From NCBI GenBank assembly GCA_007693745.1, contig REDA01000039.1, positions 1 through 64,000 on the forward strand: a DNA stretch of 64,000 bases. The letters are read 5' to 3'. The notes beneath the pieces are model-generated. The model searched no databases and was not told where the DNA came from. It saw nothing but the letters and a program-made list of their open reading frames with translations. The stretch's first letter is position 1. Each line of letters begins with the position of its first letter. Origin of the DNA: Balneolaceae bacterium. GTDB lineage: Bacteria > Bacteroidota > Rhodothermia > Balneolales > Balneolaceae. A program made the translations under genes and the position numbers. Shown here one piece after another: positions 1 to 64,000 of this stretch.

Positions 1-52
1 AGGACGCCGCCCTTTCACGGCGGTAGCACGGGTTCAAATCCCGTACGCGGTA
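1..52 (+). tRNA. tRNA-Glu (anticodon TTC), 5' end outside window
   Basis: The 3' part of a tRNA. The anticodon stem CCGCC (7-11) pairs with GGCGG (19-23) around the loop CTTTCAC, which puts TTC at 14-16. The T-arm is ACGGG (28-32), loop TTCAAAT, CCCGT (40-44). The 3' acceptor strand ACGCGGT (45-51) is followed by discriminator A52. No CCA is encoded. The acceptor 5' strand and most of the D-arm lie before base 1. The last 22 bases (31-52) are copied twice more just downstream. Confidence 0.93.
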
Positions 53-302
53 CGAATAAAGTGAGTCATTTTCATATAGAGTCCGATCCTCTTTTTCAAC
101 TCCAGGTTGTAACCATATATCACAGCCGTTGGTCTTGCGAAGCAGTGCTTCGCGGTTCAAATCCCGTACGCGGTACGAATAAAGTGAGTCATTTTCATAT
201 AGAGTCCGATCCTCTTTTTCAACTCCAGGTTGTAACCATATATCACAGCCGTTGGTCTTGCGAAGCAGTGCTTCGCGGTTCAAATCCCGTACGCGGTACG
301 AA
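31..302 (+). repeat. 123-bp tandem repeat, 2.2 copies, built on the tRNA-Glu 3' end
   Basis: The units run 31-153 and 154-276, with a partial third copy from 277 to about 302. Each unit opens with GGTTCAAATCCCGTACGCGG and the TA that completes the tRNA 3' end, then about 100 bp of unrelated sequence. Each full unit ends in a perfect hairpin, GCGAAGC-AGT-GCTTCGC (137-153 and 260-276), directly abutting the next tRNA-like segment. The copies look identical by eye. No 5' half of a tRNA is present in the units, so they are not complete tRNA genes. The period is a multiple of three, so an open frame with 41-residue repeats runs through it, but nothing suggests it is translated. Confidence 0.93.
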
Positions 303-314
303 AATTTTTACTAT

Positions 315-707
315 CTACTCAGATCCTAATCTGAAACTGTCTGGAACAGTAATAAAAACTGACCTCCGTCTGATTTTTTTGATGTTTTTGGTTTTGTGCC
401 CCTTCCCTGTAATATCCTCGACAAAAAGAATATCCCCGCCATTAAATCGTCTCACCTCCCCGCCAGAAGTCTCTATTTCAATCTCACCGTCGATCAAAAT
501 AATGAATTGCCTTTGCGGCGCATTGTGAAAATCGAAATCATACCCTGGCTCTACCGTTCGAATGACCATTTCAGCAGAAGGTATTTTTTCCGACAGCCAG
601 CCAATCTCGCCCTGTTTACGCATCTCAATGATGTGATCCTCAAACCGGCTCTCCCCTAATGAATCGGCATAAAGCCTTGTAATTCGATATTCATTCGCAT
701 TCATCAT
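315..707 (-). CDS. small cupin-domain protein
   Basis: A protein of about 130 residues with a single cupin fold. The core reads as a beta-barrel: an RTVEPGYDFDFH segment with a possible metal-ligand histidine, then a QFIILIDGEIEIE strand pair, and a GGDILFVED turn matching cupin motif 2. The start is set at the ATG at 707, which has GAAAGGGA upstream; an ATG one codon later is equally possible. The longer upstream frame lacks a ribosome site. Such small cupins bind or transform small molecules, or act as sensors. The substrate cannot be told. It diverges from the complex I operon and shares its upstream region with nuoA. Confidence 0.75.
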   Translation of the reverse strand: MMNANEYRITRLYADSLGESRFEDHIIEMRKQGEIGWLSEKIPSAEMVIRTVEPGYDFDFHNAPQRQFIILIDGEIEIETSGGEVRRFNGGDILFVEDITGKGHKTKNIKKIRRRSVFITVPDSFRLGSE

Positions 708-876
708 GATTCCCTTTCTTTGTTTATCTGCAAAATAACCTGCCCTCACATAAAAATCGACCTTTCTGAATTGGATCCGGCTATCATTCCGAACCTTTTT
801 CCCATAAACCGATCAGGTTAAACCCGATTGAATCGTGATTGCCTGCTTGTCATCTTGTGTCAGTCTGAAGATATTT

Positions 877-908
877 GGATAAATAGGTATAAATATCATA
901 ATTTATCC
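877..908 (+). promoter_or_regulatory. inverted repeat upstream of nuoA
   Basis: GGATAAAT (877-884) and ATTTATCC (901-908) are perfect 8-base inverted arms separated by 16 bases. The second arm ends 24 bases before the nuoA start. It could be a regulator-binding site or a hairpin in the leader RNA. No regulator can be assigned. Confidence 0.35.
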
Positions 909-932
909 GGAACCATTGACTTAACCGGTATC

Positions 933-1385
933 ATGCTTACTGATTTCAGCTATGTACTTCTTTTTATACTGACAGGAGCCATCTTTGTCGGAATTGCATT
1001 GTTCGTATCCAAACTGATACGCCCCGACAGGCCTAATGCCGCTAAACTGATGACCTATGAGTGTGGTGAAATTCCGTTTGGAGATGCGAGGATCCAGTTT
1101 AATAACCGCTTTTATATCATCGGACTGATGTTCCTGATTTTTGAAGTGGAAATCCTGCTTCTTTTTCCCTGGGCCGTTGTTTTTAAGGAGATTGGGTGGT
1201 ATGCCTTTATTGTCATGTTCATCTTCGTATTCCTCATTTTCATTGGATTTATCTATGAGCTTGGAAAAGGCCAACTGAAATGGGATCTCCCCGCACCGCG
1301 TATCCCCTACTACAAGGAAGGGACAGGTGTGATCATGGAGCCGCCTTCCAGAAAAGAAATGACTACAACGGAACCCGTTTCCTGA
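933..1385 (+). CDS. nuoA: NADH-quinone oxidoreductase (complex I) subunit A
   Basis: Small membrane subunit of the proton-pumping complex I, located at the junction of the peripheral and membrane arms. It is 150 residues with three transmembrane segments. The loop between the first and second carries the family signature YECGEIPFGDARIQFNNRFY, and the second helix has the conserved FLIFEVE acidic pair. The start is taken at the ATG at 933 because the upstream extension in the same frame is not hydrophobic and matches nothing. The C-terminal tail is longer than usual. It is the first gene of an operon running to nuoN. Confidence 0.95.
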   Translation: MLTDFSYVLLFILTGAIFVGIALFVSKLIRPDRPNAAKLMTYECGEIPFGDARIQFNNRFYIIGLMFLIFEVEILLLFPWAVVFKEIGWYAFIVMFIFVFLIFIGFIYELGKGQLKWDLPAPRIPYYKEGTGVIMEPPSRKEMTTTEPVS

Positions 1386-1410
1386 TTATGTGTGAGGATA
1401 ATTTTTAATT

Positions 1411-2001
1411 ATGGGACTGCTCGATAAAAAATACCACGATAGTAATATCATTATTGTAACCCTTGAGAACGCTCTCAACTGGGCGAGAAAGAACTCTCTC
1501 TGGTATGAGCAGTTTGGCCTGGCCTGCTGCGCTATCGAAATGATGGCCACTGCTGCTTCCAGATATGATTTCGATCGCTTCGGAATCATACCAAGATCCT
1601 CTCCGCGACAGGCCGATGTAATGATTGTTGCCGGTACGGTGACTCTTAAAATGGCCTCAAGAATTCTTCGTCTCTACGAACAGATGTCAGAACCCCGCTA
1701 TGTGATCAGTATGGGTTCGTGCTCCAACTGCGGCGGGCCCTACTGGGAGCACGGCTATCACGTTTTGAAGGGAGTGGACAAGGTGATTCCTGTGGATGTG
1801 TATGTGCCCGGTTGTCCGCCACGGCCTGAAGCCCTTCTGGAGGGATTTCTCAAACTCCAGGAAAAAATTACTGGTGAAAGTATCATTGAAAAAAGAGGGA
1901 ATCTGAGCTATACCGCCGAAAGCGAAGCCCGGCTTCAGGAAACTGTAAAAGAGATTGTATCCGGGGATCAAACTGAAGAATCAACAGTGCCAAAAAACTG
2001 A
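1411..2001 (+). CDS. nuoB: NADH-quinone oxidoreductase subunit B (cluster N2)
   Basis: Peripheral-arm subunit that holds the terminal [4Fe-4S] cluster N2, which hands electrons to quinone. The four expected ligands are visible: the adjacent pair C39-C40, C104 in GSCSNCGG, and C135 in VPGCPPRPE. It has 196 residues. The core is standard, and a C-terminal extension of about 45 residues after the last conserved helix is rich in Glu and Lys. The stop codon overlaps the nuoC ATG by one base, so the two genes are translationally coupled. Confidence 0.96.
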
Positions 2002-2504
2002 TGAACAACAAGACTATTGAAGATATTGCTGAGGTTCTGAAAGAGACACTGGGTCTTGACGAGCTTACCATTGAGGGAGGAACCATTGGTGAGAAGTGGT
2101 TGCGTCTGAAGCCGGAAGAGCTGTTGCCGGTCTGCAAAACCCTGAGGGACGAAAGCGGATTGCGCTTTGATATGCTGATGTGCCTGAGTGGTGTCCACTA
2201 TCCTGCCGAAAATGAACTGGGTGTCACCTATCATCTCAATTCCACAAAACTGAATCTGAAGGTTACCCTCAAAGTCAGGGTCCCCGAGGAGAAGGCCGTG
2301 ATTCCATCCGTTGAATCGATCTGGAAAACGGCCGACTGGCATGAGAGAGAGGCCTACGACATGATTGGGGTGACCTTTGCGAATCATCCCAACATGCAGC
2401 GAATTTTGTGTCCCGACGACTGGGAAGGTTTCCCGCTTAGAAAGGACTATGTTCAACAGGAGACTTATCAGGGAATCACCACGCGTTATGATGAATACGA
2501 ATAA
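2001..2504 (+). CDS. nuoC: NADH-quinone oxidoreductase subunit C
   Basis: The 30-kDa-type peripheral subunit of complex I, 167 residues. It carries the family signature around residues 113-152, with DWHEREAYDMIGVTF followed by HPNMQRIL and GFPLRKDY. It is separate from nuoD here, unlike the fused NuoCD of enterobacteria. It starts inside the nuoB stop, and its last bases overlap the nuoD start. Function is known from the family: it packs against NuoD and NuoB to form the quinone-reducing module. Confidence 0.95.
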   Translation: MNNKTIEDIAEVLKETLGLDELTIEGGTIGEKWLRLKPEELLPVCKTLRDESGLRFDMLMCLSGVHYPAENELGVTYHLNSTKLNLKVTLKVRVPEEKAVIPSVESIWKTADWHEREAYDMIGVTFANHPNMQRILCPDDWEGFPLRKDYVQQETYQGITTRYDEYE

Positions 2505-3651
2505 ACCGGAACTGGTTATTAAGGAGTTGGGACAACCCGGGAAAAGGGAGATGACCATCAATATGGGCCCGCAGCACCCTTCTACTCATGGTGTTCTGAG
2601 GCTGGAACTTGATCTGGATGGCGAATTGATCACCGCCGTTCGTCCCCATATCGGCTATCTGCACCGCTGTTTTGAGAAATATGCAGAACAGATGGATGAC
2701 TACTCCAAAGTGATTCCATATACCGACCGGATGGACTATGTATCGGCAATGAATCAGGAGCACGGGTATGTGATTGCACTGGAAAAGATGCTGGAAATTG
2801 AAGTACCCGTAAAAGTCGAATACATCCGTGTAATCGTTGCTGAACTTCAGCGTATTGCCAGTCACCTTCTCGGAATTGGTGCATTCGGCCTCGATCTGGG
2901 AGCTTTCACCCCATTTCTCTACTGTTTTATTGAGCGTGAAAAGATCCTCGACATCTTTGAAAAATCAAGCGGCGCTCGGCTTCTCTATAACTACATGGCT
3001 GTTGGCGGTCTGATGAGAGATGTGCACTCTGATTTCAGGAAAGATACTTCTGAATTTGTAAAAACTTTCCGGCCAAAAATCAAAGAACTGAATGACCTTC
3101 TCTCCTATAACCGGATTTTTATTGACCGTACAGCGAATATCGGTGTACTGCCTGTGGATGTGGCTCTGAATTTTGGAGCCTCAGGCCCGGTATTGAGAGG
3201 ATCCGGATACAAATGGGATCTCAGGAAAAATGATCCCTATTCAATATACGACCGGTTCGAGTTTGACATACCTGTGGGAAGTGGTGAGGTTGGAACACTG
3301 GGCGACTGCTGGGACCGCTATATTGTCAGAGTTCGTGAGATGGAAGAGAGCCTGAAAATTATTGAACAGGCCGTCGACACAATGCCGGAGACCGGAGATG
3401 TTACGGAAGCCATACCGAAACGCATCCGCCCGAAGGATGGAGAGGTCTACGTGCGATCAGAGACCCCCCGCGGAGAGCTGGGATACTACATTATCAGTGA
3501 CAAATCGGCTTCTGCGTATCGTGTAAAGGCGCGGGCTCCAAGTTTCGTGCATCTCAGTATGCTTCCCGCTATCTCGGTCGGATCGCTGATTGCAGATATG
3601 GTAGCGATTGTGGGTAGTATTGATATTGTACTTGGGGAAGTTGACAGATAA
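2488..3651 (+). CDS. nuoD: NADH-quinone oxidoreductase subunit D
   Basis: The 49-kDa-type subunit that forms the quinone pocket with NuoB. The N-terminus has the conserved NMGPQHPSTHGVLRL motif with the quinone-contacting HPSTHG loop, and the protein ends in the family's typical GEVDR. It is about 387 residues long. Two ATGs in tandem (2488 and 2491) precede the conserved region. The open frame runs further upstream into nuoC but that part is not homologous. It overlaps the nuoC 3' end by about 17 bases. The next 145 bases, where nuoE, nuoF and nuoG normally sit, hold no gene. Confidence 0.95.
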   Translation: MMNTNKPELVIKELGQPGKREMTINMGPQHPSTHGVLRLELDLDGELITAVRPHIGYLHRCFEKYAEQMDDYSKVIPYTDRMDYVSAMNQEHGYVIALEKMLEIEVPVKVEYIRVIVAELQRIASHLLGIGAFGLDLGAFTPFLYCFIEREKILDIFEKSSGARLLYNYMAVGGLMRDVHSDFRKDTSEFVKTFRPKIKELNDLLSYNRIFIDRTANIGVLPVDVALNFGASGPVLRGSGYKWDLRKNDPYSIYDRFEFDIPVGSGEVGTLGDCWDRYIVRVREMEESLKIIEQAVDTMPETGDVTEAIPKRIRPKDGEVYVRSETPRGELGYYIISDKSASAYRVKARAPSFVHLSMLPAISVGSLIADMVAIVGSIDIVLGEVDR

Positions 3652-3796
3652 TTTATTGATAACAGGAACAGACATAATTCAAACATATTTCCGGGGGGAC
3701 CGGGGGTTCATCTGCAGAGATTTCGCAGAGTCCGGATCTGGAAAAGACCGGAATATATTGTGACCAAATGAACAAGACAGGAAAAGAGAAGAAGGG

Positions 3797-4831
3797 ATGG
3801 GAATATTTCAGATGACAGCAAACAGTTTTGCCCTGACCACTATTTTGGTGCATGCACTATTCCCGCTCACCATCATTCTGGTTTATGCCCTGGTTGCCAT
3901 CTGGGGTGAGAGAAAAATTGCCGGGTTTATCCAGGACCGTCTGGGGCCCATGCGTGTGGGGGGCTGGCACGGCTGGGCTCAATCTATCGCCGATCTGCTG
4001 AAGCTGATTCAAAAGGAGGATATCATTCCCACGGACGCAAGCCGATTCCTCTTTAAATTTGCACCGTTTATGATGTTTGCCGCCTCTTACGCTGCATTTG
4101 CTGTAATACCGTTCAGCAGCGGCTATATGGGCAGCTCCATTAATATCGGAGTCTTCTACCTTCTGGCAGTTACCTCCCTCCTTACACTCAGTATCATTAT
4201 GGCAGCCTGGGCTTCCAATAATAAATGGTCACTTTTGGGTGGTATGAGAAGCGCAGCCCAGATGGTCAGCTATGAAGTACCTACCATCGCCACTGTACTG
4301 ACCGTGATTGTGGTATCCGGCAGTCTGAATCTGATGACGGTGACCGAACTGCAGTCGGGAAATGATGTACTCGGATTTCTCCCCAACTGGTTCATTTTCC
4401 AGAATCCATTTCTGATCGTCGCTTTTATCATCTTTTTCATCTCCATCCTTGCTGAGGCACACCGTGTGCCTTTCGATCTGCCGGAATCTGAATCGGAACT
4501 TGTTGCGGGATACCAGACCGAATACTCCGGCATGAGATGGGCCATGTTCATGCTCGCCGAATACGCAGATATGCTGCTGCTGTCTCTCCTTGGCGCCACA
4601 CTCTTTTTCGGAGGCTGGAACAGTCCCTTCGGAGATTTTATGGCGGGGCCGGTATGGGGATTCTTCTGGTTTATGCTGAAAGGGCTTCTCCTTGTTTTTG
4701 TGATGATGTGGATACGATGGACACTTCCGCGATACAGGGTTGACCAGCTGATGCACATCTGCTGGAGTATTTTAATCCCCCTCTCATTCATCAATCTGAT
4801 ACTGGTGGCTTTATGGGAACTGATTTTTTAA
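3797..4831 (+). CDS. nuoH: NADH-quinone oxidoreductase subunit H
   Basis: Membrane subunit that forms the quinone chamber entrance and links the peripheral and membrane arms. It has 344 residues and about eight transmembrane helices. Family signatures are clear: ERKIAGFIQDRLGPMRVG near residue 40 and the acidic loop EAHRVPFDLPESESELVAGY near residue 220. The ATG at 3797 follows a purine-rich AGGAAAAGAGAAGAAGGG tract; an ATG at 3812 is a possible alternative. It follows nuoD after 145 non-coding bases. Confidence 0.95.
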   Translation: MGIFQMTANSFALTTILVHALFPLTIILVYALVAIWGERKIAGFIQDRLGPMRVGGWHGWAQSIADLLKLIQKEDIIPTDASRFLFKFAPFMMFAASYAAFAVIPFSSGYMGSSINIGVFYLLAVTSLLTLSIIMAAWASNNKWSLLGGMRSAAQMVSYEVPTIATVLTVIVVSGSLNLMTVTELQSGNDVLGFLPNWFIFQNPFLIVAFIIFFISILAEAHRVPFDLPESESELVAGYQTEYSGMRWAMFMLAEYADMLLLSLLGATLFFGGWNSPFGDFMAGPVWGFFWFMLKGLLLVFVMMWIRWTLPRYRVDQLMHICWSILIPLSFINLILVALWELIF

Positions 4832-4847
4832 ACAAGAGAGTGCAGGT

Positions 4848-5630
4848 ATGCTGAATAACCCGATAAAAGAAGGCTGGTTAACATTCAAATCGATATTCAC
4901 CGGAATGGGTATTACATTCCGTCACCTTTTTAGTCCGGCAGTTACCCTGCAGTACCCGGAAGAAAGAGAGATACTGCCGGATGGTGCCCGGGCAAAACTC
5001 TTTGTGAATATTGATGACTGTATCGGCTGCAACCTCTGCTCCAGAGCATGCCCGGTAAACTGTATCGACATCGAAACAGTCGCTGCCACTGCGGATACCG
5101 ATCTGGGAAAAACCTCCACCGGCAACCCCAAACGTTTCTGGCTGACCCGTTTTGATATCGATATGGCAAAGTGCATGTATTGTGATCTCTGTGTTCATCC
5201 TTGTCCTACAAACTGCATCTATATGGTGCCTGAGTATGAATATTCAGAGTTTGACAGAACGAACCTGACTTATCATTTCAGTAACCTCACCCCGGAGATG
5301 ATTACAGATGTGAAAGAGAAAGCTGAAGCTGAAGCCGAAGAGAAAAAACGGCAGCGGGAAGAGATGATGAGAGAGAAGGCCGAACTCGCCCGCAAGAAAA
5401 AAGAGGAGGAAGCAAAAGCTGATGAGATGGATCCGAAGGGTTCCGTGGCGGATCAGCCGATAAAAGAAGATTCCGGTGAGAATGTAAAAAAAAGTGATAC
5501 CCATTCCGACAGCCCCCAGATCCAAAACAAAAGTACCGATGAATCCACAGAAACCGATTCCGGATCCGGCATAAAAAACGACAGTAACAAATCCGGTTCA
5601 GATGATCACCCGGAAAATAATAATTCCTGA
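4848..5630 (+). CDS. nuoI: NADH-quinone oxidoreductase subunit I with charged C-terminal tail
   Basis: Carries clusters N6a and N6b, the relay between the electron-input module and N2. Both CxxCxxCxxxCP sets are intact: C58, C61, C64, C68 and C109, C112, C115, C119. The conserved part ends near residue 150. A tail of about 110 residues follows, in two parts. First comes a Glu/Lys/Arg-rich, alanine-spaced stretch (about 153-197) that should form a long helix or coiled coil. Then comes a disordered Ser/Asp/Asn/Lys-rich end. Typical NuoI is about 160-180 residues. The tail may dock a soluble electron donor in place of the absent NuoEFG; that is inference. Confidence 0.95.
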   Translation: MLNNPIKEGWLTFKSIFTGMGITFRHLFSPAVTLQYPEEREILPDGARAKLFVNIDDCIGCNLCSRACPVNCIDIETVAATADTDLGKTSTGNPKRFWLTRFDIDMAKCMYCDLCVHPCPTNCIYMVPEYEYSEFDRTNLTYHFSNLTPEMITDVKEKAEAEAEEKKRQREEMMREKAELARKKKEEEAKADEMDPKGSVADQPIKEDSGENVKKSDTHSDSPQIQNKSTDESTETDSGSGIKNDSNKSGSDDHPENNNS

Positions 5631-5636
5631 TTCTCT

Positions 5637-6158
5637 ATGGAGCTGACAACAATCCTGTTTTATCTCTTTTCCGCAGTTACCCTGGGTGCTGCAGCAGTGA
5701 TGGTATTCTCAAGAAATATTGTTCACAGTGCGTTTGCACTGATGTTTTCACTGATTGGAGTTGCTGCACTCTATGTGCTTCTCCATGCTGATTTCATGGC
5801 CGCTACCCAGCTGCTGGTATATGTAGGCGGAATCCTGGTTCTGATTCTTTTTGGTGTAATGCTCACTAATCAGGGACACAATACAGGTTTCAGAGCCGGA
5901 AGCGTAAATCTTCTGCCTGCCACACTGCTTTCGGTCACTGCCGCCGCCGTGCTTATCTATGCTTTTGTTACAGCAGACTGGGCCATTACAGATGCTGAGG
6001 GGCTTACTGAAACAGTTCATCCCCTGGGAATGATGCTGATGGGAGATTATCTGCTTCCTTTTATCTCTGCCGGTGTGCTCCTTCTGATTGCAATCATCGG
6101 TGCCATACTGATTTCAACCAAACTATCAGACCGTTCTGAAAATTCATCAGAAATATAA
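5637..6158 (+). CDS. nuoJ: NADH-quinone oxidoreductase subunit J
   Basis: Five-helix membrane subunit of 173 residues. The third helix has the family pattern MAATQLLVYVGGILVLILFG, which includes the pi-bulge region involved in coupling quinone reduction to proton pumping. The central loop is moderately long. It starts 6 bases after the nuoI stop and is followed 6 bases later by nuoK. Confidence 0.94.
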   Translation: MELTTILFYLFSAVTLGAAAVMVFSRNIVHSAFALMFSLIGVAALYVLLHADFMAATQLLVYVGGILVLILFGVMLTNQGHNTGFRAGSVNLLPATLLSVTAAAVLIYAFVTADWAITDAEGLTETVHPLGMMLMGDYLLPFISAGVLLLIAIIGAILISTKLSDRSENSSEI

Positions 6159-6164
6159 ACGATT

Positions 6165-6500
6165 ATGAACCTGCAGATCCTTTTAAGTATTGCTGAACCC
6201 GGCCTGAATCACTTCCTGATCGTAAGTGCACTGCTCTTCTCTCTTGGAGTGATGGCTGTATTGTCCAAAAGGAATGTGATTATGGTACTGATGGGCGTTG
6301 AGCTGATTCTCAACTCAGCAAACATCAACCTGATTGCTTTCAGCAGATTTACCGCACTCTCCCTTGAGGGGCAGATGATGGGGCTTTTTGTGGTGATTCT
6401 TGCTGCAGCCGAGGCAGCGGTTGCCCTGGCCATCGTATTGAACATTTACAATCGTTTTAACACCATTAACCTGGATAAGATCAGCACAATGAAGGGCTGA
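6165..6500 (+). CDS. nuoK: NADH-quinone oxidoreductase subunit K
   Basis: Small three-helix antiporter-related subunit, 111 residues. The conserved membrane glutamates appear in GVELILNSANINL (helix 2) and AAAEAAVALAIVL (helix 3), the residues that form the proton path between the quinone site and the pump subunits. The N-terminus is about ten residues longer than in many homologues. It lies between nuoJ and nuoL. Confidence 0.95.
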   Translation: MNLQILLSIAEPGLNHFLIVSALLFSLGVMAVLSKRNVIMVLMGVELILNSANINLIAFSRFTALSLEGQMMGLFVVILAAAEAAVALAIVLNIYNRFNTINLDKISTMKG

Positions 6501-6538
6501 TCCGGAATGAATACCAATTCCTGAACTTAAAAAAATCT

Positions 6539-8575
6539 ATGTTTACGCAAGCTTCATTATTCATTCTCCTGCTTCCCCTCCTGGGATTTTTGATTCTGAT
6601 TCTGTTTGGCAAACGGTTGCCGCGGCAAGGCGACTGGCTCGGCACAGGGTTTCTTGGAATTACTCTGCTGCTCTCCCTCTGGCTGCTGATTGTGAAGATA
6701 TCTTCCCATAGTACTGAAGTTTTCAGTTCCGGTTTTACCTGGGCTCTGATCGGAGATTATTCGTTTACTCTGGGGATTATGATCGACAACCTCACAGTGG
6801 TGATGCTGGTTGTAGTAACACTCGTGAGTACGCTTGTCCATCTCTTTTCAATCGCCTATATGAAGGATGATGTGCGCTACTCCAGGTATTACGCCTATCT
6901 GGGCCTTTTTTCATTCTCCATGCTGGGGATTGTTCTGACCAGCAACCTGCTGCTGATGTACATTTTCTGGGAGTTGGTGGGCATTAGCTCCTATCTCCTC
7001 ATCGGACACTGGTATGAGAAAAAGTCGGCTTCTGATGCCGCTAACAAAGCTTTTATTGTGAACAGAATCGGTGATTTTGGCATGTTTATCGGGATTATGA
7101 TTCTCTTTGCCAGCTTTGCAACCTTCTCATTCGAAGGGATTTTCGGGGCCCTTGAAGCCGGAGAACTGCCATTTGGCAGTACAGGCTGGCTTACCGCGGC
7201 CGGGATCCTGATCTTCTGCGGAGCGGTTGGTAAATCGGCTCAGTTCCCGCTTCATGTCTGGCTCCCCGATGCCATGGAGGGCCCGACTCCGGTCAGTGCA
7301 TTGATCCACGCCGCAACCATGGTTGCCGCCGGTGTTTACCTTGTAGCCCGTGTTTTCCCGATGCTTACCGCCGATGCCCTGCTTTTGATAGCATACATCG
7401 GGGCGATTACAGCACTCATTGCCGCAACGATAGCGATCACTCAGAATGATATCAAAAAGGTTCTTGCATACTCCACCGTCAGTCAGCTTGGCTATATGAT
7501 CATGGCCCTGGGTGTGGGGGCCTGGACTGCCGGCTTTATGCATCTGGTAACCCATGCTGCCTTCAAAGCCGGTTTATTCCTGGGCGCCGGAAGCGTGATC
7601 TACGCCATGCATACCATGCTACACAAACGCCACGATCACACCACCGATGCACAGGATATCCGGAATATGGGTGGCCTCCGTTCGAAAATGCCCTATACCT
7701 ATGTCACATTTTTAATCTTCACACTCGCCATTTCCGGAATACCACTTACCTCCGGTTTTCTGAGCAAGGATGAGATTCTGGCCGGAACTCTCGCATTCAG
7801 CACACTGAACGGTCACTGGATACTGCCCATGATTGCTTTCCTGGTAGCCGGTCTCACCGCCTTTTACATGTTCCGGCTGCTGATTCTGACTTTCCACGGA
7901 AAACCGGCTGATGAAACAGGGCATCAACAGATTGAAGAGTCGCCTTTTGTGATGACCCTGCCACTGATGATCCTTGCCGCACTCTCACTTTTCTTCTTCT
8001 ACAGTTTCAATCCGATAGGCGCCTCTTCAGGATGGTTCTGGCAGGCACTGGAACGCCCCCTTTCGGTTGTTCCTGAGATCGTGCAGCCTGCAGCCTACCC
8101 CATTTTTTATCAGGCGGTCAGCAGCGTACACACACTGGCAATGGTACTGTCGGTGGTGATTGCCCTGACAGGGATCGCGATAGCTGTGCTTATGTATCAC
8201 AGGAAAAAACTGGATCCGGCAGCAGCCGCTCAAAAAGCAGGCTTTTTATACACCGGATCTCTCAATAAATGGTATTTCGATGAATTCTACAGCAAGGTTT
8301 TTGTCGGCGGAGTGATGGCCATTACAAGAATATTGAGATGGTTCGATGAGAAAGTGGTGGATGGAATTGTCAATGCAACGGCTCCCATCGCAAGAGGAAT
8401 CTCCAGAGGCAGCGGATGGGTGGATCATAATATCGTTGATGGCCTGGTGAATGCAACTGCTGCAGGCGCCAGCCAGGCCGGCGGGTTGCTCAGCAGGATT
8501 CAGAGCGGGAAGGTGCAGACCTACCTCGTCTATATCCTCTTCGGTATGTTGTTGCTGGGCATATTTTTTATCTGA
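6539..8575 (+). CDS. nuoL: NADH-quinone oxidoreductase subunit L (proton pump)
   Basis: Largest antiporter-like pump subunit, 678 residues and about sixteen helices, with the lateral amphipathic helix expected at the C-terminal end. Conserved elements include FWELVGISSYLLIGHWY with the key membrane glutamate, the HVWLPDAMEGPTPVSALIHA helix, and the lysine in NDIKKVLAYSTVSQLGYM. The C-terminal part from about residue 540 includes FDEFYSKVFVGGVMAITR, then two similar segments with VVDGIVNATA and NIVDGLVNATA, suggesting a small internal repeat. It starts 38 bases after nuoK. Confidence 0.95.
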   Translation: MFTQASLFILLLPLLGFLILILFGKRLPRQGDWLGTGFLGITLLLSLWLLIVKISSHSTEVFSSGFTWALIGDYSFTLGIMIDNLTVVMLVVVTLVSTLVHLFSIAYMKDDVRYSRYYAYLGLFSFSMLGIVLTSNLLLMYIFWELVGISSYLLIGHWYEKKSASDAANKAFIVNRIGDFGMFIGIMILFASFATFSFEGIFGALEAGELPFGSTGWLTAAGILIFCGAVGKSAQFPLHVWLPDAMEGPTPVSALIHAATMVAAGVYLVARVFPMLTADALLLIAYIGAITALIAATIAITQNDIKKVLAYSTVSQLGYMIMALGVGAWTAGFMHLVTHAAFKAGLFLGAGSVIYAMHTMLHKRHDHTTDAQDIRNMGGLRSKMPYTYVTFLIFTLAISGIPLTSGFLSKDEILAGTLAFSTLNGHWILPMIAFLVAGLTAFYMFRLLILTFHGKPADETGHQQIEESPFVMTLPLMILAALSLFFFYSFNPIGASSGWFWQALERPLSVVPEIVQPAAYPIFYQAVSSVHTLAMVLSVVIALTGIAIAVLMYHRKKLDPAAAAQKAGFLYTGSLNKWYFDEFYSKVFVGGVMAITRILRWFDEKVVDGIVNATAPIARGISRGSGWVDHNIVDGLVNATAAGASQAGGLLSRIQSGKVQTYLVYILFGMLLLGIFFI

Positions 8576-8613
8576 ATGAACTGAATTTAAAACAATAACA
8601 GAACGTACTATTT

Positions 8614-10200
8614 ATGGAATTTGAAATCTTTGGGTTCGGAATTCTTACCTGGATTGTCTTCATCCCGATACTCGGGCTGATTGTTTTGCTGCTGCTCCCG
8701 GACAAAAACAGCAATGCAATCCGCTGGACTGCAGCAATAGCAACAGGTATTCAGCTCATTCTTGCAGGAATCATATTTGCGCTGTTCGACCGCACCAAAA
8801 CCGGGATCAATGATGCAGAAAGCTTTCAGTTTGTAGAACAATTCAGCTGGATTACGGTGGATGCCGTCCCGTGGGTCGGACGGATAGAAATCAACTACTT
8901 CCTGGGACTGGATGGACTGAGTGTTCTGATGGTGATCCTCACTTCTCTGATCGGATTTATCGGGGTGATCTCATCCTGGAATATTGAAAAAATGGTAAAA
9001 GGCTACTTTGCTCTATATCTGCTGCTGGTAACGGGTATGATGGGTGTTTTTGTAGCGCTCGACTTCTTCCTCTTCTTTATTTTCTGGGAGGTGATGCTGC
9101 TTCCCATGTACTTCCTGATCGGAATCTGGGGCGGCCCCAGAAGAGAGTATGCTGCCATAAAATTTTTCCTTTACACTTTTGTGGGAGGTATTCTAATGCT
9201 TCTTACCATGCTCGCTCTCTATTTCAGTGTTGCCTATACCGATCCTGCCACAGGCCAGAGTGTACACACGTTCAACATACTGCACATGATGAATCCGGCC
9301 AACTATGTGGAAGGAGGACTGCTGAGCGGCGTGGATACCACGTGGCGATATGTTGCCTGGATGGCGCTTTTTATAAACTTTGCGATCAAAATCCCGCTCT
9401 TCCCGTTTCATACCTGGCTGCCTGATGCACACGTTGAAGCCCCTACTCCTATCAGTGTAATACTGGCCGGAGTACTGCTGAAACTGGGCACATACGGATT
9501 GCTTCGGATTAACTTCCCGATCTTTCCCGACGCGACTGTCTATTTTATCTACTTTATGGCCGCACTGGGTATGATCAGCATCATCTACGGCGCATTCTGT
9601 GCCATGGCACAGGACGATTTCAAGAAGCTGATTGCCTACTCCTCCATCAGCCACATGGGAATTGTGGTTCTTGGAATCGCAGCCCTGAATACGCAGGGTA
9701 TGGTTGGGGGTGTTCTCCAGATGTTTAATCACGGAATCATCACAGCTGTACTCTTCCTTGCAGTGGGCGTGCTTTACGACAGAACACATACCCGCGGACT
9801 CTATGATTTTGGAGGTATTGCCAATCAGATGCCGAAATACACCGGTATCGCCATGATCGGCATGTTTGCCGCACTTGGGCTGCCCGGGTTAAACGGTTTT
9901 GTCAGTGAACTCTTTTCGTTCCTCGGGGCTTTCGAGGCCTACCGCTGGATCACTATCGTCTCCGTCACGGGTATCATCATCACTGCAGCTTACATCCTGT
10001 GGACAGTTCAGCGGGTATTTCTTGGCAAAACTCCGGATAAGCTCTCCACACTTGAGGATCTGACTCCGAGAGAGATACTGAGTTTCCTCCCTCTCATTAT
10101 CCTCATCATTCTGCTTGGTATCTATCCCGGGCCAGCCATCGAACTTATGAACAGTTCTCTTAGTCATCTTGTTGAATTTGTGAATACCGGAGGCCGTTAA
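8614..10200 (+). CDS. nuoM: NADH-quinone oxidoreductase subunit M (proton pump)
   Basis: Second antiporter-like pump subunit, 528 residues, about fourteen helices. Conserved landmarks are FWEVMLLPMYFLIGIWGG with the membrane glutamate, PFHTWLPDAHVEAPTPISV, and the lysine region DDFKKLIAYSSISHMG. No insertion or truncation is seen. It ends one base before the nuoN ATG. Confidence 0.95.
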   Translation: MEFEIFGFGILTWIVFIPILGLIVLLLLPDKNSNAIRWTAAIATGIQLILAGIIFALFDRTKTGINDAESFQFVEQFSWITVDAVPWVGRIEINYFLGLDGLSVLMVILTSLIGFIGVISSWNIEKMVKGYFALYLLLVTGMMGVFVALDFFLFFIFWEVMLLPMYFLIGIWGGPRREYAAIKFFLYTFVGGILMLLTMLALYFSVAYTDPATGQSVHTFNILHMMNPANYVEGGLLSGVDTTWRYVAWMALFINFAIKIPLFPFHTWLPDAHVEAPTPISVILAGVLLKLGTYGLLRINFPIFPDATVYFIYFMAALGMISIIYGAFCAMAQDDFKKLIAYSSISHMGIVVLGIAALNTQGMVGGVLQMFNHGIITAVLFLAVGVLYDRTHTRGLYDFGGIANQMPKYTGIAMIGMFAALGLPGLNGFVSELFSFLGAFEAYRWITIVSVTGIIITAAYILWTVQRVFLGKTPDKLSTLEDLTPREILSFLPLIILIILLGIYPGPAIELMNSSLSHLVEFVNTGGR

Positions 10201-10201
10201 T

Positions 10202-11689
10202 ATGGTTGAACAAGCACTTTTCAGCCTGGGTTACTTTTTGCCGGAGATCATTCTGGTTGTTACACTCTGTGTGATTATTGCGGCAGACCTCTTTACAACC
10301 CGAAGAGATGTTCCGGGTTACCTTCTTCTGACGGGACTGGTCACTGCAGCCGCTGCGCTTGTATGGCAGGGAGTATCGAATGAAGCCATTTTCTTCAACA
10401 TGATTGCCGTTGATCCCTTTGCTCTGTTCTTCAAGATTCTGCTGCTCGTTACCACAGGATTCGTAGTCCTTTTCTCGCTGCAGTCGGCAGAGCTGAAAGC
10501 ATACAAATCACGTTCCGGAGAGTACTACATGCTGCTCACGGGAATGCTGCTTGGGATGTTCCTGATGGTGGGATCAACACATCTGCTGATGATGTTTCTT
10601 GCTCTGGAACTGACCAGTATCAGTTCTTACGTACTCGCAGGATTTACAAAAAACAATCTGAAATCATCCGAGGCCTCCGTCAAGTATATTATTTACGGCG
10701 CAGTCTCATCCGGTATCATGCTCTATGGTATCACTCTGCTGATAGGCGCTGCCGGAACCGCAGATATTTTCCTGATCAATGAAGCGCTGCAGGCGGGGGC
10801 CGGTACACCCCTGCTGCTCAATATTGCTATTTTAATGATCCTGGTTGGGTTTGGATTCAAAATTGCCGTGGTTCCGTTTCATTTCTGGGCTCCGGATGTG
10901 TATGAAGGAGCTCCGGTTACCATTACAGCCTATCTTTCAGTGGCATCCAAAATGGCCGCATTTGTTCTGCTGATCCGTTTTTTCACCCTCTCATTTACAG
11001 ATCCGGGTGCAGGATTCGGGAGTGGAACCTGGGAACTTCTGCCTGGCATCAACTGGAATCTGCTGGGAGGCGGAATGGCGGCAATGGCCATGATCGTTGG
11101 AAATTTAACCGCCCTCCGGCAGGATAACATCAAGCGGATGCTGGCCTATTCGAGTATCGCCCATGCCGGCTATCTGCTGATGGGTGTTGTCATTTTAACA
11201 GGTCAGGGACTCGTGAGTGTGCTCATCTATTTTGTAATCTATCTGTTCATGAATCTCGGTGCATTTTACGTGGTGATGCTCTTTTCAGATAAATTCGGGG
11301 TTCTCTCTATTGAAAACTATAAGGGACTGGGTCACAGGGCTCCCTTTGAAGGGATGGCCATGACCCTGTTTCTGGTATCTTTGACAGGGATTCCCCCCAC
11401 AGGAGGTTTTGTTGCCAAACTCTATATTTTTGGTGCCGCCATCAGCGCCGGTTGGATATGGCTGGTGGTGATTGCCGGGGTTACCACGATTATCTCCCTC
11501 TTTTATTATGTGCGTGTAGTTCGGAATATGTTTCTGTTCACCCCCGAAGAGAGTGCTGATAAAGTTATCTTTGGTATGGGTTCGAAAATTATTCTTCTGC
11601 TCCTGATCATTCCGGTACTGCTTTTGGGAATCTATTTTTCACCTTTGATCGAATGGGCAGCAACATCTTTGAACATGTTAGGAATGTAA
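10202..11689 (+). CDS. nuoN: NADH-quinone oxidoreductase subunit N (proton pump)
   Basis: Third antiporter-like pump subunit, 495 residues, about fourteen helices. It shows FLALELTSISSYVLAGF with the conserved glutamate, VPFHFWAPDVYEGAPVTITAY, and DNIKRMLAYSSIAHAGYLL. It is the last recognised gene of the complex I operon. The downstream gene starts 43 bases later on the same strand with no terminator seen between them. Confidence 0.95.
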   Translation: MVEQALFSLGYFLPEIILVVTLCVIIAADLFTTRRDVPGYLLLTGLVTAAAALVWQGVSNEAIFFNMIAVDPFALFFKILLLVTTGFVVLFSLQSAELKAYKSRSGEYYMLLTGMLLGMFLMVGSTHLLMMFLALELTSISSYVLAGFTKNNLKSSEASVKYIIYGAVSSGIMLYGITLLIGAAGTADIFLINEALQAGAGTPLLLNIAILMILVGFGFKIAVVPFHFWAPDVYEGAPVTITAYLSVASKMAAFVLLIRFFTLSFTDPGAGFGSGTWELLPGINWNLLGGGMAAMAMIVGNLTALRQDNIKRMLAYSSIAHAGYLLMGVVILTGQGLVSVLIYFVIYLFMNLGAFYVVMLFSDKFGVLSIENYKGLGHRAPFEGMAMTLFLVSLTGIPPTGGFVAKLYIFGAAISAGWIWLVVIAGVTTIISLFYYVRVVRNMFLFTPEESADKVIFGMGSKIILLLLIIPVLLLGIYFSPLIEWAATSLNMLGM

Positions 11690-11732
11690 ACTGAATGAAT
11701 CAGATCCCAAACCAGGAAACCACGGAGATCCT

Positions 11733-12164
11733 ATGGACAGACAGATGATAAAAACACTGATGGAGCAGGCAGATTCGGAACTGCAAAGAGCCAGGGGTGA
11801 AATCTATAAACCTGCTGAAGATGTTGTGAGCTACTGCAGCTGTGTATCTGCAAGGGGAGCCCTTTACAGATACCTCAAAGCCTTTTATCTGCACAGCGGT
11901 GCACTGATTGAAAACAGTGAGCAGGACTCATTAAGCATGGAACAGCTTCTGAATGATACAAAGTTTAAATTCCCTGAGTTAAGGGAACTTGATTTTAGTA
12001 ATATTAATTGTAAGGACAGAGATGTGCTTGCAACAGAGGATCTCTTTTTTTGCAATGATGTGGAGATTGTGGATCACTGCACAAAGCTTGCAGAGCAGGT
12101 AAGAGAAATCCTGATCCGAAAACTTCCTGAAGATATGCATCCCAATCAGTCTCCGTTCATCTGA
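11733..12164 (+). CDS. small alpha-helical protein, HEPN-like
   Basis: A 143-residue soluble, largely alpha-helical protein. The segment CVSARGALYRYLKAFYLHSG (about 37-56) resembles the central helix of HEPN-domain proteins, where an aromatic-rich helix packs in a four-helix bundle. A clean catalytic RxxxxH motif is not seen, so a toxin RNase is not indicated. It lies 43 bases after nuoN on the same strand and may be cotranscribed with complex I. It has several cysteines (C35, C37 and others) but no recognisable metal site. The function is unknown; the HEPN call is tentative. Confidence 0.55.
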   Translation: MDRQMIKTLMEQADSELQRARGEIYKPAEDVVSYCSCVSARGALYRYLKAFYLHSGALIENSEQDSLSMEQLLNDTKFKFPELRELDFSNINCKDRDVLATEDLFFCNDVEIVDHCTKLAEQVREILIRKLPEDMHPNQSPFI

Positions 12165-12270
12165 TTGAGGCATCGCCAAACAGTTTACTGTAGTTTCCAG
12201 ACATTCCGGAGAAGTATCTTGTTCGTACAGGAATCTGAAACTGCTTATTTCTCAATAAATACCCGACACC

Positions 12271-12738
12271 ATGTTCTCCACATCCTGCCATTACGCACTA
12301 CAGGCAATGCTTTACATAGCATTGCATTCAAAAAATGACCAGAATATTGATCTTACACAGATAGCAGACCAGCAAAACATCCCGAAACACTTCCTGAGCA
12401 AGATTCTTCAGTCGCTGGTAAGGAGTAAACTTCTGATCTCCATGAAAGGCCCTACCGGGGGATTCAGACTGAGCCGGCCGGCAGATGATATCAGCCTGAT
12501 TGAAGTTGTAGATGCAATTGACGGGCTGGATATCTTTACACAATGCGGGATCGGCTTTAAAAAATGCAATGATAACAACCCATGCCCCATCCATACCGAT
12601 TTTAAACGGGTTCGGGAACAGATTCAGGATCTTTTCCAAAGCAAGAGTTTGATGGAGCTCACAAATGATGTGAAACTCGGCAACAGCATTGTAGGGGCAG
12701 GTCAACTTCTTCAGAGCGGAGGAAAGGCAGAGATTTAA
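12271..12738 (+). CDS. Rrf2-family Fe-S transcriptional regulator (first copy)
   Basis: A 155-residue regulator. It has an N-terminal winged helix (about 1-75) including the conserved IPKHFLSKILQSLVRSKLL recognition region and the KGPTGGFRL wing. Three cysteines follow, C92, C99 and C105, in the spacing used by Rrf2 proteins to hold a [2Fe-2S] or [4Fe-4S] cluster. The family (IscR, NsrR, RsrR) senses iron-sulphur status, nitric oxide or redox state. It is a close paralogue of the next gene. Position between complex I and the ferredoxin oxidoreductases suggests it controls this iron-sulphur-rich block. Confidence 0.9.
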   Translation: MFSTSCHYALQAMLYIALHSKNDQNIDLTQIADQQNIPKHFLSKILQSLVRSKLLISMKGPTGGFRLSRPADDISLIEVVDAIDGLDIFTQCGIGFKKCNDNNPCPIHTDFKRVREQIQDLFQSKSLMELTNDVKLGNSIVGAGQLLQSGGKAEI

Positions 12739-12930
12739 AAATTCAGACCCTTAAACAAACCGGAATTCCAGGTCAGATGCGAGCCTTCTGAGTTTGAGGA
12801 TAGATAGACACGGAGACTCTTTCTGCTTGCAGGCAGACCTTCAGTAACGTTTTGCTTTGCGCTTATCTGTATCGGGTCTAAACTGCAAAAAAGTATTCTG
12901 TAACTGTATGAATACCGTTTTTTTTACTAT

Positions 12931-12956
12931 TTTAGATTTAGAGTTTTTTATCTAAA
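12931..12956 (+). promoter_or_regulatory. inverted repeat upstream of second Rrf2 gene
   Basis: TTTAGAT (12931-12937) and ATCTAAA (12950-12956) are perfect inverted arms 12 bases apart, ending 55 bases before the Rrf2 ATG. The region is AT-rich. ATCTAAA recurs upstream of the ferredoxin (18292) and korA (18860) genes. This would fit an operator or promoter region, possibly for autoregulation, but AT-richness makes chance matches likely. Confidence 0.3.
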
Positions 12957-13011
12957 TATCTTTAATTGAGTCGCTTCAGAATCGGTGACTTCCAAAGATG
13001 ATCAAAAATAT

Positions 13012-13437
13012 ATGTTTTCAGCTTCCTGCCATTACGGGCTTCAGGCAATGTTATACATCGCAAAAAGATCTGCAGAGACTGAGAATATTGAACTAAATGA
13101 AATATCGGAGTCTCAGCAGATCCCAAAATTTTTTTTGAGTAAAATTTTACAGCAGCTTGTGAAGGGAAAGCTGCTTGTATCCATGAGGGGGCCCAACGGA
13201 GGGTTTCGTCTCAACGGATCTCCAAGGCAAATATGCCTGATTGATGTTATCAGAATTATTGATGGGCTTGATATTTTCGATCAGTGCGGAATTGGAGATA
13301 CCAGTTGCAACCCGAAAGATTATTGCCCAATCCATGAAGAGTTTTCGAAACAGAGAGAATGCGTTTTCCGGTTATTTTCTGAAACTTCTTTGGGGTGTCT
13401 TTCTGATAAAAAAAGTATAAAACAGAGTTTTAACTAA
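13012..13437 (+). CDS. Rrf2-family Fe-S transcriptional regulator (second copy)
   Basis: A 141-residue paralogue of the preceding regulator, aligning without gaps through the first 105 residues. It has the same MFSxSCHYxLQAMLYIA start and the same cluster cysteines at C92, C99 and C105. The ATG at 13012 is chosen because it matches the start of the sister gene; a GTG 27 bases earlier is open but adds unrelated residues. The C-terminal part differs more. It is followed 71 bases later by pyruvate:ferredoxin oxidoreductase, the most likely target along with its own promoter. Confidence 0.9.
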   Translation: MFSASCHYGLQAMLYIAKRSAETENIELNEISESQQIPKFFLSKILQQLVKGKLLVSMRGPNGGFRLNGSPRQICLIDVIRIIDGLDIFDQCGIGDTSCNPKDYCPIHEEFSKQRECVFRLFSETSLGCLSDKKSIKQSFN

Positions 13438-13450
13438 AATCAATGAACAT

Positions 13451-13480
13451 ATAGCTGAGCTGAGAGTGGCTTACAGCTAT
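13451..13480 (+). promoter_or_regulatory. inverted repeat upstream of nifJ
   Basis: ATAGCTG (13451-13457) and CAGCTAT (13474-13480) form perfect 7-base inverted arms with a 16-base gap, 28 bases before the nifJ start. It lies between the second Rrf2 gene and its probable target, so an operator or a leader hairpin is possible. The sequence differs from the repeat upstream of the Rrf2 gene. Confidence 0.3.
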
Positions 13481-13508
13481 CATAATTTTAAATTAATTGA
13501 GGAGATTC

Positions 13509-16500
13509 ATGTCCAGGAAGCAAGTAACGATCGATGCAAATGAAGCGGCTGCATACGTTGCCCATAAACTCAGTGAGGTAATCGCTATATATCCAATCAC
13601 TCCCTCCTCCCCGATGGGAGAATGGTCGGATGAATGGTCAATGGCCGGCAAGAAAAATTTATGGGGTACAGTCCCGGAAGTATCAGAGCTGCAAAGTGAA
13701 GGGGGGGCTGCCGGAACCATGCACGGCGCCTTGCAGACCGGCGCCTTGACTACCTCTTTTACAGCTTCTCAGGGACTTCTGCTGAAAATGCCGAATCTGT
13801 TTAAAATTGCCGGCGAACTCACCCCTGCCGTGATACACGTTGCGGCCAGAACGGTTGCCACACATGCCCTGTCGATCTTTGGAGATCACAGTGACGTTAT
13901 GGCGATGAGAATGACAGGCATCGCCTTGCTGAGTTCAAACAGTGTACAGGAAGCGATGGATATGGCGATGATCTCACATGCCGCCACCCTGGAATCCAGA
14001 ATTCCGTTTATTCACTTTTTTGATGGTTTCCGAACCTCTCATGAAGTGCAGAAGATTGATCAGATCTCCGACGAAACTATGAGAGCAATGATTAATGAGG
14101 AGTGGATTATTGCCCACAGAAACCGTGCTCTCACCCCCGACCGGCCAAAAATCAGGGGTACGGCTCAGAATCCCGATGTATTCTTTCAGGCACGGGAAGC
14201 CGGAAACAAATATTATTTGAACTGTCCGGATATCGTGCAGTCGGCCATGAACAAATTTGAATCCCTGACCGGACGAAAATACAGTCTCTTCCAATATCAC
14301 GGTGCCGAGGATGCAGAGAGAGTGATTATCTTAATGGGATCAGGTGCTGAAACAGTTCATGAAACGGTGGATGCCCTGAATGCACAGGGAGAGAAGGTGG
14401 GTGTCATCAAAGTGCGGCTATTCCGTCCTTTCAGTATGAGGCACCTGATTGAATCACTTCCAGCCACTGTGAAACAGATTGCCGTTTTAGACAGAACCAA
14501 GGAGCCGGGCAGTACAGGTGAACCTCTTTACAACGATGTGGTTACCACATTTTATGAGAACAGAACGGAGCAGTGGAGAACCTTCGAAAAAGAACCCTCT
14601 GTTATCTGCGGCAGATACGGTCTCTCATCCAAGGAGTTCACACCTCCTATGGTAAAAAGGATTTATGATGAACTCACATCTTCCAAACCTAAAAATCACT
14701 TTACGATAGGGATTGTTGATGATGTTACGAATTTGCATCTGGATCTTCCGGATACCTCCTGGGAACCTGACAGCGATCTCTTTGAGGGCCTCTTCTACGG
14801 ACTGGGAGCCGATGGTACAGTGAGCGCCAATAAAAACTCCATTAAAATCATTGGTGACAATACAGAGTATAACGCACAGGGTTATTTCGTCTATGATTCG
14901 AAAAAATCCGGAGCCACTACCGTATCTCACCTGCGTTTTGGCTCCAAACCTATTCGCTCAGCATACCTCATCAGCAAGGCAAATTTTGTAGCCTGCCATC
15001 AGTTCACGTTTCTTGATAAGATAGACATGCTGAAACATGCCCGTGAAGGAGCCACATTTCTGCTGAATGCTCCTTTTCCTGCAGATGAAGTCTGGGATCA
15101 TGTACCGGAAAAGGTACAGCAACAGATCATTGACAAAAAATTGAAATTTTACAGCATTGACGCTTACAAGGTCGCCCGTGAAAATGGCATGGGGACAAGA
15201 ATCAATACCGTGATGCAGACCTGCTTTTTTGCCATCTCGGAAATTCTGCCAAGGGAAGAGGCGATTGAGATGATCAAGAGCGCCATCAGGAAAGCGTATG
15301 GAAGCAAGGGTGAAAATATCCTCCAGAGTAACTTTGCAGCAGTGGATAACTCCGTTGAAAATCTCTTCAGGGTTACAGTACCTGAAGAGGTCTCTTCCAA
15401 ACTGCAGATGAGACCCCCGGTTCCTGCCGAAGCACCCGATTTTGTACAGAAGGTCATTGCTGAAATCATCGCAGGTCAGGGAGACAATCTTCCGGTGAGT
15501 GCTTTTGAAGAAGACGGCACATTTCCAACGGGTACAACCAAATGGGAAAAACGAAACATCGCCCTTGAAATACCCATCCTGGAACCTGATCTCTGCATCC
15601 AGTGCGGAAAATGTGCAATGGTATGCCCTCACTCCGTCATCCGGCTGAAAGCGTTTGACGGAACCCTGCTGGACAATGCGCCTGAAGGATTCAAGTATAT
15701 GGATGCCAAAGGCCGGGAATGGCCGGAAAATACCAAAGTAGCCCTTCAGATATCTCCTGAGGATTGTACCGGATGTGTGCTTTGCGTTGAAGTCTGTCCT
15801 GCCAAAGACCGAAAGGCAGTCGGACGAAAAGCGATCAATATGGAGCCGATCGAGACACACCTGGATCGGGAAAAAGAGAACTGGGACTTCTTCCTTACAA
15901 TTCCGGAATATGACCGGTCTCAGATCAAATCGGAAACCGTGAAGGGATCACAGTTTCTGGAGCCGTTATTTGAATTCTCCGGAGCATGTGCAGGGTGCGG
16001 TGAAACTCCCTACATCAAACTTATTACACAACTGTTTGGTGACAGAATGGTGATTGCCAATGCCACAGGATGTTCATCCATTTACGGCGGCAACCTGCCA
16101 AGTACTCCTTATACCACCAATGCTGACGGATACGGTCCCGCCTGGTCCAATTCCCTTTTTGAGGATAATGCTGAATTTGGACTTGGATTCCGGCTTACCA
16201 TCGACAAACAGCAGGAACAGGCACGTGAGCTGCTGATACAGATGAACGGTTCCGTGGATGAAGAACTGAAAAATGCGATCCTGTCTGCCGATCAGTCCAC
16301 CGAACCCGGTATTTATGAGCAGAGGGAGCGGGTTGGAGCACTAAAGGAGCTTCTGAAATCAAAAGATAGCTCTGAAGCCAGGCTTCTGCTGAGTGTTGCC
16401 GACTATCTCGTGCGCAAGAGTGTATGGATTTTTGGCGGTGACGGGTGGGCTTACGATATCGGTTATGGAGGTCTGGATCACGTACTGGCAAGCGGGAAGG

Positions 16501-17093
16501 ATGTAAATATCCTGGTAATGGATACGGAGGTCTATTCCAATACCGGTGGTCAGTGCTCCAAAGCGACACCGTTGGGTGCCGTCGCCAAATTCGCATCGGC
16601 AGGCAAGGCAATCGGCAAGAAAGATCTTGGCCTGATGTCGGTCTCCGGCGGGGGTGCTTACGTTGCAAGAATAGCCATGGGCGCCAGCGACATGCAGACC
16701 ATGAAAGCTATCCTGGAGGCTGAACGCTATCCCGGACCCTCAATTATTATTGCCTACAGCCACTGTATTGCACACGGCTATGACATGAGATACGGTCTCA
16801 ACCAGCAGAAGCTGGCTGTCGAAACCGGTTACTGGCCTCTGTTCCGCTTTGATCCTATGAAATCAGCAGAAGGTCTGAATCCGTTTCAGCTGGACTCAAA
16901 AGCACCAAAGTCTGCTTTTAAAGATTACGCATACAATGAAATGCGCTATCTGATGCTTGCGAAATCTCAACCGAAAATCGCCAAAGAACTCATGATACGT
17001 GCTCAGAAAGAGGTCCATGACCAATGGCGAATCTATGAAAAACTGCAGGATGTTTATGAGCCGGTGAAAAAAGAAGAGCCCTCAAATGAATAA
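13509..17093 (+). CDS. nifJ: pyruvate:ferredoxin (flavodoxin) oxidoreductase
   Basis: Homodimeric enzyme of 1194 residues that oxidises pyruvate to acetyl-CoA and CO2 and reduces ferredoxin. Domain order is the usual one: the N-terminal pyrimidine-binding domain with YPITPSSPMGE, the transketolase-C-like domain, the linking domain, a 2[4Fe-4S] domain, and the diphosphate-binding domain. Ligands seen are C696, C699, C702, C706 and C753, C756, C759, C763 for the two ferredoxin-type clusters, and C827, C830, C855 and C1016 for the proximal cluster. The thiamine site includes GDGWAYDIGYGG. The ATG at 13509 has a good GAGGAG site; a TTG 12 bases upstream is rejected. It is complete and intact. Confidence 0.96.
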   Translation: MSRKQVTIDANEAAAYVAHKLSEVIAIYPITPSSPMGEWSDEWSMAGKKNLWGTVPEVSELQSEGGAAGTMHGALQTGALTTSFTASQGLLLKMPNLFKIAGELTPAVIHVAARTVATHALSIFGDHSDVMAMRMTGIALLSSNSVQEAMDMAMISHAATLESRIPFIHFFDGFRTSHEVQKIDQISDETMRAMINEEWIIAHRNRALTPDRPKIRGTAQNPDVFFQAREAGNKYYLNCPDIVQSAMNKFESLTGRKYSLFQYHGAEDAERVIILMGSGAETVHETVDALNAQGEKVGVIKVRLFRPFSMRHLIESLPATVKQIAVLDRTKEPGSTGEPLYNDVVTTFYENRTEQWRTFEKEPSVICGRYGLSSKEFTPPMVKRIYDELTSSKPKNHFTIGIVDDVTNLHLDLPDTSWEPDSDLFEGLFYGLGADGTVSANKNSIKIIGDNTEYNAQGYFVYDSKKSGATTVSHLRFGSKPIRSAYLISKANFVACHQFTFLDKIDMLKHAREGATFLLNAPFPADEVWDHVPEKVQQQIIDKKLKFYSIDAYKVARENGMGTRINTVMQTCFFAISEILPREEAIEMIKSAIRKAYGSKGENILQSNFAAVDNSVENLFRVTVPEEVSSKLQMRPPVPAEAPDFVQKVIAEIIAGQGDNLPVSAFEEDGTFPTGTTKWEKRNIALEIPILEPDLCIQCGKCAMVCPHSVIRLKAFDGTLLDNAPEGFKYMDAKGREWPENTKVALQISPEDCTGCVLCVEVCPAKDRKAVGRKAINMEPIETHLDREKENWDFFLTIPEYDRSQIKSETVKGSQFLEPLFEFSGACAGCGETPYIKLITQLFGDRMVIANATGCSSIYGGNLPSTPYTTNADGYGPAWSNSLFEDNAEFGLGFRLTIDKQQEQARELLIQMNGSVDEELKNAILSADQSTEPGIYEQRERVGALKELLKSKDSSEARLLLSVADYLVRKSVWIFGGDGWAYDIGYGGLDHVLASGKDVNILVMDTEVYSNTGGQCSKATPLGAVAKFASAGKAIGKKDLGLMSVSGGGAYVARIAMGASDMQTMKAILEAERYPGPSIIIAYSHCIAHGYDMRYGLNQQKLAVETGYWPLFRFDPMKSAEGLNPFQLDSKAPKSAFKDYAYNEMRYLMLAKSQPKIAKELMIRAQKEVHDQWRIYEKLQDVYEPVKKEEPSNE

Positions 17094-17121
17094 CTGCTTG
17101 AGACAGAGGTTTCAGTACTCT

Positions 17122-17177
17122 GAACGGAATTTCTGCAGCTCCTCACCGTAAAAAAAGAGTGAGCGCAGATTCCGTTC
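17122..17177 (+). other. long imperfect hairpin between nifJ and the DHOD-like gene
   Basis: GAACGGAAT (17122-17130) pairs with ATTCCGTTC (17169-17177). Inside, CTGC pairs with GCAG, and CTCAC pairs with GTGAG around an A-rich loop. No U-tract follows, so this is not a typical intrinsic terminator. It could stabilise the nifJ mRNA 3' end or set different expression of the two genes. Confidence 0.45.
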
Positions 17178-17230
17178 AAAATTATGTAAAATCAACAAAC
17201 TGCTATACTAACTTGAAAAAGTAAAATGCT

Positions 17231-18238
17231 ATGAATTTTGAAACCACCTACCTCGGTCTGCGATTAAAAAATCCACTGGTTCCTTCAGCATCCCCGCTTT
17301 CGACCGAAACAGACACCGTCAAAAAACTGGAAGACGCCGGAGCCTCTGCCATCGTGATGTACTCACTGTTCGAAGAACAGATCAACATGGAAAATAAGGC
17401 TCTGGATCATTTCCTGAACAACCCCGGTGATAGTTTTGCCGAAGCGTTGAGTTACTTTCCTCAGCCTGATGAATATCACAATCTGCATGCAGAAGATTAC
17501 CTTGAGCAGATCAGAGAACTAAAAGAGACAGTCGACATCCCTGTCATTGCCAGCCTGAACGGAGTTTCTGAAGGTGGTTGGATGAAATATGCAACCCGAA
17601 TGGAAGAAGCAGGTGCAGATGCTCTTGAGCTTAACATCTATTACATTGCAGCGGATCCGGGCATGAGTTCAGAGGAAGTTGAATCTATGTATATCAACGA
17701 TCTCAAGGCTGTAAAGAATGCTGTGAACATTCCGGTTTCAGTTAAACTGGGCCCTTATTTCAGTGCTTTTGCCAACATGGCACTGCGGCTTGAAAATGCA
17801 GGTGCGGATGGATTGGTGCTTTTTAATCGCTTTTATCAACCGGATTTAAATCTGGAAACACTGGAAGTGGAGCCAAGTCTGGAACTGAGCAGCTCCTTTG
17901 AAAAACGGCTTCCTCTTCGGTGGATTGCCATGCTGAGGCCCCACCTGAAGGGAAGTATTGCTGCAACTACAGGTATTCACTCAGCTGAGGATGTCATTAA
18001 AATGACTCTTGCTGGTGCCGATGTTTCGATGATGGCATCCATCCTGCTCTTTAAAGGACCGGAGGTTCTGGGATCCATCCTCGATGAGATGAAAATCTGG
18101 ATGGAAGAAAAAGAGTACACCTCTCTGGAAGAGATGAAAGGGGCAATGAGTTCAGCATCTGTAGGTGATCCCGGTGCATTCGAAAGAGCCAATTATATCA
18201 AAATTCTACAGGGCTTTGATGTAAACACATTCAGGTGA
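17231..18238 (+). CDS. dihydroorotate dehydrogenase-like flavoprotein
   Basis: A 335-residue TIM-barrel protein of the class 1 dihydroorotate dehydrogenase superfamily. It opens with FETTYLGLRLKNPLVPSASPL, the usual FMN-barrel start, and has ALELNIYY and VSVKLGPYF strands of the barrel plus a phosphate-binding AATTGIHSAEDVIKMTLAGAD end. It is not likely to be the pyrimidine enzyme. Proteins of this type are often found next to nifJ, and this gene lies 137 bases after it. The substrate is unknown; a role tied to ferredoxin metabolism is inferred from position. Confidence 0.85.
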   Translation: MNFETTYLGLRLKNPLVPSASPLSTETDTVKKLEDAGASAIVMYSLFEEQINMENKALDHFLNNPGDSFAEALSYFPQPDEYHNLHAEDYLEQIRELKETVDIPVIASLNGVSEGGWMKYATRMEEAGADALELNIYYIAADPGMSSEEVESMYINDLKAVKNAVNIPVSVKLGPYFSAFANMALRLENAGADGLVLFNRFYQPDLNLETLEVEPSLELSSSFEKRLPLRWIAMLRPHLKGSIAATTGIHSAEDVIKMTLAGADVSMMASILLFKGPEVLGSILDEMKIWMEEKEYTSLEEMKGAMSSASVGDPGAFERANYIKILQGFDVNTFR

Positions 18239-18438
18239 GAACATGGAGGCTCTCATTTAATGAAAATCTCTTAAGTTATAGTTTAAATTAAATCTAAATT
18301 ACAGCCTGTAAAGTCTCTTTTATTGGATGAACTGAGTGATTTCACTACATTAAATAAAGGGATCAGCTTTAACACGTTTGAATTTCAAACTCAAGCTGAA
18401 TCAGTTACAGACAATCCTAACCATAAACAGAAGGAAGT

Positions 18439-18789
18439 ATGGCACTTTTAATTACAGATACCTGTATCAACTGCGGAGCTTGTGAACCCGAATGTCCCAA
18501 TCAGGCAATCTATGAGCCCGGAGCAGAATGGAGTATGGCAGAGGGCACGAATGTATCGGGAAGTTTTACCCTGCTGAACGGAACTGCCATTGATGCAGAC
18601 GAAATGCAGGCACCGCTCTCTGAAGATTTTTACTTTATCGTATCTGACAAATGTACCGGTTGTAAAGGATTTCATGATGAGGAGCAATGTGTTGTCTTCT
18701 GTCCGGTACCCGACTGTATTATCACAGATCCGGATCATGATGAACCGGAAGATGTGCTGATGCAGAGATACGACACTCTTCAGGGATGA
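18439..18789 (+). CDS. 2[4Fe-4S] ferredoxin, YfhL type
   Basis: A 116-residue dicluster ferredoxin. The first cluster uses C9, C12, C15 and C19 in CINCGACEPECP. The second uses C72, C75, C84 and C88, with the eight-residue insertion between the second and third ligands that marks YfhL or Allochromatium-type ferredoxins. This class has clusters of very low potential. Its place between the two 2-oxoacid:ferredoxin oxidoreductases makes it the obvious electron carrier of the block. A terminator follows. Confidence 0.93.
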   Translation: MALLITDTCINCGACEPECPNQAIYEPGAEWSMAEGTNVSGSFTLLNGTAIDADEMQAPLSEDFYFIVSDKCTGCKGFHDEEQCVVFCPVPDCIITDPDHDEPEDVLMQRYDTLQG

Positions 18790-18808
18790 ATTACTTCTGT
18801 TTTTAATT

Positions 18809-18841
18809 GGAGTGTAACGGTGGTTGCACTCCTTTTTTTTT
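18809..18841 (+). terminator. intrinsic terminator after the ferredoxin gene
   Basis: GGAGTGTAAC (18809-18818), loop GGTG, GTTGCACTCC (18823-18832), with one G-U pair, followed by nine T. It separates the ferredoxin transcript from korAB, which therefore needs its own promoter within the following 30 bases or depends on read-through. Confidence 0.85.
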
Positions 18842-18871
18842 GTCTGCCAATAATATCAAATCTAAAAAAGT

Positions 18872-20731
18872 ATGAAAGAGAGCGTCTTAACTCCCTCTAT
18901 GAACAGAGTGGTTGTAAGATTTTCAGGGGATTCCGGAGACGGAATTCAGCTTACGGGTGATCTGTTTTCCCAATCATCCGGGATAGCCGGCAATGACCTT
19001 ACAACAATTCCTGATTTCCCTGCCGAGATCAGGGCTCCACAGGGAAGCATTGGCGGTGTGTCAAGTTTTCAGATTCAGATTGGCGGAACAGAAATCTATA
19101 CCCCCGGAGATGCTGCAGATGTACTGGTAGTGCTCAATCCGGCTGCCCTTGCGGCCAATCTCTCCTACATCAAACCGGGAGGAACGATCATTGCTGACCG
19201 AGACACTTTCGTCCCAAAAAACCTGAAAAAAGCCGGATATGAAAGCAGTCCGCTCGAAGATGATACACTTGAGGATTTTCAGGTAATCCGTGCGCCGGCA
19301 ACCTCTCTTACAAAGGAAGCTTTGAAAGATCTGGGTCTTGATAATCAAGCCATGGCCCGCAGCAGAAATATGTTTGCCCTCGGCGTCGTTCTGTTCCTGT
19401 TCAGCAGGCCCCTGACAAAAACCGTTCGCTTTATCGAGCGTAAATTCAGCGGCAAACCCTCCCTGGTTGAAGCGAATGTGCGAGCTCTCGAAGCAGGGTA
19501 TAATTTTGCTCACAGTACTGAACTCTCCGGATCCTCAATCGTCATTCCACCTGCGAACCTCCCAAAAGGGACCTACAGGAATATCGACGGCAATACTGCT
19601 GCTGCCTGGGGTCTGCTTTCAGCAGCTGAAGCAGCCGGTCTGCGGCTCTCACTCTGCTCTTATCCCATCACCCCCGCTTCTGAAATTTTGCATGAGCTGT
19701 CCAAACGAAAGGATATGGGAGCCATTGTATTTCAGGCTGAAGATGAAATAGCGGCCGTCTGCGCCGCAATCGGTGCTGCTTTCAGCGGCAACCTTTCTGC
19801 CACCACCACTTCCGGTCCCGGGGCATCTCTTAAAACCGAAGCTATGGGTCTGGCAGTGATCTCTGAAATACCTCTTGTGGTTATCAATGTGCAACGCGCA
19901 GGACCCTCCACCGGGCTGCCCACGAAAACCGAACAAAGTGATCTGAATCAGGCTCTTTACGGAAGGCATGGCGAAGCCCCGCTTCCCATTCTTGCAGCAA
20001 GTTCCCCCGACGACTGTTTTTACTACAGCTATATGGCTGCAAAAATTGCGGTGGAACACACAACTCCTGTGATCCTTCTCTCCGATTCATATCTGGCGAG
20101 CGGAACCAGTCCCTGGAGAATTCCGGAAAAAGGGGATCTTCCGGATATTGAAATCCCGAAATTCAAGGGGGCTCCTGAAGAGTGGCAACCCTATTCCAGG
20201 TCTGAGGAGTTTCTGAACAGGAGCTGGATGTGGCCCGGTGATGCAGGATTTGAACACAGAATCGGCGGGCTCGAGAAAAAGGAGAATTCCGGCAATCTGA
20301 CTTACGAGCCTCTGAATCATGAACGGATGACTCAAATACGAAAGGAGAAAATAGAACGGATTTCGGCGAAAATTCCAGATCAAACGGTTCTCGGAGCAAA
20401 AAGCGGACACCTCCTTGTTCTGGGATGGGGCAGTACGCATGGCGCAATCAGCACGGCTGTATCTGAACTGATCGAAGATGGCGAAGATTCGATTGGATTT
20501 ACCCATTTTAACTACATTTATCCTCTGCCTGCTAATAGTAAAGATGTGCTGTCACAATTTGAAGAAATACTGGTTTGTGAACTTAATGATGGCCAGTTTC
20601 TGAATTATCTGAGAAGCCACTTTCCGCAGTTCACCTATCATAAATTTACCAAAGTACAGGGGCAACCTTTTTTCACTTCAGAAATTAAAGCTGCTATCAT
20701 CAACACACTTGACAACTCTCATGAAGACTGA
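18872..20731 (+). CDS. korA: 2-oxoacid:ferredoxin oxidoreductase, alpha subunit (gamma-alpha fusion)
   Basis: A 619-residue large subunit. Residues about 10-190 form the gamma domain (FSGDSGDGIQLTGDLF), and the rest is the pyrimidine-binding alpha domain with SYPITPASEILHEL and TTTSGPGASLKTEAMGLA. With KorB it converts a 2-oxoacid, most often 2-oxoglutarate to succinyl-CoA, and reduces ferredoxin. Specificity for 2-oxoglutarate is inferred from overall similarity and from the separate pyruvate enzyme upstream. Its 3' end overlaps korB by 11 bases. Confidence 0.92.
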   Translation: MKESVLTPSMNRVVVRFSGDSGDGIQLTGDLFSQSSGIAGNDLTTIPDFPAEIRAPQGSIGGVSSFQIQIGGTEIYTPGDAADVLVVLNPAALAANLSYIKPGGTIIADRDTFVPKNLKKAGYESSPLEDDTLEDFQVIRAPATSLTKEALKDLGLDNQAMARSRNMFALGVVLFLFSRPLTKTVRFIERKFSGKPSLVEANVRALEAGYNFAHSTELSGSSIVIPPANLPKGTYRNIDGNTAAAWGLLSAAEAAGLRLSLCSYPITPASEILHELSKRKDMGAIVFQAEDEIAAVCAAIGAAFSGNLSATTTSGPGASLKTEAMGLAVISEIPLVVINVQRAGPSTGLPTKTEQSDLNQALYGRHGEAPLPILAASSPDDCFYYSYMAAKIAVEHTTPVILLSDSYLASGTSPWRIPEKGDLPDIEIPKFKGAPEEWQPYSRSEEFLNRSWMWPGDAGFEHRIGGLEKKENSGNLTYEPLNHERMTQIRKEKIERISAKIPDQTVLGAKSGHLLVLGWGSTHGAISTAVSELIEDGEDSIGFTHFNYIYPLPANSKDVLSQFEEILVCELNDGQFLNYLRSHFPQFTYHKFTKVQGQPFFTSEIKAAIINTLDNSHED

Positions 20732-21746
20732 TGTAACTGCAAAAAACAGAAAACCACTCACCAGAAAGGATTTTGCCAGTGACCAGGCGGTAAGATGGTG
20801 TCCCGGTTGCGGCGACTTTATGATACTGGCTATCATGCAGAAAGCTTTCGCACAGATGGATCACCCAAAGGAGAAATTTCTGAGTGTATCAGGGATCGGA
20901 TGCTCTTCCCGAATCACCTACTATCTTGATACGTATGGTATTCATTCCATCCATGGAAGGGCTATAGCCGTTGCAACTGGTGCAAAGCTGGCAAAACCGG
21001 ATCTGAATGTCTGGGTGTTTACCGGAGATGGGGATTGTATGGCAATCGGAGGGAATCACTTTATCCACGCCTGTCGCCGAAATGCAGATCTGAATATTGT
21101 GATTTTTAACAATAATATATATGGCATGACCAAGGGCCAGTCCTCACCAACAACTCCTGTTGGGAAAAAGACCAAAACTTCACCTGAAGGGAGTTATGAA
21201 AATCCGTTTAATATCGGTGAAGTTGCAATCGGTGCAGGTGTCTCTTTTTTCGCGCGGGTACCCGATAACGATCCGCTGCTGATGGAGAAAATGATGCTCG
21301 AAGCTTATCATCATAAGGGAACATCTGTTATCGAAGTTCTGCAGAATTGTGTAATCTTTACTGACGGTATTCATGAGCAAATTACCGGAAAAGAGACGAA
21401 ACAGGATAATCAAATCGTCCTTGAAGAGGGAAAACCCATGATTTTCGGAAAAGAAAATGAACGGGGATTAACCACAAGTGAGATGCGAATTAAAACCATC
21501 CTTCCCGGACCCGACGCCGGAGAAGCCATGATTCACAATCCTGCTGATGACAATATCCCTCTTCAAATGGCTTTGGTAAAGATGCAGATCCCGGAACTGC
21601 CGGTTGCCACTGGTGTCATCAGGAAAGTGGATTCAGAAAGCTACTCTGCCTATGTTCATAAAATGATCGCAAGGGAACAGCAGCGATCTGAATTCAAAAC
21701 AACAAGTGACCTGTATCATAGCGGTAATACCTGGGAAATCGAATAA
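20721..21746 (+). CDS. korB: 2-oxoacid:ferredoxin oxidoreductase, beta subunit
   Basis: A 341-residue subunit that holds thiamine diphosphate and one [4Fe-4S] cluster. Ligands are probably C27, C30 (WCPGCGD), C61 and C210. The thiamine site reads TGDGDCMAIGGNH followed by FNNNIYGMTKGQ. The ATG at 20721 lies within the end of korA, consistent with translational coupling; a TTG 12 bases earlier is less likely. It is the last protein gene of the ferredoxin block. Confidence 0.93.
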   Translation: MKTDVTAKNRKPLTRKDFASDQAVRWCPGCGDFMILAIMQKAFAQMDHPKEKFLSVSGIGCSSRITYYLDTYGIHSIHGRAIAVATGAKLAKPDLNVWVFTGDGDCMAIGGNHFIHACRRNADLNIVIFNNNIYGMTKGQSSPTTPVGKKTKTSPEGSYENPFNIGEVAIGAGVSFFARVPDNDPLLMEKMMLEAYHHKGTSVIEVLQNCVIFTDGIHEQITGKETKQDNQIVLEEGKPMIFGKENERGLTTSEMRIKTILPGPDAGEAMIHNPADDNIPLQMALVKMQIPELPVATGVIRKVDSESYSAYVHKMIAREQQRSEFKTTSDLYHSGNTWEIE

Positions 21747-21864
21747 TTTTTTAAAAAATTTTTTAAGGATCTATATATTTGTTTTTTTTGATCTAACATA
21801 TCGTCCTTTTGCCAATTTTTATCGTTATATATTTCGCACATATTGACGAATACTAAAAATATTT

Positions 21865-22150
21865 GCTTATTACAGTAGATTCAGTTGTCACCTACGGGTA
21901 GCAGCTGAGTTCAGGGCAGCATGGAATGCTGACGGTAGTTCGAAGGTGTAAAAAGCTTTCGTGATTTCTGAAAGGAAGTCAAAACCGGATGCAGGAAAAG
22001 CTGATTCCGCAAGCCTTTTTCTTTGGAACAAGAGCTGGTGGCCCGGATGGTAAAAACCACGGTTTAGATCATCCTGAACAGAGGCGAAATCACTTAAACG
22101 TGATGGAGCAGCTTGTCACAGACTCCCACGGGAAAAGGCTTTTTTTTTGT
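21865..22150 (+). ncRNA. candidate structured RNA, unknown family
   Basis: A 465-base stretch without a credible gene shows many pairings. CACCT/AGGTG (21889-21893 with 21944-21948) encloses the perfect hairpin CAGCAT-GGA-ATGCTG (21917-21931). ATCAC-TTAAAC-GTGAT lies at 22089-22104. Two long-range matches exist: AAGCCTTTTTC (22011-22021) with GAAAAGGCTT (22132-22141), and GTTCAGG (21909-21915) with CCTGAAC (22073-22079). The first would close a domain just before a run of nine T, like a terminator. TTGAC at 21844 could belong to a promoter. I looked for RNase P, tmRNA and SRP core motifs and did not find them. The ends are approximate. Confidence 0.45.
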
Positions 22151-22181
22151 AAAAAAAAAGCCCTGAAAAATTCAGGGCTTT
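22151..22181 (-). terminator. intrinsic terminator of the Gfo/Idh/MocA gene
   Basis: Read on the minus strand: AAAGCCCTGAA, loop TTT, TTCAGGGCTTT, then a run of T (complement of the A9 at 22151-22159). It is an 11-bp perfect stem 31 bases past the stop of the minus-strand gene. It also faces the plus-strand RNA candidate, so it may stop both. Confidence 0.85.
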
Positions 22182-22211
22182 CCCCACCGGTAAACAGATT
22201 TCCATGTCAAG

Positions 22212-23522
22212 TCACACAAAGGGAGTGACGCCCGGCATAGGAACAGTCAGTGAGTCCGCATCCGGCACATCCGACCAGTCATTCAATTCTCTTCCCAGAA
22301 CTTCCCTGGAATTCATTGCATCCTCCCAGGTAATTTTCCTCCCGGTATAAGCTGCCATCCTGCCCATAATCCCCAGCATGGTACTGATGGTCATGAACTC
22401 CCCGTCATTGATCGGCATGCCCGACCTTATGGCTGCGAAAAGTTCATCATGTTGAGTCTGATACATCTCATTCTGCTCACCATCATACTGCCAGAATCCC
22501 CTCCTGTTTGTGATCTGTTCGTTACCGGATGCCAGAGCCAGACCGATTCCTTCCGTGCCAAAAATCTGAGCTTTGTAACTGTTTTCACAATTAGGTTGCT
22601 GTCTGCTGAAATGAAACCCTTTTGCCCCGTTTGCATACTCATAGACAATAGCGAAATGGTCATAAATATCTCCGAACATAGGGTCGGTTCGAACCTGCCT
22701 TCCTCCGGTTCCAACTGCACTTACAGGTAGCTGATCACCCATGGCCCACGACATAAAATCCAGGCTGTGAACTGCCTGTTCCACGATGTGATCTCCCGAC
22801 AGCCAGTTGTAGTAGATCCAGTTTCTGAGCTTGTGCTGTGCGGGTGTCCATTCCGGATTACTCTCTACTCCACGTGCCGCGCCGGTATTGTATGTATTGT
22901 AGATTGCCCGAATATCACCCACTGCCCCGTTTTTAATTCTTTCATAGAAAGCCCTTTTCGGATATTGATATCTCCAGCAGTAGCCTGAAACTATAGATAA
23001 ATGCGACTCTTTTGCCTTCGTAACAGCATCAAAAACCCGGCGGATACCCGGCCCGTCTACCGCTACAGGTTTTTCACAAAAAACATGAAGTCCTGCATCA
23101 ATCGCTGCTTCGAGGTGTCTCGGCCTGAAAAAAGAGGGTGAAGCCAGCAGAATTACATCAATTCCGCTGTCAACCACCTTCTGAAATCCGTCAAAGCCGG
23201 TAAAGACCCGGTCTGATGGCACATTGATCCGATCCCCGTGACGGGCTCTGAGTATGGTCAATGCGTTCTCAGCTCTGTCAGGGAAAATATCTGCAACTGC
23301 AATCAGTTCAACATTGGGATCCGCATTCAGTGCCTGGTTTGCAGCACCGGTCCCTCTGCCGCCACAACCCACCAATCCTACCTTTAGCTTCACATCCGGA
23401 CTCACGGGCGTCCCGGGCGCAACCAGCGGCCTTTCGGATGCACAGGCATTAAGAGTTAACATCCCCCCGGCTAGTGCAAGGCCGGACAGCTTCAAAAATT
23501 CGCGGCGGTTCTTTTCTTCCAT
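22212..23522 (-). CDS. Gfo/Idh/MocA-family oxidoreductase, Tat-exported, probable lipoprotein
   Basis: A 436-residue NAD(P)-dependent sugar-type dehydrogenase. The N-terminus has a Tat signal with NRREFLKLSG, a hydrophobic stretch, and an LNAC lipobox at about residues 24-27, so export with cofactor bound and lipid anchoring are likely. The Rossmann fold starts at KVGLVGCGGRGTG, and FCEKPVAVD is the conserved EKP motif. Such proteins in this phylum act on sugars or derived cell-surface compounds, but the substrate is unknown. It stands alone, with its own terminator. Confidence 0.9.
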   Translation of the reverse strand: MEEKNRREFLKLSGLALAGGMLTLNACASERPLVAPGTPVSPDVKLKVGLVGCGGRGTGAANQALNADPNVELIAVADIFPDRAENALTILRARHGDRINVPSDRVFTGFDGFQKVVDSGIDVILLASPSFFRPRHLEAAIDAGLHVFCEKPVAVDGPGIRRVFDAVTKAKESHLSIVSGYCWRYQYPKRAFYERIKNGAVGDIRAIYNTYNTGAARGVESNPEWTPAQHKLRNWIYYNWLSGDHIVEQAVHSLDFMSWAMGDQLPVSAVGTGGRQVRTDPMFGDIYDHFAIVYEYANGAKGFHFSRQQPNCENSYKAQIFGTEGIGLALASGNEQITNRRGFWQYDGEQNEMYQTQHDELFAAIRSGMPINDGEFMTISTMLGIMGRMAAYTGRKITWEDAMNSREVLGRELNDWSDVPDADSLTVPMPGVTPFV

Positions 23523-23828
23523 GATTTGATTAAATAATTACTGTTTATCCGAAACAGGTTATCTGTTGCATTATTGAATTTAACACAACCCGAATAAACA
23601 ATCTGTAAAATTATCCACTAGGCTTCCTTAATATTGTACAGCAAGAGGCTTTGAAAAACCGGGGATTTTGTACAAGATCAAAACGAAAGCAAATGTAAAA
23701 CCGAAGCCTGTTTGCCATACGTGAGAATTTTAAATTTGCAAGAACAAGGAAGATATTGGGCAAAAGAACAGTATTTCAAAGCCCCCCAGCTGTGAGATCT
23801 TCAGGGTTGTTCACCAGTAAAAAACGAA
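23523..23828. other. intergenic region, no gene seen
   Basis: About 300 bases between two minus-strand genes. It should contain the promoter of the Gfo/Idh/MocA gene near 23523-23600. A short minus-strand frame that overlaps the 3' part of the methyltransferase (23776-24024) has no homology I recognise and was rejected. No terminator was seen downstream of the methyltransferase. Confidence 0.6.
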
Positions 23829-24653
23829 TCAGATTTTTTTCGCCAGTGCGTATATTCCGTTCCCCTTGTAATTCCTCGTAAAAAGATCCGCACCGTTCAT
23901 TAATAATGCCGGTATAATCACTAAAGGATAGTATATGATGAGTGGCAGAATTGCAAAAATATGAAGCCGCGTAAACAGCAGCATAGGCCATTTCACCAAT
24001 AAAACCCAACCCCTCCTTCCCCACTTCCCGTAGGTGTAGTGCGTTTTGAGCGGCAGAAGATCGAGCCGCATCAGTTTCTGTTCAATTTCTTCCTTGGAGT
24101 AACCGGTTCTGGCATGCTCATCTACAAAGGTATCGTCTTCATCAGCATCCTCTTCAGAATAATGCGAGGGTGAATGCATCAAAAAGTAACCTCCCTTTAC
24201 TAATGAATTACTGATGTTGCGAATGGCCGTCAGATCATCCCCGATGTGTTCAAGTACATCGATGCAGATTACCACATCAAACAGCTCATCTGTCTGAAAA
24301 TTGAGCAAATCCTGATAATCAAATGAAATACGACCGGATGCTATCTGATTTGAAAAGTAGGCTCTGCTGTCATCCAGATAGTTCTCTTTGATATCTATCG
24401 ATGTAACTTTAACATTTTTAAAATGTTTAAGAATAAAACGGTCATACTGCCCGAAACCGGATCCTGCGTCGAGCAGTTTCCACTCACCTTTTTTCTCCAG
24501 CGGTCGGCATAATTCTCTCAATACAGAACGTATATGCCAGCTTCTCAGAAAAACAAGATCCAGAATCTGATAAAAGAATGTTCTGAGGATAGAAGACCTT
24601 CGTACAACTCCCGCCATAAGATCTTTTACCGGATCGTAGGCAATCTTGCTCAT
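23829..24653 (-). CDS. class I SAM-dependent methyltransferase, membrane-associated
   Basis: A 274-residue protein with a Rossmann methyltransferase core: the SAM loop LLDAGSGFGQYD (about 60-71), the acidic SIDIKENYLDDS, and VVICIDVLEHIGDD. After the core comes a hydrophobic region (about 217-255), likely one or two membrane-embedded helices, which is unusual for a soluble methyltransferase. It overlaps the upstream glycosyltransferase by four bases (ATGA), so the two work together, probably on a lipid-linked or surface glycan. The acceptor is unknown. Confidence 0.85.
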   Translation of the reverse strand: MSKIAYDPVKDLMAGVVRRSSILRTFFYQILDLVFLRSWHIRSVLRELCRPLEKKGEWKLLDAGSGFGQYDRFILKHFKNVKVTSIDIKENYLDDSRAYFSNQIASGRISFDYQDLLNFQTDELFDVVICIDVLEHIGDDLTAIRNISNSLVKGGYFLMHSPSHYSEEDADEDDTFVDEHARTGYSKEEIEQKLMRLDLLPLKTHYTYGKWGRRGWVLLVKWPMLLFTRLHIFAILPLIIYYPLVIIPALLMNGADLFTRNYKGNGIYALAKKI

Positions 24654-25630
24654 AAATGAAGTTTGTCTGAAACTTCTGGCCTTCTGCTCCGGATGTGCCA
24701 GCGATTGATCATTTCCCCCAAAAAGCCAATTGAAAAAAACTGTACTCCCAGCAATATCAACAGAATACCCAGAAACAGGAGCGGTCTGTTGGCAAGAGAT
24801 TGCCCCATGAAAATCTTCAGATATGAGAGATACGCACTAATCGCACCCCCGGCAATCAGAAAGAGGACACCAAACGACCCGAAGAAATGCATGGGACGCT
24901 GCATATAACGACTTACAAACAGAAGGGTGATTAAATCCAGAAACCCATTCAGAAATCTCGAGATTCCAAACTTTGTTTTTCCGTACTTCCTTGGATGATG
25001 TTTTACTTCCTTTTCTGTGATTCTGTCAAAACCGCGCCATTTGGCCAGAAGGGGAACATAGCGATGCATTTCGCCATACAGATAGATACTGTCCGTCACT
25101 TCCCTGCGATAGGCTTTGAGTCCGCAGTTAAAATCGTGCAGATGAATACCCGTAGTGAACCTGGTAACAGCATTAAAAAATCGTGAAGGAACGGTTTTGG
25201 ACAGAGGATCATGCCGGACCTTTTTCCATCCGCTGACCAGATCATATCCCTCTTCCAGCATTCGGATCAACTCCGGTATCTCGTTCGGATCATCCTGAAG
25301 ATCTGCATCCAGAGTGACCAGATAGCGGCCTTTTGCCTTGCTGAAACCTGCCTGCATCGCATCACTCTTTCCGTAATTTCTCCGGAACCGGATTCCCCTC
25401 ACTTCATCATACCTCTCTCCGATGGCCAAAATGGTTTCCCATGACCGATCCGTGGAACCATCATCAATAAATATGATTTCAAACGATCTTCCATTGAGAG
25501 AGGTCATTATACGTTCGGTTAGTTCTGTGAGGGAACTCTCCTCATTGTACAGTGGAATCACCACACTGATTCCCGTATCAGTACACACCGAAAAAGACTC
25601 TTCTTTGTATATTTCTTTTGTTAAAGACAA
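24650..25630 (-). CDS. family 2 glycosyltransferase, polyprenyl-phosphate type
   Basis: A 326-residue GT-A enzyme resembling dolichyl- or undecaprenyl-phosphate sugar transferases (DPM1, GtrB, ArnC). The N-terminal half has VVIPLYNEESSLTEL, FIDDGSTDRSWE and the DADLQDD metal motif. Two C-terminal transmembrane helices follow (about 230-255 and 270-300). It likely moves a sugar from a nucleotide donor onto a lipid phosphate at the inner membrane. The start is a TTG. It is cotranscribed with the methyltransferase and diverges from the MerR gene. Confidence 0.9.
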   Translation of the reverse strand: MSLTKEIYKEESFSVCTDTGISVVIPLYNEESSLTELTERIMTSLNGRSFEIIFIDDGSTDRSWETILAIGERYDEVRGIRFRRNYGKSDAMQAGFSKAKGRYLVTLDADLQDDPNEIPELIRMLEEGYDLVSGWKKVRHDPLSKTVPSRFFNAVTRFTTGIHLHDFNCGLKAYRREVTDSIYLYGEMHRYVPLLAKWRGFDRITEKEVKHHPRKYGKTKFGISRFLNGFLDLITLLFVSRYMQRPMHFFGSFGVLFLIAGGAISAYLSYLKIFMGQSLANRPLLFLGILLILLGVQFFSIGFLGEMINRWHIRSRRPEVSDKLHL

Positions 25631-25798
25631 TTGATAAGGATCTTACACGTACAACAAAGCAAAGTGGTTTAAGAGTTTCATATTTACCGGCAACATAAGA
25701 ACTTCCAATCCGAGTTGAATCTCCTGTTAGGATGCTTCTTCCAAATATATGAACAACAATTTCTCTGAATAATTCTGAAAATAGTATATTTTCCCGCT

Positions 25799-26137
25799 AT
25801 GAAGAAATTATATTATTCAATTGGAGAAGTGAGTGAGCTTACAAATGTTGAGCCTCATGTGCTCAGATATTGGGAAACGATCTTCAAAGAGCTCTCACCC
25901 CGGAAAAACAGAGCGGGCAACCGTACCTACAGAGAGAAAGACATCACACTGATCCTTAAACTGAAAGACCTTATACAGGATAATAAATACAGTACTGCCG
26001 GAGCGCAAAAAGTACTTGAGGATGAAAAAAATCAGATTCCTGCTGATAATGAGTCCTCAGAAAAGTTACCTTTTGATGCCGTAAGAGATCTTAAGGAGAT
26101 CAGGCGATTTCTTCTGAATCTTTCTGAAAAGTTGTAG
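25799..26137 (+). CDS. MerR-family transcriptional regulator
   Basis: A 112-residue protein with the MerR winged-helix N-terminus: YSIGEVSELTNVEPHVLRYWE for the helix-turn-helix and RTYREKDITLILKLKDL for the wing. A C-terminal helix that could dimerise follows, without the metal-binding cysteines of metal sensors. Short one-domain members are common in Bacteroidota. The ligand is unknown. It diverges from the glycosyltransferase and precedes the heme O synthase gene by 108 bases. Confidence 0.88.
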   Translation: MKKLYYSIGEVSELTNVEPHVLRYWETIFKELSPRKNRAGNRTYREKDITLILKLKDLIQDNKYSTAGAQKVLEDEKNQIPADNESSEKLPFDAVRDLKEIRRFLLNLSEKL

Positions 26138-26245
26138 CCGGGGGTGCCCGTTTCTTCCGTCAAATCTGATAATTTACCCCGAAAAGCTCTGTTTTAGTGT
26201 TACATCTGAGCGCCAAAATGTTTACTTTTCTCTAAATTTTCAGGT

Positions 26246-27151
26246 ATGAACAGAACCTTAGAAGAGACGATTTCACTTCGTGACAAATTGGGAATTGCCG
26301 GGGCTTACTATGAGCTTACCAAACCGGGGATAACCTTTTCTGTACTTGCCAGTATGCTGATCGGGTTTCTTATGGGTTCTGCAGGAAATCTTAATCTCAT
26401 TGTAATGCTCCATGCAGCACTTGGCACCTATCTGATTGCTGCCGGAACCTCTGCTCATAATATGTTTATTGAGCGTGATCTTGACGGGTTGATGAAGCGC
26501 ACGAGCAGAAGACCGCTTCCTGCTTATAAAATTGAACCTGCCCAGAGTTTTATTTTCTCCATGAGTCTCATCCTTGCGGGATCTTTCTACCTGATATTTA
26601 TGGTAAATATTGTCGCTGGCCTTGTTTCGCTCAGCACCACAATTATCTATCTCTTCGCCTACACACCCCTTAAAAGAGTTTCTGCACTGAATGTGTTTGT
26701 CGGCGCTGTACCGGGGGCGTTACCGGTAGTGGGGGGCTGGGCTGCAGCTACTGGTACAGTTTTTGAGCATGGAATGTGGATTCTTTTCGGAATCATCTAT
26801 TGCTGGCAGATTCCGCATGTGGTTGCGATCGCATGGGTTTGTAAAAATGATTACGAACATGCAGGCTTTAAAATGTTGCCAAAAAATGATCCCAGGGGCT
26901 ACAAGGCTGTCCTCTGGGTCATCCTTCCACTCCTGTTGCTTCTGCCCACGGTTTATAAACTTTTCCTCATGGAGCAACTCGGGATTCTGTTTTTGGCGGG
27001 TTCTCTTCTTTCAACTCTCTTTTTTATCTGGTACGGGATCCGTTTCAGCTTGTACAGAGATGTTCCGTCAGCAAAATCCCTGATGTTCTATTCATTCGTT
27101 TATCTGCCCCTGGTATGGATTTTTATTTTTGCAGATTGGGTTTTTATGTGA
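26246..27151 (+). CDS. ctaB: protoheme IX farnesyltransferase (heme O synthase)
   Basis: A 301-residue membrane prenyltransferase of the UbiA superfamily with about eight to nine helices. It adds a farnesyl group to heme b to give heme O, a precursor of heme A for terminal oxidases. The signature NMFIERDLDGLMKRTSRRPL holds the aspartates that bind the prenyl diphosphate through magnesium, and a second polar region is WQIPHVVAIAWVCKNDYEHAGF. No oxidase gene is adjacent. Confidence 0.95.
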   Translation: MNRTLEETISLRDKLGIAGAYYELTKPGITFSVLASMLIGFLMGSAGNLNLIVMLHAALGTYLIAAGTSAHNMFIERDLDGLMKRTSRRPLPAYKIEPAQSFIFSMSLILAGSFYLIFMVNIVAGLVSLSTTIIYLFAYTPLKRVSALNVFVGAVPGALPVVGGWAAATGTVFEHGMWILFGIIYCWQIPHVVAIAWVCKNDYEHAGFKMLPKNDPRGYKAVLWVILPLLLLLPTVYKLFLMEQLGILFLAGSLLSTLFFIWYGIRFSLYRDVPSAKSLMFYSFVYLPLVWIFIFADWVFM

Positions 27152-27350
27152 AGCCGGCTGGTTTTTCTGACTCAGTCGCAGTTCCAAATCCACCGACACC
27201 GTCTTTCCCTTCTTTTAATTGGCAGTTGCAGTTCTACTGTTCTGAATATCCCAGATTACTCTCTGAGATAAGCTCCTGTGAGGCCCGGTAAGCCGTTCAC
27301 GCTACTTTAAAAGAAATGGTACCATCCTAAAAAAGAAAAACAGTATTCGC

Positions 27351-29765
27351 TTACCAGAGTGCAGGATAGGTGGCAGGGTCCGCTTCATGCATAATCTCAT
27401 AGACTTTCTGAATGATATCTTCAGCATTTGGTTTGGAGAAATAGTCTCCGTCTGACCCAAATGCAGGCCTGTGTGCTTTTGCTGTCAGGCAGGCTGCACT
27501 GCTATCCAGATAGCGGAATCCACCATCCTCTTCAATAACTCTCTGAAGCATGTATGCTGTGGCACCACCCGGCACATCTTCATCAATAAAGAGGATTCTG
27601 TTCGTTTTTTTCAGTGAGTTAAGAATTACTTTTTCCCGGTCGAAAGGAAGCAGTGTGCGAACATCAATGAGTTCCGCTGATATTCCCATACCCTCTAAAT
27701 CGGGGAGTATTGACTCAACGATATTACAGGTTGATCCATAAGATACAAGCGTAATATCTCTCCCTTGTTTAACAACTTCCGGTACTCCGAGCGGAACGGT
27801 AAACTCACCAAGATTTGATGGGAGATTTTCTTTCAGCCGATACGCATTCAACGGTTCGATAACGAGCCCAGGGTCGTCTCCCCTGATAAGCGTGTTATAA
27901 AAACCTGCTGCGTCCGTCAGGTTCCTGGGAACACAGACATGCATTCCCCTTAAACCATTTACAATCAGTCCCATGGGTGATCCCGCATGCCAGATTCCTT
28001 CGAGTCGATGGCCTCTTGTGCGCACAATAAGCGGATAGGCCTGCCCTCCTTTGGTGCGGTACCTCAGTGTAGCCACATCATCGGAAAGTACCTGATAGCA
28101 GTAGAGAAGGTAATCAAGATACTGAATTTCAGCAATCGGCCGAAGCCCACGCAGAGAAAGACCAATACCCTGTCCCAGAATCGTTGCTTCTCTGATTCCG
28201 GTATCCTGCACTCTGATTTCCCCGTATTTTGCCTGCATCCCCTCCAGACCCAGATTCACGCCGCCGAGCTGACCCGAATCTTCACCAAAAATCAAAACAT
28301 TTGGATACCTGGCGAAAAGTGCGTCAAAATTATTCCTGAGCACAATTCTTCCGTCAACTCTGCTGGTCTCTCCGTCGTATCGGGGTTTCACCTCACCGAT
28401 ATGCAAAGGAGAATCTTTTGTTTCACTATAGAGATGTGAGCTGAACCGGTCGTGATTCAGATGCTCCTGTTTCTTTAACCAGTCTGCAAGAGAAATCTTT
28501 TCGTCCGAAACAACACCCCTGAGTTCGAAAAGTGCCTTCCTGGCCGCAGTTACAACGTATTTACGTAAAGACTGGGATCTTCTTCCGAGTTGCTCTTCAA
28601 TCAAACTGATCCGCTTGATTTCCGGATGTCTGTTCCTGATCCGCGAAAGCAGCTCAACCACTTCCTCCCTCTCCTTACGGATTGGATTTTGAAAATCTTC
28701 CCAGGCTTGCTTTTGCTCTTTCAGTACAAAAGCTTTTGCTTCTGCCTCCAGTGAATCCAAGGCGGATCCATCAGCAAGACCCTCTTTCAGAATCCATTCC
28801 CTGAATTTCTTTATGCAGCAGTAATCCGTCTCCCATTTCAATCTTGAGTCGTTTTTGTAACGCTCGTGTGACCCGGATGTAGAGTGTCCCTGAGGCTGTG
28901 TAACTTCATCCACATGAATCAGAACAGGCACATGTTCTTCACGTGCGATCAGCGATGCCTCATTGTAAACTGAAATAAGTTCCTCATACTCCCAGGCTCT
29001 GGCATAATAAACTTCAATTCCTGCTTCCTTTTGGGTTCGTTTAAACCCTTTGAATATCCTTGAAATACTCTCCTTCGTCGTTTGGTATTTTTTAGAAACG
29101 GATATCCCGTAGCCATCGTCCCAAACGGATACAATCATGGGAACCTGCATAACACCGGCGGCATTCATGGTTTCCCAAAAGATTCCCTCAGAAGTGCTCG
29201 CGTCACCAATTGTACCCCATGCAATCTCGTTGCCATCTACAGAAAAGTCCGTATAGCCGGATAATTCTTCATTCTCCCTGTAAATTTTTGAGGCCTGCGC
29301 CAATCCCAACAGCCTGGCCATCTGCCCGGCAGTCGGAGAGAGATCCGCTGAACTGTTGTTTCGATCTGTCTGTTTAACCCAGTTTCCCCCGGGATCGATA
29401 AGTCTGGAAGCAAAGTGTGAATTCATCTGCCTTCCAGCAGAATGCGGCTCAAATTGCGGATCCGGGTTGGCATAGAGCTGAGCAAAAAACTCGGAAACTG
29501 TCAGTTCACCGATAGCCATCATGAAGGTCTGATCCCGGTAATAACCGGATCGGAAATCTCCTTTTTTAAAAAATTTCGCCATCACCAGCTGCGGAAGCTC
29601 CTTACCGTCTCCGAAAATCCCAAATTTCGCTTTTCCGGTCAGTACCTCTTTTCGGCCCAACAGAGACATTTCACGACTCATACAAGCCAGTTGATAATCC
29701 CGAAGGATATCTTTCACCTGATTTTCTGAGTTCGCAACCTGCGATAATTCTTTATCCGTGGGCAT
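27351..29765 (-). CDS. 2-oxoacid dehydrogenase E1, fused alpha-beta (branched-chain type)
   Basis: An 804-residue thiamine-diphosphate enzyme that decarboxylates 2-oxoacids and passes the acyl group to a lipoyl E2. The alpha part (about 1-400) has the thiamine motif GDASTSEGIFWETMNAAGV, followed by SVWDDGYGIS where a normal NN pair reads DD. The beta part (about 460-804) has IFGEDSGQLGGVNLGLEG and GIREATILGQGIGLSL, typical of E1 beta. Fused E1 proteins of this kind occur in Bacteroidota and are usually called branched-chain or 2-oxoisovalerate type. No E2 or E3 gene is nearby. The substrate is not certain. Confidence 0.9.
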   Translation of the reverse strand: MPTDKELSQVANSENQVKDILRDYQLACMSREMSLLGRKEVLTGKAKFGIFGDGKELPQLVMAKFFKKGDFRSGYYRDQTFMMAIGELTVSEFFAQLYANPDPQFEPHSAGRQMNSHFASRLIDPGGNWVKQTDRNNSSADLSPTAGQMARLLGLAQASKIYRENEELSGYTDFSVDGNEIAWGTIGDASTSEGIFWETMNAAGVMQVPMIVSVWDDGYGISVSKKYQTTKESISRIFKGFKRTQKEAGIEVYYARAWEYEELISVYNEASLIAREEHVPVLIHVDEVTQPQGHSTSGSHERYKNDSRLKWETDYCCIKKFREWILKEGLADGSALDSLEAEAKAFVLKEQKQAWEDFQNPIRKEREEVVELLSRIRNRHPEIKRISLIEEQLGRRSQSLRKYVVTAARKALFELRGVVSDEKISLADWLKKQEHLNHDRFSSHLYSETKDSPLHIGEVKPRYDGETSRVDGRIVLRNNFDALFARYPNVLIFGEDSGQLGGVNLGLEGMQAKYGEIRVQDTGIREATILGQGIGLSLRGLRPIAEIQYLDYLLYCYQVLSDDVATLRYRTKGGQAYPLIVRTRGHRLEGIWHAGSPMGLIVNGLRGMHVCVPRNLTDAAGFYNTLIRGDDPGLVIEPLNAYRLKENLPSNLGEFTVPLGVPEVVKQGRDITLVSYGSTCNIVESILPDLEGMGISAELIDVRTLLPFDREKVILNSLKKTNRILFIDEDVPGGATAYMLQRVIEEDGGFRYLDSSAACLTAKAHRPAFGSDGDYFSKPNAEDIIQKVYEIMHEADPATYPALW

Positions 29766-30038
29766 AGAATTTCCAAAGGGGTGTTAATGATTCAATACGG
29801 TTGGTAATGACGAGGACACTGCGGATTGATGCAGCGTAAAGGATGATTTACCCTGCTTCGTTTCATATCCGTTTGGAAGACATTGCAAAATTTTCTCCCT
29901 GCAATATCAATAGAGATAATACAACCTTGAGAACAAATTCACAAAACTGCAAAACCCGGCCGGGAATCTGATAAACAGACCAGATCCAGTTGGAGCAGAT
30001 CCTGAGCAGAATACCCAGGATCACTCCGAAAAGAGATT
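29766..30038. other. intergenic region between E1 and fumarase genes
   Basis: A 273-base stretch, which should contain the E1 gene promoter. No gene, clear terminator or strong repeat was seen. Confidence 0.55.
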
Positions 30039-31430
30039 TTATTCAGAAAAACCCCCTTTGGTCATGTTGATCGGATTCAAAGCCTTCTCGAGTTCTTCAT
30101 CCGAGAGGTCTGTCATCTCTTTAGCCACCTCCATCACTGAACGGTCTTCACTGAATGCAGTTTTAGCAATCTTCGCAGCCTTATCATATCCGATCAGAGG
30201 ATTCAGCGCAGTTACCAGAATAGGATTCTTGCCCACCATCGATGCAATCACATCTTTTCTGACAATGAGTCCGCTGACTGAACGATCCGCAAAATTTCGT
30301 GCGGCACTGGCCAGTATTTCAACTGATTGCAGCAGATTGTATGCGACAACAGGAAGCATAACATTCAGCTCAAAGTTGCCGGAATGTCCACCAATGGTAA
30401 TGGTGGCATCATTTCCAATCACCTGTGCACAGACCATTGTAAGAGACTCTTCGATTACAGGATTCACTTTCCCCGGCATAATGGAAGAGCCCGGTTGCAG
30501 TGCCATCAACTGAACCTCACCCAAACCACTGTTGGGACCGGAGTTCATCCATCTGAAATCATTTCCGATTTTCATCAGGCTCACAGAGAGAGTCTTGAGC
30601 TGCCCGGAAAGTTCAACCGGGGCATCCACAGTTGCCTGAGCTTCAAAATGATTGACGGCTTCAATAAATTTTTCGCCCGTTTCTTCTGAGACTACCCTGG
30701 CAAACCTCGATCCGAATTCATGGTGTGTGTTGATGCCGGTTCCAACTGCTGTGCCACCCTGAGGCAGTTCCAGCATTCTCACCAGCGAAGCCTCCACCCT
30801 TTCGATACCGAGTTCAATCTGTCTTGCATAGCCACTGAATTCCTGCTGTATGGTGACAGGCATGGCATCCATCAAATGGGTACGCCCTGTTTTTACCACA
30901 TCCTTATATTCTTCGCCTTTGGCTAAAATTGTACTGTGCAGATGTTTGAGCGCTGGTATCAGCTTGTTCCTCACTGAAAGTACAGCCGCAATGCGGATCA
31001 CAGTAGGGATCACATCATTCGAACTCTGCCCGAAATTGACATGATCATTCGGGTGGATTGTCTGATCCGTTCCCTCTTTCAGTTCATTGGCACGCCGGGC
31101 AATAATTTCGTTGGCATTCATATTGCTGGATGTGCCGGATCCGGTTTGAAAAATATCGAGCACAAAATCGTGATCAAATTTATTCTCTGTCACCTCTTTT
31201 GAAGCTTTCTGAATCGCATCTGCAACATGGGTATCCAACAGATTCAGCTCTTCATTGGCCTTGGCAGCGGCATATTTAACCAGCCCCAATGCAGAGACAA
31301 AATCGGAATTAAAGCGCAAATTGCTGATTGGAAAGTTCTCCACAGCTCTTTGAGTTTGCGCCGCATAGTAGGCATTTGAGGGAACCTTTACTTCTCCCAT
31401 TGAATCTTTTTCTATTCGGTAATCTGACAT
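30039..31430 (-). CDS. fumC: class II fumarate hydratase
   Basis: A 463-residue iron-independent fumarase that hydrates fumarate to malate in the TCA cycle. Superfamily signatures are all present: TGSGTSSNMNANEII, GQSSNDVIPT, TGRTHLMDAMP and the GSSIMPGKVNPV catalytic loop with its serine. It is a standard-length protein. It lies 84 bases after the GNAT gene on the same strand and may be a separate transcription unit. Confidence 0.96.
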   Translation of the reverse strand: MSDYRIEKDSMGEVKVPSNAYYAAQTQRAVENFPISNLRFNSDFVSALGLVKYAAAKANEELNLLDTHVADAIQKASKEVTENKFDHDFVLDIFQTGSGTSSNMNANEIIARRANELKEGTDQTIHPNDHVNFGQSSNDVIPTVIRIAAVLSVRNKLIPALKHLHSTILAKGEEYKDVVKTGRTHLMDAMPVTIQQEFSGYARQIELGIERVEASLVRMLELPQGGTAVGTGINTHHEFGSRFARVVSEETGEKFIEAVNHFEAQATVDAPVELSGQLKTLSVSLMKIGNDFRWMNSGPNSGLGEVQLMALQPGSSIMPGKVNPVIEESLTMVCAQVIGNDATITIGGHSGNFELNVMLPVVAYNLLQSVEILASAARNFADRSVSGLIVRKDVIASMVGKNPILVTALNPLIGYDKAAKIAKTAFSEDRSVMEVAKEMTDLSDEELEKALNPINMTKGGFSE

Positions 31431-31514
31431 TTTCTTCTCTTTAATTGTTAAAAATAAATGTCTTTTAATTTACCGATTTTCGGGCAGATTTTGTAGTAAA
31501 GTTAAGCGAATCTG

Positions 31515-32648
31515 TTACAGATTTTTACTGTACATCCGGTAGCGTTTGTCGATCGTTCCGCCAATTTTTTCCGCCACCCGAATCATATGTATGTTGTTTT
31601 CCAGAATCCAGCCCACTTCCGAAGAATAAACCCCTTTTTTTAATCCGCTTTCGATCGCTTCCCTGTGCAGCAGCACATCAATACCACGGCCCTGATATTC
31701 CGGGATAACTCCCATCAGTGCCGTTCTGATTTTGCTGATCTTCCTCTTGTACCACAGAATCTTAAAGATTCCGAATGGAAAAAGCCTGCCATTCATTTTT
31801 TTGAATATCTGGTTGTAATCAGGCAGGGCAATAGAGAAGGCAACAGGTTTTCCGTCAATTTCAGCAATATGAGCGAAATCAGTATCGATAACCTGCCGGA
31901 AGTTTTTAGCCATTTCATCAAACTCTTCTCTGGAAAGCGGTATAAATCCCCAGTTATTTTTCCAGGCACTGTTAAAAATATCCCGTATGATGACGACTTC
32001 TTCCCTGATCTTTTTGAGATTTATTTTTCTGATCTGAATTCCCGGAAGGCGTGATTTGACAATCTTCATAGCCCTCTCAGCCCGTTCCCGGTCAACACTA
32101 TCCTGTGTTACCAGGTATGTCAGCAGGTCCATCTCTTTCTGATACCCGGCTGAAACTAAAAGCGAATCGTAATAGGGCTTGTTGTAGGGCATCAGAATGG
32201 CGGGATATTTATCAAAACCCTCGACAAGAATACCGATTTCATCCATCATGCCGGGGTTGGCCGGACCCATAACTCTATCCATCCCCTTCTCTTTCAGCCA
32301 GTCTTCTGCTACCTTAAAAAGAAGATCTGCAGTACTTTGCCGATCAATGCACTCAAAGAAACCGAAGAATCCTGTCTTTTCCTGATGAAAACGGTTAAAA
32401 CGGTGGTCGATGATTGCAGCGATGCGCCCTGCAGGCTTGTCGTTATGAAGGGCATTGAACAGAATGATTTCAGCATCAATAAAAAAAGGGTTTTTTTCTG
32501 AATCAATCAGTTTTTTCTGCTCAATGCGCAGGGGTGCAATCCAGTACTCTTCATCTCTGTAGTGAGTATAGGGGAATTCAATAAATTTCTGGAGTTCTGA
32601 CTTAGACTCAGCAAGCAGAATGGTATTGGTATTTGGCTGACTGCTCAC
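31515..32648 (-). CDS. GNAT-fold acyltransferase, candidate bacterial ceramide synthase
   Basis: A 377-residue protein. The C-terminal half has GNAT-like features, including FAHIAEIDGKPVAFSIALPD and ALMGVIPEYQGRGIDVLLHREAI, where the QGRGID turn matches the acyl-CoA pyrophosphate loop. The N-terminal half has DRVMGPANPGMMDEIGILVEGF, typical of a family of unknown proteins often linked to serine palmitoyltransferase. Bacterial ceramide synthase of Caulobacter is a GNAT-related N-acyltransferase encoded near spt. Here the GTG start overlaps the spt stop, so tight coupling suggests N-acylation of 3-ketosphinganine. The enzyme role is inferred. Confidence 0.7.
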   Translation of the reverse strand: MSSQPNTNTILLAESKSELQKFIEFPYTHYRDEEYWIAPLRIEQKKLIDSEKNPFFIDAEIILFNALHNDKPAGRIAAIIDHRFNRFHQEKTGFFGFFECIDRQSTADLLFKVAEDWLKEKGMDRVMGPANPGMMDEIGILVEGFDKYPAILMPYNKPYYDSLLVSAGYQKEMDLLTYLVTQDSVDRERAERAMKIVKSRLPGIQIRKINLKKIREEVVIIRDIFNSAWKNNWGFIPLSREEFDEMAKNFRQVIDTDFAHIAEIDGKPVAFSIALPDYNQIFKKMNGRLFPFGIFKILWYKRKISKIRTALMGVIPEYQGRGIDVLLHREAIESGLKKGVYSSEVGWILENNIHMIRVAEKIGGTIDKRYRMYSKNL

Positions 32649-33898
32649 TGCTGATGATCATGATTGACCATGGACTGGCCGTTTTCATCTATGATGCCAT
32701 GTTTGATGCCAACGCGTCTGAAGGCTTCAAGAATTTGATCCAGATGTTCATCCGTATGGGTTGCCATATAACTGGTTCTGACGAGAGCCTGCCCCTGCGG
32801 CACCGCAGGAGGAACTACAGCATTCACATAAACTCCCTCTTCAAAAAGATCTTTCCAAAACTGAAAACAGCTGTACATCTCTCCTATCACAACCGGGATA
32901 ATCGGAGTCTGACTCGACCAGACATTAAATCCGAGATTTCGCAATTCGGTACGCATGTAATTCGAAATCTGCTCCAATCTGTCTAATCTCCACTGCTCCT
33001 GCTGAAGTATCTCCAGAGACTTCAGCACCGTGGCAACGTTGGCGGGTGGCATGCTGGCACTGAAAATGTGAGCCGGGGCTTTGTGCCTGATATATTCAAT
33101 AACCTGTTTATCACCAACAATAAAGCCTCCGAGTGATGCAAAGGATTTTGAAAACGTACCGCTGATTAAATCCACTTCATCCATTAACCCAAAAACAGAA
33201 GCAGAACCCCGTCCCCCCTCCCCGATCACACCAATAGCATGTGCATCATCAAGGTAGAGTGCAGCATTAAATTCCCGGGCCAGTGCAACAAGTTCCGGTA
33301 TCCTGGCAAGAGAACCGGACATGGAAAAAACACCATCACTTACAATAATTTTCCCCGCATCCGGATCTGCTTTTTCAAGCAGCAGCCTGAGATGGTCCAT
33401 ATCGCTGTGACGGTAACGTATCGTCTTTGCATTGGATAATTGCGTGCCCACAACGATACAGGCATGGTTATCCTTATCAGAAAAGATAATATCGTTCCTG
33501 TCGGCAATAACCTGAACAGAACCTTCATTGGTCTGATATCCCGTACTGAACAGCACGCAGGCTTCTTTTCTCATGAAAGCAGCAAGCTTCTCCTCGAGTT
33601 CAAGATGCAGATCAAGAGTTCCATTCAGATACCTTGAACCTGTACAACCGGTCCCGTAGGTTGTAATCACTTTCTGAGCCGCTTCAATTGTACGGGGATC
33701 GTTCGTGAGACCCAAATAGTTATTGGAACCGGCCATAATCACATCACGGCCCTCTATGTTAACAACCGTTCCGTCAGTAGCCTGCAAAGGTTTGAAGTAA
33801 GGAAACAATCCCCGTTCCTTCACCTCTTCAGCTATTGTGAACTCAAACGTTTTCCTGAATATCCGGTACTTGGAATTATCGACTCTTATATCGGCCAT
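32645..33898 (-). CDS. spt: serine palmitoyltransferase
   Basis: A 417-residue PLP enzyme of the alpha-oxoamine synthase family, which joins serine and an acyl-CoA or acyl-ACP to give 3-ketosphinganine. The PLP lysine is K251 in GTFSKSFASLGGF, the aspartate and histidine are in LYLDDAHAIG, and H145 in DKDNHAC stacks on the ring. The FSKSFASLGGF form and the surrounding residues favour serine palmitoyltransferase over glycine C-acetyltransferase or 8-amino-7-oxononanoate synthase, and the neighbours (acyltransferase and glycosyltransferases) support it. An alpha-oxoamine synthase of other specificity cannot be ruled out. Confidence 0.88.
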   Translation of the reverse strand: MADIRVDNSKYRIFRKTFEFTIAEEVKERGLFPYFKPLQATDGTVVNIEGRDVIMAGSNNYLGLTNDPRTIEAAQKVITTYGTGCTGSRYLNGTLDLHLELEEKLAAFMRKEACVLFSTGYQTNEGSVQVIADRNDIIFSDKDNHACIVVGTQLSNAKTIRYRHSDMDHLRLLLEKADPDAGKIIVSDGVFSMSGSLARIPELVALAREFNAALYLDDAHAIGVIGEGGRGSASVFGLMDEVDLISGTFSKSFASLGGFIVGDKQVIEYIRHKAPAHIFSASMPPANVATVLKSLEILQQEQWRLDRLEQISNYMRTELRNLGFNVWSSQTPIIPVVIGEMYSCFQFWKDLFEEGVYVNAVVPPAVPQGQALVRTSYMATHTDEHLDQILEAFRRVGIKHGIIDENGQSMVNHDHQQ

Positions 33899-33942
33899 TA
33901 TTTATCAACTGAACGATCTGTTTAAACACGTAAATATAGATG

Positions 33943-35094
33943 TTATTTAGTTTCATTCAAATCAGAAACGTTTGCTCCCTGCTGATCATTCACTCTCCTG
34001 AGATAACTTACATATTTTCCCACTACAGCATCCCAGTTGAATGTTTGGGTCACATATAATTTTGCCGACTCAGAAAGGTCAGCCAGATTGCCCGTCAGCA
34101 ACTCATCAATTTTATTCGCAAACTCCTCAGAACTACCCTCCGGTATCCGGTATCCATTCACACCATCCTTAATCACATCCCGGATTCCCTCAAGATCGGA
34201 TGCAAGAGCGGGCACACCCGCTCTGTTGGCTTCAAGCAAAACAATACCAAATCCCTCCATATCCCCTTTTACCGGAATATTTGGCATAATAAAAAGGTCG
34301 GATGCTGAATAACAGGTGTTAAGCAGCTCTCTGGGTAACTTTCCGGTAATCACAATCCGGTCTTTAGAATCAGAATTTTCTCTTGCCCGGTGGATCGCTC
34401 TGTTTTCCGGACCATCACCTACAATCAGATAAAGAAAGTCTGATTTGATTTTCCCGAGTACACTCTCAATAAACCACTGATGCCCCTTTCTCTTTACCTG
34501 CCTGCCCACCGTTAACAGGATTTTTTCACCTTTGAGATCCCTGTTGATGATTTCACCCAGTATCTCTCTCGCACTCTCTTTCCCGGGAATTGCACTGTTC
34601 TCATCGTGATCAAAGCCATTTGGAAGTGCCACTCCCTTTGCAGGGTTCAGCCCCCTTCCGATACTCGCTTCCCTGGTCGCCGACGATACTGAAATGACAC
34701 CACTTAGTTTTTTGAAAACAAACTTCAGATACCACTGATAGGGTGGAAAAGACATGGTTACATCATGACCGTGATTGATTGTGACGCAGGGTGTGCTCAG
34801 CCTGGATGCAATCAGGGGCAATATCACTGTGGTTACCATCGAGGAGAAAAGAATGATATCGGGTTTAAATCTTCGTTCTGAAAGAGGAACTCTCCACAAC
34901 AGAGAGAACAGGAAAAAAGCGGTATTGATCCCGATCATTCTCCAGGAGGAGTTTAAAATGATTGTTTTAAGTTCAATATCTTTTCTGCGGCTTAACGCCC
35001 TGGTCATCTGAACACTCACATTTTGCATACCTCCAACACTTTTCAGAGGTTTGCCTTCCGGGGGGTGTAAGTGCGAGATGTATAATATTCTCAA
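33943..35094 (-). CDS. family 4 glycosyltransferase
   Basis: A 383-residue GT-B enzyme. The N-terminal domain starts MRILYISHLHPPEGKP with a GGMQNVSVQ loop. The C-terminal donor domain has LTVGRQVKRKGHQWFIE, VGDGPENR and the ligand loop MEGFGIVLLEANRAGVPALAS, with the E-x7-E pattern of retaining enzymes. The start is TTG (35094). Only three bases separate it from the previous glycosyltransferase gene, and the serine palmitoyltransferase gene follows after 44 bases. It may add a sugar to a sphingolipid or other membrane lipid; the acceptor is inferred from context only. Confidence 0.88.
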   Translation of the reverse strand: MRILYISHLHPPEGKPLKSVGGMQNVSVQMTRALSRRKDIELKTIILNSSWRMIGINTAFFLFSLLWRVPLSERRFKPDIILFSSMVTTVILPLIASRLSTPCVTINHGHDVTMSFPPYQWYLKFVFKKLSGVISVSSATREASIGRGLNPAKGVALPNGFDHDENSAIPGKESAREILGEIINRDLKGEKILLTVGRQVKRKGHQWFIESVLGKIKSDFLYLIVGDGPENRAIHRARENSDSKDRIVITGKLPRELLNTCYSASDLFIMPNIPVKGDMEGFGIVLLEANRAGVPALASDLEGIRDVIKDGVNGYRIPEGSSEEFANKIDELLTGNLADLSESAKLYVTQTFNWDAVVGKYVSYLRRVNDQQGANVSDLNETK

Positions 35095-35097
35095 AAC

Positions 35098-36228
35098 TTA
35101 ATCTATTTTGCCCAACAGATCTTTATAATATCCTAAAAGTGTCCCGTTTATAGCATCCCAGCTATATTTTTGAGACATCTCAAGAGATTTTTCAGACATT
35201 CGGACTCTGAGTGTGTTATCTGTAATCAGATCTTCAGTCAATTTATAGAAAATATCACTTCTTTCAACAGGAATCACATAGCCATTCTCTCCATGCCTTA
35301 CCAGTGACCGGCTTCCTGAAGCATCTGCTACGATGCAAGGCAATCCGCTTGCCATAGCCTCAAGAGTCACATTGCCAAATGTTTCTGTATCCGAGGGAAA
35401 AAAGAACAGATCACTTGATGCATAGACACGGGCAAGATCTGTTCCGGTTATGAAACCGGTAAACGTTCCCCCGCGCACTGATTTCCTGACTCCGGACAAA
35501 GCCGGGCCATCTCCCGCTATCAGTGGCTTGACCTGAGGATATTTATCCCGGAGTTCATTTACCACATTTGAAAACAGTTTCAGATTTTTTTCCCAAACCA
35601 GACGGGATACAAACGTGATTACGACATCTGAATCGCCGAACCCAACTGATGTTCTCCATTCAGTATCTCTTCGCCGCGGGTTAAAGAGCTCGTGATCAAT
35701 TCCTCTTGCCCATATTTTCAGATCTGTGTCGATTCCCTGGTTTTCCAGCACAGAAATCATCGATTCGGAGGGAACATATACCTGCTCACAGTGGCGATAG
35801 AACCATCTCAGATATTTCCACAAAACAGGTTCCAGAACACCAAGGCGGTAATACTTCAGATAGCTTGAGAAATGTGTATGATAAGAAGAGACGATCGGTT
35901 TTTCATTCTTCAGCGCCCATCGCAACGCTTTAAGCCCAAGCAGATCCGGAGTGGCAATATGTACGATATCAGGATCAAACTGACTGAGTTTCTCTATGCA
36001 ATCGGGTGGAAATGAGCGTGAAAACCTGTATTCAGATCGCCCGGGAAGAGGAAGCGACGGTACTGCAATCAGAGTACCTTTGTGTTTTATGGCAGGAGCG
36101 GCTACCGTAGGCCCAAATACCAGTACATTTACCCCCTTGCTCTCCAGATAATCCACCAGCCGGTTCAGCGTTAGTGAAACACCGTCTCTTATATGATTAT
36201 AATTACCTGTAAAAATTGCTATTTTCAC
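35098..36228 (-). CDS. family 4 glycosyltransferase, lipid-glycosyltransferase-like
   Basis: A 376-residue GT-B enzyme. The N-terminus has IFTGNYNHIRDGVSLTLNRL and PIVSSYHTHFSSYLKYY, a pattern shared with lipid glycosyltransferases such as SqdX and the mannosyltransferase MgtA. The donor site has FVSRLVWEKNLKLF and SDTETFGNVTLEAMASGLP. The start codon is GTG. It is the first gene of the sphingolipid-associated operon, with the divergent SDR gene 80 bases away. Transfer of a sugar to ceramide or a glycerolipid is the likely role, but is inferred. Confidence 0.88.
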   Translation of the reverse strand: MKIAIFTGNYNHIRDGVSLTLNRLVDYLESKGVNVLVFGPTVAAPAIKHKGTLIAVPSLPLPGRSEYRFSRSFPPDCIEKLSQFDPDIVHIATPDLLGLKALRWALKNEKPIVSSYHTHFSSYLKYYRLGVLEPVLWKYLRWFYRHCEQVYVPSESMISVLENQGIDTDLKIWARGIDHELFNPRRRDTEWRTSVGFGDSDVVITFVSRLVWEKNLKLFSNVVNELRDKYPQVKPLIAGDGPALSGVRKSVRGGTFTGFITGTDLARVYASSDLFFFPSDTETFGNVTLEAMASGLPCIVADASGSRSLVRHGENGYVIPVERSDIFYKLTEDLITDNTLRVRMSEKSLEMSQKYSWDAINGTLLGYYKDLLGKID

Positions 36229-36308
36229 TCAACAGAACCTTTTTAAATGCACAAGCCAGCTGCGTATCTTGTGCTGCAATTCACTATCAGCGCAAATATA
36301 CGAATTAA

Positions 36309-37283
36309 ATGAATGCATTTGTCACCGGCGCAACCGGTTTTATTGGTAGTCATCTTGCAGATTCCCTGATCAGCAACCCCGGTTTCAGTACAGTGAAATG
36401 CCTTGTCAGAAATGATGAGAGATGGCTGAAATCAAAAAACTATGAGAGGATTAAGGGGGATCTGCATTCACATAAGGCCCTCACTGCAGCACTTGATGAT
36501 ACGGATGTTCTGTTTCACATTGCTGCACTTGTAAAAGCACCATCTCAGAAAGAGTTTGATTTCGTGAACGTTGAAGCAACTGAACAGCTGATACGCCTAG
36601 CCGTTAAAACGGGAGTAAAAAAAATTGTTGTCCTCTCTTCTCTTGCTGCAAGCGGACCGAGCAGCGGACGGGCACTCACAGAGCAGGATCCAATGAAGCC
36701 TGTGAGTATGTACGGGCGATCAAAGCTTGCAATGGAACAAAGAATACATGAAATTGCAACGGATGATGTCAGCATTACCATCCTGCGGCCACCGGCTGTG
36801 TATGGCCCCCGTGAAGAACAGATTTTTACTCTCTTCAAGATGATGAGCAAAGGGTTTGCGCCACTCATCGGTGACGGAAATTCACCACTCATATCCACGA
36901 TATTTGTAGATGACCTTGTAGATGCCCTCATAAAAGCGGCCGGAGATAACCGCAATGGAGTGCACACCTATTTCGTTACAGGCCAGGAAATCGCAAACTG
37001 GAATCAGATAAAGCATATTTATTCCACAGTAATGAATAAACAGGTACTCTCTCTGAAAATCCCGCCTAATCTGGTGAAAGGTATCGCCGGTATTATTGAA
37101 ACTTCTGCTGGTTTTTTTGGTTCATATCCTGTTGTGAACAGAGAAAAAGCGAATGAAATGGTGCTGGAGTGGACTTGCAGCGGGAAAAAAGCAGAAGATG
37201 AACTTGGATTTACTCCCGATTACTCTATCCAGGAAGGCTTATCCAGAACCCTCAGATGGTACAAAATTAATAATTGGCTATAA
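36309..37283 (+). CDS. extended short-chain dehydrogenase/reductase, candidate ketosphinganine/ceramide reductase
   Basis: A 324-residue NAD(P)-dependent epimerase/dehydratase-type protein. It has TGATGFIGSHL at residues 6-16 and catalytic Y135 and K139 in YGRSK, with IAAL and RPPAVYGPRE typical of extended SDRs. In Caulobacter the ceramide pathway reductase CerR is an enzyme of this class encoded near spt, so this divergent neighbour is a candidate for the reduction step. Sterol or flavonoid-reductase-like functions remain possible. The next gene starts three bases after its stop. Confidence 0.85.
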   Translation: MNAFVTGATGFIGSHLADSLISNPGFSTVKCLVRNDERWLKSKNYERIKGDLHSHKALTAALDDTDVLFHIAALVKAPSQKEFDFVNVEATEQLIRLAVKTGVKKIVVLSSLAASGPSSGRALTEQDPMKPVSMYGRSKLAMEQRIHEIATDDVSITILRPPAVYGPREEQIFTLFKMMSKGFAPLIGDGNSPLISTIFVDDLVDALIKAAGDNRNGVHTYFVTGQEIANWNQIKHIYSTVMNKQVLSLKIPPNLVKGIAGIIETSAGFFGSYPVVNREKANEMVLEWTCSGKKAEDELGFTPDYSIQEGLSRTLRWYKINNWL

Positions 37284-37286
37284 TCT

Positions 37287-38825
37287 ATGATCAGGCTATC
37301 ACTCGTTACCCTTTGCACAGCTCTGCTAACTCTGCTGCTCAGTAATCCATCCTATTCACAACCGGTCAGAGATTTCAGCAAACAGCTTGAAATTCCATCC
37401 ATAATCTCCATCACCAGCTCTGATACTCATCTCTATGTTCTATCTGAAACAGAGGGTCTTGTCGTTTTCAGGGCGCGTCCAGATTCCCTTCAGTGGCTTT
37501 ACACCTCATCCGGGATGCAGGAAAGGGGACACACACTACAGAGTGACATTCGATTTGCCTATCTCTTTGGTGAAGGAAGAAGACTGACGATCATTGAACC
37601 AACCTCTGTTCTGGGAGTCTACTCCTCTACTGTACTCCCCTCCCGGCCTGTGAGTGCCGAACGAATTGGCTTTCAGCTTTTTGTCAACATGGAGGATGGA
37701 TCCCTGGGTGTATTGAGCCTGGAAAGCCCCGAAAGTGTTGACGAAGAAATTAAGCTGATCCAAACCGGATCTGAATATATCATTGATATCGCTTCGGATG
37801 GAAATAATTTACTCTACTCGTTGACAGCCAATAACAGATTGCAGCAATATGAAGTATCTGAAAATGACATCTCCCTGATTACGGAAGCTGAAATTTCACT
37901 GCGCACCGAAAGATTATTTCTGGTAAATGGCACACTGTACGGCTCAGGCAGAAATGGTTCATTGTTTACAATCTCCGGCAGCGGCACTGCGCGGAATATC
38001 GCTTCTCTCGATTCTCAGGTGACCAATATTTTGCATTGGAATGAAATTACATTGATCCGTACTTCCGGCGGATCACTGTGGACGTTTGACGGCTCTTCAT
38101 CACATCTGCAGAACTGGAAACCCGGAGATTCAGCCGGGAATTTTATCACCCTCTCTGAGGGAACTGTATGGGTGAGCGAATTTGATTTTCTTGCGCCTGT
38201 GACGCTTCACGCCGCCGGTGAGGGAAGCCAGCCTGGCGGTTTCGCTGAAAACTCATTTCTCATTCGTACGATCCCCGATATTACGATGCCTTTCCCGAGG
38301 CCCTTTATCATCCCGATAGAGATGGAAAATGGTATCCCCACAGAGAATATCACTTTCTCTTATTCTGCTCCGTTTACAAATGCAAGAATACGTGGCAACA
38401 CATTTTACTGGCAGCCTGCCGCCGCTCAGAATGGCAGACATGAAGTGACAATAACAGCAACTTCATCAGATGGCAGATCAGACAGCAAGTCATTTATCCT
38501 GGATCTGCGCCCCTTTAATGCTCCTCCCCAATTCTCTCCTGCCCGACCGGTAACAATTCCCGGCAGTGAACCCTTTGAGTTTCAGATATCTGCTTTCGAT
38601 CCTGACGGAGCAGATCAGGATCTGATCAGATATCTGGGAGTGGATCTTCCGGAAGGTGCCGAACTCAATGAACGTACGGGGCTTCTCCGCTGGACACCAT
38701 CACCAAGGCAAACCGGAGAACATACCTTTCGCGTGATTGCAACGGATCAGTTTGGAGCTGCCTCATCTCAGGTATTTGAATTCCGCGTAATTGAAATTGA
38801 GACAGACGAAACAGAAGTTTTTTAA
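37287..38825 (+). CDS. secreted protein with beta-propeller-like N-half and cadherin-like repeats
   Basis: A 512-residue protein with a signal peptide (about 1-24, cleavage near SYSQ). Residues about 30-325 consist of short beta-strand repeats such as HLYVLSETEGLVVF and NILHWNEITLIRTSGGSLWTF, suggesting a beta-propeller. Residues about 330-505 hold two Ig/cadherin-like modules, with FTNARIRGNTFYWQPAAAQNGRHEVTITATS and LLRWTPSPRQTGEHTFRVIATDQFG, the second typical of putative-Ig cadherin repeats. The C-terminus is short and acidic, without a sorting domain seen. The role is unknown; likely periplasmic or cell-surface. It lies between the SDR and mutY genes and seems cotranscribed. Confidence 0.7.
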   Translation: MIRLSLVTLCTALLTLLLSNPSYSQPVRDFSKQLEIPSIISITSSDTHLYVLSETEGLVVFRARPDSLQWLYTSSGMQERGHTLQSDIRFAYLFGEGRRLTIIEPTSVLGVYSSTVLPSRPVSAERIGFQLFVNMEDGSLGVLSLESPESVDEEIKLIQTGSEYIIDIASDGNNLLYSLTANNRLQQYEVSENDISLITEAEISLRTERLFLVNGTLYGSGRNGSLFTISGSGTARNIASLDSQVTNILHWNEITLIRTSGGSLWTFDGSSSHLQNWKPGDSAGNFITLSEGTVWVSEFDFLAPVTLHAAGEGSQPGGFAENSFLIRTIPDITMPFPRPFIIPIEMENGIPTENITFSYSAPFTNARIRGNTFYWQPAAAQNGRHEVTITATSSDGRSDSKSFILDLRPFNAPPQFSPARPVTIPGSEPFEFQISAFDPDGADQDLIRYLGVDLPEGAELNERTGLLRWTPSPRQTGEHTFRVIATDQFGAASSQVFEFRVIEIETDETEVF

Positions 38826-38826
38826 G

Positions 38827-39927
38827 GTGACTGATCTCTTTTCTGCAAATCTCATTCAATGGTACCGGGAAAATAAGCGGGATCTGCCCTGGAGAGAAAC
38901 ATCCGACCCTTACAGGATCTGGGTTTCAGAAATCATGCTGCAGCAGACCAGAGTAGATACTGTCATCCCATACTATCATCGTTTTCTTGAAGTATTCCCC
39001 ACTGTTACAGCACTTGCCGAAGCAGATCAGCAGCAGGTTTTAAAAATCTGGGAAGGACTTGGATATTACAGCCGTGCCAGAAACCTTCATTCCGGAGCCC
39101 GCTATCTGATGGAGTCTCACAATGGAGAAGTGCCTCAGAACAGAGCTGAATTACTTAATGTTAAAGGAATCGGAACCTACACTGCCGCGGCGATACTAAG
39201 TATCGCATTCGGACAAAAGCACGCTGTTGTTGATGGTAATGTACTCAGAGTTCTCAGCCGTTATGCCGGAATCCGGGAGGATATCCGGTCTGGCCGGGTG
39301 GTTAATGAGATACAGAAAATCGCCGATCAGCTGATTCCGGATGATCATCCGGGTGATTTCAATCAGGCTCTCATGGAACTTGGAGCCACTCTTTGCAAAC
39401 CGGTATCTCCTCTCTGTAACAACTGTCCGCTTTCTTCAGGGTGCAAAGCCTGGAATCTGGCGGAGACAGACACCATCCCTTATAAATCACCAGCAAAGAA
39501 AATTCCTCACTACGAGATAGCTGCAGGCCTTATTCTAAATGAAAAGCTTGAATTACTTATCGCACTCAGACCCGAGCATGGCATGCTGGGCGGTTTATGG
39601 GAATTCCCGGGCGGAAAAAAAGAGCAGGGTGAAACGCTCGAGGAAACAGTTAAACGAGAACTCCTTGAGGAACTGGGTGTTCAAGTTCGAACAGGGGATC
39701 TCTTGATCAGCCTCAATCACACATATTCTCATTTTAAAATCACTTTACACGCCTATTGGTGCAGGATTATTTCCGGAGTGCCGTCACCACGATCAAGCCA
39801 GCAGCTGCGTTGGGTATCTGCCGATGAACTCGATGTTTACCCCTTTCCAAAAGCAAACAAACTGATTATTAAAAGAGTTGCCAGGCTTGACACGAGTGAT
39901 CTTGAAAACGTGTTTGGAAAAATATGA
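38827..39927 (+). CDS. mutY: A/G-specific adenine glycosylase
   Basis: Removes adenine mispaired with 8-oxoguanine. The N-terminal HhH-GPD domain has EIMLQQTRVDTVIPYY with the catalytic glutamate, the HhH loop LNVKGIGTYTAAAI and AVVDGNVLRVLSRY with the catalytic aspartate. Four cysteines in CKPVSPLCNNCPLSSGC bind the [4Fe-4S] cluster. The C-terminal Nudix-like domain recognises 8-oxoguanine, with GGKKEQGETLEETVKRELLE keeping a Nudix-box pattern. The GTG at 38827, one base after the previous stop, is chosen; a TTG at 38791 would overlap that gene by 35 bases. Length is 366 residues. Confidence 0.93.
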   Translation: MTDLFSANLIQWYRENKRDLPWRETSDPYRIWVSEIMLQQTRVDTVIPYYHRFLEVFPTVTALAEADQQQVLKIWEGLGYYSRARNLHSGARYLMESHNGEVPQNRAELLNVKGIGTYTAAAILSIAFGQKHAVVDGNVLRVLSRYAGIREDIRSGRVVNEIQKIADQLIPDDHPGDFNQALMELGATLCKPVSPLCNNCPLSSGCKAWNLAETDTIPYKSPAKKIPHYEIAAGLILNEKLELLIALRPEHGMLGGLWEFPGGKKEQGETLEETVKRELLEELGVQVRTGDLLISLNHTYSHFKITLHAYWCRIISGVPSPRSSQQLRWVSADELDVYPFPKANKLIIKRVARLDTSDLENVFGKI

Positions 39928-40763
39928 ACAGGGCAGCGCTCAGAAAAAGAAGTGACGCAACACTGCGGGAACTTGGATTCTATCTGGATGAGATCAACGA
40001 TCATGTGGAGAAGGAAGAGTATATATTTTCAGACCCGGTCCGGTTCATGCACGAATTCACACTGAAACAGGACAAAGAAGTTGCCGGTTTTCTCGCAGCA
40101 TTACTGGCCTGGGGAAGAAGGGATATCGTTATCGCCAAATCAGCAGAGCTCTTTATGAGAATGGGATCCAGCCCGTATCAGTTTGTAATGAAATATGGTC
40201 AGCCGGAGTTTAAATATCTCGAGGGTTTCAAACACCGGACATTCAGAGCTGAAGATCTGCACGGTATTATTCTATCCCTGAAATCAATATTACATGATTT
40301 TGAAGATTTTGAAGCTTTTTGGGCTGATTGCTACCGTAAAGCGCAGCAGACCCGCCGCCCGCTGATCGCTCTGTTCAGGGAACAGTTTCTGAATCAGTCG
40401 AACGGGATGCTTAAAAGAACCCTGAAACACATTTCGACCCCTGAAAAAGGAAGCCCCTGCAAACGACTCTTTATGTACCTGAGATGGACAATCCGAAAGA
40501 ACAGTCCGGTTGATCCCGGAATATGGGATTTCATGACACCGGCTGAACTGCAGATTCCGCTGGACGTTCATGTAGCGCGGCAATCGCGAAGATATGGCCT
40601 GCTTACCAGAAAAAGCAACGACTGGGAAGCCGTTCAGCAGTTGACAGCGACACTTCGTAAACTTAATAAAGATGATCCGGCAAGATATGATTTTGCCCTT
40701 TTTGGATTGGGTGCGCTCAACTGTGCCCTCCCGGGAAAATATTTGCTGAACAAAGAGTATTAG
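39924..40763 (+). CDS. TIGR02757-family protein
   Basis: A 279-residue soluble protein of the conserved family TIGR02757 (DUF2400), whose function is not known. Visible elements include FLAALLAWGRRDIVIAKS and the C-terminal IPLDVHVARQSRRYGLL, followed by a DPARYDFALFGLGALNC stretch. The last part resembles the end of an HhH-GPD glycosylase fold, and the ATGA overlap with mutY suggests a DNA-repair link. Both are weak evidence. Confidence 0.85.
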   Translation: MNRAALRKRSDATLRELGFYLDEINDHVEKEEYIFSDPVRFMHEFTLKQDKEVAGFLAALLAWGRRDIVIAKSAELFMRMGSSPYQFVMKYGQPEFKYLEGFKHRTFRAEDLHGIILSLKSILHDFEDFEAFWADCYRKAQQTRRPLIALFREQFLNQSNGMLKRTLKHISTPEKGSPCKRLFMYLRWTIRKNSPVDPGIWDFMTPAELQIPLDVHVARQSRRYGLLTRKSNDWEAVQQLTATLRKLNKDDPARYDFALFGLGALNCALPGKYLLNKEY

Positions 40764-40833
40764 GTTCTTTTTTTTCTTTTAAACTCTCCATATATTTCGT
40801 ATCTGCAAAAAATTACAAATGTAACACGAGATT

Positions 40834-41028
40834 ATGATAGGAGTAAATGTAAAGGATAACGAAAGCATTGACAGAGCCATCAATCGCTTTAAAAAAATGA
40901 TTACCCGTTCACGTATTCTGAATGAATACAAAGACAGACAACAGTTTATCAAACCGTCTGAAGAGAAGCGCGAGGCGATGAAAAAAAGTGTTCGTGAAGA
41001 AAGACGAAGACAGCGGGAAAATTATTGA
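40834..41028 (+). CDS. rpsU: 30S ribosomal protein bS21
   Basis: A 64-residue basic protein. The sequence MIGVNVKDNESIDRAINRFK and the arginine-rich C-terminus ERRRQREN match bS21, which sits at the platform of the small subunit near the anti-Shine-Dalgarno end of 16S rRNA. The gene has its own 70-base upstream region. Its 3' end overlaps the 3' end of radA, on the opposite strand, by seven bases. Confidence 0.95.
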   Translation: MIGVNVKDNESIDRAINRFKKMITRSRILNEYKDRQQFIKPSEEKREAMKKSVREERRRQRENY

Positions 41029-42371
41029 TATTTAACCAGATCCCGGATAAATCTGTTCGTTTTCAGTTCAATTTTTCCGGGTATCGCTGTATCAGGTTTA
41101 GGTGAATATACTTCTTTGAACCCCATCTTTTCTGCCTCACTGATACGGCGCTCCATTAAAGGTACTTTACGTATCTCGCCGGACAAACCCACTTCCCCGA
41201 TATAGAGAGAGTTTCCGTTTACGGGTTTGTCCCGTAAGCTTGACCAGAGTGCCATGACCACAGCCAGGTCCGCAGCGGGATCCGATATTTTTAGTCCGCC
41301 GGCAATATTTAAATAGACATCCTGTCCTGAAAATGGCAGGCCGGTTCTTTTCTCCAGCACAGCAATAAGAAGTGAAAGCCTTCTTTGATCAAATCCGCTT
41401 GCTGTTCTCTGGGGTGTGCCAAAATTACTGGGAGTAACCAGTGCCTGAACCTCAGCCAGAATAGGCCTGCTTCCTTCCATAATACACGTTATTGCATTTC
41501 CGCTGACTTCACCTGTTACATCTGTAAGAAAGAGAGCCGACGGATTAAGTACCTGTTCGAGACCATTTGCCTTCATCTCAAAAACCCCCACCTCCTGAGC
41601 CGGACCAAATCTGTTCTTGATGCATCTCAAGAGTCTGTAGTAGTGGTTTTTATCTCCTTCAAACTGGAGAACCGTATCTACCATATGCTCCAGTATCCGC
41701 GGTCCTGCGATGTCCCCCTCTTTCGTAACATGGCCAACCATGAGGGTTGTGATACCCTCTTTTTTCGCAATCTGCTGAAGCATCACTGAGCACTCCCGTA
41801 TCTGCTGTATGCTGCCCGGTAAACTGTTCAGGTCTTTACTGAAGAGTGTCTGAATGGAGTCAATCACCATAAGGTCGGGCTTGAGAGTCCGGGCCTGCCG
41901 GATTAATGCTGAAATCTCTGTATTCTGACCGATGTAGAGATGCTCTCCCTCCAGTCCTATTCTTGAAGCCCGCTGCTTTATCTGTGTGGCAGATTCCTCT
42001 CCTGCTACATAAAATAGTTTCATACCCGGATTCTGTCTGGCAATTTGCAGCATCAGCGTGCTTTTTCCTATACCGGGATCCCCTCCAAGAAGAAGAAAAG
42101 AGCCTTTAATTAACCCTCCACCAAGAACTCTGTCAAATTCGCGAAGCTGGGTTGAGAGTCTTTCACTTTCAGAAAATGTTATCTCAGAGAGCAGAACCGG
42201 ATCTGCCTGAAGAGTATCGGAAATATCCGTTTTATGTCTGTTTTGCTTCTCCTTAACCACCTCTCTTTCTGAAAAGCTGTTCCACTCACTGCAAGAAGGG
42301 CAGCTTCCAAGCCATTTCGGTGAAATATGTCCGCAGTTTTCACAAACAAAGTTGGACGTTTTTTTTGCCAT
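41022..42371 (-). CDS. radA: DNA repair protein RadA
   Basis: A 449-residue RecA-like ATPase that promotes branch migration in recombination repair. The N-terminal zinc ribbon has C10, C13, C24 and C27. The Walker A motif GGDPGIGKST is at residues 96-105, Walker B is near LMVIDSIQTLF, and the KNRFG motif specific to RadA is present. A Lon-like C-terminal domain includes GLPFSGQDVYLNIAGG. It is downstream of the UPF0104 gene and converges on rpsU. Confidence 0.95.
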   Translation of the reverse strand: MAKKTSNFVCENCGHISPKWLGSCPSCSEWNSFSEREVVKEKQNRHKTDISDTLQADPVLLSEITFSESERLSTQLREFDRVLGGGLIKGSFLLLGGDPGIGKSTLMLQIARQNPGMKLFYVAGEESATQIKQRASRIGLEGEHLYIGQNTEISALIRQARTLKPDLMVIDSIQTLFSKDLNSLPGSIQQIRECSVMLQQIAKKEGITTLMVGHVTKEGDIAGPRILEHMVDTVLQFEGDKNHYYRLLRCIKNRFGPAQEVGVFEMKANGLEQVLNPSALFLTDVTGEVSGNAITCIMEGSRPILAEVQALVTPSNFGTPQRTASGFDQRRLSLLIAVLEKRTGLPFSGQDVYLNIAGGLKISDPAADLAVVMALWSSLRDKPVNGNSLYIGEVGLSGEIRKVPLMERRISEAEKMGFKEVYSPKPDTAIPGKIELKTNRFIRDLVKYQ

Positions 42372-42388
42372 TTTTCTTATATCGTAAA

Positions 42389-43432
42389 TTAGACTCTGAA
42401 GTTATCATCAACGGTGGCTTTTATATACCACAACATCGCCATAATTCCCAGACCGATACTGATATAATAGGTGATAATTCTCCAGAGAAACACAGCCAGC
42501 CCGATAAATCCGCTTCTGTCAATCAGTGGTCCCATGAACAGTGCAAACAGACCTTCAACACCGCCGGAGCCTCCTGGTGTGGGGATTACCAAAAATGCAA
42601 GATTCATTGCCAGGCTTCTCAGTACCATAAGGGTTTCATCTCCGGGCAGAAGGCTTAAAATCACAATTACAGGCAGTGCTATCCTGCAGAGCCAGCTGGC
42701 GGTTGAAAGAAGAAATGCCTTCACTACAAAAGCAATTGGCTTCTCTCTGAGTCTGCCGGAATAGAGGACAAGATTTTCTGCTTCAGCTTCGGCTCTGGCT
42801 GAAAATTTTCTGAGCAGGGGTAATTTAAAAATTCTTGTAATCACCCTGCTGAGTGATGCCGGGTTAATAAGAAGCCCGTAAGCTAATAATGCGCCATAAG
42901 TGAGCAGAGTTATATAGATTAAAAGCATCGCAGCATTGCCCACTAGACCGATTTCATCAGGCAGTACTTTGAACCAGATTCCGCAAATTAATAAAATGGG
43001 TACGGCCAGAGCATACCAGAACTGATCCAGCATCACACCGTAGAGAACTATGGCAGAGGACTTCCCAAGCTTCAGTCCCTCTCTCATCATGGCAAACGTT
43101 GCGACCGGCGCTCCACCAATCGTCGAAGGTGTAATGGCTGAAGCAAAATCCCATGTGAGGGCAATGCGGATTGAAGCCATTTTACCAATCGCCTTTTCAG
43201 CAAGAAAGCGAATTTTCGCTGCTGAAAAGTACACTTTCAGAAGTGTGACCCCAATAGCCAGCACCAATCCCGGAAGCCGTTTTGGCTTCAGATGCTCGAG
43301 TATTCCCGGAGTATAGGTCAGGTACACGACAATCGCCATACTGATCACACTCAGGGCAATGGATATTGCCATGTATTTGTATGAAATCAGAGGTTTTGTC
43401 AACCGGGTATCGCTATGTGCACTTTCCTGCAA
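42389..43432 (-). CDS. UPF0104-family membrane protein (flippase-like domain)
   Basis: A 347-residue protein with about eight to nine transmembrane helices, similar to the membrane domain of lysylphosphatidylglycerol synthase. Family signatures are SAITPSTIGGAPVATFAMMR and IPTPGGSGGVEGLF. Such proteins are thought to move lipids or lipid-linked compounds between leaflets. The first frame start is a TTG at 43432; an ATG at 43372 is an alternative that would shorten the N-terminus by 20 residues. The radA gene follows after 17 bases. Confidence 0.85.
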   Translation of the reverse strand: MQESAHSDTRLTKPLISYKYMAISIALSVISMAIVVYLTYTPGILEHLKPKRLPGLVLAIGVTLLKVYFSAAKIRFLAEKAIGKMASIRIALTWDFASAITPSTIGGAPVATFAMMREGLKLGKSSAIVLYGVMLDQFWYALAVPILLICGIWFKVLPDEIGLVGNAAMLLIYITLLTYGALLAYGLLINPASLSRVITRIFKLPLLRKFSARAEAEAENLVLYSGRLREKPIAFVVKAFLLSTASWLCRIALPVIVILSLLPGDETLMVLRSLAMNLAFLVIPTPGGSGGVEGLFALFMGPLIDRSGFIGLAVFLWRIITYYISIGLGIMAMLWYIKATVDDNFRV

Positions 43433-43464
43433 AGAGTAAGAGCTTTTTTTGATGTGTTAAAGTC

Positions 43465-43503
43465 AAAAAAAAAGCCATACCGTAATTTGTCGGTATGGCT
43501 TTT
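43465..43503 (-). terminator. intrinsic terminator of the aldolase gene
   Basis: GCCATACCG (43474-43482) pairs with CGGTATGGC (43491-43499) around an eight-base loop. On the minus strand a run of nine T follows (complement of 43465-43473). It lies 18 bases after the aldolase stop. It separates the aldolase from the downstream UPF0104-radA genes. Confidence 0.9.
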
Positions 43504-43520
43504 CTTGAAAAAGCGCCTTA

Positions 43521-44597
43521 TCAGGCTATTGTGATTTCATCACTCAGGTAAACATCCTGGATTGTATTCAGCAGTTTCACTCCCTCAGCCATTGGCCTTT
43601 GGAATGCTTTTCTTCCGCTGATCAAGCCCATACCCCCTGCTCTCTTATTCACTACGGCTGTTTTAACAGCGTCAGCAAAATCGTCGGCTCCTGAAGCTCC
43701 GCCTGAATTAATCAGTCCTGCACGACCCATATAGCCGTTTGCAACCTGATAACGTGTCAGGTCTATGAGACTATCCGTTGTCAGTTCATCATAGATTCTC
43801 TGATCCAGTTTTCCGTAGCTGGAGCCACCCGTATTCAGGGCAAGAAATCCGCCATTATTCTCAGGGAGTTTCTGTTTGACAATATCAGCACCAATCGTAA
43901 CTCCCAGGTGGTTGGCCTGACCGGTAAGATCAGCCGATGAGTGATAATCCACACCATCTACCTTAAATGCACTGTTTCTGGTGTAGCACCATAGTACAGT
44001 TGCCATACCCAATTCATGAGCATAATCAAAGGCTTCAGCTACTTCAACGATCTGCCTGGATGACTCTTCAGAACCGAAATAGATGGTCGCGCCCACAGCA
44101 GCTGCACCCATATCATAAGCCTTCTGAATGGTTCCAAACATGATCTGATCAAATGTGTTTGGATAGGTCAGTAATTCGTTGTGATTAATTTTTACAAGGA
44201 AGGGTATCTTGTGCGCATACTTCCTGGCTACTGAACCGAGAACACCAAATGTGGACGCTACTGCATTACAACCACCTTCAATGGCAAGTTCCACAATTTT
44301 TTCCGGGTCAAAGTAGATCGGATTTTTTGCAAATGATGCACCGGCACTATGCTCGATGCCCTGATCTACCGGCAATATGGAGAGATAACCTGTCCCCCCG
44401 AGGCGTCCGTTATCGAGTAATCTCTGCAGGTTGTGGAGTACTCTGATATTTCTGTCTGAATGATACCACACATCATCTACATAGGATGATGAGGGCAGAT
44501 GTATCTGCTCTTTAGGAATGGTCTTACATACATGGTTGAGTAATGCATCAGCATCTTTCCCTAACAGTTCTTCTATACTTGATTTATTTAGTGTCAT
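43521..44597 (-). CDS. fbaB: class I fructose-bisphosphate aldolase
   Basis: A 358-residue Schiff-base aldolase of the FbaB (DhnA) type, which splits fructose 1,6-bisphosphate in glycolysis or makes it in gluconeogenesis. It has [17 protein letters not shown] near the N-terminus, [12 protein letters not shown] and [13 protein letters not shown] in the barrel, and [19 protein letters not shown] near the C-terminal phosphate site. No zinc-ligand motif of class II enzymes is seen. It is a single-gene unit with its own terminator. Confidence 0.93.
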
Positions 44598-44926
44598 CGT
44601 TTTTACTCCTGTCTTATTTTGGAATTCAATTTAACACCACAATATACATTTTAAAATAACAACAGGCTATTAAGAGAGTGTTAGTAATCGTATGGAAGCG
44701 CTTCGAATTTCAAAGGACTGAGATCCTGCCATTCATTTTTCCAACTCTCTTCCGCGTCGTCAAACGTATCGCTATTTTGTCTCAAAATTACTCAAATCAA
44801 GCGGCCATACATACTCTTCCAAGAACGATTCCACCCTTCTCATTCCAACAAATCAACATCTTCAGATGAAAGAAAAGATTTTGTTATCTTGAAGCAACTT
44901 TAAAAACACACTTTTATTTGAGTAAA
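44598..44926. other. divergent intergenic region, aldolase and dusB
   Basis: About 330 bases that should hold the promoters of two divergent genes. TTGTTATCTTG at 44881-44891 is near the dusB start. A 63-codon plus-strand frame (44678-44869) has no homology and no ribosome site and was not called. Confidence 0.5.
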
Positions 44927-45928
44927 ATGAAGTACCAGAGCAATTTAACATCGTTTTTTTCTCAGGAAAAACCTCTTCTTTTGGCACCTATGGAGGATGT
45001 TACCGACTCCCCTTTCAGGCAGATCTGCCGAAAAAAAGGTGCAGCGATGGTATTTACTGAATTTATCAGTTCAGAGGCACTGATCAGAGACGCAGATATT
45101 GCCCTGCACAAAATGAACTTCGATGAGAGTGAGAGGCCTTTCGGAATACAGATATTTGGCGGACGTGAAGAAGCTATGGAGGGAGCTGCAAAAGTAGCCC
45201 GGGCAAACAACCCGGATCTGATCGATATTAACTTCGGATGCCCGGTGTACAAAATTGTAAAAAAAGGGGCCGGATCTGCCTGTCTTCGGGATCTCGGTCT
45301 CATGGAGCGCATGGCAGGAACCGTGGTGGACGCTGCAGGTGATCTTCCGGTTACTGTCAAAACCCGTTTGGGCTGGGACGATGATTCCATACGTATTCAG
45401 GAAGTTGCGCTCATGCTTCAGAGCGTGGGCATCAAGGCACTCACCGTCCACGCACGAACCCGTTCACAAAAATATACAGGCAACGCCCGCTGGGAATGGC
45501 TCAAAAAACTGAAAAACACACCCGGGCTTGAGATTCCTGTTATTGGAAACGGCGATGTGACCTCACCGCAACTGGCTGCCAAAATGTTTGATGAAACCGG
45601 TGTGGACGGAGTGATGATCGGGCGCGGAGCGATCGGAAATCCCTGGATTTTTGAACAGACACGTCACTATCTGGAGTGCGGCGAACTTCTGCCGGAACCA
45701 TCTCTTGCAGAACGCCTGGAACTGTGCGCCGAACAGCTGCGCCTGTCTGTTGCTCACCACGGAGAACGATACGGAGTGATTATTATGAAAAAACACTATG
45801 GCCAGTATCTCAAGGGTACACGGAACGGTAAAAAGCTCAGATCTGCAATTATGGAAGAAAAAGAGATGACCCCTGTACTGGATCTTCTGCTCAATTTCAA
45901 AGAAGAAGAGGTTTCCATTCCGGTTTAA
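44927..45928 (+). CDS. dusB: tRNA-dihydrouridine synthase
   Basis: A 333-residue FMN enzyme that reduces uridine to dihydrouridine in tRNA D-loops. The barrel opens with LLLAPMEDVTDSPFRQICR, the active cysteine is C105 in NFGCPVYKI, and VKTRLGWDD, VHARTRSQKYTG and VIGNGDV follow in order. The C-terminal helical domain binds tRNA. The ATG at 44927 is chosen over a TTG nine bases earlier. It stands alone. Confidence 0.93.
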   Translation: MKYQSNLTSFFSQEKPLLLAPMEDVTDSPFRQICRKKGAAMVFTEFISSEALIRDADIALHKMNFDESERPFGIQIFGGREEAMEGAAKVARANNPDLIDINFGCPVYKIVKKGAGSACLRDLGLMERMAGTVVDAAGDLPVTVKTRLGWDDDSIRIQEVALMLQSVGIKALTVHARTRSQKYTGNARWEWLKKLKNTPGLEIPVIGNGDVTSPQLAAKMFDETGVDGVMIGRGAIGNPWIFEQTRHYLECGELLPEPSLAERLELCAEQLRLSVAHHGERYGVIIMKKHYGQYLKGTRNGKKLRSAIMEEKEMTPVLDLLLNFKEEEVSIPV

Positions 45929-46014
45929 AATGGCCGAACCGGAAGTTGTTTCCCAAAAGCTGTAAAGCTGATGATGATTTGATTTGAAACTTCCTTTTGA
46001 ATACCGCGCAGACC

Positions 46015-47283
46015 TTAAACCCTGTCCGTACCCATAAATGGAATCAACACTTCAGGAATCTTCAGATCTCCTGACTCGGTCTGATAGGTTTCAAGAATAG
46101 AAGCCACTACTCTTGGAAGTGCCAGCCCCGATCCATTTAACGTGTGCAAAATTTCTGTCTTACCTTTCTCATTCCTGAAACGAAGCTGCATCCTCCTGGC
46201 CTGAAATGAACCAAAATTTGAACAGGAACTCACCTCCAGCCATCGTTTCTGTCCGGGACTCCAGACCTCCAGGTCATATTTTTTGGTTTGGGTAAAGCCC
46301 ATATCCCCGGTACACATCAAAAGGGTTCTGTAGGGCAAATCCAGTTTTTGAAGAAGTGACTCTGCATACTCACGAAGGCGCTCCAGTTCACCGTCCGACT
46401 CATCCGGATGTACAAATTTTACAAGTTCCACCTTGTCAAACTGATGCAACCGGTTCAGTCCGCGTACATCCGCACCATAACTTCCGGCTTCCCTGCGCCA
46501 GCATGGAGTGTAGGCGCAGTAGTAAACAGGCATATCTTTCATTTCGATAATCTCATCTCTGTGAAAGTTGGTCACCGGTACCTCAGCTGTCGGAATCGCA
46601 AAAAAACCATCTCCGGGTACTGTGTACATCATGTCTTCCTTATCAGGAATCTGTCCGGTACCCCTGGCAGAATCTTCGTTCACGAAATAGGGAGGCTGAA
46701 TCTCAGTAAACCCATGAAGGACCGCCTCATTCAGAAAGAAATTTATTAATGATCGCTGCAAACGGGCCAATGCACCAACGTAAAAAGGGAATCCCGCCCC
46801 AGCCACTTTGCTGCCGCGTTCAAAATCGAGCCAGTTTTTTTCGGATGCAAGTTCCCAGTGCGGCAATCTCCACTCCTGCTGTAATGGCTCCCCCCAGGCA
46901 GAAAAGACTACATTATCTTCATCTGTTTTGCCAACCGGAACAGACTCATCAGGTACATTTGGGATTTGGTACAAGAGAGTATCCCGCTCTTTTTGTATTA
47001 CATCAAGGCTCTTCTCCAGCTCTTTTATTTTCTCTTTTACCTCTCCAGTTTCCCTGATTAAATTTTGAGCTTCCTCTTTTTTCCCCTGTCCCATCAATAT
47101 TCCAATCTCCCTGGCCCGGCTGTTACTCTCAGCCCTCAGGGTTCCTATCTCAGTAACAAGCTGCCTCCAGGTCTCATCTTTTTTAATCACCTCATCTACA
47201 GCATCAGCAGTAGGCTCACCTTTGTTGAGCATTCCCTGTTTAACAATTTCCCGGTTACTCCGGATAAATGTAATATCTAACAT
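46015..47283 (-). CDS. serS: seryl-tRNA synthetase
   Basis: A 422-residue class II synthetase. The N-terminal coiled-coil arm (about 30-105) reads tRNA-Ser, with regular heptads such as NSRAREIGILMGQGKKEEA. The catalytic domain holds TAEVPVTNFHRDE, the motif-2 loop CWRREAGSYGADVRG, and motif 3 LNGSGLALPRVVASILE. It attaches serine to tRNA-Ser and tRNA-Sec. The leader upstream contains two palindromes. Confidence 0.95.
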   Translation of the reverse strand: MLDITFIRSNREIVKQGMLNKGEPTADAVDEVIKKDETWRQLVTEIGTLRAESNSRAREIGILMGQGKKEEAQNLIRETGEVKEKIKELEKSLDVIQKERDTLLYQIPNVPDESVPVGKTDEDNVVFSAWGEPLQQEWRLPHWELASEKNWLDFERGSKVAGAGFPFYVGALARLQRSLINFFLNEAVLHGFTEIQPPYFVNEDSARGTGQIPDKEDMMYTVPGDGFFAIPTAEVPVTNFHRDEIIEMKDMPVYYCAYTPCWRREAGSYGADVRGLNRLHQFDKVELVKFVHPDESDGELERLREYAESLLQKLDLPYRTLLMCTGDMGFTQTKKYDLEVWSPGQKRWLEVSSCSNFGSFQARRMQLRFRNEKGKTEILHTLNGSGLALPRVVASILETYQTESGDLKIPEVLIPFMGTDRV

Positions 47284-47304
47284 AAATCTTCTTCGTTGTT
47301 TGAA

Positions 47305-47367
47305 CCCGTCCGGTTACCGGACGGGACAGCCCTTCGGTTTGATTTTTCCCAGCCTGCCAGCTGGCAG
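47305..47367 (-). repeat. two GC-rich palindromes in the serS leader
   Basis: CCCGTCCGG-TTA-CCGGACGGG (47305-47325) is a perfect 9-bp hairpin 22-42 bases before the serS start. CTGCCAGCTGGCAG (47354-47367) is a perfect 14-base palindrome further upstream. They stand out in otherwise AT-rich sequence. They could be a leader RNA structure or copies of a small dispersed repeat. No run of T follows either in the serS direction, so simple termination is not indicated. Confidence 0.5.
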
Positions 47368-47529
47368 ACCCGCCCGCTTTCACACGGAACGACACCAGAT
47401 CTGTACAGTAAAACCAGTACGAAGATCTTAATTGAAAGGTAAGATACAAGGAGTATGATTCCCTTTACAAAATTTTAATGTGCTCATACTTTAAAAGTAA
47501 AACAATTCTTGCAATAGCAACTATTTGAC

Positions 47530-47583
47530 ATTGTAATCCTAATTTATTTAGGGTAATTTCAGCCTGAATTACAATTATTAGGT
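47530..47583 (+). promoter_or_regulatory. possible Lrp/AsnC operator upstream of its own gene
   Basis: ATTGTAAT (47530-47537) and ATTACAAT (47568-47575) are perfect inverted arms. Between them CCTAA and TTAGG (47539-47553) form a second inverted pair. The array ends about 15 bases before the Lrp gene, and spacing of AT-rich half-sites is usual for Lrp sites. Autoregulation is inferred. Confidence 0.35.
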
Positions 47584-47597
47584 TTACTGAGGTAATA

Positions 47598-48074
47598 ATG
47601 ACGCATCAGATTGATGAAATTGATTTAAAAATTCTAAACCATCTGCAAAATGACGGTCGGGCTCAAAGAAATACAATCGCAGAAATTGTACATCTGTCCG
47701 TGCCCTCTGTTTCGGAAAGGATGCGTAAACTTGAAGAAAAGGGTTTAATCTCAGGCTATAATGCCATACTGGATGCCCGTAAGTTTAATATTGATATCAC
47801 AGCGTTCATTTTTGTGGAAGTAGATGGCTCTGAACGATATCCGGGATTTGTCGAGAAGGTAACGACCCATCCGGAGGTTCTTGAATGTCACTCAATTACT
47901 GGTGACGGTTCGCACATTCTTAAAGTCAGAACCAGGAATACCGAATCTCTCGAGAAGTTTCTTTCCCTGATTCAAACCTGGGACGGAGTTAACCGCACCC
48001 GGTCAAATATTGTGCTCTCTACTTTTAAGGAAACCCGGATGCTTTCCATCAATCATGCCGTCGAATTCAAATAA
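47598..48074 (+). CDS. Lrp/AsnC-family transcriptional regulator
   Basis: A 158-residue protein. The N-terminal helix-turn-helix has IDEIDLKILNHLQNDGRAQR and SVPSVSERMRKLEEKGLISGY. The C-terminal RAM (ACT-like) domain binds effectors such as amino acids, with LECHSITGDGSHILKVR. It is the second of two Lrp-type regulators in this window. It diverges from serS. The effector is unknown. Confidence 0.93.
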   Translation: MTHQIDEIDLKILNHLQNDGRAQRNTIAEIVHLSVPSVSERMRKLEEKGLISGYNAILDARKFNIDITAFIFVEVDGSERYPGFVEKVTTHPEVLECHSITGDGSHILKVRTRNTESLEKFLSLIQTWDGVNRTRSNIVLSTFKETRMLSINHAVEFK

Positions 48075-48108
48075 ATAGCTGACTGACTCCTTGCGGCATT
48101 TAAGCTTC

Positions 48109-49584
48109 ATGCTCATTTTTTTTATCGGAAGCCTTTTCTTTACTGAAACAGGGCACAGCGAAAGTTCTGTTTTTGGCGGAAACAAAATTGCTGTTTCTTT
48201 AAGCAGCGATTCCGTACCGCCTACATCCCATCAGATAAATCTCTTACAGAAATCGGGGATAAGCCTGATAGAACTTTCGGATCCCCGGCAAATTACCTTT
48301 TTCAGTGTTGATTTTAAATTCATCGCCGGGCCCTTCAGGAATTTTATTCTTCCGGAAGAACTATTGAATTCCTCTTCCCAGCTTATAACAACTGCAGTTG
48401 ACCATTTTCAGGAATTTGAAGTGCGGGCACCCGGAAGAATCATCGCTTACAACCTGTTTCACTATCCCTACGACGCCAGACCCTCCTTTTTTAGTGTGAG
48501 CGGTCCGATTGCAGATTCCATTCGCTCAGAAACAGATCTCCCGATTTTCTACAGATCTTATATGAGTTCCATCCCTGAGGAAGATCATTCTTTTGATTTT
48601 ATCTCCCTGAGATACCCATCCCGGCTAAACTCATTGTCAGATCCGAATATCATTTATCATTTTTACCCGGATTCAGATCATCCGCGCAGCTTATCTTCTC
48701 TGGAATTACTTCTGAACGAAATGGTTAGACTGGATGATAGTCTCATCCTTCTCCCCGATGAATGGTTGTTTCACATACTTGAGATTCTGCCCGATTTCCA
48801 TTACATCCTTGCAGCACACACACGTGGAAAGGATGTGGAGATGATCTATCCCCATCTTCAGCAACAGATTGAGCTTAATATTAATTTTGTCCTGACATTT
48901 ACAGTTCTTTTATGGGCTTTTCTTGCCTTGCTCTTCAAATTCCGACCCTTTTTTGTTGAACTCTTTTCAAGATATTTTTTCAATCACTCCTTTTTGATCA
49001 GTGACCTGGTTGAAAGCAGGTTGCGTAACAGATCGGAGTCTGGCATTATGTTACTCCTGCACTGCATGATAAGCGGGATCTTTTTTTATACTGCATCATC
49101 ACTCTATTTCAGTGACATCAGTTTTGATATGCTATCCTATCATGCTCCGTTCCTGTTTCCGGATGGGTATCAGCAGCTTGTGATTTTTATGACCGGAATC
49201 CTTTTTGCCACTCTTTTTCATGCACTTTCTATCACCTGGCTTGCTCTTTTTAACAAAGAGTTGAGAAAACTCCCATTTCTTCTAAACATCTATGCCTGGC
49301 CTTTTCTGCTGAACCTTTTTCCCTTTACACTGATTGTCTTCCTGACACAGACCGATCGATCCGGAATGTTGTCGGCTGCAGCATTGATTCTGTTTTTCAC
49401 TCTTTTCATTGTCGCTTTCATTGTTGCAGCCTATCAGGGTGGAAAGCAACTTTCCAAATACAGAATCTTGAATGTTATGATTACTGCGGGACTCTTCTGC
49501 GGCACCGTAATTTATCTGCTGTATTTGCTCTTCACATCAGATCTGATCATGGAGCCTCTGAGGCTCGCTTTATGGGTATCGTAA
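48109..49584 (+). CDS. unknown membrane protein with long periplasmic N-terminal domain
   Basis: I do not recognise this family. About 491 residues from the ATG at 48109 (a TTG at 48091 would add six). It has a signal-like N-terminus MLIFFIGSLFFTETG, a soluble region up to about residue 260 without a clear motif but with many aromatic and Asp/Ser residues, then about seven transmembrane helices from INFVLTFTVLLWAFLALLF onward. Topology suggests a periplasmic sensor- or ligand-binding domain attached to a membrane domain. It follows the Lrp regulator by 34 bases and may be cotranscribed with it. Confidence 0.65.
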   Translation: MLIFFIGSLFFTETGHSESSVFGGNKIAVSLSSDSVPPTSHQINLLQKSGISLIELSDPRQITFFSVDFKFIAGPFRNFILPEELLNSSSQLITTAVDHFQEFEVRAPGRIIAYNLFHYPYDARPSFFSVSGPIADSIRSETDLPIFYRSYMSSIPEEDHSFDFISLRYPSRLNSLSDPNIIYHFYPDSDHPRSLSSLELLLNEMVRLDDSLILLPDEWLFHILEILPDFHYILAAHTRGKDVEMIYPHLQQQIELNINFVLTFTVLLWAFLALLFKFRPFFVELFSRYFFNHSFLISDLVESRLRNRSESGIMLLLHCMISGIFFYTASSLYFSDISFDMLSYHAPFLFPDGYQQLVIFMTGILFATLFHALSITWLALFNKELRKLPFLLNIYAWPFLLNLFPFTLIVFLTQTDRSGMLSAAALILFFTLFIVAFIVAAYQGGKQLSKYRILNVMITAGLFCGTVIYLLYLLFTSDLIMEPLRLALWVS

Positions 49585-49621
49585 TTTCATATCCCATCCC
49601 AGCCGAATTACAGATAATCTT

Positions 49622-51142
49622 CTACAGAATCTGTTTTCTGAGTCTGGCAACTGGAATTTGAAGACTCTCTCTGTATTTACTCACTGTTCTTCTTGCCACA
49701 ATGTACCCCTTGTCCCGCAGCATCGACGTGAGAGCCTGATCACTGAGGGGTTTGCTTTTATCTTCACCATCAATTACCTCCTGCAGATATTTTTTCACTT
49801 CCCTGCTTGAAACATCTTCACCGCTTTCCGTTTCCAGCCCTTCACTAAAAAAATACTTCAGCTCAAATACACCGAATGGTGTCTGCACATATTTACCGTT
49901 AACCACTCGCGATATTGTGGAAATATCCATACTGACTCTTTCAGCAATATCCTTGAGAATCATAGGTTTTAATCCTTCACCATATTTGAAAAACTCCTCC
50001 TGCATTGCAACGATCGACTTCATGGTTGCAAGAAGTGTGTTTTGCCGCTGCCGAATGGAGTCGATAAACCACTGTGCAGACTCAACTTTCTCTTTAATAA
50101 ATTTCTTCGCCTGATTCTGTTCCGAGTTTTTGCTCTCTCCCTTCAGATTTTCCCATATCAATTTATAATCAGACGAAATACGAAGCGGAGGCACATTCCG
50201 GTGGTTCAGATGAATTATAAATTCCCCGCTTCCTTTTTTCTCTTCAGTTTCAGGTTCAAACCATACTTCAAAATCGGGTTCTATGTACTGTTGATTTTGT
50301 TCATCCTGATTATCCACTGCCCCCGGGCGCGGATCGAGTCCGCGAATTAGTTCAAATACTTTTTTCAGAACTTCATCGTCAACATTCAGCCTGTTTTTCA
50401 GTTTTTCAAAATGCTTTTTCTCAAATGCTTCCCATTCCGTCTCCAAAACGCGAACGGCCATTCTCCTGATGAAGGTATCCTCATCCAGCAGTTTAGCCTG
50501 TGAGAGGAGGCAGTCACGAAGATCCGTTGAAGCGACACCAACCGGTTCCAGCATCTGAATCTGTCGCCTAACCTTGTGAACCAAATCCACATCAACCAGC
50601 CTTCCATGGTTAAAGGCAATATTGTCAACCACAGCATCGGGATCTCTCCGGAAGTAACCATCCCCATCAAGTGAACCCAGTATCTGATCTGCAATCAGCT
50701 TTTCATCATCATCCAATTCGAGCAGGCTTACCTGTTTTTCAAGCTCTTCAAGCAGGGTTTCATGATACGGATCCGGCAGATCCTTCCACTCTTCATTTTG
50801 TGAGTTGTAGGAAGGCGAATAATTCTCACCATCATACTCTGTATTTTGGGCGAAAGAATCCCAGTCGATCTCGCTATTCTCATCTACAGGATCAGGATTT
50901 CCCTCCTCATCTTCAGGCTTCTCACTCTGAATAGTATCCCACTCCGTTTCAATCTCCTCAATGATATCATCCGAATCCGGAGTGGCTTCTTCAAGCACAG
51001 GATTCATTTCCAGTTCCTGCTTTACCCGTTGCTCGAGTGCCATGGTTGGCAGCTGCAGCATCTTCACAAACTGTATCTGCTGGGGTGACAGTTTCTGCTG
51101 AAGACTCTGCTTCTGTGTTAATTTCTGACCTGATTTGAGCAT
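49622..51142 (-). CDS. rpoN: RNA polymerase sigma-54 factor
   Basis: A 506-residue sigma factor for -24/-12 promoters. Region I is glutamine-rich (QKLTQKQSLQQKLSPQQIQF). An acidic region II (about 50-120) follows. The core-binding and HTH regions include DISTISRVVNGKYVQTPFGV, and the RpoN box ARRTVSKYRESLQIP is near the C-terminus. It needs an AAA+ activator, none of which is encoded here. Its start directly follows the DUF3109 stop. Confidence 0.95.
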   Translation of the reverse strand: MLKSGQKLTQKQSLQQKLSPQQIQFVKMLQLPTMALEQRVKQELEMNPVLEEATPDSDDIIEEIETEWDTIQSEKPEDEEGNPDPVDENSEIDWDSFAQNTEYDGENYSPSYNSQNEEWKDLPDPYHETLLEELEKQVSLLELDDDEKLIADQILGSLDGDGYFRRDPDAVVDNIAFNHGRLVDVDLVHKVRRQIQMLEPVGVASTDLRDCLLSQAKLLDEDTFIRRMAVRVLETEWEAFEKKHFEKLKNRLNVDDEVLKKVFELIRGLDPRPGAVDNQDEQNQQYIEPDFEVWFEPETEEKKGSGEFIIHLNHRNVPPLRISSDYKLIWENLKGESKNSEQNQAKKFIKEKVESAQWFIDSIRQRQNTLLATMKSIVAMQEEFFKYGEGLKPMILKDIAERVSMDISTISRVVNGKYVQTPFGVFELKYFFSEGLETESGEDVSSREVKKYLQEVIDGEDKSKPLSDQALTSMLRDKGYIVARRTVSKYRESLQIPVARLRKQIL

Positions 51143-51727
51143 CTACTCTATTACTTCGTTTCTGAATGATTCACATCTCAATAAAAATGACTCATACCAC
51201 TCCTCACCGTATCTGCGAACCAGAGCTGCCCGAAGGAAATCAGACAACCAGATTCCTTCCTTTTCTCCCCTTTCACAACCCGCAGAACACAAACTTGGGA
51301 TATATTCAAAATTTGCGTAATCAAATCCTGCAATGTGTTTTAAACGTACCGGATAAAGATGGCAACTCACAGGTTTTTCCCAGTCAAACCGCCCCTCATA
51401 AAATGCTTTCTGAATGGCACAGACAGCAGCACCATTTTCATCTCTTAAAACGAAGATGCATTCCCCTGATGCTATACAGGTGATCTCATATCCGGATGTT
51501 GAGTCACCCTGAATGATCCCTCCTTTTGCAGCAGCTTCCACAGCTTCCGGATTCAGACTCTCTTTGAGCTGATGAAAAGCCTTTCTGAGCACCGGTATTT
51601 CGGCAGAGGATACCGGCGCTCCTGCATCCCCCACAACACAGCACGCACCTTTACACCTGGTAATATCACAGGCAAATTTTGCCGTTGCAATGTCATCGGA
51701 AAGTATTACATCATCTACTCGAATCAT
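51143..51727 (-). CDS. DUF3109 family cysteine-rich protein
   Basis: A 194-residue protein of a family found mainly in Bacteroidota. It has a cysteine pattern resembling the YkgJ zinc/iron-binding family: CDITRCKGACCVVGDAG near residue 20, then ITCIASGECIF, CAIQKA, CHLYP and SLCSAGCERG. Many cysteines in these blocks suggest a bound metal or Fe-S cluster. Its function is unknown. It ends one base before the rpoN start. Confidence 0.85.
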   Translation of the reverse strand: MIRVDDVILSDDIATAKFACDITRCKGACCVVGDAGAPVSSAEIPVLRKAFHQLKESLNPEAVEAAAKGGIIQGDSTSGYEITCIASGECIFVLRDENGAAVCAIQKAFYEGRFDWEKPVSCHLYPVRLKHIAGFDYANFEYIPSLCSAGCERGEKEGIWLSDFLRAALVRRYGEEWYESFLLRCESFRNEVIE

Positions 51728-51829
51728 ATCTAAAAATAATAGTTAATCCGTCAATTGGAAAAGCAGATTAAAATTATTCTCAAACACACTTTTTCCGGTT
51801 AAAATTGATTCATTACTGCCCCGGAAACA

Positions 51830-52960
51830 TCAGTGAAGGTGAAAGATTTTTCCCGCTCTCTGTTTCAGGGCACCTCTCAGCTCCAGCTCCAGTAAGCTTG
51901 CGTGTAGCTCCTGAACCTGAATTCCCATATTCTCACTTAATTTATCAATATGAAGTTCACCCTTTTCAAGTATCTCACAAATTTTCGTTTCTGTGGCGTT
52001 AAGTTCCATACCCTTCCACTTTTTTAAACTTCCCGATTTACTTTCAGAACGTTTTTCTCCGTTAACAGGCACCGATATTTCATCGAGTATATCCTGAAAT
52101 GATTGAATCAGTTTTCCCTGAGCTGTTTTGATGAGGTAGTTGCAACCCTCGCCTGAGAGATCGCCGAGCGGATGAGGCACCACAAAAACCTCCCGGTTTT
52201 GATCCAAAGCGTATCTGGCAGTGATCATACTGCCCCCCTTGATTTTAGACTCTATTACGATTACTCCGTGACTCATGCCGCTGACGATACGGTTCCTTCC
52301 CGGAAAGTTCACCGCGACAGGTTTGGTTCCCGGCAGGTATTCTGTGATAACTGCCCCGCCTTTATCAATGATCGCTTTTACAAGAGATTTATTCCGTGCA
52401 GGATAGATTACATCAATTCCCGATCCCAGTACTGCCACGGTTCTGCCCCCATTATTCAGAGTAGTCTGATGAGCTATGGTATCCACTCCATAGGCCAATC
52501 CGCTGTTGACCATAAGGCCGGATGATACAATCCTGGCAGACCACTTTTCGGCCTGTTCTTTTCCATATCTACCCGGATTACGGGTTCCAATCACCGCGAG
52601 TCCATCATTCGAAAGTGTCTCTTTTTCTCCCAGTACCCAAAGGAGTACCGGCGGATCAAAAATATGCCTGAGCAGTTCCGGATAATGGGGATCGTCAAAC
52701 GCAATAAGATCGGCGCCGGCTCTCTCTGTCATCCCGATGATTTCATCAACATCATCCCAGCCATCAAAACTGGAAATATTATTCGCTGAGCTCACACCGA
52801 TACCATCTATACTGAGCAAGCGATTTACCGGAATAGAAAAAATATCATCCGCCGTCCGTACACGGGTTTTTTCAAGCAGCACCCGAATTCTTCTGGGGCC
52901 CAGATCGTGCACCTTTAAAAGTCCGATCAGTCCTCTATAATGTCTCTTTCTCTCCGACAT
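51830..52960 (-). CDS. dprA: DNA-processing protein DprA
   Basis: About 376 residues. It loads RecA on incoming single-stranded DNA during natural transformation. An N-terminal helix-hairpin-helix (about 25-65) is followed by the Rossmann-like core with LAVIGTRNPGRYG, VNSGLAYGVDTIAH and the glycine-rich GGRTVAVLGSGIDVIYPARN, then FPGRNRIVSGMSHGVIVIE. A winged-helix end follows. The ATG at 52960 is chosen over a GTG at 52972. It overlaps the upstream obgE by 26 bases. Confidence 0.93.
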   Translation of the reverse strand: MSERKRHYRGLIGLLKVHDLGPRRIRVLLEKTRVRTADDIFSIPVNRLLSIDGIGVSSANNISSFDGWDDVDEIIGMTERAGADLIAFDDPHYPELLRHIFDPPVLLWVLGEKETLSNDGLAVIGTRNPGRYGKEQAEKWSARIVSSGLMVNSGLAYGVDTIAHQTTLNNGGRTVAVLGSGIDVIYPARNKSLVKAIIDKGGAVITEYLPGTKPVAVNFPGRNRIVSGMSHGVIVIESKIKGGSMITARYALDQNREVFVVPHPLGDLSGEGCNYLIKTAQGKLIQSFQDILDEISVPVNGEKRSESKSGSLKKWKGMELNATETKICEILEKGELHIDKLSENMGIQVQELHASLLELELRGALKQRAGKIFHLH

Positions 52961-53933
52961 CGTTAAGCTCACTCCAGATTTTTTCTTTCAGAAGTTCAAT
53001 ATTATGTCCTGTAGCCGATGAGATCAGTACCACATCTGTCTCTTTATCGAATACCGGGATCTCCTCAAGTTCATAACCCGGATAAAGATCCATTTTCGAT
53101 ATAGCGATCATCCTCGGTTTTTGAAGCAGATCCGGACGATAAGACTTCAGTTCGTGAAGCAGCGCCTGATAGTCGGATTGCAGATCTGAATCGGCAGCCA
53201 GTATAAAAAGGAGGAGATTGTTGCGTTCAATATGCCTGAGGAACTGAATCCCCAGACCTTTTCCTTCATGTGCGTCTTCAATGATTCCGGGTATATCAGC
53301 CATCACAAAACTTCTGTAATCAGAAAACGTTACTACCCCCAGATTAGGTTCGAGGGTTGTAAAAGGATAATCCGCTATTTTAGGCCTCGCTTCAGACAAA
53401 ACTGAAAGAAGCGTGCTTTTGCCGGCATTTGGAAAACCTACAAGACCTACATCAGCGATGAGTTTGAGTTCAAGTTCAACGGTCCTTTCCACACCCTCCT
53501 CCCCGGGCTGATAGTGCTGGGGAGTCTGATTGGTTGCACTTCTGAAATGCCAGTTCCCCAAACCGCCCCGTCCCCCTTCCGCTACAACAATCTCTTCTCC
53601 CTCAGCTGTAATTTCACCGAGGCGGGCTTTTGTGTCGGCATCGAATGCCACTGTCCCGAGCGGAACAGTCAGAATCTCATTTTCACCATCTTTTCCCTTT
53701 TTCCTGGAGCTGCCTCCATTCTCTCCATGGCTGGCTTTGATAAATTTTCTGTAGCGAAGATCCAGCAGGGTATTAAGTTGCGGATTCCCTCTGAGGATTA
53801 CATCCCCTCCTTTCCCGCCATCACCTCCATCCGGGCCGCCGCGGGGCACAAACTTCTCTCTGCGGAAATGTGCCATACCGCTTCCACCATTACCGGAGGT
53901 GACATAAATTTTGGCGTAATCAGCAAAACGCAT
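52935..53933 (-). CDS. obgE: GTPase ObgE/CgtA
   Basis: A 332-residue ribosome-associated GTPase that acts in late 50S assembly and stress responses. The glycine-rich Obg fold (1-155) has GNGGSGMAHFRREKFVPRGG and DGGDGGKGGDV. The GTPase domain has the P-loop GFPNAGKSTLL, switch region DIPGIIEDAHEGKGLG and ISKMD. A long C-terminal extension is lacking. Its ATG shares one base with the accD stop. Confidence 0.95.
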   Translation of the reverse strand: MRFADYAKIYVTSGNGGSGMAHFRREKFVPRGGPDGGDGGKGGDVILRGNPQLNTLLDLRYRKFIKASHGENGGSSRKKGKDGENEILTVPLGTVAFDADTKARLGEITAEGEEIVVAEGGRGGLGNWHFRSATNQTPQHYQPGEEGVERTVELELKLIADVGLVGFPNAGKSTLLSVLSEARPKIADYPFTTLEPNLGVVTFSDYRSFVMADIPGIIEDAHEGKGLGIQFLRHIERNNLLLFILAADSDLQSDYQALLHELKSYRPDLLQKPRMIAISKMDLYPGYELEEIPVFDKETDVVLISSATGHNIELLKEKIWSELNDVGEKETL

Positions 53934-54775
53934 TAATGACTATTCAGAATGTTGAGAAGACGCGAAATTTTGCTCTTCATCTTCGGTCGTTTTACGATGA
54001 AATCCAGGAATCCGTGTTCCAGAAGATATTCAGAGGTTTGGAAGCCTTCGGGCAGATCACGGCCAATCGTCTGGCGAATGACCCTCGGGCCCGCAAAACC
54101 TATCAAAGCGCCCGGTTCTGCGATGTTAAAATCGCCAAGCATCGCATAACTTGCCGTCACGCCTCCTGTAGTTGGATTGGTAATCACGGAAATGAAGGGA
54201 ATTTTTTCTTTATCCAGCAACGCCAGTTTAGATGAAGTTTTCGCAAGCTGCATCAAACTCAGAACACTCTCCATCATTCTCGCTCCTCCCGATTGGGATA
54301 TAATGATAAGTGGAATTTTATTCTCCCGTGCATGATCAATGGCAACACTCAATCTTTCACCAACAACGGATCCCATACTGCCGCCAATAAAGGCAAAATC
54401 CATGCATGCGATCACCACTTCATGCTTATCAAGAGATCCCTTGCCCACCCGGCAGGCATCCGTTAAACCTGTCTTTTTCTGTGTATCCGCCAGACGGTCG
54501 CTGTATTTCTTTCTGTCAACAAACTCCAGTGGGTCTGAGGGCAGGATATCTGCTGCCAATTCCTCAAATGCCCCCTCATCGAAAAGAAAAGAGAAATACT
54601 CCCTGCTGCCAATTCGAAAATGGTATCCGCTTGCGGGATCCACCCAAAGATTCTCCTCCAGCTCTCGTTTATGAATCGTTTCACCAGTTGCAGGTACCTT
54701 GATCCAGATGCCTTCAGGCATATCTTTTTTCTTATCCGTTTGAATATTCGAATCTTTTCGCTTAAACCAGGACAT
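53933..54775 (-). CDS. accD: acetyl-CoA carboxylase carboxyltransferase subunit beta, zinc cysteines absent
   Basis: About 280 residues. It transfers the carboxyl group from biotin to acetyl-CoA, making malonyl-CoA for fatty acids. Core motifs are intact: SGGARMMESVLSLMQL, PTTGGVTASYAMLGD and the C-terminal LPEGFQTSEYLLEHGFLD. In the N-terminal zinc ribbon, the four cysteines normally expected are V27, T30, D46 and S49 here, although the flanking frame (GIWIKV, LWVDPASGYHFRI) still aligns. The ATG at 54775 is preferred over a TTG nine bases before it. Confidence 0.93.
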   Translation of the reverse strand: MSWFKRKDSNIQTDKKKDMPEGIWIKVPATGETIHKRELEENLWVDPASGYHFRIGSREYFSFLFDEGAFEELAADILPSDPLEFVDRKKYSDRLADTQKKTGLTDACRVGKGSLDKHEVVIACMDFAFIGGSMGSVVGERLSVAIDHARENKIPLIIISQSGGARMMESVLSLMQLAKTSSKLALLDKEKIPFISVITNPTTGGVTASYAMLGDFNIAEPGALIGFAGPRVIRQTIGRDLPEGFQTSEYLLEHGFLDFIVKRPKMKSKISRLLNILNSH

Positions 54776-54942
54776 AGCAAACAATTAATTTTATGTTGTT
54801 TTGCAAAATAATGAATATTGAGGTAAGCAGAAACGAATAAAGAAGGTATTCCGTCAGCTTTTCATTTGATGAACGATTATGGAATCTCCAATCAGCCCTG
54901 ACCAGCTGAACAGTGTACTCCAGGGTAATACTAATTTCACCT

Positions 54943-55614
54943 TTATTTTACATGAGTGTTGTTCACCTGATGCATGGAGAGATAGCCGGGCTCAAACTGG
55001 CCTGCATCCACTTCTTCAAAAAGTGTTCTCCATTCCGGGTTATTCCAGGCTTCAATCAAATTACAGGCACTAATCGCTTCGCTGCCACACCATTTTATTT
55101 TTCCTTTTTCCCTGTAGTTCATTCTCTGCCAGCCTGTTCCTGTCACAATATCCTGCTCTTTAATCTCCTTTTCAATGATTTTGAGCTCCATGATCTCCGG
55201 AGCCGACTGCATCACCGTTCCGTTGCCATCGGTTTCGCTCCTTCTGTAATAGAGGTGTTCCCGGCGGGCATCAATTACTGAATGAACGCGGATCCCTTTC
55301 TCTTTTAGAAAGGGAATGGCAAGTGAGGTGAGTGAGCAAAGCGTGTAGAGGGGAATATCCCTGTCGAACAACAATCCCTTCACTGCTGCTGCTCCTATCC
55401 GCAACCCTGTATATGAGCCCGGTCCGTTACTGAGGAGCACAGCAGTTAAATGATCAACCCCCAGTTGATGTCGCTCGAGAAGTTCATCTGCAAAGGTAAA
55501 TGTGCGTTCCGAGTGTACCCCGAATCCCTCAATCCGCTTTTCTGTAACTCTGCCTGATTTCAGTTGTAATGCAACGGAACAGACCGGAGTAGCTGTCTCA
55601 ATTGCCAGAATCAC
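54943..55614 (-). CDS. tsaB: tRNA threonylcarbamoyladenosine biosynthesis protein TsaB
   Basis: A 223-residue partner of TsaD in making t6A37 of tRNA. It has the ASKHA-type start ILAIETATPVCSVALQ and the conserved LLSNGPGSYTGLRIGAAAVKGL. The GTG start overlaps the upstream DUF3857 gene stop by four bases. Confidence 0.92.
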   Translation of the reverse strand: MILAIETATPVCSVALQLKSGRVTEKRIEGFGVHSERTFTFADELLERHQLGVDHLTAVLLSNGPGSYTGLRIGAAAVKGLLFDRDIPLYTLCSLTSLAIPFLKEKGIRVHSVIDARREHLYYRRSETDGNGTVMQSAPEIMELKIIEKEIKEQDIVTGTGWQRMNYREKGKIKWCGSEAISACNLIEAWNNPEWRTLFEEVDAGQFEPGYLSMHQVNNTHVK

Positions 55615-57611
55615 GACGGTTCCCTCCTGATGTACCAGTTTTCGTTACTGATATTCACCCATCGTTCATACAATCTGCGCAACTGGTTATAAACCGCTGC
55701 CGGAAACTCTTTCTGGGAGATTTGAATGTCAAACGTGTACTCAATCTGATTCCCTTCAATAAAATACTCTTCAAACAGAGAGGCACCCCGTAAATCAGTT
55801 CTGTTTGTGCCCCCGTCTGCATTGAGTCTGAAACCATCTGGCAAACGGATGATGTATGTCAATGTGAGCAGCTCGGGTGCATCCAGTGTTACCGGCACCC
55901 TTCGTACGGTTTCCTCGAATGGATTGTTAATCAGATATCCTACGACCATCGGTCTGAACTCAATTCCATCACTGAATGTGACTGCATAAGAAGGGATTTT
56001 GAAATCTGCTGTAATATTTAAAACTCCTCTCTCTTCCGGGTTTGATTTTATTTCGGCTGTGGTCACGGAAGCATTGGAATAACTTTCAAAAAAAGTTTCT
56101 GCTGCAATTTCCACAGCATTCAGTCCAAGGCTGATACGCTCTCTCATCTGTCTTGCAGGATAGCCCCGAACATCAGCGGAGAGCCTGCCTGAAAGATTTC
56201 CCTCAGCGGTGAGGTCTGCCTCCATCGTCAGATTAATATCAAATACACTTCGTTCCGGTTGAATATCCACCCATTTATACTCTCTTTCAGAAAGCACCAG
56301 CCCCTGTTCATTGTATGACTCCACAGGAATTAATCCGGGCATACTAAAGGGATACGATGCATCCATAAATGTAACATTCTCTCCGATTTCACTGTAAATC
56401 ATAAGTCTGTTGAACTGAAAAAGAGAGGGAAAGGATTTATTGATTCTACCCAGTTCCCTGCCGGACAGATAGAGAGGTCTTGCATCTATTCCGGCTCCAG
56501 TCAGCATTGCCATGAGTGTCAGATTGATCTCAGCCTGATTGCCCGGTTGTCGCTGCAACACGTGATCCAGCCCGCGTTCTGCAAATACAGCCGGCTGTCC
56601 GTTATACTGACTCATGCTGTTTACATACGCAAAAATGGAGTCCTGAGCCTGTTCCAGGGTATCCGAGTGATCTGCGATCTGGCGTCCGGCCTGCTTCAGG
56701 ACGGGGTAATTTTCTATAAAGTGATAGGGATTATTGTGGCGAAGAATCTGGGCGGATACAAATTCCCAGCTATTCTCAAGAGGCTGTCTGGGCGCTCCGA
56801 ACTCACTGATTTGAAATTTTAACTTGCCCCGAATATCATCTATGGATGAGATGTAGGCTGTGGCGTCAAGAGCGGGTATCGATCTCGCAATCCATCGCTG
56901 AACAAAAACAGGATCGGGACGATTGTAGGTGAAAATAAGCGGAACCGAGCTGGTGTCAATCCTTGCCTCACTATACTCCAGATCGAAGGTTATATTTTCG
57001 TCAATAACGTTATACCTTACAAAATCACTGTTCTGCATATACAATACAGCTTCTCTCGTGGGCACACGCTCTGAAAAATAAAAATCGGGCAGCTCTTCAA
57101 GATAGCGGCGTTCCATGCGGTATCGATATTCCAGTACTGCGCCCTCACTTACATCCGGCATCTCAAATTCAACGATACGGTATCTCGAATTGAGATCAAC
57201 CGTACGGATGGATTCCGGATCCAGATAGGAACGGCTTCCATCCGGATGATGGGTGATCCCATCAATAAGGAGCACACGTTCAATATTATTTGCGGCATAA
57301 AATGGAATTCCAACCAGTGAGGCTTCTGCCATTTCAATGGGGTCGTTGCTGTAAACCTTGATGCGAATCAAGAAATCTACGATTACAGATATTCTTGTAC
57401 CTTCTTCGATAAAGCGCACCGAAGACTCCTTCGACAGAAATTCGTACGGATAACTGTGATTTGCCTGTGCAAACAGATCAGAGTCGGAAACTGATCCGAA
57501 TGACTGAAAGATATCAGACTGCTCCAGCATATTGTTAATGTGCTGTGCGTTTCCCGCACCGCAAGCCAGCAGTGAGCCTGCCAAAGCAAGAATCAGATAC
57601 AAAATCTTCAT
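55611..57611 (-). CDS. DUF3857 and degenerate transglutaminase-like protein, exported
   Basis: A 666-residue exported protein. The start at 57611 gives a signal sequence with LLAC, so a lipoprotein is possible. The first domain (about 50-240) is DUF3857, with GAVLEYRYRMERRYLEELPDFYFSER shortened in typical form. A transglutaminase-like domain (about 310-430) follows. The expected catalytic cysteine is absent, as QPGNQAEINLTLMAMLTGAGI replaces the GDCK-type motif, and the expected histidine is also changed; the aspartate in FMDASYPF is kept. It is therefore likely a non-enzymatic member. Beta-rich C-terminal domain. The role is unknown. Confidence 0.82.
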   Translation of the reverse strand: MKILYLILALAGSLLACGAGNAQHINNMLEQSDIFQSFGSVSDSDLFAQANHSYPYEFLSKESSVRFIEEGTRISVIVDFLIRIKVYSNDPIEMAEASLVGIPFYAANNIERVLLIDGITHHPDGSRSYLDPESIRTVDLNSRYRIVEFEMPDVSEGAVLEYRYRMERRYLEELPDFYFSERVPTREAVLYMQNSDFVRYNVIDENITFDLEYSEARIDTSSVPLIFTYNRPDPVFVQRWIARSIPALDATAYISSIDDIRGKLKFQISEFGAPRQPLENSWEFVSAQILRHNNPYHFIENYPVLKQAGRQIADHSDTLEQAQDSIFAYVNSMSQYNGQPAVFAERGLDHVLQRQPGNQAEINLTLMAMLTGAGIDARPLYLSGRELGRINKSFPSLFQFNRLMIYSEIGENVTFMDASYPFSMPGLIPVESYNEQGLVLSEREYKWVDIQPERSVFDINLTMEADLTAEGNLSGRLSADVRGYPARQMRERISLGLNAVEIAAETFFESYSNASVTTAEIKSNPEERGVLNITADFKIPSYAVTFSDGIEFRPMVVGYLINNPFEETVRRVPVTLDAPELLTLTYIIRLPDGFRLNADGGTNRTDLRGASLFEEYFIEGNQIEYTFDIQISQKEFPAAVYNQLRRLYERWVNISNENWYIRREPS

Positions 57612-57631
57612 GAACAGCAATTCAGGCGGAT

Positions 57632-58939
57632 TTATTCCTGGTTAACAAGCCTGTTTTCCATAAACCGGCTTTTGTTGTAAACCGCAATCGCCCTGCCGGT
57701 CAGTTTGTCACCGATGTAGGGAGAATTTTTGGATTTAGACCGGATCTCCTTTTCATCGAAGATCCACTCCTGATCTGTATTAAACAGAGTAATATTCGCT
57801 TTATTGCCTTTGGTGAGCCCGGGCAGAGGCAGATTTAAAATCGCTCTCGGAGCAGTAATGAGTTTATGAAGTATCTGATCAAGTTTGAGCTGACCGGGCT
57901 CAAGCAGTCTCTTCACACAAATACTCCATGCCGTTTCGAGCCCGATAATCCCGTTGGGTGCATAGATAAATTCAACATCTTTCTCCTCTGCAGAGTGAGG
58001 GGCATGATCTGTACAGATTGCATCGATCGTGCCATCTTTCAACCCTTCAATCATAGCAACCCTGTCGGTTTCACTGCGCAGCGGAGGATGCATCTTTACA
58101 TGGGTGTCAAAATGCCTTTGCTCAACCTCCACATCTGTCAGATCAAAGTGGTGAGTGCACACCTCTGTTGTGACATTGATTCCTTCAGCTTTGGCTTTCC
58201 TGACCAGATCCACACCATTAGCAGTACTTATGTGGGCCACATGAATATGTCCCCCTGTAAACTGAGCCAGGAGTATATCCCGGGCAATCATTATATCTTC
58301 TGCTATCCCGGGGGTGCCATCCAGACCCAGCCGGGCTGAAACCTCACCCTCATGCATATGACCGGGCCTTGAGAGGCTCAGATCTTCTTCGTGATTGATA
58401 ATCGGCAGCCCAAGCATGGAAGAATACTCCAGGGCAACCCTCATCACCTGTGAGCAGGAAACGGGATCTCCGTCATCACTGAATGCTACGGCTCCACCTT
58501 CCTTCATGTCTGCCATCTCAGCAATGGACCTGCCGGCTCTCTCCTTGGTTACACAGCCAATGGGATGCACATCCACCAGCTCTTTTTCAGCGCGGTTACG
58601 TATATATTCTACAACATCACGCGTGTGGATTGCAGGTTTGGTATTCGGCATGCAGGCTACTTCAGTAAACCCGCCGAACATGGCGGCACGGCATCCGCTT
58701 TCGATAGTTTCCTTGTGTTCAAAGCCAGGTTCCCGGAAGTGGACATGCATGTCCATCCAGCCACCGCTCAAACAGGCCCCTTTTGCATCAAATACCTTTT
58801 CATCCGGCAAGGGGCTCAGTTCTCCGGAGATTTCGTGGATGATTCCGTCTTTGATTCGAAAGTCCATCTCATCATTGCCGGTAAATCCATCTCCTATTGG
58901 TTTTACATTCTTGAGTAGCAAATCAGGTGTACGCTGCAT
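57632..58939 (-). CDS. pyrC: dihydroorotase, class I
   Basis: A 435-residue amidohydrolase that cyclises carbamoyl-aspartate to dihydroorotate in pyrimidine synthesis. The metal motif MDMHVHFREPGFEHKETI, VACMPNTKPA, and C-terminal ICTDHAPHSAEEK are the class I signatures. The start ATG is followed by a typical beta-strand rich lead domain. The DUF3857 gene lies 20 bases downstream on the same strand, which may be a shared transcript. Confidence 0.94.
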   Translation of the reverse strand: MQRTPDLLLKNVKPIGDGFTGNDEMDFRIKDGIIHEISGELSPLPDEKVFDAKGACLSGGWMDMHVHFREPGFEHKETIESGCRAAMFGGFTEVACMPNTKPAIHTRDVVEYIRNRAEKELVDVHPIGCVTKERAGRSIAEMADMKEGGAVAFSDDGDPVSCSQVMRVALEYSSMLGLPIINHEEDLSLSRPGHMHEGEVSARLGLDGTPGIAEDIMIARDILLAQFTGGHIHVAHISTANGVDLVRKAKAEGINVTTEVCTHHFDLTDVEVEQRHFDTHVKMHPPLRSETDRVAMIEGLKDGTIDAICTDHAPHSAEEKDVEFIYAPNGIIGLETAWSICVKRLLEPGQLKLDQILHKLITAPRAILNLPLPGLTKGNKANITLFNTDQEWIFDEKEIRSKSKNSPYIGDKLTGRAIAVYNKSRFMENRLVNQE

Positions 58940-59035
58940 AAAACAGAGAATTAGTTTTTCCTAAATATAGGTGGATTCAACGGGAAAAACGATTCTCAAT
59001 TCAGTTCAGATAGCCCTGAAAAAAGAGGTCTGAAC

Positions 59036-60253
59036 TCACATTATTGACTGCTGCAGATCTGAGATAATGTCATCGGCCGACTCAATCCCCACAGAGAGGC
59101 GAACCAGTCCGTCTGTGATACCGGCAGATTCACGAATCTCAGGCTTCACAACCGAATGAGTCATGGATGCAGGATGTTGTATGAGAGTGTCAACTGTACC
59201 CAGACTCACGGCAAGAGTACAGAGTTTTACCCGGTCCATCATTCTGCGTCCGGCTTCGATGCCGCCTTTCAGTTCAAATGCGATCATTCCGCCAAAGCCA
59301 TCGGTGATCTGTTTTCGGATTGTATGGGCATCGGGATGTGAGGGATCACCGATGTAACACACTCTCTTCACCGCAGGATTCTCTCTCAGCCATGCAGCAA
59401 CCTTTCGGCCATTTTCATCATGCTGTTTCATTCGAAGAGGAAATGTTTTCAGACCCATCAGAGTCAGCCAGGCATCAAAAGGGCCTGATATTCCGCCAAA
59501 ATTTTTGCGGTAGGTACGCATCTTCGTCGCTTCAAAAAACCCCTTGCGGGCAGCAAGGGCTCCACCGACCACACTGCCGTGGCCATTCAGATATTTTGTT
59601 GTGGAATGGGCTACGAGATCGGCACCCCAGGTGAGAGGTCTCAGATGGTATGGAGTTGCGAACGTATTATCCACTACAAGCAGTGCATTGTGGTCGTGAG
59701 CGATCGTCGCAATAAATTCAATGTCGGATACCCTCATCGTCGGATTGGCTACACTCTCCAGATAGACCACTGCAATATCATCATAGTCCATAAATGCCTG
59801 CTTTACAGCGGAGATATCGGTCGGATCCACATTCACAACCCCGATTCCGAACCCCGGGGCCTCTTCGTTCAGAAACTGAGATGTACAGCCATAGAGGGTT
59901 TCCTGTGCCAGAACTCTTTTCCCTGATGCCAGGGCCATGATGGCCGTTGTGATGGCGGCCATTCCCGAACCGAAAAGCAAACCTTCTGCATCTTCTTCAA
60001 TATCGAGACCCTCCATCTTTGCGATAACTTCCTCAACCCGCTCCACTGTCGGATTACTGAGACGTGAATAACCGTGAGTAGCCCCGCCCGGCTCATGGGC
60101 AAAATAACGGCGCCCCGCCTCAGCTGTTTTGAAACGGAAAGTCGAGGTTTGATAGAGAGGCATGGTGTGAGATCCATAAGGATCCTTTGGCGGATGATCT
60201 GCCTGAGCACAGATTGTATGCAGAGACTGCTTTTTTTTAGTCAGAGCTTCCAT
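59036..60253 (-). CDS. PLP-dependent methionine gamma-lyase-like / trans-sulphuration enzyme
   Basis: A 405-residue Cys/Met-metabolism enzyme. PLP lysine is K220 in AHSTTKYLNGHG, and FATPYHLRPLTWGAD, DNTF and LYGCTSQFL (with C123, equivalent to the cysteine of methionine gamma-lyase) are seen. C123 favours a methionine gamma-lyase, but cystathionine gamma-synthase or lyase cannot be excluded by eye. The gene overlaps the Lrp regulator upstream by 17 bases, so that regulator probably controls it together with amino-acid supply. Confidence 0.88.
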   Translation of the reverse strand: MEALTKKKQSLHTICAQADHPPKDPYGSHTMPLYQTSTFRFKTAEAGRRYFAHEPGGATHGYSRLSNPTVERVEEVIAKMEGLDIEEDAEGLLFGSGMAAITTAIMALASGKRVLAQETLYGCTSQFLNEEAPGFGIGVVNVDPTDISAVKQAFMDYDDIAVVYLESVANPTMRVSDIEFIATIAHDHNALLVVDNTFATPYHLRPLTWGADLVAHSTTKYLNGHGSVVGGALAARKGFFEATKMRTYRKNFGGISGPFDAWLTLMGLKTFPLRMKQHDENGRKVAAWLRENPAVKRVCYIGDPSHPDAHTIRKQITDGFGGMIAFELKGGIEAGRRMMDRVKLCTLAVSLGTVDTLIQHPASMTHSVVKPEIRESAGITDGLVRLSVGIESADDIISDLQQSIM

Positions 60254-60722
60254 TGTTTGAGACCTCTATTTTAGATTGCTCTTTCAGAACCGACAGGACG
60301 ATGCTTGTATAGATGCGATCGACTCCCGGGACCTGTGTCAGTTTTTTCCGTAAAAACTGCTCATACTCAACGGTGTCCTTTACAACTACATGCAGCAGGT
60401 AGTCATATTCACCGGTGGTATTATAGCACGCCAGTATTTCCGGCAGATTGCCGATATGTTTTGAAAACTCCTCCATTTCACCCAGCTGATGTACCGTCAG
60501 CTTGATCCGGCAAAAGACAGTCAGACCCTTCTCTATCAGTTCCCTGTCGATCCAGGCGGTATACCCCCGGATCACCCCCTCCCTCTCCAGCCGCTTTACC
60601 CGCTCCAGAGTAGGAGTGGTGGTAAGCCCTATTCTTCTGGAGAGTTCATTGTTGGTAATCCGTCCATTCTCCTGGAGAAGATCGATAATCTGGCGGTCGG
60701 TATGATCTAATTTCACTGACAT
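60237..60722 (-). CDS. Lrp/AsnC-family transcriptional regulator
   Basis: About 161 residues. The helix-turn-helix has DRQIIDLLQENGRITNNELSR and TPTLERVKRLEREGVIRGY, and the C-terminal RAM domain includes VHQLGEMEEFSKHI and CYNTTGEYDYLLHVVV. The ATG at 60722 is chosen because the 16 codons before it in the frame are AT-rich and unlike a protein. The 3' end overlaps the start of the methionine gamma-lyase-like gene. Confidence 0.93.
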   Translation of the reverse strand: MSVKLDHTDRQIIDLLQENGRITNNELSRRIGLTTTPTLERVKRLEREGVIRGYTAWIDRELIEKGLTVFCRIKLTVHQLGEMEEFSKHIGNLPEILACYNTTGEYDYLLHVVVKDTVEYEQFLRKKLTQVPGVDRIYTSIVLSVLKEQSKIEVSNNGSSD

Positions 60723-60726
60723 ACAA

Positions 60727-60739
60727 AGAATTATATTCT
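60727..60739 (-). promoter_or_regulatory. possible Lrp autoregulatory site
   Basis: AGAAT-TAT-ATTCT is a perfect 13-base palindrome (60727-60739), a few bases upstream of the Lrp ATG on the minus strand. A near-direct repeat of ATACAAAG lies just beyond. Autoregulation is inferred from position only. Confidence 0.3.
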
Positions 60740-60932
60740 GTATATATGAATTATACAAAGGATATTTCACTTTTAAAAGTTTTCATAATAGCTTTTAGTG
60801 CTGATTCCACCAGATTAAACCAAAAAAACCTGAAAAGCTCTGTTTATATGTGTAATATATGTACAAAAGAGCTATCCTTCTTTTCCGGTTTTATCGGAAT
60901 CTTATCCGGCCGGATATATCAGAACACCGTTT

Positions 60933-62261
60933 ATGGACCCAAACCGCTATCACAATTACGATCTTGAACAGGATGTGCATCGTATCACGCTCTACAGCAC
61001 TGTAGCCAGGGAGCATCAGCACATCTCGCAAAAAAAGCGGCTCTATCTGCATATGGACATGAACTGCTTTTATGCTCAGGTGGAACAGCGGGCATATAAT
61101 CTTTACGGCTTTCCGCTGGCTATGGGGGGCTGGCGAAAACCCGATGGCGTGGCCCGCGGCATTGTGGCAACAGCCAGCTACGAAGCCAGGGCTCTGGGTA
61201 TCAAAACAGCCATGAGTGCTTTCGAAGCGACACAGATCTGCCCCTATCTTCTCTTTATGCAGATTGACTATGACAAGTACAAAGGTATCAGCAGGGAACT
61301 TAAAAGGGTTCTCGACACCTTCTCTCCGGAAGTGGAAAAATACTCCATGGACGAATACTTTATGGATGTCAGCTTTCTGAGGGGCAGACCCTTTAAGCAG
61401 ATCGAAGCTTTCGGGAAAAAGGTTCAGTCCGATATTTTCCGGCAACTGGGCCTCGTCTGTTCTGTGGGAATTGCCACCAGCAAAACCTACTCCAAGCTTG
61501 CCTCCGACCTGAAAAAGCCAAGAGGGCTTTCACTGATTCTTACCGGCGACGATGCGGCACAGCACATCTATCCACTCCCTGTCAGTGAGGTGTGGGGGAT
61601 CGGGCGCCGGCGGCGCGAGCACCTGAGTCGCTTCGGCATTCATACCATCGCCGATGCTCACCGCATGGGACCGGCTCCCTTTAAAAAACTCTTCGGGGAG
61701 ATGCAGGGACACCTTTTCTGGGAAATTATAACAGGACGTGACCAGGCACGTGTCCTGACAAACGAAATCCATATCCCCGATGAGGTGAGCTACATGCATA
61801 CCTTCTCTGACTGGACAGACGATCCTGTCCTGGTTCGCGGAGAAATTGTAAAAGCCGTAAGAAAGGTCTGCTACCGCATGAGAGGATACCAGCGCAAAGC
61901 CCGCCAGTGGAGCTGCCATATCCGCTACCAGGAGGCTCACTGGGAGGGCATCAGCTTTGCCTTCACAACCCAGGGCTATACCAACCTCGACGACTACGTA
62001 CTCGACGCCTGCCTTCCCCAGGCCATCCGTCTTGTGAACAGCGCACTTCACAAGGGGGTGAAAATACGCGGCATTGGCCTGCATACCATTGAAATGCAGC
62101 AGACAGAACAGCTCGAAATTTTTTTCCGGGAAGATGAGAGAGTGCGCAGCCTCTACCGGGCAGCCGACTGCCTGAACAACTGCTACGGTCCCGATACGGT
62201 TGCCAAAGCCGCCATCCACGAAAGTGTAAAAGGAAATACCCACTTTGTGAACCGGAGTTGA
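60933..62261 (+). CDS. dinB: Y-family DNA polymerase (DinB/ImpB type)
   Basis: A 442-residue translesion polymerase. Catalytic D42 lies in LYLHMDMNCFYAQVEQ, with the pair D140-E141 in YSMDEYFMDVS. The thumb helix-hairpin-helix motif LPVSEVWGIGRRRREHL and a little-finger domain (about 275-395) are present. It has about 35 extra residues ahead of the polymerase fold, and a GGWRKPDGVARGIVATASYEAR palm-region sequence. No SOS box could be confirmed. It stands alone, with the Lrp gene divergent. Confidence 0.9.
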   Translation: MDPNRYHNYDLEQDVHRITLYSTVAREHQHISQKKRLYLHMDMNCFYAQVEQRAYNLYGFPLAMGGWRKPDGVARGIVATASYEARALGIKTAMSAFEATQICPYLLFMQIDYDKYKGISRELKRVLDTFSPEVEKYSMDEYFMDVSFLRGRPFKQIEAFGKKVQSDIFRQLGLVCSVGIATSKTYSKLASDLKKPRGLSLILTGDDAAQHIYPLPVSEVWGIGRRRREHLSRFGIHTIADAHRMGPAPFKKLFGEMQGHLFWEIITGRDQARVLTNEIHIPDEVSYMHTFSDWTDDPVLVRGEIVKAVRKVCYRMRGYQRKARQWSCHIRYQEAHWEGISFAFTTQGYTNLDDYVLDACLPQAIRLVNSALHKGVKIRGIGLHTIEMQQTEQLEIFFREDERVRSLYRAADCLNNCYGPDTVAKAAIHESVKGNTHFVNRS

Positions 62262-62274
62262 GGGTCTTTTTCCG

Positions 62275-63348
62275 TCAAACAGAAAAGACCTGATCCGCTT
62301 CCATAGCCAGCACCGTGCCGGTCATCAGTTCAATGAGTGCGTTAAGGTCTTTCAGGGATGCCACCTCTGCCGGCGAATGCATATAACGAAGCGGAAGTGA
62401 AATCAGCGCACTGGCAATCCCGGTCCGCTGAAAGAAGATACTGTCCGTATCCGTACCAGTACGTATACTGGTTGCCTCATGCTGCAGGGTGATATTGTTC
62501 TTTTCGGCAGCCGATTCGATCAATTCCACCAGCTTTGGATGATTGGCACCCCCATGCTGCACTGTGGGTCCGCCCCCAAGTTTCACAAATCCATGTTCTT
62601 TTCGATTGATCCCGGGAGTGTCTGTAGCATGGGTCACATCCGTTACAATAGCTGCATCCGGCATGTGACGATAACTCATCATTCTGGCACCGAATCCACC
62701 CACCTCCTCCTGAACTGCGTTCAGGGCAAGCACATTCACCTTCAGCTCCTTTCTCCGCTTGCGCAGATGACGGAATACTTCTGCAATGGCAAAGCTGCCG
62801 ATCCGGTTATCCAGCGCCCGGCCGCAGATAATATCATCATTCAGGTATTCGATTTCATCCGCATAGGTAACCGGATCGCCAATCTGAACCAGCTCAAGAG
62901 CCTCTTCTTTGGAAGTGACTCCGATATCTGCATAGATATCTTTCCAGGCAGGTTGTTTGCCACCCCCATTCTTTGTCTCCTGAAGATGAATTGCCGTATT
63001 GCCAACCACTCCGCTCACCCGTCCCCGTTTATTGTGAATCACCACATGTTTGCCACGGGCTATGGTGGAATCACTGCCTCCCAGCCTGTTCAGTGTTATA
63101 AAACCCTCATCCGAAATATATTGAACCACCATTCCGATCTCATCTGCATGAGCCTCAAGCATTACTGTTGGCAGGTCACCACCAACAGTGATTCGTGCCA
63201 GAGCCGAGCCGTAGGTATCCGACTCAACCTGATCAGCATACCGGCCGATATACTCTTTCCACACTTTCTGGCCTTCCAGTTCATATCCGGTAGGGCTGGG
63301 TGTGACAATTAACGTTTCCAGAAATAACTGCGATTCTTTGTTCAGCAT
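62275..63348 (-). CDS. M42 family metallopeptidase
   Basis: A 357-residue cocatalytic zinc aminopeptidase. Metal and catalytic residues expected for the family are present: H67 and D69 in LEAHADEIG, D180 in RALDNRIG, E214-E215 in AVQEEVGG, D237 and H324 in RYMHSPAE. It trims peptides, and forms large tetrahedral oligomers in other organisms. It faces dinB convergently, 14 bases apart. Confidence 0.93.
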   Translation of the reverse strand: MLNKESQLFLETLIVTPSPTGYELEGQKVWKEYIGRYADQVESDTYGSALARITVGGDLPTVMLEAHADEIGMVVQYISDEGFITLNRLGGSDSTIARGKHVVIHNKRGRVSGVVGNTAIHLQETKNGGGKQPAWKDIYADIGVTSKEEALELVQIGDPVTYADEIEYLNDDIICGRALDNRIGSFAIAEVFRHLRKRRKELKVNVLALNAVQEEVGGFGARMMSYRHMPDAAIVTDVTHATDTPGINRKEHGFVKLGGGPTVQHGGANHPKLVELIESAAEKNNITLQHEATSIRTGTDTDSIFFQRTGIASALISLPLRYMHSPAEVASLKDLNALIELMTGTVLAMEADQVFSV

Positions 63349-63667
63349 AAAATGATGATTTAGTATGGGGCGGGCTGTGAAAAAGTGCCTTTATAACGGG
63401 ACAGATCGCCGAAGCAAACCAAAACCCGTGATTTCGTAAATCTGAATGAGGGTTTTTGGCAACGACAATGCCGTAATCAGAAAAAAAGGGATTTGACAAA
63501 GCCTCTGTTAAAATGTTAATGCACAATTCTGAAGTAACTCAGATCAGATAATATACAAAAGCATAAATTCTGCCGATGGAAGAATTTTTGCTTACTTTTC
63601 ATTTGCGCAGTCAGTTTATTGAAATAACCTGGCCTTTTTTAATAGTTTAGTACCCATATTTTCCTTC
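63349..63667. other. divergent intergenic region
   Basis: About 320 bases between the M42 peptidase and thioesterase genes; it should hold both promoters. A short minus-strand frame (63281-63526) that overlaps the peptidase was not called. No RNA or repeat was seen. Confidence 0.5.
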
Positions 63668-64000
63668 ATGAAGCAACCTGAATATCACCCCGGTTTATTT
63701 CTGCATTGGTTTAAACTGAGTGTCCGGTTCAGAGATCTGGATCCTTTGAATCATGTTAACAACTCTGTTTACAATACGTACTACGAAGAAGCACGAATCG
63801 ATTTTGTGAAAAGTGTACCGGAATTCCGGGATTCGATGAATCTCGGACTCAGTTTCATACTCGTTCATCTTGAAATTGACTATCTGAAGCCGATATTGCT
63901 CAACAACTCTCTGATCATAGGAAGCGCAGTTGAAGAGTATGGAAACACCAGTATCAAAGGATTTCAGGCGATTTATGACAAACAGACCAAGGAACTCAAA
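63668..64000 (+). CDS. hotdog-fold acyl-CoA thioesterase, 3' end outside window
   Basis: The first 111 codons of a YbgC/FadM-type thioesterase. FRDLDPLNHVNNSVYNTYYEEAR is the family motif split here for length: the DLDPLNHVNN stretch holds the conserved catalytic aspartate. The central helix and FILVHLEIDYLKPI strand follow. It hydrolyses acyl-CoA or acyl-ACP esters. The ATG at 63668 is the first in frame with this homology. The gene runs off the right edge. Confidence 0.88.
   Translation, partial: MKQPEYHPGLFLHWFKLSVRFRDLDPLNHVNNSVYNTYYEEARIDFVKSVPEFRDSMNLGLSFILVHLEIDYLKPILLNNSLIIGSAVEEYGNTSIKGFQAIYDKQTKELK

Follow-up and report, generated by a model that had tools for sequence, protein, structure and literature searches.

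A tandem array of tRNA-Glu 3′ ends that looks like one member of a small tRNA-linked element family in Balneolaceae

The 3′ ends of tRNA genes are known landing sites for large islands. Short tandem units behind a tRNA gene occur at the tyrT locus of Escherichia coli, where the copy number differs between strains: repeats of 178 bp are present in 3.1 copies in MG1655 and in 2.1 copies in O157. A further point of comparison is phage T6, whose SegB protein is a GIY-YIG homing endonuclease that cuts inside tRNA genes (Chihara et al. 2026, PMC13096335). The SegB cleavage motif RAWTSGAAC is given for 23 of 83 sites, segB genes are enriched beside tRNAs, and the tandem amplification of a tRNA segment needs both the SegB nuclease activity and phage recombination genes (PMC13096335). 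Here, we describe a tandem array at a tRNA-Glu gene that looks like the footprint of a small selfish element, one of a tRNA-linked family of Balneolaceae whose apparent target is the universal T-loop of tRNAs and tmRNA.

The window, i.e., the whole 64-kb stretch of DNA that we analysed, holds a single tandem array at positions 31-302, with a period of 123 bp, 2.2 copies, and 100% matches (Tandem Repeats Finder). A preliminary description, made from the sequence alone, had reported a 123-bp unit that starts at the GGTTC of the T-arm, and this reading holds: units 31-153 and 154-276 are identical, a third copy agrees for 26 nt from 277, and the T-arm sequence GGTTCAAATCC occurs at 31, 154, and 277 with no further occurrence in the 64-kb window. 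The left unit border truly lies at GGTTC, because base 30 (G) differs from base 153 (C). The same description had each later copy carrying a tRNA 3′ end without a 5′ half (154-176 and 277-302) and standing behind a perfect 7-bp hairpin (137-153 and 260-276), both of which we confirmed. The array is composed of the following parts:

1-53, + strand: 3′ two thirds of tRNA-Glu(TTC), comprising anticodon arm, T-arm, acceptor 3′ strand, discriminator A52, and C53 (Rfam RF00005 match at 1-52, calls in relatives, start of contig C83)
31-153, + strand: unit 1, 123 bp, made up of the T-arm from GGTTC plus the acceptor 3′ strand (31-53), a spacer (54-136), and a hairpin (137-153) (repeat analysis)
137-153, no strand: hairpin closing unit 1, GCGAAGC-AGT-GCTTCGC (family-wide core, pairing changes on both sides)
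154-276, + strand: unit 2, same as unit 1, with 154-176 a displaced tRNA-Glu 3′ end lacking the 5′ half
260-276, no strand: hairpin closing unit 2 (pattern match)
277-302, + strand: partial third copy of 26 nt, a displaced tRNA-Glu 3′ end that is followed by unrelated sequence (identity stops at 302)

Bases 1-52 match a tRNA that misses its 5′ end (37.7 bits, Rfam RF00005). Base 1 is the end of contig C83, which is why the tRNA-Glu is cut off and why ARAGORN made no call at the window start; the identity as tRNA-Glu(TTC) comes from the 3′ half, which is the same as in the called tRNA-Glu(ttc) of relatives. Judging from the same arrangement at empty and filled tRNA-Arg alleles, the unrelated sequence after 302 is probably the old native flank. 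When compared with Rfam, the array returned the tRNA plus two low-scoring chance matches and no match to the rtT family, and the folded 123-bp unit was not clearly more stable than its shuffles (z = -0.8). A 155-aa open frame (61-528, + strand) spans the array; it is favoured because the array period is a multiple of three, and we do not consider it a gene.

Two facts go beyond the preliminary description, namely that a contig edge truncates the tRNA and that the array is one of many. Another contig of the window genome (G000), C7, ends at 35482, within the T-arm of a tRNA-Pro(TGG). In relatives, the tRNAs for Pro, Arg, Cys, Glu, His, and Glu form one cluster, which we did not find assembled in the window genome; probably, the assembly broke twice inside it, at the end of C7 and at window base 1, owing to such repeats. 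This gives a likely reason for assemblies breaking within tRNA T-arms in the Balneolaceae clade. As the contig edge cuts the tRNA, the true copy number at 1-302 may differ from the one in the assembly. That the array itself is an assembly artefact, as the preliminary description had allowed for along with an array that leaves no trace in relatives, is hardly credible: its place at the very start of C83 and the termination of C7 inside a tRNA-Pro T-arm would fit such a reading, but three more arrays lie inside contigs of the window genome, and units are carried by 2.1-Mb contigs of relatives and by isolate genomes, so that only the copy number at 1-302 is affected.

A search of the full genome and of relatives, as the preliminary description had proposed, placed the array in a larger set. 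The pattern GCGAAGC-NNN-GCTTCGC occurs 11 times in the window genome, versus 0 times for a reversed control, and all 11 hairpins fall in four arrays, at tRNA-Glu, tRNA-Pro(GGG), tRNA-Met(CAT), and tRNA-Arg(TCG), with periods of 123, 99, 133, and 101 bp, respectively. A covariance model of the hairpin plus its upstream core recovered the identical 11 sites in this genome and none extra. Each array copies the 3′ end of its own tRNA, and what the arrays have in common is the hairpin and some preceding bases. Arrays are common in relatives as well, with a patchy presence that varies between them: most genomes of the genus have the hairpin, as do three further genera of Balneolaceae, versus 0 of 23 genomes that belong to the order but not to the family. 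Among 84,980 species scanned, 43 stretches held the hairpin, most of them from Balneolaceae and mainly from metagenome-assembled genomes, with the isolates Rhodohalobacter sulfatireducens and Fodinibius halophilus also carrying the unit; the few matches outside the family look like chance. No hairpin was found in 2.9 million viral contigs, and our literature search returned nothing relevant on such arrays in Balneolaceae.

Across the family, hairpin units stand behind tRNA genes for Leu, Ala, Pro, Arg (three anticodons), Glu, Met, Asn, and Val and also behind tmRNA, and they carry the 3′ end of whichever of these genes they follow. The distance from the tRNA end to the hairpin is mostly 75-91 nt, and the unit length, near 120 nt, is nearly constant. 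The hairpin arms co-vary across the family (in a count that is biased, as the sites were gathered with a pairing filter), compensated forms that can be read directly being CCGAAGC/GCTTCGG, GCGGAGC/GCTCCGC, and GTGAAGC/GCTTCAC. Several relatives carry another hairpin form, whose stem of 8 bp is GCGAAAGC/GCTTTCGC. Units at different tRNAs of the same genome are more similar than units of different genomes, a difference reached in 5 of 2000 permutations, which suggests that units move between tRNA genes, with two genomes carrying most of the signal.

Some loci depart from this layout. In G021 (18 sites, L075-L090) and G001 (L056-L058), the hairpin and core stand at non-tRNA intergenic sites, where the hairpin comes after a ~120-bp repeat and is followed by GGTTACAGGTTGAACG-like or GGTGCAAGGGACACGG-like sequence. 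In R. sulfatireducens (L151) and F. halophilus (L160), a tRNA-Met fragment that adjoins GTGGGTACATTAGTGGGTACA precedes a hairpin unit; the fragment begins in the anticodon region. This resembles the end of a larger element that integrated in front of the array.

How units come to stand behind a tRNA can be read from alleles of the interval between tRNA-Arg(TCT) and tRNA-Cys, which consists only of AGAAAAT in G004 (empty), holds one unit in G002, and holds two in G007, with AGAAAAT standing after the last copy in both filled genomes. These alleles show a site-specific insertion that leaves the upstream tRNA whole and displaces the old 3′ end with its native flank downstream: since AGAAAAT follows the last copy in G002 and G007, it is the tRNA that keeps a 3′ end and the displaced end that keeps the old flank. 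The empty state of G004 could also be obtained by deletion between repeats, but insertion is favoured because, in species that lack arrays, the sequence right after the tRNA begins in a similar way (AGAAG, AGAGG).

Of 107 hairpin sites, ~60 have a direct repeat of 14-70 nt whose first base lies exactly at the hairpin/GGTTC junction. In many single-unit loci, the direct repeat measures 23 bp, extending from the T-loop to one base past the 3′ end of the tRNA. In G023, the repeat takes in ~20 nt of native flank that is also present in the empty G018 and G008. In ~20 of 73 displaced tRNA 3′ ends, a palindrome is inserted directly behind GGTTC. Palindromic inserts at this place measure ~15-30 nt and are often of the type CCCCAAAGGGATCCCTTCGGGA; examples are loci L025, L036, L060, L096, L215, L219, L225, L235, L239, L275, L276, L286, L298, L309, and L326. 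At L137 (PWFZ01000127.1, 3870-4320), a hairpin-type tandem unit occurs at a non-tRNA site, a terminator-like stem-loop behind a protein gene, where GGTTC lies within the loop region and each unit consists of two core copies, one of them with a broken hairpin; this layout suggests that the target is a GGTTC placed within a stem-loop.

A first lead to a possible enzyme came from a tRNA-Met locus with a small GIY-YIG ORF between the tRNA and the displaced tRNA 3′ end. A GIY-YIG motif scan near hairpin units found such an ORF at tRNA-Met loci only, and a genus-wide search found these ORFs beside tRNAs. Small GIY-YIG ORFs lie ≤250 bp behind a same-strand tRNA at 11 of 25 loci in the genus and at 7 of 27 in an order-wide sample, versus ~0.2% expected, in counts for which the loci were chosen blind to tRNAs as the best score per genome, related genomes not being independent. 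None of four control loci with UvrC-size proteins was behind a tRNA. The bacterial ORFs usually begin 58-66 bp behind the tRNA and, at 82-93 aa, comprise little beyond the catalytic domain; for the one ORF that was tested, no phage homologue was matched. GIY-YIG units, which are larger than hairpin units but laid out in a similar way, also stand in tandem, and they close with a displaced tRNA copy whose anticodon loop or T-loop carries a palindrome. They frequently start upstream of the T-loop, in the D-loop or anticodon loop, rather than at GGTTC. Mixed arrays of hairpin and GIY-YIG units occur at tRNA-Met in G019 and in G016. Our literature search gave nothing relevant on GIY-YIG arrays at bacterial tRNAs.

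The window genome itself has one such locus. On contig C98, a tRNA-Asp is followed by two identical ORF-less units and then by an intact 89-aa GIY-YIG ORF (PF01541, E = 4e-12, above the curated cut-off). Each ORF-less unit holds a tRNA-Asp copy in which the hairpin TCCCGATTACTCGGGA replaces the anticodon arm, and each retains the first codons of the GIY-YIG ORF; these units look like deletion forms of the ORF-bearing ones, in the same genome as the window array. In this array (L301, 476-1334), a pseudo-tRNA-Asp stands in front and the ORF-less units are 174 bp each; a tyrosine recombinase gene follows it (C98:38539-39087), with a C-terminus that appears IntI-like by eye. At L240 (G020:C30) and L245 (G027:C32), small GIY-YIG ORFs appear inside tyrosine recombinase genes, near the codons for LLGH, and not behind a tRNA.

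We favour a reading in which T-loop cleavage by a GIY-YIG nuclease, followed by repair, drives the arrays, with the 123-bp array as an ORF-less relative, and we assign it a probability of about 0.5. The reverse complement of the SegB motif, GTTCSAWTY, is the tRNA T-loop, i.e., the place where hairpin units begin and where ~20 of 73 displaced ends carry their palindrome. Under this reading, a GIY-YIG enzyme would cut tRNA genes in the T-loop as phage SegB does, repair of the break would then install and amplify units, and the terminal hairpin or palindromic insert may mark or protect the cut site; the 123-bp array would be a non-autonomous relative of the GIY-YIG units. The descent of hairpin units from ORF-bearing ones is drawn from the layout and the mixed arrays, since no recognisable ORF remnant is kept in hairpin units. 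Several points count against the reading: there is no GIY-YIG ORF at the four hairpin arrays of the window genome, whose sole small GIY-YIG ORF is on another contig; the ORFs are tiny, with no phage match for the one tested; the tRNA-Glu T-loop GTTCAAATC agrees with the SegB motif at 8 of 9 positions, and just 23 of 83 SegB sites have that motif; the start of ORF-bearing units frequently precedes the T-loop; and some hairpins occur at non-tRNA loci (G021, G001). More tentatively, and at somewhat below even odds, chromosomal selfish elements may home to the T-loop by a minimal GIY-YIG nuclease, restore the tRNA, amplify in tandem, and breed hairpin-bounded, ~120-bp non-autonomous satellites of tRNA tails, the window array among them; the tyrT repeats of E. 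coli would then be left over from the same process. The arrays reveal a lineage-wide process at a ~120-bp scale that uses a motif common to all tRNAs and keeps an essential gene intact; if GIY-YIG cleavage is the true driver, it would link phage segmental amplification, bacterial selfish genes, and the tyrT repeats through a single mechanism.

Other explanations were weighed against the same data. The preliminary description had seen possible traces of site-specific recombination at a tRNA 3′ end, a claim that the tRNA-Arg(TCT) alleles and the repeat starts at the hairpin/GGTTC junction support, while the tyrosine integrase that it implied is not supported: just four PF00589 matches exist in the window genome (proteins of 325 and 392 aa, which may be ordinary Xer recombinases, a 64-aa fragment, and one beside the tRNA-Asp array), and none is near the four hairpin arrays, next to which an integrase was to be looked for. 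It is unlikely that the ~120-bp units are mini-elements of the attL/attR type, consisting of little beyond an attachment site and moved in trans by a tyrosine recombinase that crosses over in the T-loop. Such elements would explain the near-constant unit length, the displaced 3′ end with native flank, and a direct repeat that, like tRNA-borne attachment sites, covers the T-loop and all that follows up to one base past the tRNA; however, a single enzyme would need to act on many tRNAs and on tmRNA, a unit landing in a different tRNA would ruin it with the 3′ end that it brings, some duplications extend into native flank (G023), and the hairpin is absent from the viral contigs. An origin with no dedicated enzyme, where replication slips or switches template between two hairpins, namely the T-arm and the GCGAAGC palindrome, and so duplicates the unit, with homologous recombination then changing the array length, has in its favour the stem-loop at both unit ends as well as the identical units and copy-number differences expected of RecA-type expansion. 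We consider it improbable, as single-unit loci end in a tRNA 3′ end and then native flank, which a simple T-arm-to-hairpin duplication would not yield, unrelated tRNAs are followed by the same hairpin with its upstream core, and within a genome, units at different tRNAs are somewhat more alike than units of different genomes (the permutation result above). Simple tandem duplication alone, the other option in the preliminary description, is contradicted by the same single-unit loci.

Retention of the array for its transcript, a small RNA of tRNA-like 3′ ends like RttR of E. coli tyrT, appears very improbable. The tyrT repeats are annotated as RttR/RtT small RNA and the hairpin changes are paired (in sites collected with the biasing pairing filter), but units at tmRNA and at some tRNAs lie behind a terminator, the unit fold does not stand out from shuffles, presence is patchy and differs between relatives, and Rfam matches the tRNA only. 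Further candidates were tried and rejected. A known RNA family is not at hand in Rfam besides tRNA, and a phage attachment site finds no counterpart among the viral contigs. The target of IS91 is GTTC, which was the reason for considering a rolling-circle transposon of this type; its Y2 transposase is absent from the window genome and from 25 of 28 genomes. Integron attC sites, which IntI recombines, appear to be a poor match: their core is GTTRRRY, from which the junction GGTTC[AG]A differs, and an integrase gene with a C-terminus that looks IntI-like by eye was found near the tRNA-Asp array only.

The array can be compared with four known systems. As at E. coli tyrT, where tandem units sit right behind tRNA-Tyr, the units lie right behind tRNA-Glu. 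In the tyrT units, a hairpin-rich insert separates a T-loop-like GGTTCGA from the last 19 bases of tRNA-Tyr, AATCCTTCCCCCACCACCA, which is also the layout of the interrupted T-loops in Balneolaceae; a palindrome marks the T-loop junction in both, standing before GGTTC in the window array and behind it in tyrT and in those relatives' displaced ends that carry an insert. Unlike the Balneolaceae arrays, which occur at many tRNAs and have no rtT match in Rfam, tyrT is one locus, has no GIY-YIG ORF listed adjacent to it, and differs in insert sequence and period. As for SegB of phage T6, the points of resemblance are GIY-YIG genes linked to tRNA genes, the T-loop, at which cleavage is known from SegB, and tandem copies of a segment that holds tRNA sequence; SegB, however, is a free-standing homing endonuclease of a phage, the amplified segment holds a full-length tRNA and a truncated segB, and hairpin-bounded 120-bp units are not described in the part of the report cited here (PMC13096335). 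A GIY-YIG ORF inside the amplified unit is found at tRNA-Asp of the window genome and in the mixed arrays of relatives, not at the window array. Islands of tyrosine integrases likewise have a displaced tRNA 3′ end, a direct repeat on both sides, and a restored whole tRNA, whereas the Balneolaceae units are ~100-130 bp long, tandem, without an integrase gene, and spread over many tRNAs with one hairpin type. REP/RAYT elements, which we also rejected, resemble them in having short palindromes in intergenic arrays; in contrast, the window genome (G000), like G010, has no Y1 transposase, array-poor relatives have many, and the palindromes of the window genome are confined to tRNA arrays. Hence, the layout of tRNA-tail repeats was already known from E. 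coli tyrT, and what is new here is their spread over many tRNAs and the link to GIY-YIG ORFs.
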